Shown here: one piece after another, positions 1-64,000 of the stretch
Layout: every line of letters starts with the position of its first letter
Position numbering within the stretch: the stretch's first letter is position 1
NCBI GenBank assembly: GCA_944325695.1
Contig: CALVBA010000001.1
Span: 1 to 64,000 of the forward strand
From: an uncultured Anaeroplasmataceae bacterium
GTDB lineage: Bacteria > Bacillota_I > Bacilli_A > Acholeplasmatales > Anaeroplasmataceae
Direction: 5' to 3'
Length of the DNA: 64,000 nt
Notes under the pieces: model-generated
Told to the model about the DNA's origin: nothing
The model's input: only the letters and a program-made list of their open reading frames with translations
Databases searched by the model: none
Position numbers and translations under genes: made by a program

Positions 1-72
1 TTTGTAATGCTTTTAACTAACACTGCATCAATCCGCGATGTTTTATTATTCCCACACATGAAAAATAAATAA
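1..72 (+). CDS. lysS: lysyl-tRNA synthetase (class II), C-terminal end only
   Basis: The first 23 codons of the window, in frame 1, end in TAA at 70-72. The peptide contains the stretch MLLTNTASIRDVLLFP, which matches the conserved C-terminal motif 3 region of class II lysyl-tRNA synthetases (family pattern MLLTxxxSIRDVLLFPxM). The ATP-binding arginine of motif 3 is the R in SIRDV. The rest of the gene lies upstream of the window. It charges tRNA-Lys in the cytoplasm. A strong terminator follows directly, so this is the last gene of its transcript. The short length limits certainty, but the motif is distinctive. Confidence 0.85.
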   Translation, partial: FVMLLTNTASIRDVLLFPHMKNK

Positions 73-90
73 TTTTAAACTTGTATATAG

Positions 91-130
91 CTCGTTACAA
101 TCGCATTTTATGTGATTTAACGAGTTTTTT
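91..130 (+). terminator. Rho-independent terminator after lysS
   Basis: A long hairpin: CTCGTTA (91-97) pairs with TAACGAG (118-124). An inner arm (99-106 with 110-117) continues the stem with one G-U pair and a single bulged C. Six T residues follow at 125-130. Confidence 0.85.
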
Positions 131-252
131 ATTTATCTATTTAAAAATAATTTAATACATCATTTAATAAATATATCTAAAAAATAGCTTAGTAATGCTA
201 TATTTTGTATTAAATTACTAAATATTATAAAATCATTATAATATAAATTATA

Positions 253-261
253 TGATATAAT
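253..261 (+). promoter_or_regulatory. extended -10 promoter element of the GyrI-like gene
   Basis: TGATATAAT at 253-261 is an extended -10 (TGn plus TATAAT), 24 bases upstream of the start codon. The Shine-Dalgarno AAGGATGTGA lies at about 270-279. No good -35 box is visible, which fits an extended -10 promoter. The rest of 131-252 is plain AT-rich DNA. Confidence 0.5.
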
Positions 262-284
262 ATATTAAAAAGGATGTGATTTAA

Positions 285-911
285 ATGCCATATGATTTTA
301 AAAAAGAATTAAAAGAATTATACTCTACTTCAACAAAACCAAGAATTGTTCACGTTGATAAAACTAATTATATAGCAATCAAAGGTAAAGGAAATCCAAA
401 TGATCAAGATGGAGAATATCAAAGAGCCATTCCTAAACTATATCAAATTGCTTATACACTACGAATGAGCTATAAAACAGATTATAAGATTAAAGACTTC
501 TTTGAATACGTTGTACCACCACTAGAAGGCTTTTGGTGGCAAGAAGGTATTAATGGTTATGATGTAACTAAAAAAGATTTATTTAGTTGGATTTCTCTAA
601 TTAGATTACCTGACTTCATTACATTAGAAGATTTTAATTGGGCTAAACAACAAGCGACAATTAAAAATAATAAAAACTATGATGATGTGGAGTTTTTAAC
701 GTATGATGAAGGATTATGCGTTCAATGCTGTCATATTGGACCTTTTGATAACGAGTTTGAAACTGTTAAGAAAATGAATGAATACTTAGATACAACGCCT
801 TATAACATCGATTTATCGCCGTTTAGACATCACCATGAGATTTATATAAGTGATCCACGTAAAACATCAATTAACAAGCTTAAAACGATAATTAGACATC
901 CTATAAAATAG
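285..911 (+). CDS. GyrI-like small-molecule-binding domain protein
   Basis: This 208-residue protein matches the stand-alone GyrI-like (SbmC/AraC effector-binding) family. Visible hallmarks are an N-terminal strand IVHVDKTNYIAIKGKGNP, a central VPPLEGFWW motif, and a C-terminal half with HIGPFDNEFETVKKMNEYL and HHHEIYISDPRK. There is no DNA-binding helix-turn-helix and no signal peptide, so it is probably a cytoplasmic ligand-binding protein. Some relatives protect against gyrase toxins or hydrolyse cyclopropanoid toxins; which applies here cannot be read from sequence. The start is set by AAGGATGTGA six bases upstream of ATG. It is monocistronic, flanked by terminators. Confidence 0.8.
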   Translation: MPYDFKKELKELYSTSTKPRIVHVDKTNYIAIKGKGNPNDQDGEYQRAIPKLYQIAYTLRMSYKTDYKIKDFFEYVVPPLEGFWWQEGINGYDVTKKDLFSWISLIRLPDFITLEDFNWAKQQATIKNNKNYDDVEFLTYDEGLCVQCCHIGPFDNEFETVKKMNEYLDTTPYNIDLSPFRHHHEIYISDPRKTSINKLKTIIRHPIK

Positions 912-912
912 A

Positions 913-948
913 TTTAAGGCATAAGATTAGATTATGCCTTAAATATTT
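913..948 (+). terminator. terminator of the GyrI-like gene
   Basis: A 12-bp perfect stem (TTTAAGGCATAA at 913-924, TTATGCCTTAAA at 932-943) with a 7-base loop begins two bases after the stop codon. Its T tract is short and broken, so it may also serve as a convergent barrier. Confidence 0.6.
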
Positions 949-958
949 AGTAAATATA

Positions 959-1010
959 AAAAAATCTCATAAGTTTTCCAGTCTTAACTGGTATAACTCA
1001 TGAGATTTAT
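959..1010 (-). terminator. terminator of the nuclease/ABC operon
   Basis: On the minus strand a nested hairpin (outer arms 962-975 and 995-1008, inner CCAGT/ACTGG at 979-991) ends in a run of T. It lies just past the stop codon of the last gene of the operon, converging with the terminator at 913-948. Confidence 0.8.
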
Positions 1011-1018
1011 TATTTTAA

Positions 1019-3304
1019 TTAAACAGCTTTATACTCAATAGAAATTGATAAAAAACTATAATTTCCTTTTGTTGCAGGGTTTGTTAAAACAAATTTAGTG
1101 AAATCCCCACCAGCAACTGTAATTTTGTGGCTTGTTGTTGATAATTCTTCAACAGTACTTTCTACTGCATCTTCACCTTTATATGTTGTGATTTGTGATA
1201 CACCTACACCTGTATTTGATCCTCCACTATAATTAATAGTGATTGATAAAATATTGCATGATGTAGAAGAAATAGTAAATACTCCACCACCATATAATCT
1301 TACTGCTGTTCCCTTTGAATAATATTTAGGTACATTTTGTCCAGTTCCTTTATCAAAATTAGCTGAAATGAAACCTTCGGCAATTACAACATCTTTAATT
1401 TCTTGTTGGTTAGTATATCCTTGCGCAGAGAAATCAAAGCTTACTGTTTGAACTTCGTCTAAAGATATTTCAGCTTCAACTGTAACTGTAAATTCTTTAG
1501 TTTCAGTTACATCTCCTGATTTGATTGTAGCTGTTAGTACTACAGTCGCATTAGGTTGCCCAGCAGCAGGACGATTAACTGTTACAACACCATCTTCGCT
1601 AATTGTGATAGCATCTCCTGATGTTACATTCCATGTAATTGTTGATTCTAATAATCCTGTTTTAGGTAAATCTAAATCATTAGTAATACTTGTATCGATA
1701 GTAAGATTTTCTTTATCAATAGCTACTTTTTCTGCATCAGAATAATCATAAATGCTTGCATCATCTAAAATAATAGTAACATTTTCTACAACGTCATTTG
1801 TTAATTTGTATCCTTGTAAGAATCCCTTAACATTAACTTTTAAACCATCATATGCTTTTAATGTATTGAAACTAGCTAATGGATAAGAAGTTCTTACTTC
1901 TACACCACCAACTGTGAAATTAATATAGTTTCCACTAATTTTAACAGTTGCTTCAAATGAAACATAAGTACCTGTTTTACTATTATCAACATATTGTAAG
2001 AATTCAGCTTCAGTGTATTTAACTGCTTCAGGCATTACAGCAGTTTCACCTTCTAAAATAGTATATGTTGCATTTGCAATTTGTGTAGCATTATTATAAC
2101 TATCTTTAGTTCCTTCAACTAATACAACATCTCCAACTTTTAAGTCAGTAGCTGTTGCATAAACATAAGCTGAACCTTCAGAATCTGTAATCATAAATCC
2201 TCTTTGTGTTATTGATGATACAGTTCCTTTAATTTTTACTGCTCCAGTAACATCATCACCTTTTAAAGTTGCTGTATTAACTTCCATAGCTGGACTAGCT
2301 TCTTCAATTACAGTGATATCTCCACAATTAGTTCCACGTAATGAAGTATTTTTACTATTAGAACCAAAAATTGTAAAGTTTAATTTTACTTTAGCTCCTA
2401 CATATTCATCTAAGTAAGCATAATCACTTCCACTATGAGTTGTGTAGAATGATAATGATACTTTTTCATCTGATAATGCATCTTGGAAATAATAGTTAAC
2501 ATAATCTGTACCAGATGATTTTACAATGTATCCTTCTAATTCGTACGTATTAGAAGATAATGCAGCAGTTTGTTCAGTTGTGTATACTGTTTCTCCTTCT
2601 AATAATGCAAAATCAGCTAAAGTTTTTCCTTTTATAATATATCCTTCTGGAGATTGTTGTCCGTTAGAAAGAACTCTAACTTCTGTTGGAACAACTTGGA
2701 AAGCTCCATAATATAAATCTGTTTTTCCTGTGATTTCTAATCTATCTCCAACAACTGTTGTCGCAGGAATAGTATTATTTTTATCATAAACTACTACTGA
2801 ACCAGTTTCGTCAGCTACAATATAATCTATTGTCGTTTTATTTTTTCTTGTCCCTACAACAACTGCAGAAATTTTAGTTTCTACATCTTTAACTTTATTG
2901 GCATGTAATGATGAAATAGCATCATATTGGAATGCTTTAACAACTACTGTAAACTCTTTTGTATCTTTTAATGAACCAATTGATAATTCAGCCGTAACTT
3001 TTACAGTTACGTCTTCAGTTACTGATTTAACGATAGCGTCTGTACCGTTAAATGTGATAGCTTCGTTATTAGAAGACCATTTAATTACTACACCATTTTT
3101 TCTTACTGTTACTGTAAAGTTTTTTGATACTTCTTTTTCTAAACTTAATTCGTTTTTTACATTTTCTAATCTTTGTTGATCTGTTTCAGTTGAACTAACA
3201 GAACCAGTTGATCCTGTTCCAGTATTGTCAGTATTACTGCATCCAACTAAAGAAATTCCGCACATAGCTACGGCAATTAAAGCTAATACTTTTTTAAAAT
3301 TCAT
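1019..3304 (-). CDS. large surface lipoprotein with Ig-like and repeated OB-like domains
   Basis: A 761-residue lipoprotein: signal peptide with lipobox LVGC (Cys22), followed by a Ser/Thr/Gly-rich linker. An atypical bacterial Ig-like domain (about 45-125) is followed by about four beta-rich segments resembling OB folds (about 130-210, 235-335, 345-420, 430-515). One of them includes DYIVADETGSVVVYD. A second Ig-like domain (about 530-615, with TGLLESTITWNV) and a C-terminal beta-sandwich with GTAVRLYGGGVFTISS follow. That last module is, as I recall, typical of secreted endonucleases. No catalytic site is visible. It is last in an operon behind an SNase lipoprotein and an ABC importer, so it may bind extracellular nucleic acid; that role is inferred. 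Shine-Dalgarno GGGAG precedes the ATG. Confidence 0.75.
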   Translation of the reverse strand: MNFKKVLALIAVAMCGISLVGCSNTDNTGTGSTGSVSSTETDQQRLENVKNELSLEKEVSKNFTVTVRKNGVVIKWSSNNEAITFNGTDAIVKSVTEDVTVKVTAELSIGSLKDTKEFTVVVKAFQYDAISSLHANKVKDVETKISAVVVGTRKNKTTIDYIVADETGSVVVYDKNNTIPATTVVGDRLEITGKTDLYYGAFQVVPTEVRVLSNGQQSPEGYIIKGKTLADFALLEGETVYTTEQTAALSSNTYELEGYIVKSSGTDYVNYYFQDALSDEKVSLSFYTTHSGSDYAYLDEYVGAKVKLNFTIFGSNSKNTSLRGTNCGDITVIEEASPAMEVNTATLKGDDVTGAVKIKGTVSSITQRGFMITDSEGSAYVYATATDLKVGDVVLVEGTKDSYNNATQIANATYTILEGETAVMPEAVKYTEAEFLQYVDNSKTGTYVSFEATVKISGNYINFTVGGVEVRTSYPLASFNTLKAYDGLKVNVKGFLQGYKLTNDVVENVTIILDDASIYDYSDAEKVAIDKENLTIDTSITNDLDLPKTGLLESTITWNVTSGDAITISEDGVVTVNRPAAGQPNATVVLTATIKSGDVTETKEFTVTVEAEISLDEVQTVSFDFSAQGYTNQQEIKDVVIAEGFISANFDKGTGQNVPKYYSKGTAVRLYGGGVFTISSTSCNILSITINYSGGSNTGVGVSQITTYKGEDAVESTVEELSTTSHKITVAGGDFTKFVLTNPATKGNYSFLSISIEYKAV

Positions 3305-3376
3305 AGTTCTATTTCTCCCTTTCGAATTAATTTTATATATAACCCACTTTTATAAAAGTGAAATTATCTAAAAGTA

Positions 3377-4867
3377 TTATTTAACAATAATAATATCGTC
3401 AAAAACTGGTGTGATAACTGATGTCCCCCACGCAGAGCTGTTATTTGGATTTTTAATTAAGTTACTAATCATGATTTGGTATTCACCATCATCATTTAAA
3501 CCATCATAATCATAGTATGACAAAATTCCAATTACAGTATAACTTGCATTTTCTTCCCAGAATCCAGTATTGATATAAGGTACTACAGTTCCGTTTACAC
3601 GAATATTTAATCCCATTGATGAATATTCTTTTCCATTAGAACCAATATTAAATACGTAATCACCTTTTAGTGCTAAATCTGTATAAACAGTATAAGCCCC
3701 GCTTGATGATGGTTTTCCTGTACCTTGACAAGTAAATGTTACTTGAACAAGTTTATTTAATAAAGCTTTTGCCCCATTACGATCCAATTCTACGTTGTAG
3801 TCGTCTTTGTGAGATTCAAAAGTACTTTTTTCAGCTGTTTTAGCAATAACAGTTGCTGAATCAATTGTTGCATTTTTTTCAATTACTTCGATAGCATCTT
3901 TATCAATATCAGATAATTGAGGAACTCCTCCATATTGACTCATACGACCTACAAGTTTAACTCTAGTACCTGCTGGATATTGGCGTTGTAAACTTACTGA
4001 ACTTAATCCAGCATACACATAAGTTGCATATTTTGTCCCATCAATAACATCTTCAATATAGAAGTTTTTACCATTATAACGTGTAATAACAACTTCCACA
4101 CTTACTAATGTAGCACGTCTATAATATTTTTCCCAATCAGCTAATAAATCGCGTAAATTAAGCGCTGTTGGTTCTGTAGAATAATCAAAATTTGGATCTT
4201 GTTCTTCACCATGGATACGTTTTGCATCTTTTTTAACTAGCAATTCGGCTTGATACATAATATCTTCGATATCCATTTGTTTAGATGAATCAGAATCTTT
4301 TTCAGTTATGCTCATTGTATAACGATCACCTTCAGCTGCACTAAAAGCAATTGATCCTGATTGTGAATATGATTGTTCGATTGTTTGTAAATTAACTAAT
4401 TTTCCATCAGCCCAAACATATGCTAAATAGCGGCTTCCGTTTGAATCCATACGGTTAGCTGTTGGATTTCCTGGAACATAAAGATCCATTGCATCAATAA
4501 CGATTTGGTCAGCATTATTTAAAATGTTCGCAACATATTCTGATGCAGCAAATCCCCAAGGTTGAATTGAAGATGTGGATTCAGGTGTATCTGTTCCTAA
4601 GAAACGAACAGTGATAACTTGTTCATTATCTTTTAATCTAAATCTAGCAGTATCTCCATCAACTGCTTGTACTAATTCAACTTCTTCAATTCCGTTTTGA
4701 ACAAATTGTTTACTACTTAAATCAGAAATTTGTAATGATTCAATACGTTTTTCTAATGAAACTTGATTAGAATAATACATTTCTGGTTCATAATCTTTGC
4801 TACAAGCTGTTAAACCAATAACAGCTAGTAGCGAAGCACCGATACTCAAAAGTTTTCTATTAAGCAT
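3377..4867 (-). CDS. secreted thermonuclease (SNase-like) lipoprotein
   Basis: A 496-residue lipoprotein with lipobox LTAC. Residues about 60-215 form a staphylococcal-nuclease domain. Visible are the metal-site VDGDT, then VRFLGTDTPES (equivalents of Arg35, Asp40, Thr41 and Glu43), and SRYLAYVWADG with the equivalent of Arg87. The catalytic set therefore looks complete. The C-terminal half carries one or two OB-like beta domains (about 235-335 and 345-490). It should cut DNA or RNA outside the cell while anchored to the membrane. The fourth codon (ATG at 4867) is chosen as start because AGGGAAGG abuts the first ATG at 4876 with no spacer. It follows the substrate-binding lipoprotein gene by 28 bases. 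Confidence 0.88.
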   Translation of the reverse strand: MLNRKLLSIGASLLAVIGLTACSKDYEPEMYYSNQVSLEKRIESLQISDLSSKQFVQNGIEEVELVQAVDGDTARFRLKDNEQVITVRFLGTDTPESTSSIQPWGFAASEYVANILNNADQIVIDAMDLYVPGNPTANRMDSNGSRYLAYVWADGKLVNLQTIEQSYSQSGSIAFSAAEGDRYTMSITEKDSDSSKQMDIEDIMYQAELLVKKDAKRIHGEEQDPNFDYSTEPTALNLRDLLADWEKYYRRATLVSVEVVITRYNGKNFYIEDVIDGTKYATYVYAGLSSVSLQRQYPAGTRVKLVGRMSQYGGVPQLSDIDKDAIEVIEKNATIDSATVIAKTAEKSTFESHKDDYNVELDRNGAKALLNKLVQVTFTCQGTGKPSSSGAYTVYTDLALKGDYVFNIGSNGKEYSSMGLNIRVNGTVVPYINTGFWEENASYTVIGILSYYDYDGLNDDGEYQIMISNLIKNPNNSSAWGTSVITPVFDDIIIVK

Positions 4868-4895
4868 TTTCTTCATCCTTCCCTTTTTTTATTAA

Positions 4896-6329
4896 TTAAT
4901 TAAAGTTAGGTAAAGCTTCATATGCAGTTGCAATTGCTTCGTCGATTGATTTATTAGATAAGAAAACATCTTCAACAACTAAACCAACTTGTCTACGAAC
5001 AGTTGATGATCCAACGAAAGCAGTATCTGTATATAAATATTCAGTTTGTGATTTACCAGCTTTAATTGCTCCAGCAACCATATTTCCTTCTTCATTTAAG
5101 AATGCTTTATATGTTTCGCTTTCAAATACAGAGTTACGAACTGGTAAATATCCTGTTTGGATTGAAAATTTTTCTTGAATACTTGCACTTGTTAAGAATT
5201 TAATTAATTCAAATGCAGCTAATCTTTGATAGTTATCTGTTGATTTACTTAAAATAGCTAAGTTAGTACCTTGTTGAATAACTGCACGATTTTCTTCTTG
5301 TGATTTTTGTGGTAATGAAGTTGATTTTACAACGAATGAATCAGAAGCGTTGTTTTTAATTCCAGCAGATGAACCAATAACCATCGCTACTTCTTGATTT
5401 ATGAAAAGAGTTGATGAATATTTTTGTCCAACTTTTCCTGGTAATTGGAATAAATCTTTATTTGCTTGAGATTGGAAGTAAGCTAATCCTTCTTTAACTT
5501 CAGCATTATCAAATAAAATTTTTCCTGATTCGATGTTATCTTGATTTACTCGTTCAGTATATTTTCCTCCCCATTGTCTTGCAACAGTGATGAAGAAATT
5601 ACTTGTTGAGTCATACATAACTGGGTATGCTTTATTTTGAGAGTTAGATGGAGTTTTTAAACTTCCTTTAACTTTTTCTGCAACAGCAAATACTTCATCC
5701 CAAGTTGGGTCAGTCCATAAGTCACCTTCATTTTCAACATATCCTAATTCTTTTAAAATAGGATCAATTAATGTAGCATTATATGTAAATACTTCTGTTG
5801 ATTTATTAAATGGTAATCCGTAAATATTTTTAGCTGAGTCGAATTGAGTGTTTTCATTCCAATATGAATCGATGAAATCATCTTGATCAGCTTGTGATAA
5901 TCCTACACCTGGATTAGTTGAATTAACAAAATCTGTTAATGGTAATAAAACATTACCTTTTAAATAATCAGCAAAGTGATCTGGATATCCTAATAATAAT
6001 GATGGTAAAGCATTTGATGGGATTCCTTGAACAACACGTTGTCTTAATCCATCATATCCACCAGAGATTGATTCAACTTTAACAGAGATATTATATCCTT
6101 GTCCTTTATATGTTTCTTCAAATTCTTTAATTAATGGATTTAATGATTTTGTAATAGTATCACCAAATGAATGCCATAATTCAATTTTTACTTCACGACC
6201 TTTTAATTGATCAAGAGTGTAAACTTGTAATTGTTCTCCTGCATCTTTTGTAATAATTGAGTCTGATTTACATCCTACTAATGTAGTAGCTAATGCAGCA
6301 GCACTTAATACACATAATGTTTTTTTCAT
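4896..6329 (-). CDS. ABC transporter substrate-binding lipoprotein (family 1, UgpB-like)
   Basis: A 477-residue extracellular solute-binding protein of the carbohydrate/glycerol-3-phosphate type: signal peptide with lipobox LVGC, then KIELWHSFGD near the mature N-terminus, and the usual bilobal pattern to the end. The frame stays open 30 codons upstream to 6416, but the signal peptide MKKTLCVLSAAALATTLVGC begins at ATG 6329 with GGAG upstream, so that start is used. It delivers substrate to the two permeases encoded just upstream. Family membership suggests sugars or phosphorylated polyols. The adjacent nuclease suggests a nucleic-acid breakdown product instead. The substrate is not determinable here. 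Confidence 0.88.
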   Translation of the reverse strand: MKKTLCVLSAAALATTLVGCKSDSIITKDAGEQLQVYTLDQLKGREVKIELWHSFGDTITKSLNPLIKEFEETYKGQGYNISVKVESISGGYDGLRQRVVQGIPSNALPSLLLGYPDHFADYLKGNVLLPLTDFVNSTNPGVGLSQADQDDFIDSYWNENTQFDSAKNIYGLPFNKSTEVFTYNATLIDPILKELGYVENEGDLWTDPTWDEVFAVAEKVKGSLKTPSNSQNKAYPVMYDSTSNFFITVARQWGGKYTERVNQDNIESGKILFDNAEVKEGLAYFQSQANKDLFQLPGKVGQKYSSTLFINQEVAMVIGSSAGIKNNASDSFVVKSTSLPQKSQEENRAVIQQGTNLAILSKSTDNYQRLAAFELIKFLTSASIQEKFSIQTGYLPVRNSVFESETYKAFLNEEGNMVAGAIKAGKSQTEYLYTDTAFVGSSTVRRQVGLVVEDVFLSNKSIDEAIATAYEALPNFN

Positions 6330-6361
6330 TTTTTTTGTAGCTCCTTTAATCTTTCTTTTTT

Positions 6362-7240
6362 TTATCCTTTTATTCCGCTTCTTGAAACACCACGCATGAT
6401 GTATTTTTTGAAGCATATGAATAAAATTAATAATGGTAATGATGTGATTACAGCCCCAGCCATACGCATATTATCATAAATATATTCTCCTGATAATAAT
6501 TTCATTAAACCTGGTGTAATCATTTGTGGCCCATCACTGGCAACGATAACTGTACGAGGCCAGATATATGCATTCCATGAACCGATTAATGATAAAATCG
6601 TAATCGTAAATAATGTTGGTTTAGCGATTGGAATCATTATGCGCCATAGATATTCAAAATCACTTTTCCCGTCAATTTTGGCAGCGTAGTATAATTCATT
6701 AGGAATTCCCATGAATGTTTGACGTAAAAAGTAAATATAGAAAATACTAACACAGTGTGGAATAATTAATACTTGCCAAGTATCTAACCATCCAAGCTTA
6801 GAAACAGTTAAGAAGTTTGTAATAACTAGCATTTCTCCAGGAATCATCATTGTTGATAATAAGATTGAGAACAACAAGTTTTTACCTTTAAACTCTAAAC
6901 GAGCAAATGCAAAAGCTGATAAAATTGTTGTAACTAATGTTAATGCTGTTGATATTACAGCCACAATAACTGTATTTCCCATGTATCGTAATAAATCGGC
7001 ACCTTCACCTAAAACATAACGATATCCTTCAAGTGATGGTTCAAGCGGGAAGAATGTCGCTTGAATACTTGAAATAATTTCATTGCTTGATTTAAATGAT
7101 GTAGCAATCATCCAATAAAATGGGACTAAGATAAACAATCCAAAAATTGTTAAAAATGTATACAACCCAACTTTTTTAGCAATAGCAATACGGCGGTATT
7201 TTATTGCTTCTTCTGGTGTTAAATAATCCATTGTATTCAT
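6362..7240 (-). CDS. ABC importer permease, MalG/UgpE type
   Basis: A 292-residue inner-membrane permease with six predicted transmembrane segments, starting near residue 25 (FLTIFGLFILVPFYWMIATSF). The cytoplasmic coupling loop reads ELYYAAKIDGKSDFEYLWRIMIPIAKP, the EAA motif with its conserved Gly. It pairs with the MalF-type permease 11 bases upstream and couples to the ATPase at the operon head. GGAGG lies 6 bases before the ATG. Confidence 0.9.
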   Translation of the reverse strand: MNTMDYLTPEEAIKYRRIAIAKKVGLYTFLTIFGLFILVPFYWMIATSFKSSNEIISSIQATFFPLEPSLEGYRYVLGEGADLLRYMGNTVIVAVISTALTLVTTILSAFAFARLEFKGKNLLFSILLSTMMIPGEMLVITNFLTVSKLGWLDTWQVLIIPHCVSIFYIYFLRQTFMGIPNELYYAAKIDGKSDFEYLWRIMIPIAKPTLFTITILSLIGSWNAYIWPRTVIVASDGPQMITPGLMKLLSGEYIYDNMRMAGAVITSLPLLILFICFKKYIMRGVSRSGIKG

Positions 7241-7251
7241 AAAATACCTCC

Positions 7252-8166
7252 CTAATAACGATTTCTTCGCTTATTATAAGCAAGTTGTCCTAGTGTTAAC
7301 AGCATGATAAAGATAAACAGTAACAACGCAGATGCACTAGCGTATGGAATTGAACCATTTTCAGTTTGACGATACTGGAAGTAATAGTAAATATACCCTA
7401 CAGCTGTTTCAAACATACGACTTTGCCCAGGACCCATCGCTTCACCGAATACCGCAACTACTGATGAATAAGCTTTAAATGCACCAATTAATGATGTAAT
7501 TGTGATATATGTAATCATCGGTGATAAAAGTGGTACTGTAATCTTTGTGAAAACACGCCATTTTGGTGTTTCATCGATTTGGGCTGCTTGATAGTATTGT
7601 TTATCAATTCCTTGCAATCCACCTAGGAATACTAAGATTTTAAAGGCTAACGAGTTCCATACTGAATATACTGTTAATACGAAAATACCTTTCCAGTATG
7701 TAACTTCTCCTCCTGTCCATGCAACAGGACCAGTTCCAAACCAACCTAAAATAGTGTTGATTAAACCATAACTTTGACTAGAGAAGATAGTTAAGAATAC
7801 TAATCCAAATGCAATACTATTAGTTACATAAGGTAAAAAGAAAATCGTTTGGAATACCCCTTGTAACTTTTTAATTGAATTTAAGGCAACACTTAACAAT
7901 AATGAGATAATAATTGAAAGTGGAACAGAAACAAAAACCATAATAGCTGTATTTCCCATCGCTCTCCAGAAGAAACGATCTGTTAAAACTTTATGGTAGG
8001 CTTCGAATCCAAATTTTCCATATTCAAAACTCATTAAATTGAATTCTGGAAAGAATGATAAAATAATGGTATTAATAATTGGATAAAATGTAAAAATAGC
8101 TAAAATAATTAATGCTGGTGCTAAAACTAAAAGTGCTTTCCAGCCGTCTTTTTTCCACTCTAACAT
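7252..8166 (-). CDS. ABC importer permease, MalF/UgpA type
   Basis: A 304-residue integral membrane permease, partner of the MalG-type subunit. It has about six transmembrane helices, and the EAA loop reads QYYQAAQIDETPKWRVFTKI. The usual central Gly of that loop (EAAxxDGA) is replaced by Glu-Thr, which is a mild departure. It lacks the large extra N-terminal part of E. coli MalF, as most Gram-positive homologues do. Its start codon overlaps the stop of the ATPase gene by one base, indicating translational coupling. Confidence 0.9.
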   Translation of the reverse strand: MLEWKKDGWKALLVLAPALIILAIFTFYPIINTIILSFFPEFNLMSFEYGKFGFEAYHKVLTDRFFWRAMGNTAIMVFVSVPLSIIISLLLSVALNSIKKLQGVFQTIFFLPYVTNSIAFGLVFLTIFSSQSYGLINTILGWFGTGPVAWTGGEVTYWKGIFVLTVYSVWNSLAFKILVFLGGLQGIDKQYYQAAQIDETPKWRVFTKITVPLLSPMITYITITSLIGAFKAYSSVVAVFGEAMGPGQSRMFETAVGYIYYYFQYRQTENGSIPYASASALLLFIFIMLLTLGQLAYNKRRNRY

Positions 8167-9221
8167 TATAAAATACGTTCTCCGCTTTCTTCAAAGATGA
8201 ACATTCTATTAAAATCAATTTTTACTTTTTCTCCAACTTTTGTAGAAACTTCCGCAGGAATTACTCCTTTAATTAAAGCTCCATTTTCTAATTTGAAAAT
8301 AACGATTTTATCGCGTCCAATGAATTCAACGAAATCAATACATGCATCAATTCCATTTTCTTCAACAATTTTAATAAATTCTGGACGAATACCTAAAACT
8401 ACTTTGCGATCTTCTCCTGTAAATTCTACATCGCGAAGTGCTTTATCTCCTAATAAAACTTTATCTTTTTTAAAGAATCCTTCTACAACGTTGATTGGTG
8501 GCGTTCCTAAGAATTTAGCAACAAATAAGTTTTTAGGTTCATCATAAACTTCTTGTGGTTTTCCGATTTGTTGTACTAACCCATTACTCATAACAACAAT
8601 TTCATCACTAATTGACATCGCTTCTTCTTGGTCGTGTGTAACGAAGATTGTTGTGATTCCTGTTCTTTGTTGAATACGTTTAATTTCTTCACGAGTTTGT
8701 AATCTTAAACGAGCATCTAAGTTTGATAGTGGTTCGTCTAATAATAATACTTTAGGCATTTTCGCAATAGCACGCGCAATTGCTACACGTTGTTGTTGCC
8801 CTCCTGATAATTGAGCTGGTTTACGATCCATTAAATTACCAATGTTAACTAAATCAGCCATTTCTTGGGCACGAGCTAAACGTTCTTCTTTCGTCATATC
8901 TTTACGATTTTCTAGTGGGAACATAATATTTTGACGAACAGTTAAATGTGGGTATAATGCGTAGTTTTGGAATACTAACCCAATTCCTCTTTTTTCTGGT
9001 GGGAATTTACTTACTTCTTGATCTCCGAAATAAATTTCTCCGTCAGTTGCTTGGTGAAGTCCAGCAATCATGTAAAGAGTAGTTGATTTACCACAACCAG
9101 ATGGCCCTAATAACCCAATAAGTTTACCTGAAGGAATTGTTACATCAATATGATCTACAGCTACAACATTTCCTTCTTTTTTACTAAACTCTTTAGTTAA
9201 GCCTTTCAACTTAATTTCCAT
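8166..9221 (-). CDS. ABC importer ATPase, MsmX/UgpC type
   Basis: A 351-residue ATP-binding subunit of a CUT1-type importer. Walker A is GPSGCGKST (about 39-47), the Q-loop is NYALYPH, the signature is LSGGQQQR, and Walker B is VLLLDEPLSNLD, followed by the H-loop FVTHDQEEA. A C-terminal regulatory TOBE/OB region (about 240-345) is typical of MsmX/MalK. It is the first gene of the six-gene operon that ends with the nuclease and OB-fold lipoproteins. Having a dedicated ATPase suggests the system does not depend on a shared MsmX. GGAGG precedes the ATG. Confidence 0.92.
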   Translation of the reverse strand: MEIKLKGLTKEFSKKEGNVVAVDHIDVTIPSGKLIGLLGPSGCGKSTTLYMIAGLHQATDGEIYFGDQEVSKFPPEKRGIGLVFQNYALYPHLTVRQNIMFPLENRKDMTKEERLARAQEMADLVNIGNLMDRKPAQLSGGQQQRVAIARAIAKMPKVLLLDEPLSNLDARLRLQTREEIKRIQQRTGITTIFVTHDQEEAMSISDEIVVMSNGLVQQIGKPQEVYDEPKNLFVAKFLGTPPINVVEGFFKKDKVLLGDKALRDVEFTGEDRKVVLGIRPEFIKIVEENGIDACIDFVEFIGRDKIVIFKLENGALIKGVIPAEVSTKVGEKVKIDFNRMFIFEESGERIL

Positions 9222-9497
9222 ATTTTTCCTCCTAAAATAATTCTGATTATTTTTATGTATAGAATATCCATCATTAAGAAGCTAATACACTATTAAAAAC
9301 AATCTTTGAAAACATTTTTATAAAATGTGGTTAATACATCATAAAATGCATCTTTTTTCCAAAATAAACTGATACACTCTAATGCGATTATAGAATATCA
9401 CGTTTAAACACTAAAATCAAACTTTTTTTATTAATATAAAGTAAAAAAACAGCGTTTTTTCACAACTTTTATAATATTTTCTTTGATATCGTTTTCA
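9222..9497 (-). promoter_or_regulatory. upstream region and candidate promoter of the nuclease/ABC operon
   Basis: This AT-rich gap contains no ORF. The best minus-strand -10 is TATAAT at 9387-9392, with no convincing -35, leaving an untranslated leader of about 160 bases. At 9443-9460 there is an inverted repeat AAAAAAC-AGC-GTTTTTT that could be an operator or a weak hairpin. I see no known riboswitch. Confidence 0.3.
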
Positions 9498-9527
9498 ATA
9501 AAAAATGTCGAATAAAAATTCGACATC
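9498..9527 (-). terminator. terminator of asnS
   Basis: Minus-strand hairpin ATGTCGAA/TTCGACAT (9505-9512 with 9519-9526), a 6-base loop and a following T run, just after the asnS stop codon. Confidence 0.85.
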
Positions 9528-9533
9528 ATTTAA

Positions 9534-10925
9534 TTAAAATTCACAATTTTTTGGAGTACGTGGGAAAGGAATAACATCACGGATATTTTCAACACCTGTT
9601 AAATACATTACAAGACGCTCAAACCCTAAACCAAAACCAGCATGTTTGCATCCACCATAACGTCTAGTATCTAAATACCAATCCATTGCACTTTCTTCAA
9701 TTCCGACTTCTTCCATACGTTTTAACAAGTATTCAATACGTTCTTCTCTTTGTGAACCTCCAACTAATTCACCACTTCCTGGAACTAATAAATCTACAGC
9801 TGCAACTGTTTTACCATCATCATTTAAACGCATATAAAAAGCTTTAATGTCTTTTGGCCAATCTGTTACAAATACTGGGGCTTGGAAATGTTTTTCTGTT
9901 AAGTACTTTTCGTGTTCTGTTGCTAAATCACAACCATAATCAGGCGTGTTTTCAAATTTAACTTTTGCTTCTTTTAAGATTGTAATAGCTTCTTCATGAG
10001 TAACACGATTAAATTTATTGTTACATACATTTTCTAAGCGCGCTTTTAACCCTTTTTCAACATGTTGATCAAAGAAGTTCATTTCTGATGGACAAGATCT
10101 CATGACATAAGAAACAACATATTTAATCATTTCTTCAATTAATTCCATATCATCGTTTAAATCAGCAAATGCAATTTCTGGTTCAATCATCCAGAATTCA
10201 GAAGCGTGTTTTTGTGTATTAGAGTTTTCTGCTCTAAATGTTGGTCCAAACGTATAAACATCTCTAAAAGATAATGCATAAGCTTCTGCTTCTAATTGTC
10301 CTGAAACAGTAAGACTAGCTTTTTTAGCAAAGAAATCTTTTTTAAAATCAATTTCTCCACTTTCTAAACGTGGTATATTATTTAAATCAAGCGATGTAAC
10401 TTGGAACATTTCTCCTGCTCCTTCAGCATCACTTGCTGTAATAATCGGAGTATTAACATAAACAAAGTTTTTATCTTGGAAAAATTTATGAATCGCATAC
10501 GCAGCTACACTACGAACACGGAAAACAGCATTAAATAAATTTGTTCTTGGACGTAAATGAGCTTGTTCACGTAAGAATTCACGTGTATGTCTTTTAGGTT
10601 GAATTGGATAATTTTCTAAACTATCACCTTCTAAATGACATTCTGTTGCATGAATTTCAAACGGTTGATTCATATTTGGTGTTAAAAAAACTGTTCCTTT
10701 AACAAAAACACTCGCACCACAACGTACTTTAGAAATATCATTAAAGTTTTTAATTACACTGCGATCATACACAACTTGTAAAGTTTCAAAACAAGTTCCA
10801 TCATTTAATTGCATAAATCCAAATTCTTTTTGATTACGATTTGTTCTAACCCATGCAAAAAAAGAAACTTCTTGTTCTTTTAAATCTTGATAACTAGCAT
10901 ATAGTTGTTTAATTGATTGTCTCAT
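9534..10925 (-). CDS. asnS: asparaginyl-tRNA synthetase
   Basis: A 463-residue class IIb synthetase that attaches asparagine to tRNA-Asn. An N-terminal OB anticodon-binding domain (about 15-110) includes FMQLNDGTCFETLQVVYD. It is followed by the catalytic core with motif 2 around FGPTFRAENSNTQKHASEFWMIEPE and motif 3 GFGLGFERLVMYLTGVENIRDVIPFPRTP. The length and the NTQKHASEFWM signature separate it from AspRS. It is preceded by a T-box leader with an AAC (Asn) specifier, which independently supports the assignment. GGAGG lies 4 bases before ATG. Confidence 0.96.
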   Translation of the reverse strand: MRQSIKQLYASYQDLKEQEVSFFAWVRTNRNQKEFGFMQLNDGTCFETLQVVYDRSVIKNFNDISKVRCGASVFVKGTVFLTPNMNQPFEIHATECHLEGDSLENYPIQPKRHTREFLREQAHLRPRTNLFNAVFRVRSVAAYAIHKFFQDKNFVYVNTPIITASDAEGAGEMFQVTSLDLNNIPRLESGEIDFKKDFFAKKASLTVSGQLEAEAYALSFRDVYTFGPTFRAENSNTQKHASEFWMIEPEIAFADLNDDMELIEEMIKYVVSYVMRSCPSEMNFFDQHVEKGLKARLENVCNNKFNRVTHEEAITILKEAKVKFENTPDYGCDLATEHEKYLTEKHFQAPVFVTDWPKDIKAFYMRLNDDGKTVAAVDLLVPGSGELVGGSQREERIEYLLKRMEEVGIEESAMDWYLDTRRYGGCKHAGFGLGFERLVMYLTGVENIRDVIPFPRTPKNCEF

Positions 10926-10954
10926 AATTCCTCCTAAAATATAATATTTTCATA

Positions 10955-11190
10955 AAAAATAAAAAAACTTGCATCCATAAAAGGACGCAAGTTAAGCGCG
11001 GTACCACCTTTATTCTAAAAAATTACTTTTTTAGCACTTTCTTTTTAACGCAAAGTTACGGATAGTTCTACTTAATTCTTCTATCACTTCGAAGTGTTTT
11101 TCTAATACCATCCTTGCTAAATTTCCATCAACATTAGCTTTCTATAAAGGGTCAGATATTATACTCGTCTTCATCAACGCTTTAATATTT
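10955..11190 (-). ncRNA. T-box riboswitch leader of asnS (Asn specifier)
   Basis: Read on the minus strand, a Stem I with GAAG...AGTA (near 11170) folds against CTTC (11091-11094). This places the specifier AAC at 11098-11096, followed by A, as expected for asparagine. The conserved T-box AAGGTGGTACCGCG lies at 11010-10997 and binds the uncharged tRNA acceptor end. The terminator stem is 10966-10976 with 10983-10993, followed by a T run. Uncharged tRNA-Asn should favour the antiterminator and switch on asnS. The -10 TATAAT is at 11194-11199. Confidence 0.93.
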
Positions 11191-11193
11191 TTT

Positions 11194-11199
11194 ATTATA
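11194..11199 (-). promoter_or_regulatory. -10 element of the asnS T-box transcript
   Basis: TATAAT on the minus strand, about 7 bases upstream of the start of Stem I. The -35 region (about 11217-11222) is poor. Confidence 0.55.
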
Positions 11200-11237
11200 T
11201 GCTGATTGTAGCACATTAAAATATATTTTTCAATATT

Positions 11238-11960
11238 TTATTCTTCAGTATTCATTTCACAGTTATGATAGATATCTTGAATATCTTCAATATCTGCTAA
11301 AACACTCATTAAACGATCAAATTTAGCTTGATCTTCTTCACTTAAAGTGATCTTAGATTGTGGAATCCATGTGATTTCATTTTCTAAGAATTCTGAATTT
11401 GGAAAGTTTTGTGTTAAAACTTGAGAAACATTGTGATGATTTGATGGTTCACTATAAACAGTAATAACTCCATCTTCTTCCTCTACTTCAATTACATCAC
11501 AATCATTATTTAATAATACTTCTAAAACTTCATCTTCTGTTGCATTGTCAAAAGTTACTACAGAACGATGATCAAATTGATACTTAGTTGATTGCCCTAA
11601 TTGTCCACCATTTTTAGTGAAAGCAGCACGAACATCCGAAAAAGTGCGGTTAACATTATCAGTTACACAGTCAACGATAAATGAAGTTCTTCCTGGCCCA
11701 AATCCTTCATAAGAAGTTTCTGTGTATGCTCCGCTTGCTCCACCCTCAGCTTTGGCAATGGCACGTTTAATAACATCAGCAGGGCATTGATCTTTCTTGG
11801 CACGTTCGATTGTTCTTTTTAAAGTTTGATTCATATCTGGGTTAGGTACTCCGGATTTAGCAGCATTGTAAATTTCCTTTCCCCATTTAGCATATTTCGC
11901 TGATTTCATAGCCGCCGTTTTAGCAATTGAGGCAGCACGAACTTCATGAGCTCTTCCCAT
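11238..11960 (-). CDS. yebC: YebC/PmpR family translation or transcription regulator
   Basis: A 240-residue protein with the family N-terminus MGRAHEVRAASIAKTAAMKS and KYAKWGKEIYNAAKSG. The middle holds NGGQLGQSTKYQFDHRSVV, where family members have NGGxLGxxGSVxxxF. The Lys/Tyr in place of Gly-Ser at that point and the N-terminal variant suit the YeeN-like subgroup of Firmicutes. Family members bind DNA or help ribosomes at proline stretches; the precise role here is unknown. It is cytoplasmic, with its own promoter just upstream. GAAAGGATG precedes the ATG. Confidence 0.88.
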   Translation of the reverse strand: MGRAHEVRAASIAKTAAMKSAKYAKWGKEIYNAAKSGVPNPDMNQTLKRTIERAKKDQCPADVIKRAIAKAEGGASGAYTETSYEGFGPGRTSFIVDCVTDNVNRTFSDVRAAFTKNGGQLGQSTKYQFDHRSVVTFDNATEDEVLEVLLNNDCDVIEVEEEDGVITVYSEPSNHHNVSQVLTQNFPNSEFLENEITWIPQSKITLSEEDQAKFDRLMSVLADIEDIQDIYHNCEMNTEE

Positions 11961-11992
11961 TTTTTCAACATCCTTTCGTTTTTTCCTTTAAC

Positions 11993-12021
11993 ATTATACA
12001 AAATTAATCGTTTTTTGACAA
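11993..12021 (-). promoter_or_regulatory. sigma-A promoter of yebC
   Basis: On the minus strand TTGTCA (12021-12016), a 17-base spacer and TATAAT (11998-11993). Confidence 0.7.
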
Positions 12022-12035
12022 GGAAAAAGAAACAT

Positions 12036-13697
12036 TTAACATTTAAAAATAATCTTTATTTGTGTTCCAACATCTAAAATGCTATCTAATCGAACTTTAT
12101 AGTTGAATTTTTCACAAATATGTTTAACAATCGCTAATCCTAATCCTGTTCCACCAATAAGTTTACTCTTAGCTTTATCTACACGATAGAAACGTTCAAA
12201 AACACGTTCTTGATCAGAATTTGAAATACCAATTCCACTATCTTTAATTACAAACATTTCTTCATTCAAAATTATTTCAATTGAACCATTAATTTTATTA
12301 TATTTAATAGCGTTATCAATTAAATTACTAAATAAAGTTTCAATCTGTTCCTTATTGGCATTTAAATAACAATGCGTAATATTTTTTTTAACAGTAATAT
12401 TTTTATCCTTTATTTTATTATCATACCTTAAAATAATATCATTTAAAATCATTGCTATATCCAAAAACTCCATAGCATAATCTTTTTTATATTCTAAATT
12501 AGATAATTCTAACATATCAATAATAATTTGATTCATCCGGTTAGCTTCTTTTAAAATTTGTGATGATGCTTTATTTATTTCTTCTTTATCACTAATAATC
12601 CCGTTATTAATCATTTGTTGATATCCAATAATTGAAGTCAATGGACTTTTCAACTCGTGTGAAGCATTAGCAAAAAAATCTTTTTTCATTTGTTCTATTT
12701 TCTGCTTTTCTGTAATATCTATAAACGTTATTAATGTCCCACATTTAATCCAATTATAATTAAAACTTCGGATGATAAAATAATAGTATCGATTATTAAT
12801 CTCTAATGTCTTAGAACTACTTTTTTTAAAGTTAATACACGTTTCAATTAAATCTTGCAACTCTTTATCCCGAATCAAATATAAATAAGATTTATTAATG
12901 ATTTTTTCTTTACTAACTTTAAAAACATTTAAAGCTTGATTATTAATAATATTGATATTGTTATCACTTAATAGAATTAATCCTTGTTGCATTTCCTTTA
13001 AAAGAGCTTCATTTTTTGCTACCTCATCTTCAATTTGAATGATTTTTCTTTCAAGCTCTTTTTTTATTAAATTAACAATTTTTGGTAAATCATCCACTGT
13101 TTTTATCCTTAATTCTGAATCATTATTATTCAAAATCATTTCTAATGTATTAATTGAATCATTAATCGGACGAATAATCTTTTTCGATAAAACATTCATT
13201 AATAAAGTACTTAAAAGCATAATTATTATAATAGTAATTATCCCTAACACGATATAATTGATTAAATTAGGGGTAAAAATGACCATTTCTAAACTAACTC
13301 TAATATAAGTATTATTTGATAAATCTGCGATATACATCATTTTAATACCAAACGTTTTAGAATCACGAATAAAAATTTGCCCTAAATGTTTTATCTCATC
13401 TCTAGATAAATGATTTTCCATCATACTTTCATTATCATGGAGTGTATCATAGATAACATTTCCATTTAAATCAATAAAAGTTACTCTTATTTTAGAATTA
13501 GCTTCAACTAAGACGTTAGATACTTCTAAATGGTTTGTTCCATCATAGTTATTCAATGCAATACTTAAGTAAGAAGTAATTTCTTCTTTCGTTGTTATTT
13601 TATTATCTTTTATCGTGGATAAAATCGATGTTGTAAATAATGTTGTGACTGATAATAAAACTACTATTAAACCTAAAGCAATAATTCGTTTTTTCAT
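12036..13697 (-). CDS. phoR: phosphate-sensing histidine kinase PhoR
   Basis: A 553-residue membrane sensor kinase: transmembrane segment about 5-27, an extracytoplasmic domain about 28-145, and a second transmembrane segment about 148-168. A HAMP-like linker and a PAS-like domain (about 230-330) follow. The HisKA domain has the phospho-acceptor His347 in NASHELKSPL. The ATPase domain has NLIDNAIKYN (N box), DSGIGIS (G1), FERFYR (F box) and GGTGLGLAIV (G2). It should phosphorylate the response regulator encoded immediately upstream, with which its ATG overlaps by four bases. It is the last gene of the pst-pho cluster. No clear terminator follows. Confidence 0.92.
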   Translation of the reverse strand: MKKRIIALGLIVVLLSVTTLFTTSILSTIKDNKITTKEEITSYLSIALNNYDGTNHLEVSNVLVEANSKIRVTFIDLNGNVIYDTLHDNESMMENHLSRDEIKHLGQIFIRDSKTFGIKMMYIADLSNNTYIRVSLEMVIFTPNLINYIVLGIITIIIIMLLSTLLMNVLSKKIIRPINDSINTLEMILNNNDSELRIKTVDDLPKIVNLIKKELERKIIQIEDEVAKNEALLKEMQQGLILLSDNNINIINNQALNVFKVSKEKIINKSYLYLIRDKELQDLIETCINFKKSSSKTLEINNRYYYFIIRSFNYNWIKCGTLITFIDITEKQKIEQMKKDFFANASHELKSPLTSIIGYQQMINNGIISDKEEINKASSQILKEANRMNQIIIDMLELSNLEYKKDYAMEFLDIAMILNDIILRYDNKIKDKNITVKKNITHCYLNANKEQIETLFSNLIDNAIKYNKINGSIEIILNEEMFVIKDSGIGISNSDQERVFERFYRVDKAKSKLIGGTGLGLAIVKHICEKFNYKVRLDSILDVGTQIKIIFKC

Positions 13698-14359
13698 TCT
13701 AATACCTTATACCCGATACCATAAACAGTCGAAATAACTTTATAATTTTTTTCAATTTTATTGCGTAAACTCTTAATATGCATATCAATTGTTCGCGTTT
13801 CTAACATCTTTTCATTATTCCACACAGCACTAAAAAGTTCTTCACGTGAGATAACTTTTCCTTTATTTTTCAAAAGATATACCAAAATATCAAATTCCTT
13901 ATTAGTTAAATCAATGCTTTCATCACCGATAAAGCACGTTCTTTTCTCAATATCGATAAAAATATCTTTATAATTAAATAATTTTTTCTTATGACGACGA
14001 AATTTAGCTCCTACACGACTCATTAATTCCAACAAATCAAAAGGTTTTTCAATATAATCGTCTGCTCCTAAATCAAAACCATCAACCTTATCCATAACCA
14101 TTCGATTAGCTGAAACGATAATCACCTCAATATCATCATTAGTAGAATCATTGCGAATTATTTTCAAGATATCTGATCCTGAATAATCCGGCAACATCAT
14201 ATCTAACAAAACCATATCAGGTTTTTTCTTTTTAAAAGCTTCTAAAAAACTATTTCCATCATAAAAACTTACTACCTGATATCCTTGATGGGATAAAGTT
14301 TTATTGATAATTTGTGAAATATCTTTATCATCTTCTACTGAATAAATTAAGAAACTCAT
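13694..14359 (-). CDS. phoP: response regulator PhoP (OmpR/PhoB family)
   Basis: A 221-residue two-domain regulator. The receiver domain (1-120) has acidic EDD at 9-11, phospho-acceptor Asp53 in VLLDMMLP and a conserved Lys in IEKPF. The C-terminal winged helix (about 130-221) includes LTNKEFDILVYLLKNKGKVISREEL and RTIDMHIKSLRNKI, of the PhoB/OmpR type. The context (pst transporter, phoU, phoR) assigns it to phosphate control. TTTACA repeats upstream of pstS are its likely target. Confidence 0.93.
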   Translation of the reverse strand: MSFLIYSVEDDKDISQIINKTLSHQGYQVVSFYDGNSFLEAFKKKKPDMVLLDMMLPDYSGSDILKIIRNDSTNDDIEVIIVSANRMVMDKVDGFDLGADDYIEKPFDLLELMSRVGAKFRRHKKKLFNYKDIFIDIEKRTCFIGDESIDLTNKEFDILVYLLKNKGKVISREELFSAVWNNEKMLETRTIDMHIKSLRNKIEKNYKVISTVYGIGYKVLE

Positions 14360-14380
14360 ATCGTCATCACACCCTAAATA

Positions 14381-15016
14381 TTAATAAATTTTTTTATCTT
14401 TGTGATACCCATTAATCATATATATAACCCATTCAGCAATGTTTACTGAATGATCAGCAATTCTCTCTAAATATTTTACCACTAATGTTGTATAGATTGC
14501 AAATGGAACATATTCTTGATTACAATCTTGTGGATGAGCTAGCTCCTCAACAATTTCTAAATATTTTTGATCCACATAATCGTCTTGTTTAATAACTTCA
14601 TTGGCTAATTCTAAGTCACTATTAATATATGATAAAATCGAATTTTTTAACATTTGTAAAACATATTTAGCTAAGTTATCAATACTTTGACTATGTTTTT
14701 TAGGAATATCTTTTAGTTTCGTCGAAAAATTCATGACATCTTCAGCGTGATCCCCGATTCTTTCAACATCTGCTACTAATTTTAATATTCCAGTTACTTG
14801 TTTTAAATCACTCGCATATGGGCGTTCACGAAGTAAAATATTAATACAAATTTCTTCTATTAATCGCTCATATTGATCAACAATATCATCGTTGATTGTC
14901 GTTAATTCATCGTTATTAGTAAAAACATTCATCGCCTGAGTAATATTATCAACTACTACATCACCCATTTTTAATAACATTTGTTTTAAATTTTCTAATT
15001 CTTTTTCTAATTGCAT
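14381..15016 (-). CDS. phoU: phosphate transport regulator PhoU
   Basis: A 211-residue all-helical protein with the two three-helix repeats of PhoU, each with a metal-binding motif. The first reads LVADVERIGDHAEDVMNF and the second VKYLERIADHSVNIAEWV. In known systems PhoU links PstSCAB transport state to PhoR signalling and restrains uptake. It sits between pstB and phoP, 12 bases after pstB. Confidence 0.95.
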   Translation of the reverse strand: MQLEKELENLKQMLLKMGDVVVDNITQAMNVFTNNDELTTINDDIVDQYERLIEEICINILLRERPYASDLKQVTGILKLVADVERIGDHAEDVMNFSTKLKDIPKKHSQSIDNLAKYVLQMLKNSILSYINSDLELANEVIKQDDYVDQKYLEIVEELAHPQDCNQEYVPFAIYTTLVVKYLERIADHSVNIAEWVIYMINGYHKDKKIY

Positions 15017-15028
15017 AATAATTACCTC

Positions 15029-15775
15029 CTATCCAAAACGACCCGTAATATAATCTTCTGTTTTCTTATTTTTAGGATTTTTAAATAGTTCGGTTGTTTC
15101 ATTATATTCAACAACTTCACCTAATAAGAAAAAGGCAGTATAATCAGAAACACGTGTTGCTTGTTGCATGTTATGTGTGACAATTACGATAGTATAATCT
15201 TTTTTTAACTCTGAAATTAGTTCTTCGATTTTTAAAGTAGCTATTGGATCTAATGCACTAGTTGGCTCATCCATCAAAATAACATCAGGTTTCATTGCAA
15301 TTGCTCGAGCAATACATAAACGTTGTTGTTGTCCTCCTGATAGCCCTAAAGCATTATCTTTTAAACGATCTTTAACTTCTTCATATAATGAGGCTTTTTT
15401 TAAAGAATCAATAACAATTTCTTCTAGTTGTGCTTTATTCTTAATTCCACTACATCTTGGTCCATATGCCACATTATCAAAAATAGACATTGGGAAAGGA
15501 TTAGGTTGTTGAAAAACCATTCCTACCTTTGTACGTAAATCAATTGGATTTAAATCATAAATATTTTGATCTAAATATTCAATTTTTCCATCAACACGGC
15601 AATTATTGATTAAATCATTCATGCGATTTAAACAACGTAATAAAGTTGACTTCCCACATCCTGATGGTCCAATAAAAGCCGTTACTTTATTGTGATAAAT
15701 ATCTAATGAAACATTCTTTAAGACATGTTTTTCTCCATAAAATAAATTTACATTTTCAATTTTAAAATCTATCAT
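15029..15775 (-). CDS. pstB: phosphate ABC transporter ATPase PstB
   Basis: A 248-residue ATPase with Walker [21 protein letters not shown], where the RCLNRMND extension is diagnostic for PstB. The Q-loop is [19 protein letters not shown], the signature [14 protein letters not shown], Walker [14 protein letters not shown], and the switch His lies in VTHNMQQA. It powers phosphate import with PstC and PstA. Its ATG overlaps the pstA stop (TAATG). Confidence 0.97.
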
Positions 15776-16995
15776 TATTGTGCCACCGCCATCTTATTTA
15801 ATTTTTTAGAAATTAGTTTAATAAAAATTGATAATACTAATACAACAATTAAAATAAAAATTGCAATTGCTGAAGCAGTACTATAGTTTGGGTTTTCTCC
15901 CTGCATTAATGACCAAATATGAAGCGATAAAGAAGTAGCCGAATTAGTTAAGCTAATATCATCTGCAATACTTGTCCCCATAACAAAAATTAATGCTGCT
16001 GATTCTCCAATAATTCTTCCAATACATAGAAGTGTAGCTGTTAAAATTCCTGGAATAGCGTTTGGTAAAATCACTTTAAATACCGTTTGTGTTTTAGACG
16101 CTCCTAAGGAAAGAGATGCCATGGTATAGTGACGAGGAATAACAGCTAAAGCCTCAGTTGTTGTTTTAATAATTGTCGGTAGTAAAACAATCACCATTGT
16201 TAAACTACCCGCTAAAATACTATAACCACTTGTTTTAAATGTACCATCACAAAAAGGAATAAAAATCAATGCTCCACAAAAACCAAAAATGATTGAAGGT
16301 AATCCGCTTGTCATATCAATCATTGAAATTAAAATATGCTTTAATTTTCCATCTTTAGCGTATTCTTTTAAATAAATTGCAGCCAAAACGCCGATTGGTA
16401 AAGCGATAATTAATGTAACCAAAATAAGTTCTAAAGTGGCAATTAAAGATCCTCTTGCACCGCCACCTCCTGTCTTACATTGTGCTTGAAAGATCGTATC
16501 GTAGTTATCTAATTTAGAAGCAATTTGTAAAGCTCCATCTTTAGCATACAAAAAACTTATCATTCCTGTTTTAGAGTCTTTTAAAATTAAAGTATCTAGA
16601 CGAGTATTCTTTTCTAATCGATATGTTTCTCCATTAATTGTTTTAGCTTTTAAAAATGGAGAATTTTGATGAATATACACAACCTCCACAGCTTTATTTC
16701 CATCTGTTGTTTTGGTATCACGAATCGATATACCATACCGACTACTAAAATATGCATCATCAATATTAGGATCAGTAAAAACCTCTTCTGTTGCCTGTAA
16801 AGTGATGGTATTTAAAGTTTCTTTATTATCTGATGTTAAAAGACGTAAATTAAAATTAGGTAACCCTGTTGCTAAAATATAAATAATAATTCCAAATAAA
16901 ATAATGACACAAAAAGATGTCGCTAAAAAAGTGGTTGTTAGCTTAATAGCATCGGTTACTTTACGCTTTTGATTATATTTACTAGTACTAAGCAT
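15775..16995 (-). CDS. pstA: phosphate ABC transporter permease PstA, with an extra extracytoplasmic domain
   Basis: A 406-residue permease, about 100 residues longer than usual for PstA (near 290-300). The core is normal: a first transmembrane helix (about 22-44), [28 protein letters not shown], the coupling loop with [24 protein letters not shown], and a final helix. The extra piece is residues about 55-172, between the first helix and the second. It contains YGISIRDTK and [12 protein letters not shown], which loosely resembles a PDZ-like fold. It would sit outside the cell beside PstS. It overlaps pstC by eight bases. Confidence 0.93.
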
Positions 16996-17917
16996 TGCTA
17001 TATTTCTCCATTCTCTTCTTGATTGTATTTAAAATGACATTAGTGATAATAATTACAATAATTAATAAAATCCCAGCACTAAAACGAATGTCATAATCAA
17101 TTCCCGAACTTTCATGCATTTCCAACATCATAGTAGAAGTTAATGTTCTTGTTATATCAAACAGTCCAAAATTTGGACCTTTCGTAGCATTACCACATAC
17201 CATTGAAACAGCAGTCGCCTCACCTAAAGCCCGACCAACACCTAAGATTAAAGCAGCAAATATTCCTGATTTAGCCCCATTTAATACAACTTTAAAATTT
17301 GTTTGTGTATAAGATGCTCCAAGAGCAAGACTTGCTTGAATTTGCGAATCTTTAACAGCTTTCATTGATGTAACAGAAAGCATAGTAATTGTAGGAATCA
17401 TCATAATTGTTAAAACTAAAACCGTCGATAAAACCGATGTCCCTCCAAATGTTTGTACATTAAAGAAATTAGCAATATTTTTAACAATCGGATTGATAAT
17501 TCCACTTCCAAATAATCCAAAGATGATTGATGGAATAGCAGCTAATAATTCAACTACATTATTTACAAATACTGATACAGCTTTAGGGGCAATCCGTACA
17601 ATAAATAAAGCCGTCAATACTGAAATTGGTAAAGCAATAATTGTCGCTAAAAAAGTTACATAGATTGTGTTGATTAAAGCTCCTAAAGCTCCATAAGCGG
17701 CATTTAATTTAATCCATGAAGTCGAAGTTAAAAAAGTCATCAAATTAGCTTTTAAATACCCATCAGAAGTAGGATATTTTAGTAAAAAGGGACTAATCCC
17801 TTTAACTAAAATAAAAGCAATAACAAAAATAATTGTCGAAGCACATAAAAAGGCAATCACCAATAAAATATATCTAACAACATTATCAATCTTAATTTTA
17901 CTTTCACTATTATACAT
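16988..17917 (-). CDS. pstC: phosphate ABC transporter permease PstC
   Basis: A 309-residue permease with six predicted membrane helices. Family signatures are the LLAAIPSIIFGLFG stretch and the coupling loop SLALGASYTQTNFKVVLNGAKSGI. The next helix includes GVGRALGEATAVSMVCGN, the conserved G-R-A-x-GE segment. It forms the translocation path for phosphate together with PstA. It is separated from pstS by a short hairpin. Confidence 0.96.
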   Translation of the reverse strand: MYNSESKIKIDNVVRYILLVIAFLCASTIIFVIAFILVKGISPFLLKYPTSDGYLKANLMTFLTSTSWIKLNAAYGALGALINTIYVTFLATIIALPISVLTALFIVRIAPKAVSVFVNNVVELLAAIPSIIFGLFGSGIINPIVKNIANFFNVQTFGGTSVLSTVLVLTIMMIPTITMLSVTSMKAVKDSQIQASLALGASYTQTNFKVVLNGAKSGIFAALILGVGRALGEATAVSMVCGNATKGPNFGLFDITRTLTSTMMLEMHESSGIDYDIRFSAGILLIIVIIITNVILNTIKKRMEKYSNA

Positions 17918-17940
17918 TATAAAAAATCTCTCCTAACAAC

Positions 17941-17963
17941 AAAAATAGGTATTAAACCTATTT
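17941..17963 (-). terminator. intercistronic hairpin between pstS and pstC
   Basis: An 8-bp stem (943-950 with 956-963 of this kilobase: AAATAGGT/ACCTATTT), a 5-base loop and a short T run on the minus strand. It may attenuate or stabilise, giving more PstS than membrane subunits. Confidence 0.55.
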
Positions 17964-17974
17964 TTTTATTTTAT

Positions 17975-18967
17975 TTATTCAATAATTTGGCTCCATGTGC
18001 TAAATGTTCCATCATACATTTTTCGTAAATCCATAGCCGTTACTGACTCTAATGTGTTTTCTGCATTTACTACTGCTACAATACCATCTTTACAAATTGT
18101 TCCATAAGTTCCAGCAACTGCTGGTTCAGATCCTTCTAATTCGATTTCGCGTGATAAGAAACCGATATGTAATTTATTAACACCATTTTTTTCATCACCT
18201 TGAGTTCTTGAATAAGCATCTCCAGAACCTGTATGATTTTGTTTAAAAGCAAATGTCGGACAAACTTCTTCAAAAGCTTCAGCTAAAGCTTTGGCAACTT
18301 TTTGAACTGATGTCGAACCACCAAGATTAATCATTGTTTTAGACCCTGTTTTTTCAACTGTTGCCTTTACACGAGCATCACTTGCAATAACTTCAGACCA
18401 TGTTTTATCAGGAATATTAGTTAAAATACCATCTTGACCACCAATAATACTTGCACCTTCAACTGTGTTGATATATTTTAAAAATGAATAAACCAAATCT
18501 TGTTCATTTTCAGACATATCTGAATCTTGACGTAATATATAGTTAAAATTACGTGATAAAGTATAACTTCCATTAATAACATTTTCTTCTGTTGGCTCTA
18601 CTCCTTCAAAATCTAATCCTTTTAAATTAGATCCTTCTAATGACGATAAAGAGATATAACCAATTCCATATTCATCGTTTTGAATTTTTGTAATCATATC
18701 TCCATTACCAGTAACAATGGCTTTGCTTTCCACTAATACAGCATCAGATTTAATAGCTTCTTTCCAACCTAATGCAGTGAAAAAACCATCTCTTGTTCCA
18801 GAAGAAGTATTACGTGTATAAACTTTGATATTTTTACTAGTATCAAAGCTACTTGTAATTTGATCACTTGATCCTTGTTGCGATGATGAATCTTGGTTAT
18901 TGTTGCATCCAAACAAAGATAAACATGCAATAAATCCTAAAGGTAATAATAATAATTTTTTTATCAT
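17975..18967 (-). CDS. pstS: phosphate-binding lipoprotein PstS, circularly permuted
   Basis: A 330-residue lipoprotein with lipobox LFGC (Cys21). The order of its halves is reversed compared with ordinary PstS. Residues about 46-185 match the C-terminal part of the family: VYTRNTSSGTRDGF, then GIGYISLSSL, GVEPTEENVINGSYTLSRNF and the FLKYINTVEG helix. Residues about 205-330 match the N-terminal part: INLGGSTSVQKVAKALAEAF, NHTGSGDAYSRT, then DGIVAVVNAENTLESVTAMD and FSTWSQI. Both phosphate-binding loops (SSGTRD, and TGSGDA with GGSTS) are present. The start is ATG 18967 with GGAGG upstream; an in-frame ATG at 18988 lacks a site. It heads the pst-pho operon behind a PhoP-box-like promoter. Confidence 0.92.
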   Translation of the reverse strand: MIKKLLLLPLGFIACLSLFGCNNNQDSSSQQGSSDQITSSFDTSKNIKVYTRNTSSGTRDGFFTALGWKEAIKSDAVLVESKAIVTGNGDMITKIQNDEYGIGYISLSSLEGSNLKGLDFEGVEPTEENVINGSYTLSRNFNYILRQDSDMSENEQDLVYSFLKYINTVEGASIIGGQDGILTNIPDKTWSEVIASDARVKATVEKTGSKTMINLGGSTSVQKVAKALAEAFEEVCPTFAFKQNHTGSGDAYSRTQGDEKNGVNKLHIGFLSREIELEGSEPAVAGTYGTICKDGIVAVVNAENTLESVTAMDLRKMYDGTFSTWSQIIE

Positions 18968-18999
18968 TTCATTTCCTCCTATATTCAACTTACACCTTT

Positions 19000-19064
19000 A
19001 TTATAGTTACTTTAAAATTTTGAATATACCTTAAAGTTGTAAAGAATTGTAAAAAAAATGTAAA
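19000..19064 (-). promoter_or_regulatory. PhoP-regulated promoter of the pst operon (Pho box and -10)
   Basis: Three direct TTTACA repeats on the minus strand (complements at 19059-19064, 19048-19053 and 19038-19043) are spaced 11 and 10 bases start to start. This is the pattern of Gram-positive PhoP boxes. TATAAT lies at 19000-19005 and the -35 region is poor, as expected for an activated promoter. The repeats fall at about -45 to -71. Confidence 0.7.
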
Positions 19065-19088
19065 AAAAAGAAGGCCAAAGACCTTCTT
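19060..19088 (-). terminator. terminator of the NatAB-like operon
   Basis: Minus-strand hairpin AAGAAGG/CCTTCTT (19068-19074 with 19082-19088) with a T run of eight. It overlaps the most distal PhoP-box repeat of the next operon. Confidence 0.85.
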
Positions 19089-19090
19089 TA

Positions 19091-20239
19091 TTATCTTGAA
19101 AATAAAATTCGTTCATTTTTAAACATTTTAATTAGAACATAAATTAATAGTACCACATAAACAATATTAGTTCCAAAAGTTAAAAGTAATTGATTAAAAT
19201 TGATGTTTCCTGTAATAATACCTTTTAAGCATAAATTACAATTATAAACAGGAATAGCATATTGCCATAAGCTTTGAGCACCAGTTTGCATCATATTGAA
19301 AACACTTGATAAAATAGCTATGATGTAAACCGGCATAGCATATGCTGTAGCTTCTTTGATTGTCTTAGCAAATGTTGAAGCAATTAATAAAATTGATACT
19401 GCAAAAATAGCTACGGCGATTAAAACTAAAAATGTTCCTAAATATTCTAAAACACCTAGATTAAATCCTGTTCCAAACATCGATGATGCGAATGGAATCG
19501 AAGCTAAAATACCAATAAATGATGAGATTGCTGATAAGACAGTAATAATAGAAATAGAGGCAATCTTACCAAGTACAATATCACCACGTTTAATAGGCGC
19601 CATTAATAAAGTAGCTAATGTTCCGCGTTCTTTTTCCCCTGCTATTGCATCACAGGCTGGAGATAAAGCTCCAGCAAAAATAAAAGTTATGATTAGCATT
19701 GGAATAAGCATTGCTGCCATTAAATTACCAATTTCTCCATCTCCACCAGAAATATCAATACTTTCAATTACAATATAATCTGGTTTAACTCCTTGTAAAG
19801 CTAATTGATAATCATTAACTAAAGTCATAATTTTTTCTTGTGCTGTCATTCCATCAATACTATTTGAATCAATAATAACTGAAACTTTGGCTCCATTACC
19901 TAGATTATCATTAAAGCTAGGATCGAAATATAAAATTCCATCAACAGTTGTCCCAATTTCTTGTTTTAAAACATCAAGATTAACCTCATCAGTTTTTACA
20001 ATGGACAATCCCATAGCATTTAACATATCATCATTTAAATATGTTTGCGTAAAATCATCGGGAGCGTTTAATACATAAATTTCATTTGTTTCAACACCGA
20101 TACTATCTGTAGCACTACCCATAAAAGAATAAACTAAGAAAATCATTAATCCGGGTAAGACAATAGTAGAGATGAAAGCGCGTGGATTACCTAAAACTTT
20201 CTTTAACTCTTTTTTCATAATATTTAAAATATTACGCAT
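19091..20239 (-). CDS. ABC-2 type permease, NatB-like
   Basis: A 382-residue membrane protein of the ABC-2 exporter class. It has one N-terminal transmembrane helix (FISTIVLPGLMIFLVYSFMG), a roughly 140-residue extracytoplasmic domain, then five to six helices. The stretch PACDAIAGEKERGTLATLLMAPIKRGDIVLGK is the hallmark of NatB/CcmB-like permeases. It pairs with the ATPase encoded upstream, whose end it overlaps. NatAB of Bacillus exports sodium, but homologues export other substrates, so specificity is open. The start is ATG 20239, which has GAAGGGAG nine bases upstream; the ATG at 20248 has no spacer. Confidence 0.85.
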   Translation of the reverse strand: MRNILNIMKKELKKVLGNPRAFISTIVLPGLMIFLVYSFMGSATDSIGVETNEIYVLNAPDDFTQTYLNDDMLNAMGLSIVKTDEVNLDVLKQEIGTTVDGILYFDPSFNDNLGNGAKVSVIIDSNSIDGMTAQEKIMTLVNDYQLALQGVKPDYIVIESIDISGGDGEIGNLMAAMLIPMLIITFIFAGALSPACDAIAGEKERGTLATLLMAPIKRGDIVLGKIASISIITVLSAISSFIGILASIPFASSMFGTGFNLGVLEYLGTFLVLIAVAIFAVSILLIASTFAKTIKEATAYAMPVYIIAILSSVFNMMQTGAQSLWQYAIPVYNCNLCLKGIITGNINFNQLLLTFGTNIVYVVLLIYVLIKMFKNERILFSR

Positions 20240-21017
20240 TTTCTTCATCTCCCTTCATTTCTTTGTAAATATCGAAGAAGATGTCTTCTAAGTCGTCTTT
20301 CTGATGTTTAACATAGATATTATCTAGAGTATCACATTCAATCATCTTACCATCAATGATTATTCCTACACGATCACAAATTTTTTCTACTAAACTCATG
20401 ATATGAGTGGAAATGATAACTGTTTTCCCTTTATTTTTTAATTCGATTAAATAATCAGTTACAACTTTTGAAGTTAATACGTCTAATCCATTTGTTGGTT
20501 CATCAAAAATAATAATATCTGGATCATGAACTAAAGACATAACAATTGAGGCTTTTTGCTTCATACCTGTTGACATATCCGCAATCTTAACCTCAGCAAA
20601 TTTATCAATACCAAATTTTTCAAATAATTCTTTTTTACGCACTTCAACAGTAGCTTTATCAATACCGTGAAAACTTGAAAAATAATCAAATAAATAATTC
20701 GGTGTAAATGTTTCTTCTAATTTTAATTCATTTGTTAAAAAAGCAATACTTTTTTTAACTAAAACGTCATCTTTAATATCTACCCCATTAACGTAAACAT
20801 CACCTTTATCGGCTTTAATTAAAGTCGCTATAATACGAAGTGTTGTCGTTTTACCTGCACCATTTGGACCTAATAAACCAAAGATTTCTCCTTTTTGTGT
20901 TGAAAAAGAAATCCCTTGACAAGCCGTTTTATATTGTTGCTTAGTATGTTCAATTTTTTGTTGTTTTTTAGAAATTTTAAAACGTTTATAAATATCTTTA
21001 ACAACTATTGTTTCCAC
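20232..21017 (-). CDS. ABC transporter ATPase, NatA-like
   Basis: A 261-residue ATPase: Walker A GPNGAGKTT (about 53-61), a signature MSTGMKQKASI in place of LSGGQ (typical of the NatA/ABC-2 class), Walker B IIIFDEPTNGLD and the switch His in ISTHIMS. It energises the NatB-like permease. I chose the GTG at 21017, because GAAGGG lies six bases upstream of it, while the first ATG (21035) has no ribosome-binding site. A possible -10 lies near 21075. Confidence 0.85.
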   Translation of the reverse strand: METIVVKDIYKRFKISKKQQKIEHTKQQYKTACQGISFSTQKGEIFGLLGPNGAGKTTTLRIIATLIKADKGDVYVNGVDIKDDVLVKKSIAFLTNELKLEETFTPNYLFDYFSSFHGIDKATVEVRKKELFEKFGIDKFAEVKIADMSTGMKQKASIVMSLVHDPDIIIFDEPTNGLDVLTSKVVTDYLIELKNKGKTVIISTHIMSLVEKICDRVGIIIDGKMIECDTLDNIYVKHQKDDLEDIFFDIYKEMKGDEENA

Positions 21018-21106
21018 ATTAATCCCTTCTTTCATTTAACTACTATTTAACCAAAAAAATCGTTATTTAATTATAATATATTTGAATATAAAAATAAAGT
21101 TAAAAT

Positions 21107-22117
21107 TTATTTTAGAAACGAATCAATTTTTTCTAAGACACTTTCAACTACAGGTATCCCGTGTTCTAAATTTTCTTTACGAGTTAATAATTCTAATTCT
21201 CCAGGATAATAAATTACCCCATCTTTACAAACCGGTATTGAAGATTTAATATCTGCAATAATTTTATCAACTATTTCATCATTTAACGCAATGGAATTAA
21301 ACTTTTCTGGATCAATTGCTATCATTACTTGCGACAATCCAACTTCTTCATCAAAAGTTGAAATTTCAGAAACAGAATTTGCATTCGTTAAAACAGTTGC
21401 GATTAAATCAAGAGCAATAGATAGTCCTGAACCCTTCCAATACCCGGCTGGCAAAAAGCGATGGGCTTTTTCAATCTCAACAGGATCACAAGTTAAATTT
21501 CCATTCGTATCATATCCTCCTGGGTATGGAAGCATTTTTCCCTTTAAACGAGTATCTTCTACTTTGCCATATGAATATTGTGACATTGCACAATCAATTA
21601 CAACATGTTCTTTGTTACTTCTTGGAATTCCCATAACAAAAGGATTATTTCCAATTTTGACATCTACTGCTCCCCAAGCTGGCATATTTGCCGTCGTATT
21701 AGACCAACAAATACCTATTTTACCTCGATTACAAGCTTGAATACCATATGTTCCACCACGTAACCAATGATTATTGTTTCCTAATGCAACAATTCCAACC
21801 CCATACTCTTCGGCTAAATCACAAGCACGATCCATCGCTAATTTAGCATTTAATGGTCCAAAACCACGATGACCATCATAACGCTCTAAAGCCCCAAATG
21901 ACATCTGTTTTGTTAAGATATTTTTGGGATCCATCTTCTTATTGTCTAAATATCCAACAATTCGTGGGAAACGATTAACACCATGAGAATATACCCCATC
22001 TAAACTGTTTGTGGCAAATACAGTAGCAGCATCAAACGCATGCTCTTTAGAAAAACCACGACTTTCTAAAATTTTTTGAAACTTAGCTAATAAATCTTCA
22101 TATTTAATTCGTATCAT
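21107..22117 (-). CDS. malate/L-lactate dehydrogenase family oxidoreductase, YiaK-like
   Basis: A 336-residue NAD(P)-dependent dehydrogenase of the Ldh_2 (non-Rossmann) family. Motifs are SHGVNRFPRIVGYL (catalytic His), GNNNHWLRGGTYG, WSNTTANMPAWG, VIDCAMSQYSYGKVE and PAGYWKGSGLSIALDL. The NNNHW...WG and GYWKGSG pattern is closest to 2,3-diketo-L-gulonate reductase (YiaK/DlgD) rather than malate dehydrogenase. It probably reduces a sugar-acid 2-keto group. No ulaG- or yia-type neighbours are present, so its pathway is open. The start at 22117 is set by AAAGGAG. Confidence 0.85.
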   Translation of the reverse strand: MIRIKYEDLLAKFQKILESRGFSKEHAFDAATVFATNSLDGVYSHGVNRFPRIVGYLDNKKMDPKNILTKQMSFGALERYDGHRGFGPLNAKLAMDRACDLAEEYGVGIVALGNNNHWLRGGTYGIQACNRGKIGICWSNTTANMPAWGAVDVKIGNNPFVMGIPRSNKEHVVIDCAMSQYSYGKVEDTRLKGKMLPYPGGYDTNGNLTCDPVEIEKAHRFLPAGYWKGSGLSIALDLIATVLTNANSVSEISTFDEEVGLSQVMIAIDPEKFNSIALNDEIVDKIIADIKSSIPVCKDGVIYYPGELELLTRKENLEHGIPVVESVLEKIDSFLK

Positions 22118-22151
22118 TTTCAAATCTCCTTTTTTGAAATCGTTTTCTTTT

Positions 22152-22180
22152 ATGATACTGCAGTTATTGAAACTTGTCAA
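22152..22180 (-). promoter_or_regulatory. sigma-A promoter of the YiaK-like gene
   Basis: On the minus strand a perfect TTGACA (22180-22175), a 17-base spacer and TATCAT (22157-22152). Confidence 0.75.
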
Positions 22181-22192
22181 ATTAAAATGATG

Positions 22193-25100
22193 CTATATTT
22201 TAATTCCAAATAGATTATAATCTTCATAGTCATTATCTATCGTACCACTTATGTGGAATAGTAGCTGACTAATCAATTCATATGATCTAGCGCATTGTGC
22301 AGGAAGCATGATAATTTTAATTCCTGCTTTTTTGCAAATATTTATCTTTAATTCGTCATTTTTTGAACTCCTTGATTTAGAAAGATAATGTTCTCCTCCA
22401 TTTAATTCTATTACAATCATATTTTTCTTTCCAAAGAAACTTTTAGAAGTTAAAACTAAATCAAATTCAGCATTTTTATAATATTTAATTAAATCTTCTT
22501 CATTAGGGATTAGACTTTGTGGAATAACACTACTAACTTTTACATTTCGTGAAACCTTAAATTTATTATTTACCGAACAAAAATGAGATATTGTTTTAAA
22601 CAAATCATTTTCGTAAAGGCTACCGTTTGAAAGTCCAATTTCAATATTATTATATTTCGATTTAGAAACTTTCATATTACCATTTTTCTTGACATAATCA
22701 ACTAATGCTACAATATCATCGTCATTTCCTTTAGAATGAGCCTTAATGACCTCACTATCACCAAAAACAACAAGTTTTTCTTTGGCACGCGTTCCAGCAA
22801 CATTAATAATTTCACGATTATTAGCTAACCAATCATAAGTTTTTTTCGATGATTTTAAACCTAATCCTACAGAAAAAAGAATAACTTTACTTTCTGAGCC
22901 CTGTACTGTATGTACCGTACCACAATTAATTGGTTTATCTCCTAACATTTTTTTAATTAAATCTGCTTGATTTACAAAAGGTGTAATAATAGTTATATCA
23001 TCTTTGCTATAATTATGTTCATTAATATAATCAAGAATTGCTTTTGCTTCTGCATAATATGAATTGCGTTTATCAGAATATAGATTATTATTTACATCAA
23101 CAAACTCTAATTGATCATCAAGCTTATCACTTAGAATATGTAGTTTACTATTATAATATCGATAATTAGAAAAGTCGATGATTTTATCTGCACATCGATA
23201 ATGATATCTTAATAAGATACTTGGAGAAATACTATCAACACTCATCATTAACTGAATAATGGAATTATCTAAATAATTATATTCATTAGCAATCTGATAT
23301 TTATCTAATAATTGTTTATTTATTAATGAATCAAGAGTAATAACTGGTTTTAATTGATTTATATCTCCAACAAGTAATAACTTTTTAGCTTTTGATATCG
23401 GAATTAAAGATGTAGCTACCTCACATTGACCAGCCTCATCCATAATACACATATCAAATGGATAATCATTACCACCTAATTTAGAACAAGAAATATTAGT
23501 GCACACAATAAACGGGAAAACTCTTAGAAGTTTCTTTAAATTAGCACCTACTCTAATGTATTTGTTAAATTCATCTACCATTTGATTATCATCACAAATC
23601 AACAATATTTCTTGTAATTCTTTATATCCTGAATGTTTTATGCGTTTAATATATTTTAAAGAATTAAAATATAAATACATTAAAAAGCGTGGATCATTTT
23701 CAATTGATTTAATATTTTTTAATACATCTTTATTTGTTACTTCACCAATAGCTTGGATCTTATCTTGTAAATCTTTTTTTATTTTTAATAACGATTTAAT
23801 GAAATTCTTGGTATTAACATCGGTTAATTCTAATAATTTTTCAACATTTTTTAAACTATTTTTTAACATTAAAGTTTCTTCATATTCTGATAGTAAGTCT
23901 TTTAAATTATTAAAGTTTTGTGTTGTATATTCTTTTAAAGATTTTAACTTTTCATCAATAATTCTAACACTTTGGAAGTCTCTTTTTAAAAGAATTTGGA
24001 GATTTTTTAACGATTTTTTAATTTCTTCATTATTCCCTAATCGTAAAATGGGAAAATCTACCAATCCATACTGTGTGTTAAATTTAAGCTTTTCGATAAT
24101 ACCATTAAGTGGTTTATTATTATTAGAACAAATCAAACACGTTTTATCATTAAAGAAAAGCGATAAAATGACATTTAAAATTGTCGTTGTTTTTCCTGTT
24201 CCGGGCGGTCCTTGAACATAAGTTATCGGATTTTTAATTGCATTATACACTACACGCACTTGGTCGATATTAGATTTATCATTAATTAAAACAATATTAG
24301 GTTCAACTTTTCCTTTATTACGAATTGTACTTTGACCGAAGAAGGCTTTTAATGGTACGCTCAAACTACCATTTTTATGCTCTTCAGAAATAAATTCATA
24401 CACTTTATCTAACCCTAAATTTATATCTCGTTGAATCATCATAAAATATGGATTCTCATCAATCATTTCCCCTTTATTAAAACAATAATTCAACTGTTCA
24501 GTTAATTTAAAATAATCGTTTTTAAGCATATATGTAAATTCTTCTACTGTGCTATTGAAGTAATTAGAAAGTGAAAAACGATTTTCTCCGACTAAAAAAC
24601 TTTTATTTATTCTTATATCATCATTAATTTTAATTCTTTTATTTTTAATATCCAAATATAGCTCATTATAAGCGATAACGTACAATTGTTCTTTGCTACC
24701 AATTTTGATCGATAAACGGTTTATGGCTAATGTTCCAAATTTTTGTTTCTTTTCATTATCGATGTCATCCTTATAAAGTTTTTGAGCTAGTTCTTGAAAC
24801 TGCTCATCTGAAAGATTAATAAAATTATCTTTGAAACTACTAACATCGATTTTAGAAATTAATGAAAATTCCTTTTGATACGGATCAACATCTAACTTCT
24901 TGCATTCTAAATAATAATTTAATATTTTATCATCAAATGTGTCATATTCAAGCCATTTTAGTTTAGATATATTATTTTCAATAAATTGAATTAAATTATT
25001 AGAAACGTTATAAGTGGTAAAATCGACTACTGATGCTTTTTTGATATTATCATAAGCAATAATTGTTTGAATTGTATTAATCCCTTTAAACGGATTATAG

Positions 25101-25252
25101 ATATCTACATAAAAGTTTTTATTTTCTATATCAATCGCATTGATTGAACAATAATAATCCGTTTCTTGATTTTTATTGTTGATATAATTAATTCTTAACC
25201 ATTTTCCTTCTTTAATCGATTTAGAAATAATTCTACCGATGCTTGTTTTCAT
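22193..25252 (-). CDS. superfamily 1 helicase fused to a PD-(D/E)XK-like nuclease, with a WYL-like N-terminus
   Basis: A 1019-residue protein. Residues 1-85 resemble a WYL-type beta domain (EGKWLRINYINNKNQ). The SF1 (UPF1/DNA2-like, AAA_11/AAA_12) helicase has Walker A YVQGPPGTGKTTT (about 346-357), a helical insertion 400-550, Walker B MCIMDEAGQCE (601-611), motif III LLVGDINQLKP, motif IV-V TPFVNQADLIK and VHTVQGSES, and motif VI NVAGTRAKEKLVVFGD. The C-terminus (about 875-1005) reads AEFDLVL...NMIVIELNGGEHY...DELKINICKKAGIKII, the D...ExN...K layout of DUF2726/Vsr-like nucleases. There is no signal peptide. The start is ATG 25252 after GGAGGG; the open frame runs on to 25318. Antiphage defence or nucleic-acid surveillance is plausible but not shown. 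Confidence 0.82.
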   Translation of the reverse strand: MKTSIGRIISKSIKEGKWLRINYINNKNQETDYYCSINAIDIENKNFYVDIYNPFKGINTIQTIIAYDNIKKASVVDFTTYNVSNNLIQFIENNISKLKWLEYDTFDDKILNYYLECKKLDVDPYQKEFSLISKIDVSSFKDNFINLSDEQFQELAQKLYKDDIDNEKKQKFGTLAINRLSIKIGSKEQLYVIAYNELYLDIKNKRIKINDDIRINKSFLVGENRFSLSNYFNSTVEEFTYMLKNDYFKLTEQLNYCFNKGEMIDENPYFMMIQRDINLGLDKVYEFISEEHKNGSLSVPLKAFFGQSTIRNKGKVEPNIVLINDKSNIDQVRVVYNAIKNPITYVQGPPGTGKTTTILNVILSLFFNDKTCLICSNNNKPLNGIIEKLKFNTQYGLVDFPILRLGNNEEIKKSLKNLQILLKRDFQSVRIIDEKLKSLKEYTTQNFNNLKDLLSEYEETLMLKNSLKNVEKLLELTDVNTKNFIKSLLKIKKDLQDKIQAIGEVTNKDVLKNIKSIENDPRFLMYLYFNSLKYIKRIKHSGYKELQEILLICDDNQMVDEFNKYIRVGANLKKLLRVFPFIVCTNISCSKLGGNDYPFDMCIMDEAGQCEVATSLIPISKAKKLLLVGDINQLKPVITLDSLINKQLLDKYQIANEYNYLDNSIIQLMMSVDSISPSILLRYHYRCADKIIDFSNYRYYNSKLHILSDKLDDQLEFVDVNNNLYSDKRNSYYAEAKAILDYINEHNYSKDDITIITPFVNQADLIKKMLGDKPINCGTVHTVQGSESKVILFSVGLGLKSSKKTYDWLANNREIINVAGTRAKEKLVVFGDSEVIKAHSKGNDDDIVALVDYVKKNGNMKVSKSKYNNIEIGLSNGSLYENDLFKTISHFCSVNNKFKVSRNVKVSSVIPQSLIPNEEDLIKYYKNAEFDLVLTSKSFFGKKNMIVIELNGGEHYLSKSRSSKNDELKINICKKAGIKIIMLPAQCARSYELISQLLFHISGTIDNDYEDYNLFGIKI

Positions 25253-25433
25253 AAATCCCTCCATAAATAAAAAATTCATAAACATTATAACATACTCTTT
25301 TTTTAAGTATTTTATCAAATTTTACATAAAAAATAAAATTATCATCAAAATATAATATATTTTGTTCAAAATGAATCAAAAATTATCCTTTCTAAACAAG
25401 CAAAATAGATATATATCCAAAAAAATTAACTTA

Positions 25434-25462
25434 TTAAAAAAAGGAGCTTTTAAAAAGCTCCT
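25434..25462 (-). terminator. terminator of the glycyl-radical gene
   Basis: Minus-strand hairpin AGGAGCTTTT/AAAAGCTCCT (25442-25462) followed by seven T residues. Between here and 25319 I see only AT-rich DNA, presumably holding the helicase promoter. Confidence 0.85.
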
Positions 25463-25472
25463 CTTAATATTA

Positions 25473-25706
25473 TTACATTGATTGGTGAATAGTACGACTA
25501 ATCACATCGTCTTGTTGTTCTTTACTTAATTTATTAAAGTTAACAGCATATCCAGATACACGAATTGTTAATTGTGGGTATTTTTCTGGATGAGCTTGTG
25601 CATCTAATAATGTTTCACGATCGAAAACATTAACATTTAAGTGATGTCCTCCTTCAGAAACATAAGCATCTAACATTTGTACTAAATTATCTACTCTATT
25701 TGACAT
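25473..25706 (-). CDS. grcA: autonomous glycyl radical domain (GrcA/YfiD-like)
   Basis: A 77-residue protein that equals the last domain of pyruvate formate-lyase. It contains [41 protein letters not shown] and a C-terminal SRTIHQSM. The radical-bearing Gly lies in RVSGYAV. E. coli GrcA (127 residues) restores activity to PFL whose own glycyl domain has been cleaved by oxygen. This version is the bare domain without the N-terminal extension, like the phage T4 counterpart. It needs a PFL-activating enzyme encoded elsewhere. It is monocistronic, with GGAGG before the ATG. It could instead be the split end of a pflB gene, but no PFL body lies nearby. Confidence 0.9.
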
Positions 25707-25784
25707 AATTGTAATCCTCCTATTACTTTCTACACCATAAATATATCACATTTTTGATGATAGTAAAAATAATATGCTTTTTTT

Positions 25785-27620
25785 TTATTCAATCTTTGAT
25801 TCATTTTCTTTAATGAACTGATTTTTATACAATGAATAATAATATCCTTGTTGCATTAATAGTTCCTTATGCGTTCCGTGTTCAATAATTATTCCATCTT
25901 TTAATACTAAAATTAAATCACAATCAACAACAGTCGATAAACGGTGTGCAATCATTAAGCTAGTACGACCTTTTAAAGATATTTTTAAAGCATCTTGAAT
26001 CATCTTTTCAGTTTGCGTATCAATACTTGATGTCGCTTCATCTAAGATGATAATCCGCGGATCTTTGATTAATGCTCTGGCAAAAGAAATCAATTGACGT
26101 TGACCTTGAGAAAGCTTATTACCTCCTTCTCCAACTTCACTATCATATCCTTTTTCCATTTTCATAATAAAATCATGAGCATTAATCATTTTACAAACTG
26201 CTATAACTTCTTCATCGGTTGCATCTAATTTACCATATTTAATATTATCTTTAATCGTACCACTAAATAATTGTGGCGATTGTAAAACATATCCTAAATT
26301 AGAATGTAACCACGAAATAGAACGTTCTTTATAATTTCTACCATCAATTAAAATTTCTCCTGAAGTTGGTTCATAAAAGCGACACACCAAATTCACAATC
26401 GTTGATTTTCCACTTCCCGTGTGCCCTACTAAAGCCACACTTGTTCCAGCTTTAATTTTCAAGTTGAAATCTTTTAAAACAGTTTCTCCTCTATTATACT
26501 TAAATGAAACATTTTTAAATTCAATATCTCCATTAATAGGTTCAAAGTTTTCTTTTTTCATATCGAAAATAGTCCCATATTTAGCGATTACTTCTTTTGT
26601 ATCTTCAATTTCAGGCTTTGTTTCAATCAATGAAACTATGCGTTCTGCTGATGCTTGAGCTTGCTGGAAATCAGCTAAAATTCGTGATATTGACATTACA
26701 GGATCAAAGAATTTGATTGTATAATCGATAAATACATATAAAAGTCCAACTTGAATAGCATGATCAAGTACCATAAATGAGCCTGCATAAAGCGTTCCAG
26801 CAACACCAATATATCCTAAAATGAAAATACATGGTCCAAAAAGCGAGCTAAATAACACCGAACGTAAAGCATTTCTACGATAATTATAAACTAATCCTCG
26901 AAACTCATTGCTATTCTTTTCTTCAATAACCAATGATTTCGTTGTTTTACTTCCCATAAATCCTTCATTTAAAGATGCAGTAATTTGTGAATTTATTTTA
27001 CGAACATTACGATATGACTTTAACATTTTATTTCTAAAATAAATACTTACAAACATTAAAAATGGTAATAAACAAATAATGATCAGTGCTAATTTAAAGT
27101 TTTTGATCATAACAACAATTAAAATTCCCATCATCGTTAATGCCGACCACAACAAGTCAATACATCCCCACGAAATTATATTAGCTAATTTTCGAGAATC
27201 ACTTGTCATACGTGCCATAATCCACCCTAGCGGTGTTAAATCAAAATAACTAAATGGTAATTTTTGTAGATTTTCATATGCTTGTTTGCGCAAGTTATAA
27301 GAAGTATGTGTCTCAATATAACCTGCAAAATATAAAAATCCTGATACAGTAATAAAATATGCAATAGCAATGAAAATATAAATTGTTATGAAAAAACCGA
27401 CATTATCATAATTTGACATATCTTGATTTTGTTGAAAATAGTGATTAATTGCATATTCATTTAATAACGGATATGTTACATCTAAAATTGCTACCAAAAC
27501 AATCATTGTAATCATTAAGAAAGCTTGTTTACGGTTAATTAAAACTGTCTTAATAATTTTTTTCCATGTATCTAAAGAGGCTTTTGTATTAGAATAATCT
27601 TCTTCATTGAATTGTTCCAT
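25785..27620 (-). CDS. heterodimeric ABC exporter subunit (canonical ATPase site)
   Basis: A 611-residue half-transporter: six transmembrane helices (about 30-320) and an ATPase domain (about 365-600). Walker A is GHTGSGKST, the signature LSQGQRQ, and Walker B IIILDEATSSID with the catalytic Glu intact; the switch His lies in IAHRLST. It follows its partner gene with one base between stop and ATG, so the two are coupled. Such pairs (YknU/V-like, TM287/288-like, BmrCD-like) export drugs, lipids or peptides. The substrate is unknown. GGAGG precedes the ATG. Confidence 0.92.
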   Translation of the reverse strand: MEQFNEEDYSNTKASLDTWKKIIKTVLINRKQAFLMITMIVLVAILDVTYPLLNEYAINHYFQQNQDMSNYDNVGFFITIYIFIAIAYFITVSGFLYFAGYIETHTSYNLRKQAYENLQKLPFSYFDLTPLGWIMARMTSDSRKLANIISWGCIDLLWSALTMMGILIVVMIKNFKLALIIICLLPFLMFVSIYFRNKMLKSYRNVRKINSQITASLNEGFMGSKTTKSLVIEEKNSNEFRGLVYNYRRNALRSVLFSSLFGPCIFILGYIGVAGTLYAGSFMVLDHAIQVGLLYVFIDYTIKFFDPVMSISRILADFQQAQASAERIVSLIETKPEIEDTKEVIAKYGTIFDMKKENFEPINGDIEFKNVSFKYNRGETVLKDFNLKIKAGTSVALVGHTGSGKSTIVNLVCRFYEPTSGEILIDGRNYKERSISWLHSNLGYVLQSPQLFSGTIKDNIKYGKLDATDEEVIAVCKMINAHDFIMKMEKGYDSEVGEGGNKLSQGQRQLISFARALIKDPRIIILDEATSSIDTQTEKMIQDALKISLKGRTSLMIAHRLSTVVDCDLILVLKDGIIIEHGTHKELLMQQGYYYSLYKNQFIKENESKIE

Positions 27621-27621
27621 T

Positions 27622-29436
27622 TTACTTTTCCTCCTTTTTTACAATATCATTAAATTCATCTTCGAGATTACCTTGAATCTTCCATAAATGAGAATAAATT
27701 CCCTCTTGGTTTACTAATTCATCATGAGTCCCTATTTGCGCTACTTTACCGCTATCTAAAACAATAATTAAATCAGCTTCTTTTGCTGTGGTTGTTCGAT
27801 GTGTAACAATAATCATTGTACTTCGTTTTTCTTTATTTGTTAAAGCGGTACGAATCATCAAATCAGTTTGAGTATCTACCGCACTTAAAGAGTCGTCAAA
27901 AATAATGACAGGTCTATCTTCAACCAACATTCGAGCAATCGCTAAACGTTGCTTTTGACCTCCACTCAAAGTACTTCCCTTTTCACCAACTAATGTCTTA
28001 TACCCCAATTCAAACTGTTCAATATCTTCATGAATTGCGGCTTTAGAAGCTGCTTCAAAAATCAATTTTGGTTCTTTGTTTGATGAAATAGCAATATTTT
28101 CATATATCGTTTTACTAAATAAGAATGGTTCTTGCAATACCATTCCAACATTTTTACGTAAATATTTTTTATCAATATTTTTAATATCTACTCCATCAAT
28201 CAAGATTGATCCTGAATCGTATTCTAACATTCTTGTTAATAGATTACAAATCGTTGACTTACCGCTACCAGTTTTACCAATAATAGCTACAGTTTGCCCT
28301 TTTTTAATATTAAAAGAAACGTGATCTAATAGTTGACTATCAGAATCATTAAATTTAAAACATACATCCTTAAATTCAATAGCTCCTTGAATATTTGGTT
28401 TTTCATTGCCATTAATTTCATATTCAGAAGGTGTCCTTAATATTTCATCAATTCGTTCAGAAGCTACTAACGAACGTCCAAAATCAGCAATAATACGTCC
28501 TAATCCTCTGATTGGAAATACCAACATCCCCATTAGTAATATACATGCCGCAATATCAGCACCATCAACTAACCCTTGTTTAGATAGGTTAATCCCTACC
28601 CAAAGAGTTAATACATACTGTAACATAACGGCACAATCTTGTGATCCCCAAAACAGTCCCATAGTTCTACTAAATTTACGGTCTTTTTCACGATAATCGA
28701 TTGATTGAGCATCCATTTTATCGAATTCATATTTTTCATTTGCAAAAGCTTTGACCACACGTGCTTGTGCAATATTCTCTTGAATGATGGTTGTCATTTT
28801 GGCTTCAGATTCTTCAATTTCTAAGAATTTTTTGTTAACATACCTGAAATAAATAACTGAAGAAATACCGCATATTGGAACAATTACAAGAGAAATCCAC
28901 ATTAATTGAATGTTTATTTTTCCTACTTGATAGGCTCCAATTAAAATAGTTGCAATAATACTTACTATTTCAGGAATTTTATTAGAAATAAAAGTACTTG
29001 AAGTATCAATATCCGATGTACATCTTTGAATTAAATCTCCTGTATCCACGTTATTATGGTATTGGTATGATAAATCCTGAATATGATCATATAGACTAAT
29101 TCGCATGTCTCGACTAATGTTTTCCGAAACTTTTCCACGAATATAATTATCTGCAAAACGCATCAAACTTCTAACTGCTTGTAAGACAATAATCATAATC
29201 GCCACACATAATACCACTTTTATTTTTTCTTCATTAGTATTTCTTGCTAAACTATTTAGAAAATTTAAAATCGGTTGTGGTAAATTTACATTATTTCCTT
29301 CATATCCCAAAACTTTCAAAGCGTATAAAACATAAATAGGAATATGAGAATATAAATACTGTAAAACCACAACTAAAATAAGCGAAACAAAGATATATGG
29401 AGTATATCTGTATCCCCACTTAAATAACTTTTTCAT
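27622..29436 (-). CDS. heterodimeric ABC exporter subunit (degenerate ATPase site)
   Basis: A 604-residue half-transporter with six helices in the first 320 residues and a C-terminal ATPase. Walker A is GKTGSGKST and the signature LSGGQKQR. Walker B reads VIIFDDSLSAVD: Asp stands where the catalytic Glu should be, the usual sign of the non-hydrolysing site of a heterodimeric exporter. The switch His in VTHRTTT is kept. It is first of the two-gene operon. Confidence 0.92.
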   Translation of the reverse strand: MKKLFKWGYRYTPYIFVSLILVVVLQYLYSHIPIYVLYALKVLGYEGNNVNLPQPILNFLNSLARNTNEEKIKVVLCVAIMIIVLQAVRSLMRFADNYIRGKVSENISRDMRISLYDHIQDLSYQYHNNVDTGDLIQRCTSDIDTSSTFISNKIPEIVSIIATILIGAYQVGKINIQLMWISLVIVPICGISSVIYFRYVNKKFLEIEESEAKMTTIIQENIAQARVVKAFANEKYEFDKMDAQSIDYREKDRKFSRTMGLFWGSQDCAVMLQYVLTLWVGINLSKQGLVDGADIAACILLMGMLVFPIRGLGRIIADFGRSLVASERIDEILRTPSEYEINGNEKPNIQGAIEFKDVCFKFNDSDSQLLDHVSFNIKKGQTVAIIGKTGSGKSTICNLLTRMLEYDSGSILIDGVDIKNIDKKYLRKNVGMVLQEPFLFSKTIYENIAISSNKEPKLIFEAASKAAIHEDIEQFELGYKTLVGEKGSTLSGGQKQRLAIARMLVEDRPVIIFDDSLSAVDTQTDLMIRTALTNKEKRSTMIIVTHRTTTAKEADLIIVLDSGKVAQIGTHDELVNQEGIYSHLWKIQGNLEDEFNDIVKKEEK

Positions 29437-29518
29437 TTACCCACACTCTCCCTTACAATAATTTATACTTTATATTATACACCATTTAAAATATTTTTAA
29501 AATAGCATAAAAATTATA

Positions 29519-29548
29519 AAAAAAGCATTTGAAATATTTCAAATGCTT
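29519..29548 (-). terminator. terminator of the glycan locus
   Basis: A 26-bp perfect palindrome (29523-29548, AAGCATTTGAAAT and its complement), with a T run on the minus strand, immediately after the GT2 stop codon. Confidence 0.85.
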
Positions 29549-29554
29549 AATTAA

Positions 29555-30850
29555 TTATGAGCTAATTTCATCTATCTTACGATTAATCGTGTGTGGTACT
29601 TTAACCCATTGTACTTTTTTAAATAATGCCATAAATGACAATGGTAGATAAAAAAACATATAAATAGGGAATGTAAAACAATAAAAGATTTGTTTGTATA
29701 ATGGACAACGAATATTTTTATGATATTTTAGTATGACAATAAAAGCGTTAATAACCAGTAATCCAAAAAATGTCATTCCTAGTGAGCTAAATAGTTGAAT
29801 AGCTAATTTAAAAAACTCTGCGCTAGAATATTCTAAAAAAGATGCATTAATAAAAGTTGATATTGAATAAATAACAAACCACAATGTCGTAATAAGTGGA
29901 ATCGGACTGACATGAACGCATAATTCAAAACTTTCAGCATTAAATCCTTTAAAGTTTTTCTTTATAACTTTTTTAGCATCCCTAAAAAAGATCTGGTGCA
30001 TTCCTTTACACCAACGCAAACGTTGATTTAATGAACTTTTTAATGTTGTTGGTTGTTCATCATAAAAAACTGCATCAGCACAATAACCAATTTTAATTCC
30101 TTCTAAACTACATTTTAAAGAAAATTCAATATCTTCGGTCATCGTATGACAAACCCATCCTGTTTCTTTTAAAAGGTCGGCGCTAATAAAAAAACCCGTT
30201 CCAGAAACAAAAGTTCCAATATCAAAAATACTTCTTGATTGATGAATTAATAAACATTCACGATAAAAAGCCATTGATGCTCCTGCACTAATCCAGTTTT
30301 CAAAGTTTTTTGTATCCCTAAATGATGTAGATACTTTATATCCAGCATCAAATACTTTATTCATCTCTGTAGTGTAATTTTTAGATACTAAATTATCCGC
30401 ATCAAATATAAAAAAAGCTTCATATCCATTATCGTGTTCTCTAAAAATTTTATTAAGTAAAAAGTCTAATGCATAACTTTTTCCTCGTTTTTCTTCATCA
30501 AATCGTTCATATACAATAGCTCCCGCTTTTTTAGCTAAAAGAGCTGTTTTATCATTGCAATTGTCCGCTACAACGAAAACTTGCATTAACTCTTTGGGAT
30601 AATCTTGAGCATAAATACTATGAATCAAATTTTCAATAACGATCTCTTCATTATGTGCACTAATTAAATATGCATACTTATGATTGACCTTCGCATCAGC
30701 AAATTTACGTGGCCTTGTTATAAGTCCAATAAAAGAATATAGCATTTGATGAAAATATATCAAAAAGACAACAATTGTAAAAATCAAATTTATGATTGAA
30801 ATGATTGTCCCAAAAGTATTTTGTTTTACAATGAAGTTGGTTAAAATCAT
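29555..30850 (-). CDS. membrane glycosyltransferase family 2 (paralogue A)
   Basis: A 431-residue processive-type GT2. An N-terminal membrane helix is followed by the GT-A domain: YLISAHNEEIVIENLI, DNCNDKTA, FIFDADNLV (the DxD-like metal site), TEDIEFSLKC (catalytic TED) and QRLRWCKG (the QxxRW product-site motif). Three or four C-terminal membrane helices complete it. This layout is shared with cellulose, hyaluronan and poly-GlcNAc synthases. It is paralogous along its whole length to the gene 86 bases upstream. ATG 30850 is chosen because GGGTGG precedes it; the frame opens at a GTG three codons earlier. The sugar is unknown. Confidence 0.87.
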   Translation of the reverse strand: MILTNFIVKQNTFGTIISIINLIFTIVVFLIYFHQMLYSFIGLITRPRKFADAKVNHKYAYLISAHNEEIVIENLIHSIYAQDYPKELMQVFVVADNCNDKTALLAKKAGAIVYERFDEEKRGKSYALDFLLNKIFREHDNGYEAFFIFDADNLVSKNYTTEMNKVFDAGYKVSTSFRDTKNFENWISAGASMAFYRECLLIHQSRSIFDIGTFVSGTGFFISADLLKETGWVCHTMTEDIEFSLKCSLEGIKIGYCADAVFYDEQPTTLKSSLNQRLRWCKGMHQIFFRDAKKVIKKNFKGFNAESFELCVHVSPIPLITTLWFVIYSISTFINASFLEYSSAEFFKLAIQLFSSLGMTFFGLLVINAFIVILKYHKNIRCPLYKQIFYCFTFPIYMFFYLPLSFMALFKKVQWVKVPHTINRKIDEISS

Positions 30851-30935
30851 AAAAACCACCCTTTTCCTGCTTTTATTACCCTATTTTTTATAATATTACA
30901 ATAAAACAATAAATATGTGTATATCTTGTGCAAAA

Positions 30936-32222
30936 CTACAAATCTGAAATTTTTTTATCCACAGTATGTTCGACTTTAACCCAATTAACTTTTTTAAATA
31001 ATGCTTTAAATGAAAGCGGGATAAAAAGCATCATATAAATTGGGAAAGTAAAACAATATCTTATTTGCTTACTTAATTTACATTTAATATTCTTATGATA
31101 TTTAATAGTCACAATAAAAGCTTGTAACAAGGCTATTGCATATAAAAGAAGCAAGAAGAATATAAAATTTTGAACACCAATAGCGATACATTGTTCCCAT
31201 GAAAAGTTTTGAAAAAATGCAAAAAATAATAATAGTAAAGTATAGATTAATGACCATAAAAATGTTAAAACCGGTAATGGACATACATGCACAAACATTT
31301 CAAAACATGTTAAACTTCCTTTAGTTAAAAATCCTTTTAACAGCTTAAAACCATATCTAAAGAATATTTGATGTGTTCCGCGACACCAACGTAAACGTTG
31401 TTTATTGGATTGTTTTAACTTTTCTGGTTGTTCATCATAAAATACAGCCGACCCACAATAACCAATCTTAATACCTTGAATGGCACAATTTACTGAAAAT
31501 TCAATGTCTTCAGTTAAAGTATGATACGGCCACCCATTTTGTTTGCGTAATACTTTATCTGAAACATAAAAACCAGTCCCAGCAACATATGTTCCTATCC
31601 CTACAAAACTACGAGATTGATGAATAATAATATTTTCACGTAAAAATGTCATCGATGATCCAGCACTAATCCAATTATCAAAGTTTTTAGTATCTCTAAA
31701 CGAAGTAGCCACATCATATCCCTTATCAAGAAGTTTATTCATTTCTTTTGTATAATCAGGAGCAACTAAGTTATCCGCATCAAAGAATAAATAACCGTCA
31801 AAATCGTGATGTTCAGCAAGAATTTTTTTTATTGCATCATCTAAAGCATAACTTTTTCCTTTTTTAATTTGATTAAATCGTTCAATTACTATAGCACCAG
31901 CATTACGAGCTATAAGAGCTGTTTTATCTGTACAGTTATCTGCCACAACAAAAACCTGCATTAATTCTTTTGGATAATCTTGCGCATAAATACTTTGTAC
32001 TAAATTTCCAATAACAACCTCTTCGTTATATGCACAAATGATATAAGCAAACTTACGATTTAAAGTCGCATCTTTTAATTTTTTTCGTTTTACGAAAATA
32101 CTTAAAAACCCATAAAAGTATTGATGAAAATAAATAACTGCCAAAACAACAGATATAATGACATTAATCAATACTAATCTCGATTCAAAAATTCGCACAT
32201 CAGTTATTAAGTTGTATATCAT
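30936..32222 (-). CDS. membrane glycosyltransferase family 2 (paralogue B)
   Basis: A 428-residue GT2 with the same layout as its neighbour: AYIICAYNEEVVIGNLVQ, DNCTDKTA, YLFFDADNLV, LTEDIEFSVNC and QRLRWCRG, with membrane helices at both ends. The start is placed at ATG 32222, which has AAGGTG six bases upstream and sits one base after the stop of the preceding gene. The frame runs on upstream to a TTG at 32246. The tight coupling to a GtrA-fusion gene suggests both act on one lipid-linked glycan. Confidence 0.87.
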   Translation of the reverse strand: MIYNLITDVRIFESRLVLINVIISVVLAVIYFHQYFYGFLSIFVKRKKLKDATLNRKFAYIICAYNEEVVIGNLVQSIYAQDYPKELMQVFVVADNCTDKTALIARNAGAIVIERFNQIKKGKSYALDDAIKKILAEHHDFDGYLFFDADNLVAPDYTKEMNKLLDKGYDVATSFRDTKNFDNWISAGSSMTFLRENIIIHQSRSFVGIGTYVAGTGFYVSDKVLRKQNGWPYHTLTEDIEFSVNCAIQGIKIGYCGSAVFYDEQPEKLKQSNKQRLRWCRGTHQIFFRYGFKLLKGFLTKGSLTCFEMFVHVCPLPVLTFLWSLIYTLLLLFFAFFQNFSWEQCIAIGVQNFIFFLLLLYAIALLQAFIVTIKYHKNIKCKLSKQIRYCFTFPIYMMLFIPLSFKALFKKVNWVKVEHTVDKKISDL

Positions 32223-32223
32223 A

Positions 32224-34539
32224 TTAAACACCTTCATATTCTCCAAACTTTTTAAAAGAAGTATAACCTACCAATAAAGCTAAAGCAACTCCTCCAGCAA
32301 TAGAAATATAAAAAGAAGATTGCATTGCCTCTGATCCTTCGTATGATATTTTTACTTGATGTATTCCAGCATTAACTTTTAAAGCAACTAAACCATCAAT
32401 TTCTATAACTTCTAATACTTCATTACCACTTTTTGCCATATACCCTTTATAGTAAAATAATGGTAACTGAATAAGCACATCTTCAGTTGCTTGAATGTTT
32501 AATACATAGTTAGGAACATCACGTTTAACTACTTCAATATTTCCCTTACCTTCTAAAACAACAGGATTTAAATAAGGAAATTCTTCAATGGTATTAGATT
32601 GTTGGTATCTTAAATAATCTTTAACTTCTTGATATAAAGAGTTATCATAAATACTCTTATATTCAATATCGTAATACATTTTAGGGGCATATTCTTGTTG
32701 CCAACCCCCAGAAAAAGGATGAAGTGCGATATATTCAGAAATTTCATAATACCAATTATGGCCATTATGAAATTTACGCACAATATTAGAATTTGAAGTG
32801 CTAATTGTTAAGCAAAAACATATAATTCCTACGATAGCTACTTTAAATCCGTTGACAACACTTTCAATTGTTAACAATAAACATAAGATAACTACTAAGA
32901 AAAAACTTAAAAAAGACCATAGAAGATTAATAAATTGAATTGAATAAAAGATATCAGGAAGAATTCGCCAAATATCAGTATAAAACATTAATAATAGTAT
33001 AGCCCCTAACAATATAAGAAATTGAAATAAATTATTATAATTAAATGATACTTTTAAATCAATCTTAATGTATTTTGGTAAGAACGTTGCTAAAATATAA
33101 GCCCACAAAAACATAATATTTTGCGAAACAAATAAGACAATACCACCAAAAATAATTCCCAATAATATACAATATATTGGTTTTAATTTTAATTTTACAA
33201 TACGATCATTTAATATAACAAAAACAAGCATAACTAAAACATCGATTAAAAATAATAAAACATCTTTAAAGTTTGCAAAACGACGAATCCCAATAAGTAT
33301 ATCATTAATCGATTGAGATAAAATATATTCAATATTTGCATGCATCAAATAATCATTAGAGATATTATATATTCCCAATAACAAATGTTCTGTCAATCCT
33401 ACATAATAAAATGCAGGAATCATAATTGTAATTAAAATACTGATAATAGATAAAATAACAAATTTTGGTTTTTTAAAATTTTTCACTATTTTTTGGAAAT
33501 TAATTAAAAGATAAATAATTCCTAAAAAAGCGGTATAAAAAGCTGTAATGTTGTGGAATAAAATTAAAAGCGACATCGCACATATAGTAATTATAAACCC
33601 TTTTTCTTGTAAAGGTTTATGAATAATTCTATATAATCCTTCAAAAAACAGTGGTATAAAGGCAGTCGCAAACACTTCTGCTAAGGCATTCCGCTCAATA
33701 ATATTATAGATATGATATGGAACAACCAAATAAAGAATTGTACCCAAAAGTGCAATACGATTAGAATTAGTTATTAATTTAAGGAAGCGGTAAATAAAAT
33801 AGCCACTTAAATAGCAAAAGAAAATCAAAACAATTTTATATGAAATCATTAAGCTTAAGCCAAAAAAACTTAAAAAATAGCCAATTGAACCAGTAAGTAA
33901 ATGTGCTAATGGGGAATAAAAAATACGCGTATTATATCCCAAAAAAGAAATAATAATATGATTTTCTTGACATAAAAAATGGCCATTTTTTAATCCGTAA
34001 AAAACATCATAAATTTGTGCAAAATGAAATAATGTATCGTGTCCTTCGATTTGTCCAGGAATAAAAATTGGATACATCGTAGCTAGCGTTACTAGTAAAA
34101 TAATTAGATATGGCGTATATTTTTTTAAATCCTTATCCGCATATTCTTTATTAAAAACAAATATTTTACTAAAAACAAAATTTAAAATAATAACTAACAC
34201 ATTAGCAATAACTTTCATCAGCAAATCATTAACATGGAAGATATCAACAAAAATAACCATTAATAAAATATCTGCTATCCCAGTTAATATTCGACTAAAA
34301 ATAAAATAGATAAATTCTTTTATAAATCCTGTTTTCTTACTTTCAAAGACATATAATTTATTTGGAAAAAAAGCAAATACAACTGATGCTAACCAAGAGA
34401 TAGCTGTGCTTATAGCTGTGTTTAACCCTGCTTTTGTTAATATAAAATAACAAGAAATATTAACAATAGTCGTTAATCCTCCAACGATTAAATATAGGAT
34501 TATTTGTTTATATTTAATAAATAAATCTTTTAATTTCAT
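32224..34539 (-). CDS. GtrA-like flippase domain fused to a large YfhO/PTPS-related membrane protein (paralogue 1)
   Basis: A 771-residue polytopic membrane protein. Residues about 10-130 form a four-helix GtrA domain (YLIVGGLTTIVNISCYFIL, then NKLYVFESK and FSKIFVFNKE). The remainder has about ten more helices and an extracytoplasmic C-terminal domain (about 590-740), resembling membrane proteins of the YfhO/6-pyruvoyl-tetrahydropterin-synthase-related class. In that class lipid-linked sugars are used to decorate cell-wall polymers. HDTLFHFAQIYDVFYGLKNG after the GtrA part may be an active-site loop. ATG 34539 is used, after GGTGAT. A small hairpin at about 34557-34573 lies between it and its upstream paralogue. 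Confidence 0.78.
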   Translation of the reverse strand: MKLKDLFIKYKQIILYLIVGGLTTIVNISCYFILTKAGLNTAISTAISWLASVVFAFFPNKLYVFESKKTGFIKEFIYFIFSRILTGIADILLMVIFVDIFHVNDLLMKVIANVLVIILNFVFSKIFVFNKEYADKDLKKYTPYLIILLVTLATMYPIFIPGQIEGHDTLFHFAQIYDVFYGLKNGHFLCQENHIIISFLGYNTRIFYSPLAHLLTGSIGYFLSFFGLSLMISYKIVLIFFCYLSGYFIYRFLKLITNSNRIALLGTILYLVVPYHIYNIIERNALAEVFATAFIPLFFEGLYRIIHKPLQEKGFIITICAMSLLILFHNITAFYTAFLGIIYLLINFQKIVKNFKKPKFVILSIISILITIMIPAFYYVGLTEHLLLGIYNISNDYLMHANIEYILSQSINDILIGIRRFANFKDVLLFLIDVLVMLVFVILNDRIVKLKLKPIYCILLGIIFGGIVLFVSQNIMFLWAYILATFLPKYIKIDLKVSFNYNNLFQFLILLGAILLLMFYTDIWRILPDIFYSIQFINLLWSFLSFFLVVILCLLLTIESVVNGFKVAIVGIICFCLTISTSNSNIVRKFHNGHNWYYEISEYIALHPFSGGWQQEYAPKMYYDIEYKSIYDNSLYQEVKDYLRYQQSNTIEEFPYLNPVVLEGKGNIEVVKRDVPNYVLNIQATEDVLIQLPLFYYKGYMAKSGNEVLEVIEIDGLVALKVNAGIHQVKISYEGSEAMQSSFYISIAGGVALALLVGYTSFKKFGEYEGV

Positions 34540-34577
34540 GCTAATCACCAAAAGCTACCGGTGTAGCTCCTTCCATT

Positions 34578-36827
34578 TTAAATCTCTTTTTTGTTACTTT
34601 GATAAATAATATAAACCCCATATATCATTAATACACTAAAACCAACTACTGAAATAATTGATGAAGTATTCATTAGATCAGATCTCTCATAACAAACTGA
34701 AATGCTATATTTTCCCTTAGGTAAGACAAAAGATACTAACCCATCAACTTCTTCAACAGGAATTGTTTGATTATTAGCTTCAATTTTATACCCCTTATAA
34801 TAAAACAATGGCATTTGAATTAATGCTTCTTCGTAGATAGTAACTTCTAAATAATGTGTTGTTATATCATGGTCGACTTGCGTTATTTGTCCAATTCCAC
34901 TTAAAATAGATGGCATTATATAAACATAATCTTTTATTGTTGAAGAAGTGTTGTTGTATAAATAATATCTAACTTCATCATATAATGAATTTGTATAATT
35001 ACTTTTATATTCAACATTATCAAAATAAATATATGGCGTATACTCTTTTTGCCATCCACCAGATCTAACATCTAAACTAATCGATTCATCAATATTTAGA
35101 TACCATAAATTATCCTTCTTTTGATTAAGAACCGTAATATTAGAACCAGATATAAAAACAAGTAACGTTACAATTTTAATAATTTTATAATTAAATTGAG
35201 CTTTTTTTAATTTGGTCATTAAAAAACAAACGGTAATAATTCCAAACAATGATAAGAAACTATACAATCTTGTTAAAAACTGAATTTTATAAAATATTTT
35301 AGGTAAGAAAAACCAAATTGGTGAACATACCATCATTACTGTACAAATAACAGTTAAAATAGTAAAGTTTCGAAATACTATTTTGTCATAATGACATTCA
35401 AATGGCTCAGCATAATTTCGTCTTAAAAACCAATATATTAAAAAGGCTAATAAAAAGTTAATACTAAAGCTAAAGAGTAAAATAAAAATCATAATTAAGA
35501 AAACAACTTTTTTATATTTTGGTGAAGATGTTTTATCTTTATAGACTTTTTCTGATTTAATAAAAAAAGTAATCGATATTAATACACTAATTCCAAAATA
35601 TATAAAATGATCAAATTTTGAGAAATCAAAAAATCCAGAATTAGCTATTACATTTAAAATATTTTGACTTAATATATTATAAAAACTTGTTGTCATAGCC
35701 ACATCATTTGATATCGTATAAAGATTTAACAAAAGATGCTCTATTAAACCAAAATAATAAAAGGCTGTCAAACTAAAGATAATAAAAAGACATATAATTC
35801 CGTTTATAATAAATCGTACATTAAGTAATGAGATAATCTTTTTAATATTTAAAAGTAAATAAATTAATCCAAAGAAAGCTACAAATAAAGCTGTGATATT
35901 GTGAAATAAAATGATTAAAACGGAACTTGTTGTAACCATTAAAAAGCCATCTTTTTTTTCATCACAAATTCTTACAAATCCATAAAAAAACAAAGGAATA
36001 AACACACTTGCAAATACTTCAGCTAAAGCCATTCTTGTCATGATATTATATATTCGATATGGAAAAATTAAGAAAAATAAACTTCCAAAAAACGCTAATT
36101 TAGGCGATTTATTAAGATATATTAGAAACTTATAAACAAAGTAACCTGACAAAAAATTAAATACAATAACAACTATTTTAAAAGATATCATTAAATTTAA
36201 TCCAATAAAACTAAAAATATATCCAACATAAGCTACTAATAAATGTGTTAAAGGTGCATAAAAAATACGTGTATTATATCCTAAAAATGAAATAACGATA
36301 TAATTTTCTTGACACATAAAATGACCGTTTTTAAATCCATAATAAATGTCATATATCTGTCCAAAGTGAAAAATCGTATCATGCCCTTCATTAAATCCTG
36401 GTATTAATATCGTTATAATCGATAAAAGCGATACTACAAACAAGGCTAAAAGAGGGTATATCTTTTCTTTAGCGAATATTTTTTTGTTTTTAAAAAGATA
36501 TTGGCTAAAGAAAAACTGCATTATAATACTAATTCCTCCAGCAACAAAAAACGTAATGATATTATCTAAATTAAGTATTTTACCAATTAAAATTTGCAAT
36601 ACTGCATAATTTATAAAATTAACAATACTTAGTAAAAAGTACATAACAATTTCGGTTAAAAAATCTTTTGAGCTTTTAAAAACGAAATATTTATACAAAA
36701 TAAATAATATCGTCTGACTGATGAAGAATACAATTAATGGATTATATTTTATGATACTTGCTATGATAAAAATTAATATATTAAATATTAATCCTATCAA
36801 ACAAGAAATTAAATTAGTTGTTTTCAT
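34578..36827 (-). CDS. GtrA-like flippase domain fused to a large YfhO/PTPS-related membrane protein (paralogue 2)
   Basis: A 749-residue paralogue of the gene downstream, with the same order: a GtrA-like four-helix part (about 1-125), HDTIFHFGQIYDIYYGFKNGHF, further helices, and a C-terminal extracytoplasmic domain with SGGWQKEYTPYIYFDN, closely matching the SGGWQQEYAPKMYYD of its twin. No clear Shine-Dalgarno is visible before the ATG, which lies 14 bases after the HAD-gene stop, so it may depend on reinitiation. The GtrA part is more diverged than in paralogue 1. A role in glycan transfer to the cell surface is inferred. Confidence 0.75.
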   Translation of the reverse strand: MKTTNLISCLIGLIFNILIFIIASIIKYNPLIVFFISQTILFILYKYFVFKSSKDFLTEIVMYFLLSIVNFINYAVLQILIGKILNLDNIITFFVAGGISIIMQFFFSQYLFKNKKIFAKEKIYPLLALFVVSLLSIITILIPGFNEGHDTIFHFGQIYDIYYGFKNGHFMCQENYIVISFLGYNTRIFYAPLTHLLVAYVGYIFSFIGLNLMISFKIVVIVFNFLSGYFVYKFLIYLNKSPKLAFFGSLFFLIFPYRIYNIMTRMALAEVFASVFIPLFFYGFVRICDEKKDGFLMVTTSSVLIILFHNITALFVAFFGLIYLLLNIKKIISLLNVRFIINGIICLFIIFSLTAFYYFGLIEHLLLNLYTISNDVAMTTSFYNILSQNILNVIANSGFFDFSKFDHFIYFGISVLISITFFIKSEKVYKDKTSSPKYKKVVFLIMIFILLFSFSINFLLAFLIYWFLRRNYAEPFECHYDKIVFRNFTILTVICTVMMVCSPIWFFLPKIFYKIQFLTRLYSFLSLFGIITVCFLMTKLKKAQFNYKIIKIVTLLVFISGSNITVLNQKKDNLWYLNIDESISLDVRSGGWQKEYTPYIYFDNVEYKSNYTNSLYDEVRYYLYNNTSSTIKDYVYIMPSILSGIGQITQVDHDITTHYLEVTIYEEALIQMPLFYYKGYKIEANNQTIPVEEVDGLVSFVLPKGKYSISVCYERSDLMNTSSIISVVGFSVLMIYGVYIIYQSNKKEI

Positions 36828-36841
36828 AATTTTTTGTATTA

Positions 36842-37705
36842 CTATTTTAGCTTATTAACTTTAGAGAATTGTGAATCAATTTTTGATAACATTAATTCAT
36901 TAACATAGATTTGATCAATAATCATTTTGATTATATGATCTAATTCTCCACCTTCACTATAATCTGTTTCAGCAATAAAATCACATCTTTGATCTAACAA
37001 TAATTGTTTAACGCGGTCAATTTTATGCTTTGGATAAACAGCAATACTTTTCCCCCCTGATTTTTTTATTAAACGCATGCATGGCACATCAGTTAATCCA
37101 TCCCCAATATAAATCATACGATTGTAAGGAACACGACGTTCACTATCTGGGGTAAACGAGTTTAAAGCAACATCATCTGATTTATCTAAAACTCCTTTAC
37201 TAATACGGAATAAAAACTGTGTTTTTGTTGTATAGTTTACCACGTTAGCTGGAAAATCCGCTTCACCATTTTCATCATAATGGAAATCACAAGCATAAAT
37301 TTCGGTAAATTCTTTAGCAATACGCGTTCCACTAATCATTTCTTTTAACCCCGATGAAATAATATAATGTTCCAATTTAAAACCTAAACGACTAGCATAT
37401 TCGTTAATACGTTTAAAGTAACTTAATACCCCACGAAATAAGTTAACATTTTCTCCACACTTATTTAATAATTCACGTGTTAATTTAATATTTTCTTTTT
37501 TAGCACAAACAATCATATAATACATATAGGCTAAAATTTTATCCATATCGTTTTGTGTAGCGACAACCCCTGTTTCACCCCAAAACTCTTCTGGTGTTTT
37601 ATTTACTAAAGGAATGAAAGAATATTCCTGCATATCTTTATCACATAATGTTTTATCAAAATCATACATAATCGCAATTACTTTATCTGGCGCAACTTCT
37701 TGCAT
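36842..37705 (-). CDS. HAD-family phosphatase, phosphoserine-phosphatase-like
   Basis: A 287-residue cytoplasmic hydrolase. Motif I is MYDFDKTLCDKD (nucleophile and acid/base Asp), motif II ISSGLKEMI, the Lys-containing region is near VYPKHKIDRV, and motif III is YIGDGLTDVPCM. It has a cap inserted between motifs I and II. The substrate is a phosphomonoester that cannot be named. It is first in the apparent operon leading to the GtrA-fusion and GT2 genes, so it might dephosphorylate a glycan precursor. GAAGGGAAG precedes the ATG. Confidence 0.85.
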   Translation of the reverse strand: MQEVAPDKVIAIMYDFDKTLCDKDMQEYSFIPLVNKTPEEFWGETGVVATQNDMDKILAYMYYMIVCAKKENIKLTRELLNKCGENVNLFRGVLSYFKRINEYASRLGFKLEHYIISSGLKEMISGTRIAKEFTEIYACDFHYDENGEADFPANVVNYTTKTQFLFRISKGVLDKSDDVALNSFTPDSERRVPYNRMIYIGDGLTDVPCMRLIKKSGGKSIAVYPKHKIDRVKQLLLDQRCDFIAETDYSEGGELDHIIKMIIDQIYVNELMLSKIDSQFSKVNKLK

Positions 37706-37797
37706 ATTTCAACTTCCCTTCTGTAAAATATTCATTTAATTATATCATAAATTTCATAAAAAAACAATTTTCTAAGCTATTAATTCAATATTTTGCC

Positions 37798-37832
37798 TAT
37801 ATCAAAAAAGCTTATATCAAATTGATATAAGC
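37798..37832 (-). terminator. terminator of the GNAT-M20 gene
   Basis: Minus-strand hairpin GCTTATATCAA/TTGATATAAGC (37810-37832) with a run of six T residues. Confidence 0.8.
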
Positions 37833-37843
37833 CTTTAAATAGG

Positions 37844-39541
37844 TTATGACATGTTAAATTCTTTTTTAATTTCTAACAATTCCTCTTCATTAGTAAACAA
37901 CTCTAGTGCTACTAAACTTAAAGCAGTTGAAGCATTTTTTAGTGCTGTTTTTCCAATTTCTGAAATCGTTTGACATGCAAATTCTACTGAATGAGCTAAA
38001 ATGTCATCATTGCAAATTTTAATATAGCCGTGTAAAGCTGGGCAACAGTATGAAACAGCCCCAATATCCGATGATCCTTCCGGTCTTTCATTAATATCAC
38101 GAACATCATTTATTCCTATTTCATTAAATTTTTCTTTTAAAATGTTGGCTAAACGATAATTAACTTTAAAATCTTCATAAGGACATTCAAAAATATGATG
38201 TTTAAACGATGTTCCTGTAGCCAAGCAAGCTCCTTCACAAGCTTTAATAGCTTTATCAGTTAATTCTTGAGCATAACTCATTTTATCACTTCTAAAATAG
38301 TATTCTAATGAAGCGTAATCAGGAATAATATTGCAAGCCTTACCACCATCTCGAATAATACCATGAATAAAGGTGTTGGGTTTAGAAAACTGACGCATCA
38401 TATTAATTGATTGATAAGTTAAAACCGCAGCATCTAAAGCACTTTTTCCTTCATATGGTTTACATCCATGTGCAGTTTTTCCAAAAAATTCAAACTTTAC
38501 AGGATTTAAAGCATTTGTTCGTCCACCGATACCATTATAAGAACTTGGGTGAATCATCAGTGCAGCATCTACAGAAGCAAACACACCATTTTGAACCATT
38601 TCAACTTTTCCACCAAAATTTTCTTCAGCTGGTGTTCCAATAACTAACAATGTTCCACCTACATTGTTAATTATATTTCTTAAGGCTATTCCTGTTAATA
38701 AAGATATTCCTGCAATTAAATTATGACCGCAACCATGTCCAATTCCAGGAAGGGCATCATATTCAGCAAGAATGGCTATTCTAGGCCCTTTTCTATCACT
38801 TCTATATTCTGCTTTAAAACCTGTTTCTAGGACAAAATTAGAAGTTACTTCAAATCCTTTTTGTTTTAAAATATCTGTTAATAATTCATGAGCGTAAAAT
38901 TCTTGATTACCAATTTCTGGGTTATCAAACATTTTTTTAACTGCATCTTCAATTATTGGCTGACTTTCTGATATACTTCGTTCGATAATACGCTTATATA
39001 ATTGTTGATTCCAATAATCTTCTTTTGTTATTTCATACCCTAAAAGAAGTCTATCATCATTAAATAATGAATTTTGTTTCATTTCTTTATTTAAAAATAC
39101 AAATCCACATTTTTCAATAACTCTTTGTGATTGTAAATTCTTATCGGAATGACAACAAAAAATATGATCAGCCTTTAACTCTTCAAAACCATATTTAATT
39201 AGACATAGACAAGCTTCTGTCATCAATCCTTGTCCATGATAATCTTTGCTTAAAACATATCCGATTTCAAAATTTGTTCCTTCTTTTTCAAATTGTTTCA
39301 ACGTAAATGAACTTTTTAAATCAATTGATCCAATAACTTTATTCGTTTTTTTATCAACAATCGCAAAACAATTCGCAGATTTTAAAAAAAACTTTTCAAT
39401 AATTTGCTTTGATTCTTCGATCGATTTATGATGTATCCAACCAGCTCTTTCTCCAATTCCTTCAACTTTAGCGTATTCATATACATCATGGGCATCTTCA
39501 ATTTTAAAGTTACGCAAAATTAATCGTCGTGTTTCTAACAT
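37844..39541 (-). CDS. GNAT acetyltransferase fused to an M20 amidohydrolase (AbgB/PM20D2-like)
   Basis: A 565-residue two-enzyme protein. Residues 1-172 are a RimJ/RimL-type N-acetyltransferase: LILRNFKIEDAHDVYEYA at the start, acetyl-CoA loop KDYHGQGLMTEA, and NLQSQRVIEKCGFVF. Residues about 180-565 are an M20D metallopeptidase: ILAEYDALPGIGHGCGHN (zinc ligands), GTPAEENFGGK (catalytic Glu pair), GKTAHGCKPYEGKSALDA and RPEGSSDIGAVS, close to aminobenzoyl-glutamate or beta-alanyl-lysine hydrolases. No start codon or frameshift lies at the joint, so the fusion looks genuine. Natural substrates are unknown; both halves could act on one N-acylated amine. AAAGGAG precedes the ATG. Confidence 0.88.
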   Translation of the reverse strand: MLETRRLILRNFKIEDAHDVYEYAKVEGIGERAGWIHHKSIEESKQIIEKFFLKSANCFAIVDKKTNKVIGSIDLKSSFTLKQFEKEGTNFEIGYVLSKDYHGQGLMTEACLCLIKYGFEELKADHIFCCHSDKNLQSQRVIEKCGFVFLNKEMKQNSLFNDDRLLLGYEITKEDYWNQQLYKRIIERSISESQPIIEDAVKKMFDNPEIGNQEFYAHELLTDILKQKGFEVTSNFVLETGFKAEYRSDRKGPRIAILAEYDALPGIGHGCGHNLIAGISLLTGIALRNIINNVGGTLLVIGTPAEENFGGKVEMVQNGVFASVDAALMIHPSSYNGIGGRTNALNPVKFEFFGKTAHGCKPYEGKSALDAAVLTYQSINMMRQFSKPNTFIHGIIRDGGKACNIIPDYASLEYYFRSDKMSYAQELTDKAIKACEGACLATGTSFKHHIFECPYEDFKVNYRLANILKEKFNEIGINDVRDINERPEGSSDIGAVSYCCPALHGYIKICNDDILAHSVEFACQTISEIGKTALKNASTALSLVALELFTNEEELLEIKKEFNMS

Positions 39542-39555
39542 ATTATTATCTCCTT

Positions 39556-39588
39556 TTTTAAAAAAAGATTTTCAATATTGAAAATCTT
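39556..39588 (-). terminator. terminator of gyrA
   Basis: A 24-bp perfect palindrome (39565-39588, AAGATTTTCAAT and its complement) ending in a T run on the minus strand, at the end of gyrA. Confidence 0.85.
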
Positions 39589-42070
39589 ATTCTACTTCTA
39601 TTTCATCATCTAAACTTCGCTCAACAATGGCATATGTTGATACTTCTTGATCATCACGTAAACGAATTAAAATAACTCCTTGTGTTGAACGTCCTGTTTG
39701 ACTAACAGTATCTAAGTGCATGCGAATAACGACACCTTTATTTGTTGTGATTAATAAATCTTGATCGCTATTAACAGTCGTTAAAGCTTTTAATTTACCA
39801 TTTTTACTTGTTACATTTAAAGCTTTAATACCAATTCCTCCACGACGTTGTAGGCGATACTCTTCGACTGATGAACGTTTACCATAACCTTTTTCTGTAA
39901 TAACCAGGATTTCATTATTACTATCATTAATTAAGGCCATTCCAACTAATTCATCATCTTTGTCTAACATCATTCCACGAACACCTAAAGTCGAGCGACC
40001 TGTTGGACGTACATCATCTTCTTTAAAGCGTATTGCTTTACCATTTGTTGCACCTAAAATAATTTCATCATTTCCAGTAGTAGTTAGCACACCTAATAAT
40101 TCATCTTCATCAGCTAACACCATAGAAATAATACCATTAGAACGAATATTTTTAAATTGTGAAACACTCGTACGTTTTACAATTCCACGCTTTGTTGCAA
40201 AGAATAAATAATCATTAGAATCAAAATCTTTAATTGGTGTTACGGCTTTTAATTTTTCTCCATCTTCAAAGTTAAGCAAATTAACTACCGGTAATCCTTT
40301 ACTTGTCTTTGAGCCTTCTGGAATTTGATATCCCTTAATTTTATACACGCGACCTTTATTTGTAAAGAATAATAAATAATCATGTGTCTTAGTAGCGATA
40401 ATATGCTCTACGATGTCATCTTCATGTGTTTTAATTCCAGTTACTCCAACTCCACCACGATTTTGTGTTTTATAACTATCTACTTTCATACGTTTAACAT
40501 ATCCGTTATTTGTAATAGTAATAATTACATCCTCAACAGGAATTAAATCTTCATTTTCAATATTAATATCGACGTGAAGAGAAATCTCACTGCGACGTTC
40601 GTCTCCGTATTTAGATTTAATTTCTAATATTTCTTGACGAATAATTTCTTCTTTGCGTTCTTTTGAAGCTAAAATAGCACGATATTCTTCGACCGCTCTT
40701 GTCAAATCATTAAACTCTTGTTCTGTTTTTTCACGATTTAAACCTGATAATCTCTTTAATTGCATATCCAAAATAGCTTGTGCTTGAACTTCACTTAAAC
40801 TAAAACGCTCAATTAATTTTTCTTTCTCTGTTCCATCATTTGTTCCACGAATAATACTAATAATCGCATCGATGTTATCTAAAGCTTTAATTAAACCTTC
40901 TAAAATATGTAATCTTTGTAACGCTTTATCTAAATCATACTCCGTACGACGCGTAATAATTTGTAATTGATGTTTTAAATACTCAACTAAAATGTCTTTT
41001 AATCCTAAAGTTTTTGGTTGATTATCAACTAATGCAATCATGTTAATTCCAAATGATGTTTGAAGTTGGGTATATTTATATAAATTATTTAACATAACTT
41101 GCGGATTAACATCTCTACGCAATTCAATGACAATGCGCATTCCATTACGATTTGATTCATCACGTAAGTCAGTAATTCCTTCAACAATTTTATCTTTTGC
41201 TATTTCTGCAATTCTTTCAATTAAACGCGTTTTATTTACTTGATATGGAATCTCTGTAACAATGATTGTATTTTTACCATTTTTTTCTTCTACGATTGTT
41301 GCTTTAGCACGGCAAACAATCAAACCATTTCCAGTTTCATATGCATTTCTTAATCCTGTTAATCCTAGAATTTGGCCACCTGTAGGGAAATCTGGCCCTT
41401 TTATATATTGCATTAATTCTTCAACAGTAATCTCTGGATTATCCATCAAAGCTAGTAATCCATCGATTACTTCTCCTAGGTTATGAGGTGGTATATTTGT
41501 TGCCATACCAACCGCAATCCCTGTAGAACCATTTACTAACAAATTAGGATAACGTGATGGTAATACAGAAGGTTCTTTTTCTTCACCATCGTAGTTTGGT
41601 ACAAAATCTACTGTGTTTTTTTCTAAATCGCGAAGCATTTCCATGCTTAACTTACTCATACGAGCTTCTGTATAACGCATCGCAGCTGCTCCATCTCCAT
41701 CGACAGAACCAAAATTTCCATGTCCATCAACAAGTGGATAACGATAGTTAAATGGTTGAGCCATTCTTACCATCGCATCATAGATTGATGAATCTCCATG
41801 AGGGTGATATTTCCCCATAACTTCCCCAGTAATACGGGCTGATTTTTTATATACCGAATTAGCGTAAATGTGTAGATCATTCATTCCATATAAAATACGA
41901 CGTTGAACAGGTTTTAATCCATCTCTTACATCTGGAAGTGCACGACTAACAATAACTGACATTGCATAATTTAAAAAACTTGTTTTTAATTCTTTTGATA
42001 TATTGCGTTCTTCGACTTTATCATGCTCTAAATTAGCTTTAATAAATTCTTCTTTATTTGTATTTTCCAT
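39587..42070 (-). CDS. gyrA: DNA gyrase subunit A
   Basis: An 827-residue protein of normal GyrA length. The winged-helix region reads [22 protein letters not shown]. The quinolone region [17 protein letters not shown] keeps the drug-sensitive Ser and Asp. The active-site Tyr lies in [11 protein letters not shown] GyrA-box-like [11 protein letters not shown] occurs in the C-terminal beta-pinwheel, which favours gyrase over topoisomerase IV. With GyrB it introduces negative supercoils. It follows gyrB by 9 bases, with AGGAGG before the ATG. Confidence 0.97.
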
Positions 42071-42079
42071 AAAATCCTC

Positions 42080-45042
<2,963 letters not shown>

Positions 45043-45044
45043 TT

Positions 45045-45260
45045 TTAAACAATTTTATAAACTCCATATCCTGGGATTTCTACTGTCATTCCTGGATATA
45101 ATTTTTTTCCACGACGAAGATCTAAAACTCCATCAACATAAACTTCATTTTCACTTAAAAAAAACTTCGCCATACCGCCACTTGGTATGATATCTGCAAT
45201 TTTTAAAAGTTGCCCTGTAGTTATATATTCAGTTCGAATTTTTATTTCTTTTATTTCCAT
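45045..45260 (-). CDS. yaaA: S4-domain RNA-binding protein YaaA
   Basis: A 71-residue S4-like protein, found between dnaN and recF in most Firmicutes. It has TEYITTGQLLKIADIIPSGGMAKFFLSENEVYVDG, the S4 core, and RRGKKLYPG. It probably binds ribosomal or transfer RNA; a role in 50S assembly is suggested for homologues. I use ATG 45260, which follows AAGGGGTG; the frame opens 13 codons earlier without a site. Confidence 0.92.
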   Translation of the reverse strand: MEIKEIKIRTEYITTGQLLKIADIIPSGGMAKFFLSENEVYVDGVLDLRRGKKLYPGMTVEIPGYGVYKIV

Positions 45261-45305
45261 TTTTACACCCCTTAATATATATAATATATTAAAAACCATA
45301 TCCTC

Positions 45306-45311
45306 ATTATA
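45306..45311 (-). promoter_or_regulatory. extended -10 promoter of yaaA-recF-gyrB-gyrA
   Basis: TGATATAAT on the minus strand, with TATAAT at 45311-45306, about 50 bases before the yaaA start. Lying after the dnaN terminator, it would drive the yaaA-recF-gyrBA unit. Confidence 0.55.
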
Positions 45312-45387
45312 TCATAAAATTTTTAAAAAAGCTATGTTTTAATGTTTAAAAAGCATTTTTATGTCTTCTTTGATAGGAAATATAGGT

Positions 45388-45426
45388 CAAATTAAAACGC
45401 CTTTATAGCAAAGATAAAGGCGTTTT
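45388..45426 (-). terminator. terminator of dnaN
   Basis: A 13-bp perfect stem AAAACGCCTTTAT/ATAAAGGCGTTTT (45394-45406 with 45414-45426), starting four bases past the dnaN stop codon, with a broken T tract on the minus strand. It separates dnaN from yaaA. Confidence 0.75.
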
Positions 45427-45429
45427 AAA

Positions 45430-46563
45430 TTAATATGAACTTCTTACAGGTAGAATTAAATGTAAAACATTAGCTTCTTCATCCGAATCAATAATAAAAG
45501 GTTTTGTTTCTCCAGTAAATTTAATATTAACTTTATCACTATTTAAAACGCGAACAGCATCAGTTAAATATTTTGATGAAAAAGCAACCTTGATCATTGG
45601 GCCTTCAACATCTTCGCAAGGAGTTATTGTTTCAATAGCATCACCAATCTCTAAGTTAGTCGTAGAGATTTCTACTGTTTTGTCCTTTTTAAGCGTTAAA
45701 ACAATAATATTATAATTATTTTCCTTATCTTTTGGTGATAATAAAGAAACACGATCTAATGTTTCTAATAAGTCATTACGATTAAATTTAATAATAACTG
45801 GAAAATCTTGTGGAATAATTCTTGAAGTATCAGGGTAGTTACCATCTAATAATCGTGTTTGGAATAATATATTTTTGAATTTGAATAATACTTTATTATT
45901 TGAAAAATAAACATTAATAACTTCATTTAAGTTTTCCACAATGCGTAATAATTCATTCAAACTCTTATTTGGAATAACAATATTAAACTCTGAATATGTT
46001 TCATCAAGAGTAATTTTCTTTTGACTTAAACGATATGAATCAGTAGCGATTGCTTTAATTTCACTTCCATTACATGTAAAGTTAACTCCTGTTAAAATAG
46101 GGCGACGTTCTGTTTGGGCGGTAGCAAACGATGTTTCTTTGATTAAAGAAGTAAGTGTCGATGATTGAATTAAAAGTGGATTTTCTAAACATACAAAATC
46201 AATACTTGGATAATCAAATACATCCATTACACGTAATTTAAATTCACTTCGATCTGTTTTAATAATTAAAATTTTGTCTTCAATTAAATTTACATTAATT
46301 TTTTCACTATTAATTTTTTTAACTATTTCAATAAAAACGATTCCTGGAACTAAAACTGATCCATTTTCTTTGATATCAATATTTTCTTTAGTAATAATTG
46401 TTTGAATAGCAATATCAGTATTACTGCTTAAAATGTATAAATCACCATCAATAATATCTAATTTGATTCCTGTTAAATGTGGCATTGGTGTTTTTGATGG
46501 TAATCCTCTTGTTATAATGTTTAAATTTTCTAGTAAAATATTGCGATCAATTGTGAAATTCAT
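45430..46563 (-). CDS. dnaN: DNA polymerase III beta sliding clamp
   Basis: A 377-residue three-domain clamp. The first domain begins MNFTIDRNILLENLNIITRGLPSKTPMPHLTGI. Landmarks are FATAQTERRPILTGVNF and ATDSYRLSQKKI at the second domain, and the C-terminus HLILPVRSSY, which normally forms part of the peptide-binding pocket. It encircles DNA and tethers polymerase. AAGGATGTG lies upstream of the start. Confidence 0.97.
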   Translation of the reverse strand: MNFTIDRNILLENLNIITRGLPSKTPMPHLTGIKLDIIDGDLYILSSNTDIAIQTIITKENIDIKENGSVLVPGIVFIEIVKKINSEKINVNLIEDKILIIKTDRSEFKLRVMDVFDYPSIDFVCLENPLLIQSSTLTSLIKETSFATAQTERRPILTGVNFTCNGSEIKAIATDSYRLSQKKITLDETYSEFNIVIPNKSLNELLRIVENLNEVINVYFSNNKVLFKFKNILFQTRLLDGNYPDTSRIIPQDFPVIIKFNRNDLLETLDRVSLLSPKDKENNYNIIVLTLKKDKTVEISTTNLEIGDAIETITPCEDVEGPMIKVAFSSKYLTDAVRVLNSDKVNIKFTGETKPFIIDSDEEANVLHLILPVRSSY

Positions 46564-46606
46564 TTATATGACACATCCTTTATATGAAAATTAATTTCTA
46601 CTTAAT

Positions 46607-46612
46607 ATTATA
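46607..46612 (-). promoter_or_regulatory. extended -10 promoter of dnaN
   Basis: TGATATAAT on the minus strand (TATAAT at 46612-46607), 43 bases before the dnaN start. Confidence 0.5.
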
Positions 46613-46657
46613 TCATAAAAAGTTTTAAAAACAAAGGATTAAAAAATAATGCTTTGC

Positions 46658-46710
46658 TATTTTTATTTATATAATTATTTTATATTATTTAAATTATTAT
46701 TATTATTATA
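46658..46710. other. candidate DNA unwinding element of oriC
   Basis: Fifty-three consecutive A/T bases, ending in five ATT repeats plus ATA (46693-46710). They abut G711 and a DnaA-box-like TTGTGGAAA. Confidence 0.65.
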
Positions 46711-47171
46711 GTTGTGGAAATGTTGAAAAGTGTCAAAAAAGGCTTTATAATGACTAAAAATGAAGTGGAAAAAGATGTAGATTAATTGTGGAATAAATTG
46801 TTGAAAACTTTATAAATTTCTTATAATATGTCGTAAAATGTATTTTAAAAGAATTACTAACTTTATTTTTAGTCATTTAAAAAAATATTGTGGATTTTAT
46901 ATCATTTTAAAGATACACAATTTTGTGGATATATTAGAAAAGTGACCTTATAAAAAGAAAAAAAAGTTTTTTGTTAATTTGTGGAAAAAAAATCAGTTAT
47001 ATAATATTTTTTTAAAAATATATTGAAAAATGTTAATAAATAGTGGATAAAAATGATTGTGGTTAATATTGTGGAAAAAAAGTTGATAAATCAAAATAAT
47101 ACCTTTGTTACAATATAATTTATCAACGTGGATAATTTTTTATATAATAAAAATGAAATTTTTTCACCATT

Positions 47172-47211
47172 AAATGGGGATAAATTTTAATCGATATTTT
47201 TATCCCCATTT
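47172..47211. repeat. 13-bp perfect inverted repeat in oriC
   Basis: AAATGGGGATAAA (47172-47184) and TTTATCCCCATTT (47199-47211) with a 14-base loop. Each arm contains a one-mismatch DnaA box (TTATCCCCA). Confidence 0.85.
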
Positions 47212-47368
47212 TTACGAAAAAAGTCTTCTTTTTAAGTAGAAAATATAGCTATTATTAAAACAATCAAAAAATATTGTGGATAACAATGTAGATAATTTAA
47301 AAAACAGCTATAATACGTCGTTTTTTATAAACAATTAATGTTGATAAAAACAATTTTTAATAAAGCAT

Positions 47369-47404
47369 AAAAAAAATCCTATAAAGTATAATACTTCATA
47401 GGAT
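47369..47404 (-). terminator. terminator of dnaA
   Basis: A minus-strand 14-base-arm stem (47376-47389 with 47391-47404; the apex opens and there is one C-A mismatch) followed by seven T residues, six bases beyond the dnaA stop. Confidence 0.85.
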
Positions 47405-47409
47405 CTCTT

Positions 47410-48774
47410 TTAATAGTTTTTAGTAATTTTTTTATCAATCGTTTCAATAGCTAATTTTAAATTATCATTTGTTTTAATTTCACTTGATATTTTTTCATAA
47501 GCAGAGATAACAGTTGAGTGATCGCGATTATTAAATAAAGCACCAATTTTTTTGTATGGTAGGTTGCATCTTGTTTTCATTAGATACATCGCAATGTGGC
47601 GTGGTAATACATATTTACTGCTGCGCTTAGAACCAATTAAATCCGATACGCTGATATGATAAAAATCGCTGACAATACTTTGAATACGATCATATTCATT
47701 CTCATGTTCAAAATATAGACTATTGCTGATTTGTTTATTTCGCATTAAAGCGGTTAAAGCTTCAGTAGCGTTATCGACATTAATTTCAATTCCATTTGTT
47801 AGGCAGTAATATAAAACTCGTTTTAATGCCCCTTCTAATTCTCTAACATTACTTGTAAAATATGATGCAATATAATTCAATACATCATCACTCATCGATT
47901 CATCTGATGATTCTACCATTTTTTTAGTTAGTATTTTAATGCGATGATCTTTATCAGGTGATTGAATATCCACACTTAATCCCCAAGAAAGACGACTTGT
48001 TAAACGTGGCATTATATTATTTAATTCACTAGCGGGTCTGTCACTTGTAATGACAATTTGCTTGTTTGCATTATATAAAATATCAAACAATTTAAAAAAT
48101 TCAATTTGACTTTTTTTTCCAAGTTCTAAAATTTGAATATCGTCCATTAATAAAACATCGACACTACGATATTTTTCATTAAATAATTCCATTTGTCCAT
48201 TTTTTGAATAATTAGCATAATCTTCGATAAACTCATCAGCTTTGATGTATAATATTTTCTTAGTAATGTCACCATCATAAATATAATTTCCGATTGCTTG
48301 CATCAAGTGAGTTTTACCTAATCCAACATCACCAAATATATAAAGTGGATTTGCGACTTCTCCAGGTTGTTCGGCAATTTTCATCGCCATTCTAAAAGCA
48401 AATTTATTAGAATTTCCAACAACATAATTATCAAAAGAATATTGGGCATTTAAATTTCCTTGACGATACCTGGAATCTAAATCTTTATCTGGTGTTACTA
48501 ATGTTTTTTCTTCTTTGATTTCACTTTTTAAAATAAATTTAAAATCAAGCGTTTCATCAGTATATTTTTTTAAGAAATCATTAATCTTTCGAAGATAAAA
48601 ACGATTAATACGATTTTTAGTTAACTCATCAGGAGCAAGTATTTGTATATGGTTATTGACGCAACCAACAACTGTTTCACATTTTTTAAAAACATCATTA
48701 ATAACATCTTCATCATAATAGTTTTCTAGTTCTCCAAGAACTTGAAACCACAATTCTTCATAATGTGATTGCAT
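47410..48774 (-). CDS. dnaA: chromosomal replication initiator DnaA
   Basis: A 454-residue initiator. Domain I (1-80) begins HYEELWFQVLGELE. A short linker is followed by the AAA+ core: YIFGDVGLGKTHLMQAIGNY (Walker A), VDVLLMDDIQIL (Walker B), ITSDRPASEL (sensor 1 region) and NVRELEGALKRVL (sensor 2). The domain IV helix-turn-helix has the signature NNRDHSTVISAYEKI. It binds the DnaA boxes listed at oriC. AAAGGAGG precedes the ATG. Paired boxes upstream suggest self-control. Confidence 0.98.
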   Translation of the reverse strand: MQSHYEELWFQVLGELENYYDEDVINDVFKKCETVVGCVNNHIQILAPDELTKNRINRFYLRKINDFLKKYTDETLDFKFILKSEIKEEKTLVTPDKDLDSRYRQGNLNAQYSFDNYVVGNSNKFAFRMAMKIAEQPGEVANPLYIFGDVGLGKTHLMQAIGNYIYDGDITKKILYIKADEFIEDYANYSKNGQMELFNEKYRSVDVLLMDDIQILELGKKSQIEFFKLFDILYNANKQIVITSDRPASELNNIMPRLTSRLSWGLSVDIQSPDKDHRIKILTKKMVESSDESMSDDVLNYIASYFTSNVRELEGALKRVLYYCLTNGIEINVDNATEALTALMRNKQISNSLYFEHENEYDRIQSIVSDFYHISVSDLIGSKRSSKYVLPRHIAMYLMKTRCNLPYKKIGALFNNRDHSTVISAYEKISSEIKTNDNLKLAIETIDKKITKNY

Positions 48775-48803
48775 ACTCTTCCTCCTTTATAAGACGTGAT
48801 AAA

Positions 48804-48812
48804 ATTATACCA
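48804..48812 (-). promoter_or_regulatory. extended -10 promoter of dnaA
   Basis: TGGTATAAT on the minus strand (TATAAT at 48809-48804), 30 bases before the dnaA ATG. There is no good -35. DnaA boxes lie about 45-65 bases upstream of the predicted transcript start. Confidence 0.6.
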
Positions 48813-48837
48813 TAAAAACTATTTGTATGCTTTAAAA

Positions 48838-48864
48838 ACTTATCCACATTTTTTGTGGATAAGT
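48838..48864. promoter_or_regulatory. inverted pair of perfect DnaA boxes upstream of dnaA
   Basis: ACTTATCCACA (48838-48848), five T residues, and TGTGGATAAGT (48854-48864) form an 11-bp perfect inverted repeat of two consensus DnaA boxes. A further one-mismatch box, TTTTCCACA, is at 48969-48977. The rest of 48865-49030 is AT-rich, with no gene seen. Confidence 0.88.
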
Positions 48865-49033
48865 GTCATTTGTAATCGAAATAATTCATAAATAAGGTTA
48901 TTTTTTTGCAAAAAAAGCCTAAAAATGCCATTTTTACAATTAATATATCTTTTTTTGATAATTATTAGTTTTCCACATTTATTAACAAAATAAAAAATAA
49001 ATTGTGCAATTAAAAAAATATAAAAAAATTTTA

Positions 49034-49063
49034 TTGACAAATATATAGTATATACTATATAAT
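49034..49063 (+). promoter_or_regulatory. strong promoter of rpmH with an embedded palindrome
   Basis: TTGACA (49034-49039), an 18-base spacer and TATAAT (49058-49063). A perfect 20-bp palindrome TATATAGTATATACTATATA (49042-49061) fills the spacer and the first part of the -10. Confidence 0.85.
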
Positions 49064-49103
49064 TAGGTAGCATGGTTTCGTAAGAAAGGTGGGTTATACT
49101 TAT

Positions 49104-49244
49104 ATGGCAATGAAAAGAACATATCAACCAAATAAACGTAAAAGAGCTACTACTCACGGATTTAGAGTAAGAATGTCTACTGCAAAAGGACGTTTAGTAA
49201 TTAAAAGAAGACGTCAAAAAGGTAGAGCTAGACTAACTGTTTAG
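49104..49244 (+). CDS. rpmH: 50S ribosomal protein L34
   Basis: A 46-residue, very basic protein: [18 protein letters not shown] followed by [10 protein letters not shown], ending RARLTV. This is the full L34 pattern, with two extra N-terminal residues (Met-Ala). ATG 49104 is preferred over 49110 because AAGGTGGG lies 10 bases upstream. It is part of the large ribosomal subunit and the first gene of the rpmH-rnpA-yidC-jag unit. Confidence 0.97.
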
Positions 49245-49276
49245 TTATCTTTTAAGTTAATATATTTTGATAAACC

Positions 49277-49327
49277 AGAGCTACTTGAAATCAAAAATTC
49301 TTTTTTGTTTTTATGTAGCTCTTTTTT
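49277..49327 (+). terminator. attenuator-type hairpin between rpmH and rnpA
   Basis: AGAGCTAC (49277-49284) pairs with GTAGCTCT (49315-49322) across a 30-base AT-rich loop, followed by six T residues. It would lower transcription of rnpA relative to rpmH. Confidence 0.7.
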
Positions 49328-49340
49328 CATTAAATAAACT

Positions 49341-49679
49341 ATGAAAAAAGAATATCGAATAAAAAAAACAACTGAAATTGAATCAATTATTAAATTTAAG
49401 CACGTTTTTGGAAACAAGTATTTTACAGTATACATAAAAAATAGCGAAACCAGTCATTTCCGATGTGCTTTAAGTGTGGGAAAAAAAATCGGCAAAGCTG
49501 TTGTAAGAGTTCATATTAAAAGACAGATTAGAAGTATCGTAAGAGAAAATAATCAAAAATTACAAGCATATGATATTTTTATTGTAGCTAAGCCATTATG
49601 TTTAGAATTAGATTATAAAAATAAGAAAAAACAATTAGAATACATATTTAAGAAATTAAATATTGTTAAGGAGAAGTAA
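49341..49679 (+). CDS. rnpA: ribonuclease P protein component
   Basis: A 112-residue basic protein that helps RNase P RNA mature tRNA 5' ends. It starts MKKEYRIKKTTEIESIIK, the family opening, and includes the RNR-type motif region KIGKAVVRVHIKRQIRSIVREN. The ending YIFKKLNI is typical. No Shine-Dalgarno is visible before the ATG, which lies 13 bases after the attenuator T run. It overlaps yidC by one base (TAATG). Confidence 0.95.
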   Translation: MKKEYRIKKTTEIESIIKFKHVFGNKYFTVYIKNSETSHFRCALSVGKKIGKAVVRVHIKRQIRSIVRENNQKLQAYDIFIVAKPLCLELDYKNKKKQLEYIFKKLNIVKEK

Positions 49680-50566
49680 TGTATAATTTAAAAAGATTTA
49701 TTACAAGACATCGTAAAGAATTATTAGCAGTAGTATTATTGTTTTTAGTTTTTTCATTAACAGGATGTACTAGTCAAGAAACAATTACTAGTCCGATAAA
49801 AAATTCAGACAGTGGATGGTTTCAATGGTTATTAGTAAGACCAATAGCGTGGATTATGCAAAACATCGGTAACTTTTTTGGAGATTCTTATATCTTAGGG
49901 GTTATCTTCACAACAATTATTGTTAGAACAATCGCTTGGCCTATTTACGCTAAAACTAATGATATGTCATTAAAAATGTCTTTAGCACAACCCGAGCTAA
50001 ATCGAATTAATCAAAAATATGTCACAAGAAAAGATCCAGAAAGCCAACAACGTCAACAACGTGAAATTATGGAAGTTTATAAAAAATATGGAATTAATCC
50101 ATTAGGATGTCTTCTTCCATTATTACAAATGCCAATCTTCCTTGCGATGTATCAAGTTGTTCAACGTATTACAATCAGTGGTGGAGATTACCATTTAGGA
50201 AATCAAATATTTATTGGAATTGACTTCTCAAAGAGTGTATTTAATTCAGGTGGAGAAGTTTCGACAATTATTGCCGGAGTTGTTCTATCACTTTTAGTAG
50301 GAGCAACTATGTTCTTGATGACTTACCTATCAAGTAAAAAATTAAGCTATCAAAAAAATATTCCAAATCCAAATTCTGATCAAATGGCTAAACAAATGCG
50401 TTTTATGAATATGTTTATGGTAATTATGATGGTATTCATGTCATTTGGATCAAATTCATTAGCGTTGTATTGGTTAATTGGTAACCTTTATTCTATTTTC
50501 CAACAACAAATTAATAGACGATTAAGTGAAAAGAAATACTATAAAATGAAAGATAGAATTATCTAA
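49679..50566 (+). CDS. yidC: membrane protein insertase YidC/OxaA1
   Basis: A 295-residue insertase of the Gram-positive type: signal peptide with lipobox LTGC (about Cys30), then five membrane helices. Landmarks are GVIFTTIIVRTIAWPIYAKTND (with the conserved groove Arg), the coiled cytoplasmic loop with EIMEVYKKYGINPLGCLLPLLQMPIFLAMYQ, and SNSLALYWLIGNLYSIFQQ. It inserts and folds membrane proteins, alone or with SecYEG. It is coupled to rnpA. Confidence 0.96.
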   Translation: MYNLKRFITRHRKELLAVVLLFLVFSLTGCTSQETITSPIKNSDSGWFQWLLVRPIAWIMQNIGNFFGDSYILGVIFTTIIVRTIAWPIYAKTNDMSLKMSLAQPELNRINQKYVTRKDPESQQRQQREIMEVYKKYGINPLGCLLPLLQMPIFLAMYQVVQRITISGGDYHLGNQIFIGIDFSKSVFNSGGEVSTIIAGVVLSLLVGATMFLMTYLSSKKLSYQKNIPNPNSDQMAKQMRFMNMFMVIMMVFMSFGSNSLALYWLIGNLYSIFQQQINRRLSEKKYYKMKDRII

Positions 50567-50584
50567 TTGAGGAATGGATAGAAA

Positions 50585-51190
50585 ATGATCAAAAAAGTAG
50601 AGTTTGAAGCAAAAAATTTTGATGATGCCATGAATTTAGCAGTTGATCTTTTAAAAGTTCCAAGCGATAAAATTTACTTAACAGAATTAGGCGCAAATGG
50701 TGATGAAATAATGGTTGAAGCTATTGTTGATATCAACTTAGCTTTAGAAGGAAAACGTTACTTAGAATCTTTATTAAAATGTTTAAATGTAGAGTATAAA
50801 ATCGAGGTTCGAACATTAAAAAATGAAACAGAAATTTACTACAATGTTTTTAGTGAAAATAATCCAGTATTAATTGGAACATATGGACGTTGTTTAGATG
50901 CTATTCAAACGTTAGTTCGTGCTTGTATTCAAACTTTAACAGATGAACATATCATTGTATCAGTTGATATTGATGATTATAAAGAAAAAAGAAAGCGTCA
51001 ATTAGAGATTTTAGCTACTAAAGTTGCTAAAGAGGTTGCTAAAACGAAAGTAGAAACAAAGTTAAAGCCGATGAATGCTTTTGAAAGACGCGTTATTCAT
51101 GCTAAATTAAGTGACTGGCGTGACGTATATACAGAAAGCGAAGGCGAAGGAAAAGATCGCTGTTTGGTTATTAAACCAGTTAAAAAATAA
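50585..51190 (+). CDS. jag: Jag/KhpB RNA-binding protein
   Basis: A 201-residue protein with three parts: Jag-N (1-50, VEFEAKNFDDAMNLAVDLL), a KH domain (about 70-140) and an R3H domain (about 150-201, AFERRVIHAKLSDW and GEGKDRCLVIKP). The KH GxxG loop reads GTYGRCLDAIQ, where GRxGKTLDALQ is usual, so the loop has altered RNA contacts. Homologues pair with KhpA and influence cell division and elongation. It ends the rpmH operon. Confidence 0.92.
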   Translation: MIKKVEFEAKNFDDAMNLAVDLLKVPSDKIYLTELGANGDEIMVEAIVDINLALEGKRYLESLLKCLNVEYKIEVRTLKNETEIYYNVFSENNPVLIGTYGRCLDAIQTLVRACIQTLTDEHIIVSVDIDDYKEKRKRQLEILATKVAKEVAKTKVETKLKPMNAFERRVIHAKLSDWRDVYTESEGEGKDRCLVIKPVKK

Positions 51191-51219
51191 GGTGTGATTT
51201 AGTCACACCTTTTGTTTTT
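51189..51219 (+). terminator. terminator of the rpmH-rnpA-yidC-jag operon
   Basis: AAGGTGTGA/TCACACCTT (51189-51197 with 51203-51211), a 5-base loop and a T-rich tail. Confidence 0.9.
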
Positions 51220-51220
51220 A

Positions 51221-51249
51221 TTGCTAAAAAATATTATTTTCTGTATAAT
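51221..51249 (+). promoter_or_regulatory. promoter of the permuted papain-fold gene
   Basis: TTGCTA (51221-51226), a 17-base spacer and TATAAT (51244-51249). The expected start point falls on or next to the ATG at 51256. Confidence 0.7.
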
Positions 51250-51255
51250 ATAAGT

Positions 51256-52044
51256 ATGATGAATTTAAAAAAAATTACAAAAAAAATAAATCTAATATTA
51301 TGTTTATTTTTAACGAGTATTTCTTTATATGGTATTTTGAGTACTTCAATAGAAACTATCGTTGTTCAAAGTGAAATTGCTCAATTTGTATCTAAGGGAG
51401 AGTATGTAGAAGAAATATCGTCAAGGACTGTAAAATATTATCGTATTGAAAGTGATGAAGAAAAACCAGCTTTTACACTTCATAATGGTATACGGTTATT
51501 AGGAAGTAGTGGTGATATTTTATTAGCAACTGGGTCGCCATTCCCAGATATTCCATTTGTAAATGAATTTATTAGTTTCTTTTTCGGACAGCATGCGGCA
51601 TTAGTAGCTGGTGATTATGAAGGAAAAGCACCTTATAATGGAAAAAAAATAAGCATTACAAAATACGATGTTATTGAAACAACTGGATTAGCTGATAAAA
51701 AAGAGGATAATTGTGTTTCTTATTTTCCAAATAATTTCCATAATCGTTATGAGGAAATTATTGGCTTAAGACCTAAAAATGCTACACAAACGGATTATGA
51801 TAAAATTTTAAGTTATGCTTATGAAAATATGTATAAACCGTACAATTATTCATTTGTTTTTAACACAAAAAATAAATACTACTGTACTGATTTAGTGTCA
51901 AGAGCTTATAAATCAGCAGGATTTGATTTAAATCATGATCATATAGCAACTACTGTTAATGATTTAATTACTAGTGAAGATAGTTATATTTTCTTATATC
52001 AAATATTAAGAGATGGAGTAAGACATGTCTATTACTTAGATTAA
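51256..52044 (+). CDS. YiiX/NlpC-P60-like permuted papain-fold hydrolase, secreted or membrane-anchored
   Basis: A 262-residue protein with an N-terminal hydrophobic segment (LILCLFLTSISLYGIL), a likely signal anchor. The catalytic pattern is that of the permuted NlpC/P60 (YaeF/YiiX, peptidase C92-like) group: GDILLATG, then His in FFFGQHAALVAGDY, and Cys in NKYYCTDLVSRAYKSAGFDL. It would act outside the cytoplasm on a peptide or lipid amide/ester; the substrate is unknown. The ATG lies only 7 bases after the -10 and has no Shine-Dalgarno, so the mRNA appears leaderless. No later Met could serve as start. Confidence 0.8.
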   Translation: MMNLKKITKKINLILCLFLTSISLYGILSTSIETIVVQSEIAQFVSKGEYVEEISSRTVKYYRIESDEEKPAFTLHNGIRLLGSSGDILLATGSPFPDIPFVNEFISFFFGQHAALVAGDYEGKAPYNGKKISITKYDVIETTGLADKKEDNCVSYFPNNFHNRYEEIIGLRPKNATQTDYDKILSYAYENMYKPYNYSFVFNTKNKYYCTDLVSRAYKSAGFDLNHDHIATTVNDLITSEDSYIFLYQILRDGVRHVYYLD

Positions 52045-52056
52045 AGGAGTTGAATT

Positions 52057-53160
52057 ATGAATTATATTATAGTTGCTTTACTTATAATAGTAATAATTTT
52101 ATTGTTTTTTAACTTATTTAAACCAAATGATAAAAAATGGAGAGAATATTATAAACTGCAAATTGAAAATAAATCAGAAATAAGTAAAGATCTTTTAGCT
52201 CAAACTAATATAATGAAAGAATATTTCGATCAAAAACTTTATAATATGTATAAAGAAAATAAGGAATTAGAAGTTAAATTATTGCAGATAATAAATGAGA
52301 ATAATAAAAATATTAACTTATCAGTTGAACAAAAAATTACAGCTTCGCTGGCCAAAACCAATGAATCTTACTTATCATTGATTCAACGCTTAACTAGAAT
52401 CGATGAAGCTCAGAAAAATATTGAGAAATTAGGTTATGATGTTTCATCATTAAAAAATGTTTTAACTGATAAAAAAACTCGTGGAATTTTTGGTGAGATG
52501 ACTTTAAAACAAGTCATTTATAATGTTTTTGGTGATTCTAATATTTATAAAATGCAATATAAGTTAGAAAATGGATATATTGCTGATTGTGTTATCCATA
52601 CTAACTCTAATATTAGCGATATTTTTATTGATTCAAAATTTCCTTTAGAAAACTATCGAAGATTATGCGATGCGATGGGTGAAGAAAAGAAATTTTATGA
52701 AAAAGAATTTAAAAAAGATTTAAGAAAACATATTGATACGATAAAAGAAAAATATGTAATAACCACAAATAATCACGCTATTTTATTCATTCCAGCTGAA
52801 GCTATCTTTGCGTATACTAACGCTTATGCAAGTGATATGATTGAATATGCGTTAAAACAAAATATTTGGATTGCATCACCCACAACACTCCTTGCTTTAC
52901 TATCAACAGTTTTAGTTGTGATGGAGAATGATAATCGCAATAAATATGCTAAGATTATAAGTGATGAATTATCGAAGTTATCGATTGAATTTGACAGATA
53001 TTTTGAGCGTTTTAATCGATTAAAAAATAATATTGAGACGTTATCTAAAACGGCTTCAGATATTTATATTACAAGTAATAAGATTCAAAATCGTTTTAAA
53101 CAAATCAACTCTGGGAATAAAAATTTAATCGAAAACGATGACATAGAAAGGGATGTATAG
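52057..53160 (+). CDS. rmuC: RmuC-family DNA recombination protein
   Basis: A 367-residue protein: one N-terminal membrane helix (IIVALLIIVIILLFFNLF), a coiled coil (about 30-140), then the RmuC nuclease-like domain. Family motifs are DKKTRGIFGEMTLKQVIYNVFG, DIFIDSKFPLENY (the D...DxK-like core) and ILFIPAEAIFAY. RmuC limits inversion at repeats in E. coli and is predicted to be a nuclease of the PD-(D/E)XK type. It is the first of two adjacent genes with pepF. AAAGGAG precedes the ATG. Confidence 0.92.
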   Translation: MNYIIVALLIIVIILLFFNLFKPNDKKWREYYKLQIENKSEISKDLLAQTNIMKEYFDQKLYNMYKENKELEVKLLQIINENNKNINLSVEQKITASLAKTNESYLSLIQRLTRIDEAQKNIEKLGYDVSSLKNVLTDKKTRGIFGEMTLKQVIYNVFGDSNIYKMQYKLENGYIADCVIHTNSNISDIFIDSKFPLENYRRLCDAMGEEKKFYEKEFKKDLRKHIDTIKEKYVITTNNHAILFIPAEAIFAYTNAYASDMIEYALKQNIWIASPTTLLALLSTVLVVMENDNRNKYAKIISDELSKLSIEFDRYFERFNRLKNNIETLSKTASDIYITSNKIQNRFKQINSGNKNLIENDDIERDV

Positions 53161-53161
53161 T

Positions 53162-54907
53162 ATGCAATGGAATTTAGAATTAATATTTAAAAATAAGGAA
53201 GAATTTAATAGATCATTTCTTAAGGCTAAAGAATTAATAGATGATTTAGATAAATTAAAAGATATAAAAAATTTATCTGATATTAATAATCTTTTAAAAA
53301 TTACTGATGAAATTGGTGTTTTAATTAGTGGGTTATATACTTATGTAGCCATGCAATTTGACAAAAACCAAAAAGATGTAAAATCCTCAAACGAACTACA
53401 ACAAATAATGGCTTTATATAGCGATTATCTTTCAGTATCAAGTTTTATTGAACCAGGTATTTTAAAGTTTGAATTAAATGAATATATCAACTCAAAAGAA
53501 GAAAAAATAGTTGAACACTTATATAATATTAAAAAGATTTTTGGGAATAAAAAACATGTTTTAACAGAAGATAAAGAACTTCTTTTATCTAATTATAACA
53601 TGTTAAAATCTAATCAAACAGACTTATATGATATGTTATCTAATGGTGATGAAAAAGAAGTTGAAGTTATTTTAAATGATGGTTCTAAGGTGTTAGTTTC
53701 TAACGGGAATTATGCATCTTTGCTTGATACTTTAAGTAATCAAGATGATCGCAAGAAAGTTTTTGAAGTACATTTCAATAATTTTGAAGCTCATAAAAAT
53801 ACTTATACAGGAATCTATAAAGGAGTATTATTAAGTGATTTATCGGATATGAAGTCACGCGGATATAATTCCACTTTAGAAATGTATTTATCAAATAATA
53901 ATATTCCAACGAGAGTTTATCATTCGTTAATAGATGTTGCTAGAGATACATCGTCATTAGTAAATCGTTATAACGAATTACGTCGTAGTTATTTTAATTT
54001 AGAGAAGTATCACACTTATGACCGTTTCTTAAAATTTGCTTCTATTGATGAAAAATATGATTATGACAAGGCGAAAGAGATTGTATTAAATGCTATTAAA
54101 CGTTTTGGGGATGATTTTTATAATCATACTAAAGAAGCTTTAGCCGATGGTCGCATTGATGTTTATCCAAGTCTAGGAAAAAGAAGTGGAGCTTATTCAA
54201 CATCAGTTCACAATAAAGGTTCATTTATCCTATTAAACTACAATAATACCTTAAATGATGTTTTTACATTAGCTCATGAAGCAGGACATTCAGTTCACAG
54301 TCTTTATTCTAATGAAAACCAACCTCTAGCAACAGAGAATTATGTTATTTTTGTTGCTGAAGTAGCATCAACATTCAACGAACAAGCACTATTAGATTAT
54401 TTATTAGAAAATATTAAAGATAAAAATATGAAAATTGCGATTTTACAAAGTGGAATTGAATCATTAATTGGAACGTTTTATCGACAAACATTATTTGCTG
54501 AATATGAACTTAAAGCGCATCAACTAATAGAAAACAATCAAGCTATTACACATGAAGTATTATCTAAAATTATGATTGATTTGTATAAAGAATATTTTAA
54601 TATTGATATTGAAAAAGATGAATCATTAAAACGTTATGTATGGTGTTATATTCCACACTTCTTCCATACACCATATTATATCTATCAATATGCGACATCT
54701 TTTAGTGCATCATTAGCAATTTATCAAAATGTAAAGAAAGATATTAAAAACTTTGATAATTACTTAGATTTATTAAAATCAGGTGGTAGTGATTACCCAA
54801 TTAATTTAATTCGTAAAGCAGGGGTTGATTTAACTACAACTACTCCATTTTTAGCGGTTTCTAATCGATTAGAAGAATTATTAGAAAAATTAGAAAGTTT
54901 ACTATAA
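53162..54907 (+). CDS. pepF: oligoendopeptidase F (M3 family)
   Basis: A 581-residue cytoplasmic zinc peptidase that breaks down short peptides. The zinc site is TLAHEAGHSVHSLY with the third ligand in FVAEVASTFNEQ. The C-terminal PHFFHTPYYIYQYATSFSASLAIY is diagnostic of PepF. ATG 53162 is chosen: GAAAGGG ends nine bases upstream, whereas the ATG at 53153 directly touches it and overlaps the rmuC end. Confidence 0.95.
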   Translation: MQWNLELIFKNKEEFNRSFLKAKELIDDLDKLKDIKNLSDINNLLKITDEIGVLISGLYTYVAMQFDKNQKDVKSSNELQQIMALYSDYLSVSSFIEPGILKFELNEYINSKEEKIVEHLYNIKKIFGNKKHVLTEDKELLLSNYNMLKSNQTDLYDMLSNGDEKEVEVILNDGSKVLVSNGNYASLLDTLSNQDDRKKVFEVHFNNFEAHKNTYTGIYKGVLLSDLSDMKSRGYNSTLEMYLSNNNIPTRVYHSLIDVARDTSSLVNRYNELRRSYFNLEKYHTYDRFLKFASIDEKYDYDKAKEIVLNAIKRFGDDFYNHTKEALADGRIDVYPSLGKRSGAYSTSVHNKGSFILLNYNNTLNDVFTLAHEAGHSVHSLYSNENQPLATENYVIFVAEVASTFNEQALLDYLLENIKDKNMKIAILQSGIESLIGTFYRQTLFAEYELKAHQLIENNQAITHEVLSKIMIDLYKEYFNIDIEKDESLKRYVWCYIPHFFHTPYYIYQYATSFSASLAIYQNVKKDIKNFDNYLDLLKSGGSDYPINLIRKAGVDLTTTTPFLAVSNRLEELLEKLESLL

Positions 54908-54911
54908 AAAT

Positions 54912-54941
54912 AACCTTAAGCATAAAGCTTAAGGTTTTTTT
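54912..54941 (+). terminator. terminator of rmuC-pepF
   Basis: AACCTTAAGC/GCTTAAGGTT (54912-54921 with 54927-54936), a 5-base loop and seven T residues. Confidence 0.92.
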
Positions 54942-55019
54942 GTAGTTTAATATAATATAGACAAATATCATCAGTTGTGATAAAATTTTATTATAAAAAT
55001 TATCAAAGGATGAATGAAA

Positions 55020-56429
55020 ATGACTAACTATGATGTAGTAATTGTTGGAGCAGGACCAGCAGGGATTTATTGTGCATATGAGTTTATGCTTAAAGATCCC
55101 AACTTAAAAATCTTATTAGTGGAGAAAGGACATGATATTTATCATCGTAAATGTCCTATTTTAGAACATAAAATAGCTAAATGTCCGCAAAATAAAGAAG
55201 GTATTAGTGGATGTTATCCAGCATGTTCTATTACCAATGGATTTGGTGGTGCAGGTGCTTATTCGGATGGCAAGTTTAATATCACATCAGAGTTTGGTGG
55301 ATGGATGACGGACTATCTTGATGATGAAGTAGTTGAAGATTTAATTTCTTATGTTGATGAGATAAATTTAAAACATGGAGCTACAACGCTTATTACAAAT
55401 CCACAAACAAAGATTGTTCGTGAGATTGAACGTAAAGCAATTGCCGTAGGACTTAAACTGTTACGTGCCAAAGTTCGTCACTTAGGAACGGAACAAAATC
55501 TAGAAATTATGAAACGCATTTATGAAGAGTTGAAAAAACATATCGATATGCGTTATAAAGAAGAAGTTACTGATTTAATCGTTGAAAAACAAGAAATTAA
55601 AGGAATTAAAATTGGTGAAGAAAAAATTTTAGCTAAGCATGTTGTTTTAGCTGTTGGACGTGATGGATCAACATGGTTAACTAAGATATGTAATAAATAT
55701 AATATTCCGATGCATAATAATCAAGTTGATATCGGTGTTCGCGTTGAGACCAACGATGTTATTATGGAAGAGATTAATGAAAACTTATATGAAGGTAAAT
55801 TCCTATTTAGAACAAGTGTTGGAACAGTAGTTAGAACTTTCTGTTCTAACCCAAGCGGTCATGTTGTTGTCGAAAATCATTCGGGAACAATGTTAGCTAA
55901 TGGTCATGCTTATAAAGATCCAAAATTAGGAAGTAACAATACTAACTTTGCTTTATTAGTATCACATAAGTTTGCTGATCCGTTTGACAAACCAAATGAG
56001 TATGCTCATGAGGTATCACGATTAGCCAACCAATTAAGCATGGGGTCAATCATTGTACAACGATATGGTGATTTAAAATTAGGTAGAAGAACAACGTATA
56101 AGCGCTTAGATGAGGGATTTGTTAGACCAACATTAAAAGAAGCTGTTCCTGGTGATTTAGGATTAGTACTACCTTATAATACAATGAAATCCATTATTGA
56201 AATGATCGAAGCTCTTGATCATGTTACACCTGGTATTGCCAATGAACATACATTATTTTATGGAGTAGAAGCAAAATTCTATTCAGCTAGACCTGTTTGT
56301 AACGATCATTTTGAGACAGCGATTAAAAATTTATATGTCGCTGGTGATGGAGCTGGAATTACGCGTGGATTAGCTCAAGCAGGTGCTTGTGGGGTATGGA
56401 TTGCGCGCGATATTATCAAAAAAGTTTAA
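55020..56429 (+). CDS. FAD-dependent dehydrogenase (COG2509 type)
   Basis: A 469-residue flavoprotein: Rossmann motif VVIVGAGPAGIYCAYE near the N-terminus, LLVEKGHDI for ribose binding, and GFGGAGAYSDGKFN. A Cys-rich stretch (CPILEHKIAKCPQ, SGCYPACS) is followed by VLAVGRDGSTWL and a C-terminal LYVAGDGAGITRGLAQAGACGV that completes the FAD site. This is the uncharacterised FAD-dependent dehydrogenase family common in anaerobes; the substrate is unknown. ATG 55020 has AAAGGA nine bases upstream; an ATG at 55014 lies too close. It is followed 14 bases later by purA. Confidence 0.88.
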   Translation: MTNYDVVIVGAGPAGIYCAYEFMLKDPNLKILLVEKGHDIYHRKCPILEHKIAKCPQNKEGISGCYPACSITNGFGGAGAYSDGKFNITSEFGGWMTDYLDDEVVEDLISYVDEINLKHGATTLITNPQTKIVREIERKAIAVGLKLLRAKVRHLGTEQNLEIMKRIYEELKKHIDMRYKEEVTDLIVEKQEIKGIKIGEEKILAKHVVLAVGRDGSTWLTKICNKYNIPMHNNQVDIGVRVETNDVIMEEINENLYEGKFLFRTSVGTVVRTFCSNPSGHVVVENHSGTMLANGHAYKDPKLGSNNTNFALLVSHKFADPFDKPNEYAHEVSRLANQLSMGSIIVQRYGDLKLGRRTTYKRLDEGFVRPTLKEAVPGDLGLVLPYNTMKSIIEMIEALDHVTPGIANEHTLFYGVEAKFYSARPVCNDHFETAIKNLYVAGDGAGITRGLAQAGACGVWIARDIIKKV

Positions 56430-56434
56430 GATAG

Positions 56435-58166
<1,732 letters not shown>

Positions 58167-58177
58167 AAGTAATCTAA

Positions 58178-58209
58178 TGAATGTCAGAATGCTTTATCTG
58201 ACATTTTTT
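58178..58209 (+). terminator. terminator after the DUF523 gene
   Basis: AATGTCAGA/TCTGACATT (58180-58188 with 58197-58205), an 8-base loop and a T run. Confidence 0.9.
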
Positions 58210-58262
58210 ATTAGATATTATATAAAATAATGCTATAACACTTAATAAATGGAGGTGTATTG

Positions 58263-59795
58263 ATGCGAACTAGAGAACGTGCAATCTCCAGTGTTCCAAT
58301 GATGATTTTAAGGGTAATATATGGGATTGTAATTATTGCAATTCAAATTTATATTTATTATCTATTGTTTTTTATGAGTCTTAAAATTCCGCACATTTTA
58401 ACTTTTATCAACATAATAGGGCTAATTCTAGCGATTTTTGTTTATAGAAGCAATCGCAATATTAGTTATAAACTTTCTTGGATAATAATTATTTTATTCT
58501 TTAATTTTGCTGGTGTTATGGCATATATAGCATTTGGTCATGGAGATAGTATCCCTCGACGAAAAAATCGTGAACTTCGAAAATATTATGGACAGATTGT
58601 TATTAACAATAACGTTTTAGATGAAATTAAAGAAGTAGATATGAATGCTTATAAGATTGCTAATCTAATTGTTAATGACATTAATTTTCCAATATTTAAA
58701 AACACACAAGTTGTTTTTTTAAATGATGGTAAAGAGAAATATAAATTTTTAATACGTGATTTAAAAGAAGCTAAAGAGTATATTTTTTTAGAGTATTTTA
58801 TTGTAGCTGATGGTGTAATTTGGGAAGAGATAAAAAATATATTAATTGCTAAGGCTAAAGAAGGTGTCATCATTAAAATGATTTATGATGATGTGGGCTC
58901 TAAACCTGTTTTAAATGTTTGGAAAATTAAACAGTTAAATCAAATTAATAATATTGAAATAGTGGCATATAATCCTCTAGGTGTTAATTTAAGTATTTCA
59001 CTTAATTATCGTGATCATCGTAAGATTGTTATTATTGATGGTAAAGTTGCGTATAATGGGGGAATAAATTTAGCTGATGAATATTTTCATATAAAAGATC
59101 GTTTTGGTTTTTGGAGAGATAATGCAATACGTTTATCAGGAGATGCTGTTGATTCTTATCTTCGTTTATTTTGTCAAATGTGGTATATGTCAACTAAACA
59201 AATGCTTGATATTAGTTCTTTTAGAAGATATTCTAGCATAAAATCAAATGGGTATGTATTACCTTTTGGTGATGGTCCAGGATCTAGAAAATATACATCA
59301 TATACTTTGTTTAAACAATTAATCAATCAAGCTGATAAATACCTATATATATCAACGCCATATTTTATTATTGATAGTGAATTTATTCAACAAATTATAA
59401 CAGCTTGTAAATCAGGAATTGATGTTAAAATTTTAATTCCATATATACCAGATAAAAAAATGATTTATTTAGTTACTTTAGCACATTTAGGTAAAATTAT
59501 AAAAGCCGGTGGTAAAGTTTATGCATATAAGCCAGGATTTAATCATGCCAAAACAGTTATCAGCGATGATAAATATGCTTTTATTGGAACAGTTAATGTC
59601 GATTATCGAAGTATGTTCTTACACTTTGAATGTGGAAACTTTTTATATAATAACGATTGCATCAAAGATATGAAAGAAGACTTCTTAAAAGCAGTCAATG
59701 AAAGTGAAATAATAAGTTATGAAAGATGGGAAAAAAGAGCTATTTCAACTAAAGTCTTAGACTTTATTTTAACAGTTTTAGCTCCTTTAATGTAG
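58263..59795 (+). CDS. cls: cardiolipin synthase (phospholipase D type)
   Basis: A 510-residue membrane enzyme that makes cardiolipin from two phosphatidylglycerols. Two N-terminal membrane helices (about 15-75) are followed by two phosphodiesterase HKD motifs: HRKIVIIDGKVAYNGGINLADEYF, and FNHAKTVISDDKYAFIGTVNVDYRS. The C-terminal basic and amphipathic end is typical. ATG 58263 has GGAGG seven bases upstream. Confidence 0.94.
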   Translation: MRTRERAISSVPMMILRVIYGIVIIAIQIYIYYLLFFMSLKIPHILTFINIIGLILAIFVYRSNRNISYKLSWIIIILFFNFAGVMAYIAFGHGDSIPRRKNRELRKYYGQIVINNNVLDEIKEVDMNAYKIANLIVNDINFPIFKNTQVVFLNDGKEKYKFLIRDLKEAKEYIFLEYFIVADGVIWEEIKNILIAKAKEGVIIKMIYDDVGSKPVLNVWKIKQLNQINNIEIVAYNPLGVNLSISLNYRDHRKIVIIDGKVAYNGGINLADEYFHIKDRFGFWRDNAIRLSGDAVDSYLRLFCQMWYMSTKQMLDISSFRRYSSIKSNGYVLPFGDGPGSRKYTSYTLFKQLINQADKYLYISTPYFIIDSEFIQQIITACKSGIDVKILIPYIPDKKMIYLVTLAHLGKIIKAGGKVYAYKPGFNHAKTVISDDKYAFIGTVNVDYRSMFLHFECGNFLYNNDCIKDMKEDFLKAVNESEIISYERWEKRAISTKVLDFILTVLAPLM

Positions 59796-59803
59796 GTGAT
59801 AAA

Positions 59804-60070
59804 ATGACGCAGAGACAAAAGATAATTAATATTATATTTACACTTGTTTTTATGGCAATGCTAATTGGACGAGTATCTGTTACAGATGAGCAATTAGGGT
59901 TTGCATTAAATTTAGGTATTTCAATTCTACTTTTAGGATATATAGTTTTTTGGTTTAAAATGTCATATGATAAGTATCGTAATCAAGAAATTACTTTAAA
60001 AAATTTAAAATCTACAACTATAATTACAATATTAATGTATGTAGTTTTATTAATATTAATATTTTTATAA
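59804..60070 (+). CDS. small three-helix membrane protein of unknown function
   Basis: An 88-residue protein with about three hydrophobic segments (IIFTLVFMAMLIGRVSV, LNLGISILLLGYIVFWF, TIITILMYVVLLILIFL). I recognise no family. It lies 8 bases after cls and 15 before uppP, with TAGGTGATAAA before the ATG, so it is probably cotranscribed with these membrane-lipid genes. Confidence 0.7.
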   Translation: MTQRQKIINIIFTLVFMAMLIGRVSVTDEQLGFALNLGISILLLGYIVFWFKMSYDKYRNQEITLKNLKSTTIITILMYVVLLILIFL

Positions 60071-60085
60071 TTAAGGAGGGGAAAA

Positions 60086-60910
60086 ATGAACTTTATTGAT
60101 GTTTTAAAAACAATTATTTATGGAATTGTTGAAGGAATTACCGAGTGGTTACCGATATCATCAACGGGACATTTAATTTTGTTAGATGAATTTTTACCTT
60201 TAAATGTTTCATCAGATTTTTTAAACGTTTTTAATGTTGTAATCCAATTAGGGGCAATTATAGCGGTTGTAATTTTCTTTTTTAATAAACTTAATCCTTT
60301 TGCAAAAACGAAATCACAAGAAGAAAAAACAGAAACATGGGTTTTATGGTTTAAGGTTTTAGTAGGATCAATTCCTGTAGCGATAATTGGGCTATTATTT
60401 GATGATTTTATTGAATCTAAATTAAGTTCTTCTTTAGTTGTAGCGATAACTTTAGTTATATATGGAGTTTTATTTATTTTAATTGAAAAAAGAAAAAATC
60501 CCTATATTACCGTCAATGAGACAAAACAATTAACTTATAAATTAGCTTTAATTATAGGTACAATGCAAATTTTAGCTTTAATTCCGGGGACATCACGCAG
60601 TGGAATAACTATTTTAGGAGCTATGTTAATCGGTTGTTCAAGAACTGTTTCGGCAGAATTTTCTTTCTTTTTATCCATACCAGCGATGTTTGGGGCAAGT
60701 TTTTTAAAATTGATAAAATTTGGTTTTAACTATCAAACATCAGAAATTATTACTTTATTAATTGGATTAATTTCATCTTTTTTAGTCAGTTTATTTGTTA
60801 TTAAATTTTTAATGGACTTTATTAAAAAACATGATTTTAAACCGTTTGGATATTATCGTATTGTTTTAGGGATAATTATTTTAATTCTATATGTAGTGGC
60901 AGTTATATAA
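60086..60910 (+). CDS. uppP: undecaprenyl-diphosphate phosphatase
   Basis: A 274-residue integral membrane enzyme (BacA/UppP) that recycles the cell-wall lipid carrier and gives bacitracin tolerance. The conserved motifs are GIVEGITEWLPISSTGHLIL (catalytic Glu and His) and PGTSRSGITILGAML (Arg of the phosphatase site). About eight membrane helices are present. AAGGAGGGG precedes the ATG. Confidence 0.97.
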   Translation: MNFIDVLKTIIYGIVEGITEWLPISSTGHLILLDEFLPLNVSSDFLNVFNVVIQLGAIIAVVIFFFNKLNPFAKTKSQEEKTETWVLWFKVLVGSIPVAIIGLLFDDFIESKLSSSLVVAITLVIYGVLFILIEKRKNPYITVNETKQLTYKLALIIGTMQILALIPGTSRSGITILGAMLIGCSRTVSAEFSFFLSIPAMFGASFLKLIKFGFNYQTSEIITLLIGLISSFLVSLFVIKFLMDFIKKHDFKPFGYYRIVLGIIILILYVVAVI

Positions 60911-60946
60911 TATATTCATATTATAAAAACGGAGGGGATTATCATA

Positions 60947-61489
60947 ATTGATTTCAACTCCATTAAAAGTGCGATATTTGGCTCTATAATAGGACAATAC
61001 GTTAGTGATATTATTATCAATACCTTTATTTATCAAATCGATAATCCTTATCGCATAATTACTAATATTAGTCCTTTACCAACATATATTGCTGCATTTA
61101 GTAGTGGTAGTGTGGCTGGATTTTTAGTTGATCATATGGACCGTTTAGCCATTAAACCGATTAGTACCACTACATTTGTTTATGTAAATGATTATTATTC
61201 TAAAAAAATGAAAATAAAGGATATCGATGAAGTTTTAGATACCAAAGGGTTATTAAGTGATATTATTGTTATTTTGATTATTGCTTATATTTTAGACGAT
61301 TCTAGTCGTAATGATTTTTATAATCACTACTATTTACGTAAATATAAGTATAATTTAAATTTAGATACTAACCTAACGTTTTTTAGCATTGTCATTCAGA
61401 TTATTGTTTTAAATCTTTATTCGGTGTATAAAATTAAACGTGAGCTTAGTTCAACTAGAACAGATATAACAATTATTAATGAAAATTAA
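60947..61489 (+). CDS. membrane protein of unknown function with an apparent non-AUG start
   Basis: The reading frame is open from at least 60938 to the TAA at 61487-61489 and contains no ATG, GTG or TTG until GTG 61112. A very strong Shine-Dalgarno GGAGGGG (60931-60937) points to ATT 60947 or ATA 60944. From there the product has 180 residues starting (I)DFNSIKSAIFGSIIGQYVSD. The part upstream of 61112 has coding character: FIYQIDNPYRIITNISPLPTYIAAFSSGS. Hydrophobic stretches lie near residues 10-30, 50-66, 105-118 and 145-162. No family is recognised. It follows uppP by 36 bases. Confidence 0.6.
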   Translation: MDFNSIKSAIFGSIIGQYVSDIIINTFIYQIDNPYRIITNISPLPTYIAAFSSGSVAGFLVDHMDRLAIKPISTTTFVYVNDYYSKKMKIKDIDEVLDTKGLLSDIIVILIIAYILDDSSRNDFYNHYYLRKYKYNLNLDTNLTFFSIVIQIIVLNLYSVYKIKRELSSTRTDITIINEN

Positions 61490-61507
61490 AAAAACTAAAA
61501 AAAACTC

Positions 61508-61535
61508 TTTACATTTAAAAAAAATGTGGTATAAT
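61508..61535 (+). promoter_or_regulatory. promoter of the purine riboswitch transcript
   Basis: TTTACA (61508-61513), a 16-base spacer and TATAAT (61530-61535) with an extended TG at 61527-61528. Confidence 0.85.
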
Positions 61536-61554
61536 ATCATTCGTAGTTCATTTT

Positions 61555-61620
61555 GTATCATATATGTTATCATAACGGGATAACGTTTCTACCTCATACC
61601 TAATATGAGACTATGATTAA
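61555..61620 (+). ncRNA. purine riboswitch aptamer (guanine type), no downstream gene
   Basis: P1 is ATCATA (61557-61562) with TATGAT (61612-61617). P2 is GTTATC/GATAAC (61566-61571 with 61579-61584), with loop L2 ATAACGG. J2/3 is GTTTCTAC (61585-61592), identical to the family core. P3 is CTCAT/ATGAG (61593-61597 with 61605-61609), with loop L3 ACCTAAT; the GG of L2 can pair with the CC of L3. The ligand-specifying base is C (61611), which indicates guanine rather than adenine. P2 and J1/2 are one or two bases shorter than the textbook aptamer. Confidence 0.85.
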
Positions 61621-61629
61621 ATCTCTCTT

Positions 61630-61654
61630 AGACCCTGTGGCGGGGTCTTTTTTT
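61630..61654 (+). terminator. riboswitch terminator
   Basis: AGACCC/GGGTCT (61630-61635 with 61643-61648) followed by six further T residues. It lies 13 bases beyond the aptamer. Downstream on the plus strand no convincing gene follows for about 980 bases. Confidence 0.9.
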
Positions 61655-61710
61655 ATTATAAAATTAAGTTTAGATGATAGTTAGTCATATAAGAAAATAC
61701 AATTAAAATT

Positions 61711-61747
61711 AAAAGGATTGACATCTATAATGTATAGACATCAATCC
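61711..61747 (-). terminator. probable terminator of the ywaF-like gene
   Basis: Imperfect 15-bp inverted repeat (61715-61729 with 61733-61747, two mismatches), followed on the minus strand by TTTTAATTTTAATT. The T tract is interrupted. Confidence 0.6.
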
Positions 61748-61820
61748 AATAATCAATTAATATTAAGTTATTTTTACTTAGTGCAATTTATAAGATTCAC
61801 CATAGTCCTTTTGTTTTATG

Positions 61821-62552
61821 TTAATTATTTAGAATATTAATTTTCTTATTTTGTAAGAAATATATAACTTGTGTCACTAAAATAACACCAATAAAGATTA
61901 TTGGTACTAAAATGAAAACATGGTATGGAGCTTTTATTTGATTTAAAAGGGGAATTCCATCTGGACTAGCAAGTCCAATATAATTAGTTCCACGAATTGT
62001 ATTTGCGATAAAAGCTAAAGATATCATAATAATAAAACCAATTGTTGTGGCTTTAATATGTTCTTTTAACTTAGGCATTTTATAAACTTTCATCAATAAT
62101 AAAATTTGTAGAATCATTAATCCATGACTAAACATCGATTGCACGCTCATTAAATGAATTCCACCATAGTCGTAGAAAACCCATAACGGGTAAATCATTA
62201 CTCCAATTCCACCTAATAATGCACATGCTGATATAAAGGGATATAATTTTTCTTTTTTAAATAAAATAATGAAAGGCATGAATAAGCATACTTGATTACA
62301 AATGTCAAATCTAAAAATTCTTAAACTTTGATCGCGATAAATAAACCACCAAATCATTCTAAAAATTTCTAACCCTAAGATAATTTTTGCTACATTGCAA
62401 ACGTTTTTCTCACTTTTATCTACTTTTAACATGACGATAATAATCATAATAATATTTAAACCGGATAAAATAAAATGTTCTAGTGTAAAAAGTTTATTTT
62501 CGGGTTGAAAATAATCACCATAAGCTATAAACCACTTATAAAATTCGTACAT
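61821..62552 (-). CDS. YwaF-like (TIGR02206) integral membrane protein
   Basis: A 243-residue protein with six or seven membrane helices. The family pattern is visible: GDYFQPENKLFTLEHFILSGLNI, WWFIYRDQSLRIFRFDICNQVCLFMPF, and GTNYIGLASP near the end. The function is unknown. ATG 62552 is preferred because AAGGATGTGA lies just upstream; the frame opens 30 codons earlier in promoter-like DNA. It is the only minus-strand gene right of the origin, and its 3' end faces the orphan riboswitch. Confidence 0.82.
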   Translation of the reverse strand: MYEFYKWFIAYGDYFQPENKLFTLEHFILSGLNIIMIIIVMLKVDKSEKNVCNVAKIILGLEIFRMIWWFIYRDQSLRIFRFDICNQVCLFMPFIILFKKEKLYPFISACALLGGIGVMIYPLWVFYDYGGIHLMSVQSMFSHGLMILQILLLMKVYKMPKLKEHIKATTIGFIIMISLAFIANTIRGTNYIGLASPDGIPLLNQIKAPYHVFILVPIIFIGVILVTQVIYFLQNKKINILNN

Positions 62553-62600
62553 GAATTCACATCCTTTATAATTAATAATTGTAGTATGAAAAAAAGATAT

Positions 62601-62613
62601 TATAATGTATAAT
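62601..62613 (+). promoter_or_regulatory. promoter of the small membrane protein gene
   Basis: Two overlapping -10 candidates, TATAAT at 62601-62606 and at 62608-62613. A TTGTAG at 62579-62584 lies 16 bases before the first. Confidence 0.5.
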
Positions 62614-62630
62614 ATACTAGGGTGATTTAT

Positions 62631-63020
62631 TTGAATCAACAAATAAAAATATTATGTTTGTCAGTAATACTTATTTCCTTAATATCATACATTGTATTTA
62701 TTATATTTTACAATAGAAATAAAAGCAATAACTTATATTTGAAAACAAAGAAAACTTGTGATAATCTTTTTAAATGGAAAATTTTACTTTTTATAATTTT
62801 TATCATTTTGATAAGTAACGTAAGTGAACAAATATTAATATTAAATTCAACAAGTACCAGTATTTTTGTAGTATTATTTATTTTATTTTTTATAATATTA
62901 CATATTATCCGTATTTTAATGTATAAAAAGAAATGGTTATTTTATTATAGTTTTTTCAAGCTGATTACTATTTTATCGATTGATTCATTGATGATTGCTA
63001 GTATTTTTACTATTGTATAG
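62631..63020 (+). CDS. small membrane protein of unknown function, TTG start
   Basis: A 129-residue protein with about four hydrophobic segments: near the N-terminus (LCLSVILISLISYIVFIIFY), two in the middle, and one at the end (LITILSIDSLMIASIFTIV). No family is recognised. TTG 62631 is proposed as start, with AGGGTGA five bases upstream. The GTG at 62622 has no ribosome-binding site. It is 11 bases upstream of the AAC(3)-family gene and probably cotranscribed. Confidence 0.65.
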   Translation: MNQQIKILCLSVILISLISYIVFIIFYNRNKSNNLYLKTKKTCDNLFKWKILLFIIFIILISNVSEQILILNSTSTSIFVVLFILFFIILHIIRILMYKKKWLFYYSFFKLITILSIDSLMIASIFTIV

Positions 63021-63031
63021 GAGGTATAAAA

Positions 63032-63811
63032 ATGCATACATATAATTCGTTATATCGTCAAATTGCTGACTTAGGACTAAAAAAAGATGATACATTGTTA
63101 ATCCATTCATCGCTAAAAAGCGTTGGTGAAATCGAGGGTGGAGCTGAAACACTTCTTGAAGCTTTAGAAGATTATTTTAAAGATGGATTATTGATTTTTC
63201 CGACCCATACTTGGAGTTACATTCAAAAAGACGGCGATGTATTTGATAAAGTTAATAGTGATTCATGTGTAGGAGCTTTGACTAACATTGCTCGCAAAAG
63301 ACAAGGTTATTATCGCAGTAACCACCCAACACATTCGGTTTGTGCCAAAGGGAATAAAGCATATGAATATGTGCAATTAGATAACGAAACATCAACGCCA
63401 ACAAAACCAGATGGATGTTTTGGAATATTAAAAGATATCAATGGATATATTTTGTTTTTAGGGGCAAAATTATCTAAAAATACTTTTGTTCATAGCATAG
63501 AAGAGGCGATGAATGTCCCTAATCGTTTTACGGATAAAAAATTTAATTTTATTACTTTAATGGAAGATGGTACGAAAAAAGAATATCAAACATATCGTCA
63601 TTATAATAAAGAGTGTCCGCATATTTCAGATAACTATGAGAAATTACTACCATTTTTCTTAGAAAAGAATATTGCTCAAAAACATCAAATTGGTGATGCA
63701 GAGTGTTATTTAGTTGATGCTAAAAAATGTTTTGATTTTGTATGTGATATTTTAAATCAAGACATCGATGCTTTATCAACAAATAAAGATATTAAAAATT
63801 TAATAAGATAA
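63032..63811 (+). CDS. AAC(3)-family aminoglycoside/antibiotic N-acetyltransferase
   Basis: A 259-residue enzyme of the Antibiotic_NAT (AAC(3)/YokD/FrbF) family, which uses acetyl-CoA and is unrelated in fold to GNAT. Landmarks: LLIHSSLKSVGEIEGGAETLLEAL, LIFPTHTWSY, SNHPTHSVCAKG (the HPTHS catalytic region), CFGILKDINGYILFLGA and VHSIEEAMNVPNR. YokD-like members are widespread in Bacilli without proven drug resistance, so resistance should not be assumed. GGAGG precedes the ATG. Confidence 0.9.
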   Translation: MHTYNSLYRQIADLGLKKDDTLLIHSSLKSVGEIEGGAETLLEALEDYFKDGLLIFPTHTWSYIQKDGDVFDKVNSDSCVGALTNIARKRQGYYRSNHPTHSVCAKGNKAYEYVQLDNETSTPTKPDGCFGILKDINGYILFLGAKLSKNTFVHSIEEAMNVPNRFTDKKFNFITLMEDGTKKEYQTYRHYNKECPHISDNYEKLLPFFLEKNIAQKHQIGDAECYLVDAKKCFDFVCDILNQDIDALSTNKDIKNLIR

Positions 63812-63817
63812 TAAAAA

Positions 63818-63851
63818 TCTTGAAAAGGATGAAAACTTTTCGAGTTTTTTT
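63818..63851 (+). terminator. terminator of the AAC(3)-family gene
   Basis: CTTGAAAAG/CTTTTCGAG (63819-63827 with 63836-63844, one G-U pair), an 8-base loop and seven T residues. Confidence 0.88.
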
Positions 63852-63887
63852 ATTTTTAAATATATTTTTTCTTTTAATAAAACAAGA

Positions 63888-63916
63888 TTGTTTTTAAATT
63901 CGTAAAATGATATAAT
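63888..63916 (+). promoter_or_regulatory. promoter of the last, partial gene
   Basis: TTGTTT (63888-63893), a 17-base spacer and TATAAT (63911-63916) with an extended TG at 63908-63909. Confidence 0.75.
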
Positions 63917-63936
63917 TTTTTAAGGATGTGATTATT

Positions 63937-64000
63937 ATGCTTTTGTCATTAACTAATTATTTAAATGAAATGCAGATAGAAGCTAATGACAAAATCACTG
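63937..64000 (+). CDS. start of an unidentified gene (cut by the window edge)
   Basis: ATG 63937 has AAGGATGTG upstream and a good promoter. Only 21 residues are visible (MLLSLTNYLNEMQIEANDKI...). No family can be assigned from this. Confidence 0.65.
   Translation, partial: MLLSLTNYLNEMQIEANDKIT

Follow-up and report, generated by a model that had tools for sequence, protein, structure and literature searches.

The pstS gene of the window (the whole stretch of DNA analysed here, 64,000 nucleotides from an uncultured Anaeroplasmataceae bacterium) raises the question of whether a phosphate-binding protein that carries its two halves in reversed order can still serve its importer, and of how such an order came about. 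When each half was aligned separately to canonical PstS structures, the arrangement proposed in the earlier note, with the normally C-terminal half (C-half) first and the normally N-terminal half (N-half) last, was borne out (Table 1). In a phmmer search of the PDB, the canonical PstS proteins of Clostridium perfringens (4Q8R, 4GD5) and Vibrio cholerae (1TWY) matched the window protein in two separate domains whose order is swapped, with residues 47–177 corresponding to 4Q8R 120–239 and residues 211–328 to 4Q8R 4–113 (i-Evalues 6e-12 and 2e-6). NCBIfam profile TIGR02136 also matched twice and in swapped order (18452–18838 to profile positions 161–283, 17969–18355 to positions 31–160), and the N-terminal part of PF12849 (positions 1–125 of 267) matched residues 207–327. 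The two TIGR02136 stretches score 101.9 bits, below the curated cut-off of 206.6 bits, because a linear profile cannot span both of them, and linear profile models of this kind under-score a widespread permuted group. Canonical PstS proteins share homologous halves, binding residues and fold with the window protein, but they place the N-half first, use a short GG(A/K)DxP linker and lack the Trp-bearing joint helix, whereas the window protein has its C-half first and carries that helix. The N-to-C order of halves that is usual for the PstS family is thus confirmed to be absent here, and the variant lies in the order itself. The joint and the new chain ends (TWSQ/VYTR) had been placed correctly beforehand, with the limits of the halves and joint right to within a few residues.

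Table 1. Features of pstS and its operon in the window.
Feature	Coordinates	Strand	Remarks
pstS, 330 aa, permuted (signal, C-half, joint, N-half)	17975..18967	-	ATG at 18967, stop ends at 17975
Signal peptide and lipobox, residues 1-21, lipid-carrying Cys21	18905..18967	-	Cys invariant, 35 relatives
C-half (canonical PstS C-terminal part), residues 46-178	18434..18832	-	
Phosphate loop SSGTRD, residues 55-60	18788..18805	-	S56, G57, T58 kept in nearly all rows
Joint, old C-terminus to old N-terminus, residues 179-210	18338..18433	-	Invariant Trp190
N-half (canonical PstS N-terminal part), residues 211-330	17978..18337	-	
Loop GGSTS, residues 216-220	18308..18322	-	G217 and S218 invariant
Loop TGSGD, residues 246-250	18218..18232	-	G247 and S248 nearly invariant
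pstC	16988..17917	-	TIGR02138 above cut-off
pstA, 406 aa, ~120 extra residues ahead of core	15775..16995	-	TIGR00974 above cut-off, core from residue 174
pstB	15029..15775	-	ABC_tran; annotated from operon place
phoU	14381..15016	-	PF01895, two stretches
Response regulator, PhoB-like	13694..14359	-	PF00072 and PF00486
Sensor histidine kinase, PhoR-like	12036..13697	-	HisKA and HATPase_c

An AlphaFold2 model of the window protein, built with 35 relatives, has the complete two-lobe type II binding-protein fold of the PstS family (mean pLDDT 90.9, pTM 0.82). Foldseek, which aligns in sequence order, returned a single strong full-length PDB match to this model, 4H1X (E 3e-24, TM-score 0.83 on the target), and canonical PstS entries matched poorly or by one part. 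This entry is PstS2 (SP_2084) of Streptococcus pneumoniae TIGR4, which has the same permuted order and the same cut point as the window protein at ~27–30% identity, and in phmmer its residues 7–264 align collinearly with window residues 43–328 as one domain. The prediction therefore shows one permuted domain pair that matches 4H1X, and the two outcomes that the earlier note had named as contradicting its reading, an ordinary N-to-C alignment of the halves or a model with two incomplete lobes, did not occur. The second-best sequential fold match was OpuAC of Bacillus subtilis (E 1e-5, 12% identity, TM-score at most ~0.5), which, unlike PstS, binds betaine. The halves of OpuAC are dislocated relative to those of E. 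coli ProX.

Both binding loops were expected to survive in an intact gene at the head of a complete pst-pho operon, and this held: the frame is open, the core loop residues and the lipobox Cys21 are invariant among 35 relatives, and pstS is followed by domain-matched pstC, pstA, pstB and phoU and then by paired genes for a response regulator and a histidine kinase. Permuted and canonical proteins, and also the reverted and third-topology proteins described below, show little or no variation at R52, S56, G57, T58, G217, S218, G247, S248, S272 and R273. R52 aligns with Arg125 of the 4Q8R chain, an arginine named in PMC12421899 as a phosphate contact. Since the loop residues are conserved and the operon is intact, the window protein is expected to bind phosphate and feed the Pst importer.

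Several other readings of the gene were weighed against this one. The gene might be decayed or serve another function, such as binding a different anion or acting in signalling alone; where this protein has Asn53, the other 120 rows have Asp/Glu, and this is the only PstS in the genome, leaving no backup copy for comparison. As the reading frame is open and the lipobox, the remaining loop residues and the operon are intact, we consider this quite improbable. Comparably improbable is a domain-swapped dimer, in which the C-half of one chain would pair with the N-half of another; the sequence is compatible with it, and the tandem proteins described below could pair N1 with C2, but the confident monomer model and the full-length match to 4H1X argue for a fold within one chain. 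The window comes from a 56-contig draft, which might suggest an assembly artefact, yet the same order is found in complete chromosomes (L104, CP076020; L118, CP017948) and in the crystal structure 4H1X, reducing the chance of an artefact almost to nothing; recurrence in dozens of independent genomes and in 4H1X rules out chance or assembly error as the source of the permuted order. We therefore hold with high confidence that the window encodes a working, membrane-tethered PstS of a Pst importer, ancestrally permuted, likely through tandem duplication and trimming, with fold and cleft predicted to be unchanged.

The search of related genomes called for in the earlier note found the same order in dozens of independent genomes. 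We searched 392 genomes of the window's phylum with a doubled C-N-C profile, to which permuted proteins match at positions 1–265 and canonical ones at about 145–400, and counted strong matches (E below 1e-60) by hand. Some 105 genomes held such matches, ~80 of them permuted and ~25 canonical (one genome with both), with one at another register; the tally was taken from this profile since other counts favour permuted proteins, canonical ones scoring in two pieces. Most PstS genes found in the window's own family and order are permuted, and permutation is common to much of Acholeplasmatales, Izemoplasmatales and related lineages. All 80 named loci were permuted, four of them as tandem forms, although the query was built from permuted sequences and this is not an unbiased count; a single-sequence scan of genome contigs gave no matches, whereas the alignment query did. 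Far from being peculiar to the window genome, the permutation is old and widespread, and the structure of one example has been solved. A search of open-access literature found no description of PstS permutation, including for 4H1X, and the window protein is an ordinary member of a common and apparently unremarked class.

Relatives of the window gene take further arrangements. Six genomes (G003, G014, G027, G041, G058 and G189) encode a C-N-C-N PstS of ~590–680 aa in open frames, and another (G315) encodes a C-N-C-N-C-N protein of ~905 aa. The copies inside each two-copy protein tested are mutual nearest relatives in the PstS tree, and tandem copies share 80–99% DNA identity, indicating that they are recent duplications or have been homogenised. 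The PstS genes of two genomes, G008 (L153:8218-9186) and G013 (L154:1310-2281), have the canonical N-C order, yet share up to 64% identity with permuted relatives and only ~35% with canonical proteins, and are nested inside the permuted clade of the PstS tree (98% SH-aLRT). A single clade of all canonical genes was rejected for PstS with its halves concatenated (p=1.4e-5) and for the PstC+PstA+PstB operon tree (AU p=1e-127), both of which are decisive, although it was not rejected by single-half trees alone (p 0.11 and 0.06), each half being too short to decide. Both proteins also carry scars of the permuted state: the linker ahead of the C-half ends in FDTS, as the post-lipobox spacer does in permuted forms, and the DGIL...SW(D/E)EIK joint helix persists in the C-terminal tail, whereas in canonical proteins the linker is of the GG(A/K)DxP type and the tail is short. 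Judged from these sequences, G008 and G013 represent a return from permuted to canonical order.

In one genome (G234, L150:4846-5772) the order is lipobox, last C-half helices (profile 104–132), joint, N-half and C-half 2–102, with each part present once, a clean stop codon and pstC directly after. Its model (pLDDT 90.7) has the same elements cyclically shifted, and its alignments to the nearest PstS of known structure, by sequence and by fold, extend over no more than ~220–230 columns, from residue ~86 to the end. As read from sequence and model, this gene contains a third PstS cut point. The genus of G234 also includes G189, which has the tandem form.

These arrangements suggest a route by which the permutation may have arisen. 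The chain was circularly permuted in an ancestor: a short helical linker, which carries an invariant Trp, bridges the old C- and N-termini, and the new ends lie where the old TWSQ segment met the VYTR segment. The model and residue conservation predict that the two-lobe fold and phosphate cleft were unchanged, and the fold implies that the lipid anchor would move to the other lobe. The likely route is in-frame tandem duplication, producing concatemers whose ends were then trimmed, with the qualification that concatemers are seen only among descendants of the original permutation. The same process in relatives would yield the C-N-C-N and C-N-C-N-C-N forms, the return to canonical order and the third cut point. 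A C-N-C-N ancestor that lost its first C and its last N would account for the N-C order of G008 and G013 together with their FDTS and SW(D/E)EIK scars. Concatemers, reversion and a third cut, all in orthologues that occupy one and the same place in the operon, make it probable that the PstS family of these bacteria is in ongoing topological flux and provides a natural series of intermediates in the origin and reversal of circular permutations.

How often the permutation arose was also considered. It may have arisen at least twice with the same function, in a 4H1X-like group (Streptococcus, f19, f11, and probably Monoglobus and Treponema) and at least once in the window lineage. Free trees do not recover a single permuted clade including 4H1X, with Lactobacillales and Clostridia sampled sparsely, and group the 4H1X-like permuted rows with canonical f13 rows (95% SH-aLRT); in addition, 4H1X-like operons have an ordinary PstA and the main permuted clade a large one. 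However, a single origin including 4H1X was not rejected (p=0.72 for PstS; p=0.40 for the operon tree, which was built without pneumococcal genes), and the cut point is identical in both groups. We regard independent origins as a tenable but somewhat doubtful reading.

The enlarged PstA does not follow the order of PstS. In the window, the region of PstA residues ~41–175 (16471–16875, minus strand) holds an insert of ~120 extra residues, without a Pfam domain, which follows the first transmembrane helix and precedes the transporter core. PstA is ~400 aa in the main permuted clade and 277–297 aa in canonical lineages, and the main permuted clade, including the genes that reverted within it, has the insert, which is absent from canonical lineages. 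The suggestion that the large PstA is matched to a permuted PstS failed in both directions, since 4H1X-like permuted proteins occur with an ordinary-size PstA in the lineages sampled (279–319 aa in L142, L144 and L145) and the reverted canonical G008 and G013 occur with one of 398 aa. A coupling of PstA size to PstS order was rejected on these cases; the insert is a mark of lineage, untied to PstS order.

Another tethered binding protein of an ABC system is known to be naturally permuted: TpMglB-2 (Tp0684) of Treponema pallidum, a 'Type Ic' binding protein whose permutation also occurs in Gram-positive relatives (PMC4990184). Unlike the window protein, TpMglB-2 has a type I sugar-binding fold, with a permuted N lobe, and a different cut, and the two share no sequence homology; the window protein matches PstS by sequence and fold, and no MglB-type protein was among its top hits. 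Permutation per se already exists in 4H1X; what appears to be new here is that a single orthologous gene has been rearranged repeatedly. Circular permutations are normally deduced by comparing two end states, and here at least five arrangements of one transporter gene stand in related genomes, with plausible duplication intermediates and a reversal that left readable scars, so the duplication-and-trimming model is directly testable. Should every form be functional, a lipid-anchored importer would tolerate anchoring of its receptor from either lobe.

Plasmids of Monoglobus pectinilyticus and Treponema saccharophilum also carry permuted PstS genes with pst operons (L161:4465-5280 and L162:4917-5786), hinting at horizontal spread. 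In three loci two pstS genes stand side by side, the pair being permuted in L136 and canonical in L147 and L148; such pairs are possible raw material for tandem fusions. At L042 (G096), on contig DUOW01000042, which also bears L078, the end of a permuted PstS runs into the end of a histidine-kinase-like ATPase, as either a gene fusion or an assembly chimera.

Follow-up and report, generated by a model that had tools for sequence, protein, structure and literature searches.

We find that a purine riboswitch at 61508-61654 (plus strand) of the window, by which we mean the whole 64,000-nucleotide stretch of Anaeroplasmataceae DNA that was analyzed, has promoter, aptamer and terminator motifs of its own and no downstream gene. 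The explanation that we favor, at a probability of about 55%, is that this locus is a stand-alone gene for a small RNA of ∼110 nt built on a guanine riboswitch aptamer, which is predicted to sense guanine and to work either in trans or by way of its 5′ end or its stability. The gene-less layout and a shared 5′ element are present in three genera, and the two similar stand-alone copies in related bacteria suggest a regulatory RNA that senses a metabolite rather than a broken leftover.

The sequence-only reading of this stretch had described a complete unit of promoter, purine aptamer and intrinsic terminator, and all three parts were recovered, the aptamer as a match to RF00167 (46.3 bits by cmscan; gathering cut-off 37). 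The promoter (61508-61535, plus strand; 11/12 in a consensus scan) consists of a −35 element TTTACA, a 16-nt spacer and an extended −10 element TGGTATAAT, in which TGG precedes TATAAT. It ranked first among the 32 promoter-like sites in 4 kb, a region in which such sites do not exceed chance (32 observed vs 33.9 expected). Directly 5′ of the −35 element lies an A-rich tract with a AAAAAAACTCTT run (61489-61507, plus strand), a possible UP element. Two other places in this genome, upstream of tRNA-Tyr and of a putative small RNA, have the same run, and the promoter regions there are also the most similar to that of the window's unit. When the whole unit was used as a DNA query, matches to other genomes came mainly via the promoter stretch. 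The promoter of one related copy described below (genome G010) contains AAAAAAAGTGTTTGAC, which the window's genome also has, in an rRNA-leader-like stretch that follows tRNA-Tyr. Judged by these features, the promoter is probably a strong one of the stable-RNA type, with transcription predicted to start at or next to a heptamer, GUAGUUC. In Bacillus, a 5′ G start ties expression from rRNA promoters to GTP; by analogy, the 5′ G start of the window's RNA could in principle tie its expression to GTP as well.

Similar promoters precede other short transcription units. One lies in the same genome outside the window (L273, ∼260-385; G000:C5, ∼30460-30585), where the promoter is followed by three CCCC-bearing stretches and a terminator; this unit resembles RsaE-type small RNAs with C-rich loops, and it had no Rfam match up to E 0.1. 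Two other genomes (L037 in G020 and L038 in G029) have a similar promoter ahead of a short, strongly conserved RNA (GUGAUUUCGCACUAUAUAUUAUCUCCCAAUUUACUCAUGAGAUCAC), which had no Rfam match, and a terminator.

The intrinsic terminator (61630-61654, plus strand), found in the sequence and in the folding model, has an 8-bp stem (AGACCCUG/CGGGGUCU) with a UGG loop, and its hairpin (61630-61648) is followed by a U tract. In the folding model its probability was 1.00 with and without the P1 helix of the aptamer, a measure that separates only some gene-linked controls, and the transcript would be expected to end ∼110 nt from its start, at a terminator that would not depend on the aptamer. As had been claimed, no credible plus-strand ORF was found between this terminator and 62622, and the next gene is convergent and ywaF-like: it occupies 61821-62552 on the minus strand, codes for a membrane protein of the TMEM164/YwaF family (PF14808, 66.6 bits) and is not counted in the RNA unit. 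A scan of the genome's contigs with the YwaF protein gave no match. In place of the downstream purine gene that a cis-acting switch would control, there is thus an intervening convergent gene, with a plus-strand gene first at 62622. Elsewhere in the window are a T-box leader (10978-11186, minus strand; 116.6 bits) and a gene (63032-63811, plus strand) assigned by family membership alone to the aminoglycoside 3-N-acetyltransferase family (PF02522).

The match to RF00167 spans 61538-61633 (plus strand), with the aptamer core at 61557-61617. In a manual register consistent with the Rfam-model matches, the 5′ strand of P1 (AUCAUA) lies at 61557-61562. The P2-L2 hairpin (61566-61584, from the fold and the manual register) has 6 bp and the loop AUAACGG, whose GG makes the loop-loop contact, and the folded P3-L3 hairpin (61593-61609) has 6 bp and the loop CCUAA. 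Between them, J2/3 (GUUUCUAC, 61585-61592) contains U47 and U51 of a guanine-type pocket. J3/1 and the 3′ strand of P1 (ACUAUGAU) occupy 61610-61617 and include C74 at 61611; a linker, UAAAUCUCUCUU (61618-61629), leads to the terminator. The idea that the aptamer is shortened held for P2, with 6 bp rather than the usual 7, and was not confirmed for J1/2, which in our manual reading is UAU, a 3-nt length that hinges on whether a U-G pair is counted into P2; L3 has 5 nt rather than the usual 7.

Whether such shortening alters ligand preference had also been raised. The ligand contacts of the guanine riboswitch are U22, U51 and C74 (PMC9295807), and in our register all three are present; J2/3 and J3/1 (AC) keep the guanine-I pocket. 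The aptamer does resemble the 2′-dG-I riboswitch of Mesoplasma florum (RF01510) in its 6-bp P2 and compact L3, but its score against that model, 43.2 bits, is below the cut-off of 51 and its J2/3 is of the guanine type, so that the 2′-deoxyguanosine pocket is absent and we did not place it in that class. From its sequence, the predicted ligand pocket is of the guanine-I type, which lends no support to an altered preference.

The window's genome (1.34 Mb in 56 contigs) has three purine riboswitches, the other two of which precede fhs and an NCS2-type purine permease gene, here called pbuG; these names, like those of the purine genes across the order, were read from translations by eye with no family search. 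The leader before fhs (L001, 1501-1802) recalls ON switches in that the P1 3′ strand UACAAAAAA overlaps with the next hairpin, in its 5′ arm; this leader also has a short ORF (∼31 codons) whose end falls in a second hairpin ahead of fhs. We sought purine riboswitches in 160 genomes of the order and examined the downstream DNA of 63 loci and then 91 more (a few overlapping, two ending at a contig edge), for ∼150 riboswitches in total. Nearly all precede genes such as purK/purE, guaB, purL, pbuG, xpt-like or fhs, or genes for a BMP-type lipoprotein or an inorganic pyrophosphatase. In family f3 (L107, L118, L120, L121 and others) the association is unusual, with genes for a 176-aa protein read as an inorganic pyrophosphatase and a 239-aa protein following the riboswitch, and several purK/purL-type leaders (L084, L085, L086, L097, L099) share a conserved CTTGGATCGGAGTTT-like stretch, then a related short ORF and a second terminator-like hairpin.

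Among the ∼150 loci, only two others are gene-less, L076 (genome G010) and L091 (genome G002), one each in two further genera of Anaeroplasmataceae; no further genome of the window's genus was among the relatives searched. All three copies have a promoter, an aptamer, a terminator and a convergent neighbor. L076 and L091 each come immediately after an hflX-like gene, and the convergent gene that each faces is a different one. Their predicted RNAs are longer than the ∼110 nt of the window's copy. An Rfam scan of other hflX loci in the family, including those in other genomes of genus g3, revealed no further gene-less copy, and this patchy distribution counts against a stand-alone RNA, as does the small sample of three sequences, one of which comes from an assembly with an estimated completeness of 75%. 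A covariance model built from the three copies likewise detected no other member in 160 genomes of the order, 395 of the class and 392 of the phylum (next-best scores of 55-58 bits vs 97-99 for the three, which match by construction). A pattern scan of 84,980 species returned G002's own record, two purE riboswitches, apparent chance matches and nothing else.

The three gene-less copies are joined by their 5′ ends. All three carry an identical GTAGTTC (61543-61549 in the window, plus strand) 7-8 nt past the −10 element, which puts it on or beside the predicted start, and it occurs at that position in no gene-linked purine riboswitch of the order that we examined; the pattern scan also placed GUAGUUC before an ordinary purE riboswitch in Sporosarcina. 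In a pairwise ranking, the 5′ flanks of the three were each other's two best matches among 118, and the aptamers themselves were not especially alike. Their alignment also showed CUCU after P1, in the linker, in every copy. GUAGUUC is complementary to the aptamer's own core, GGACUAU, and in an alternative helix pairs with the segment that holds J3/1 and the 3′ strand of P1. Flank and core can form 8 contiguous pairs in each gene-less copy vs at most 6 in 47 others, and by shuffling an 8-bp chance match to the core is expected in 1-3% of flanks. The alternative helix showed no compensatory changes among the three copies, which, like the chance rate and the occurrence in Sporosarcina, weighs against the proposed stand-alone RNA.

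These comparisons bear on the possibility that the riboswitch is a relic, still transcribed without use after the regulated gene was lost or moved. Such events have precedent, since in genome G096 (L058; G096:C1:255582 onward) what reads as an IS91-like transposase gene separates a purine riboswitch from its permease gene, pbuG, whereas the corresponding riboswitch locus of a close relative (L055) is intact, and Rfam scores mark the window's aptamer as the most divergent of the three (46.3 bits vs 72.3 and 71.7). However, the window's copy keeps an intact pocket, loop-loop contact, promoter and terminator, no gene remnant was found 3′ of it, and the one clear wreck, L058, looks different. In addition, independent losses would not be expected to yield a gene-less layout with an identical 5′ heptamer in three genera, nor would a shared 5′ element be expected to outlast drift across them. 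It had been proposed that relatives of this locus might reveal a lost purine gene; a transposase did split pbuG from its riboswitch, although at a different locus, whereas the two copies in related genera proved to be gene-less too. We therefore consider a relic unlikely.

How the stand-alone RNA might respond to guanine was examined with a folding model. In the window's copy, the form in which GUAGUUC masks the core was favored over the P1-closed form by 1.0 kcal/mol, and in the G002 copy by 4.4 kcal/mol; in the G010 copy P1 was favored by 9.3 kcal/mol, a figure obtained with the full competing helix imposed, which disrupted P3. The G010 copy, and not that of G002, has an extra A/U-rich hairpin that competes with P1 (probability 0.94 without P1, 0.48 with P1). 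Because the modeled terminator forms whether or not P1 does, guanine would probably affect the RNA itself and not read-through. We infer that the RNA is expressed, binds guanine, switches and has a target, as follows. Transcription would begin at the stable-RNA-type promoter, at or next to GUAGUUC, and stop ∼110 nt on. In one form the 5′ GUAGUUC would pair with GGACUAU of the core and block the pocket; in the other P1 would close around guanine and free the 5′ end. Guanine may thus shift exposure between the 5′ GUAGUUC and the CU-rich linker. The RNA may then base-pair with other RNAs in trans, or its 5′ end may make it more or less stable.

Some of the same results fit a constitutive small RNA that has lost guanine sensing and keeps the aptamer fold as a scaffold. 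The modeled terminator is independent of P1, and P1 is short in two copies (5-6 bp), where the competing helix is predicted to win without ligand. Yet U22, U47, U51 and C74 are kept in all three gene-less copies, and a mere scaffold would not need them, which makes this explanation a rather improbable one.

A switch over antisense transcription into the convergent ywaF would suit the convergent layout and has a precedent in Listeria, where a B12 riboswitch controls the antisense RNA AspocR (PMC8079631). Folding, however, predicted no antiterminator in the window's RNA and a terminator that forms in either state of P1. Moreover, ywaF has its own terminator-like hairpin facing the riboswitch (61715-61747, minus strand), the convergent neighbors of the other two copies are unrelated genes, and in G004 and G015 no riboswitch adjoins the ywaF-like gene. 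For these reasons we regard an antisense switch as very unlikely. Least credible of all is an ordinary leader for a very short or unrecognized downstream gene: very short ORFs do follow the terminator, but up to 62622 none exceeds 40 codons, and nothing comparable is seen at the other two copies. Thus, of the three roles offered by the sequence-only reading, the ∼110-nt trans-acting small RNA gained support, from the gene-less copies in two other genera, which carry the same 5′ element, and from the stable-RNA kind of promoter, and the relic and the antisense switch lost it.

The stand-alone RNA shares with the guanine-I riboswitch (RF00167) the three-stem aptamer, the pocket nucleotides of J2/3 and J3/1, the G and C bases of the loop-loop contact, its own promoter and a terminator after the aptamer. 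It differs in the lack of a downstream gene, in a terminator apparently uncoupled from P1, in the extra core-complementary 5′ GUAGUUC and in the slightly short P2 and L3. Closer in output are riboswitches of Listeria: SreA and SreB are SAM riboswitches that act in trans, SreA also controlling a downstream operon in cis, and Rli55 and AspocR are non-coding RNAs controlled by B12 riboswitches (PMC8079631). Like SreA and SreB, the window's RNA would be a short, riboswitch-terminated RNA that could base-pair with other messages; unlike SreA it has no downstream operon. As with Rli55 and AspocR, the output would be a non-coding RNA and not a protein; in those cases, however, the riboswitch terminates a longer RNA, whereas here aptamer and RNA are practically one molecule. 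By analogy, the window's RNA would resemble SreA, Rli55 and AspocR in that a riboswitch yields a putative non-coding RNA, and it is a candidate member of that group.

Literature searches of partial coverage found no paper on a guanine riboswitch as a gene-less RNA. A broader and more tentative proposal, which we think possible but doubtful, is that Anaeroplasmataceae have a small class of free-standing guanine-sensing RNAs with the platform at the 5′ end, in which GUAGUUC masks the pocket or is released by guanine, such that the ligand would control the RNA's own 5′ end, as a seed or for stability, instead of a gene downstream. Purine riboswitches are textbook cases of regulation in cis, and a conserved gene-less form would show a classical metabolite aptamer serving as a stand-alone regulatory RNA. 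If that form holds, it would offer a simple system in which to study how riboswitches act in trans, and the lack of a downstream gene would be no reason to dismiss a riboswitch as a relic.
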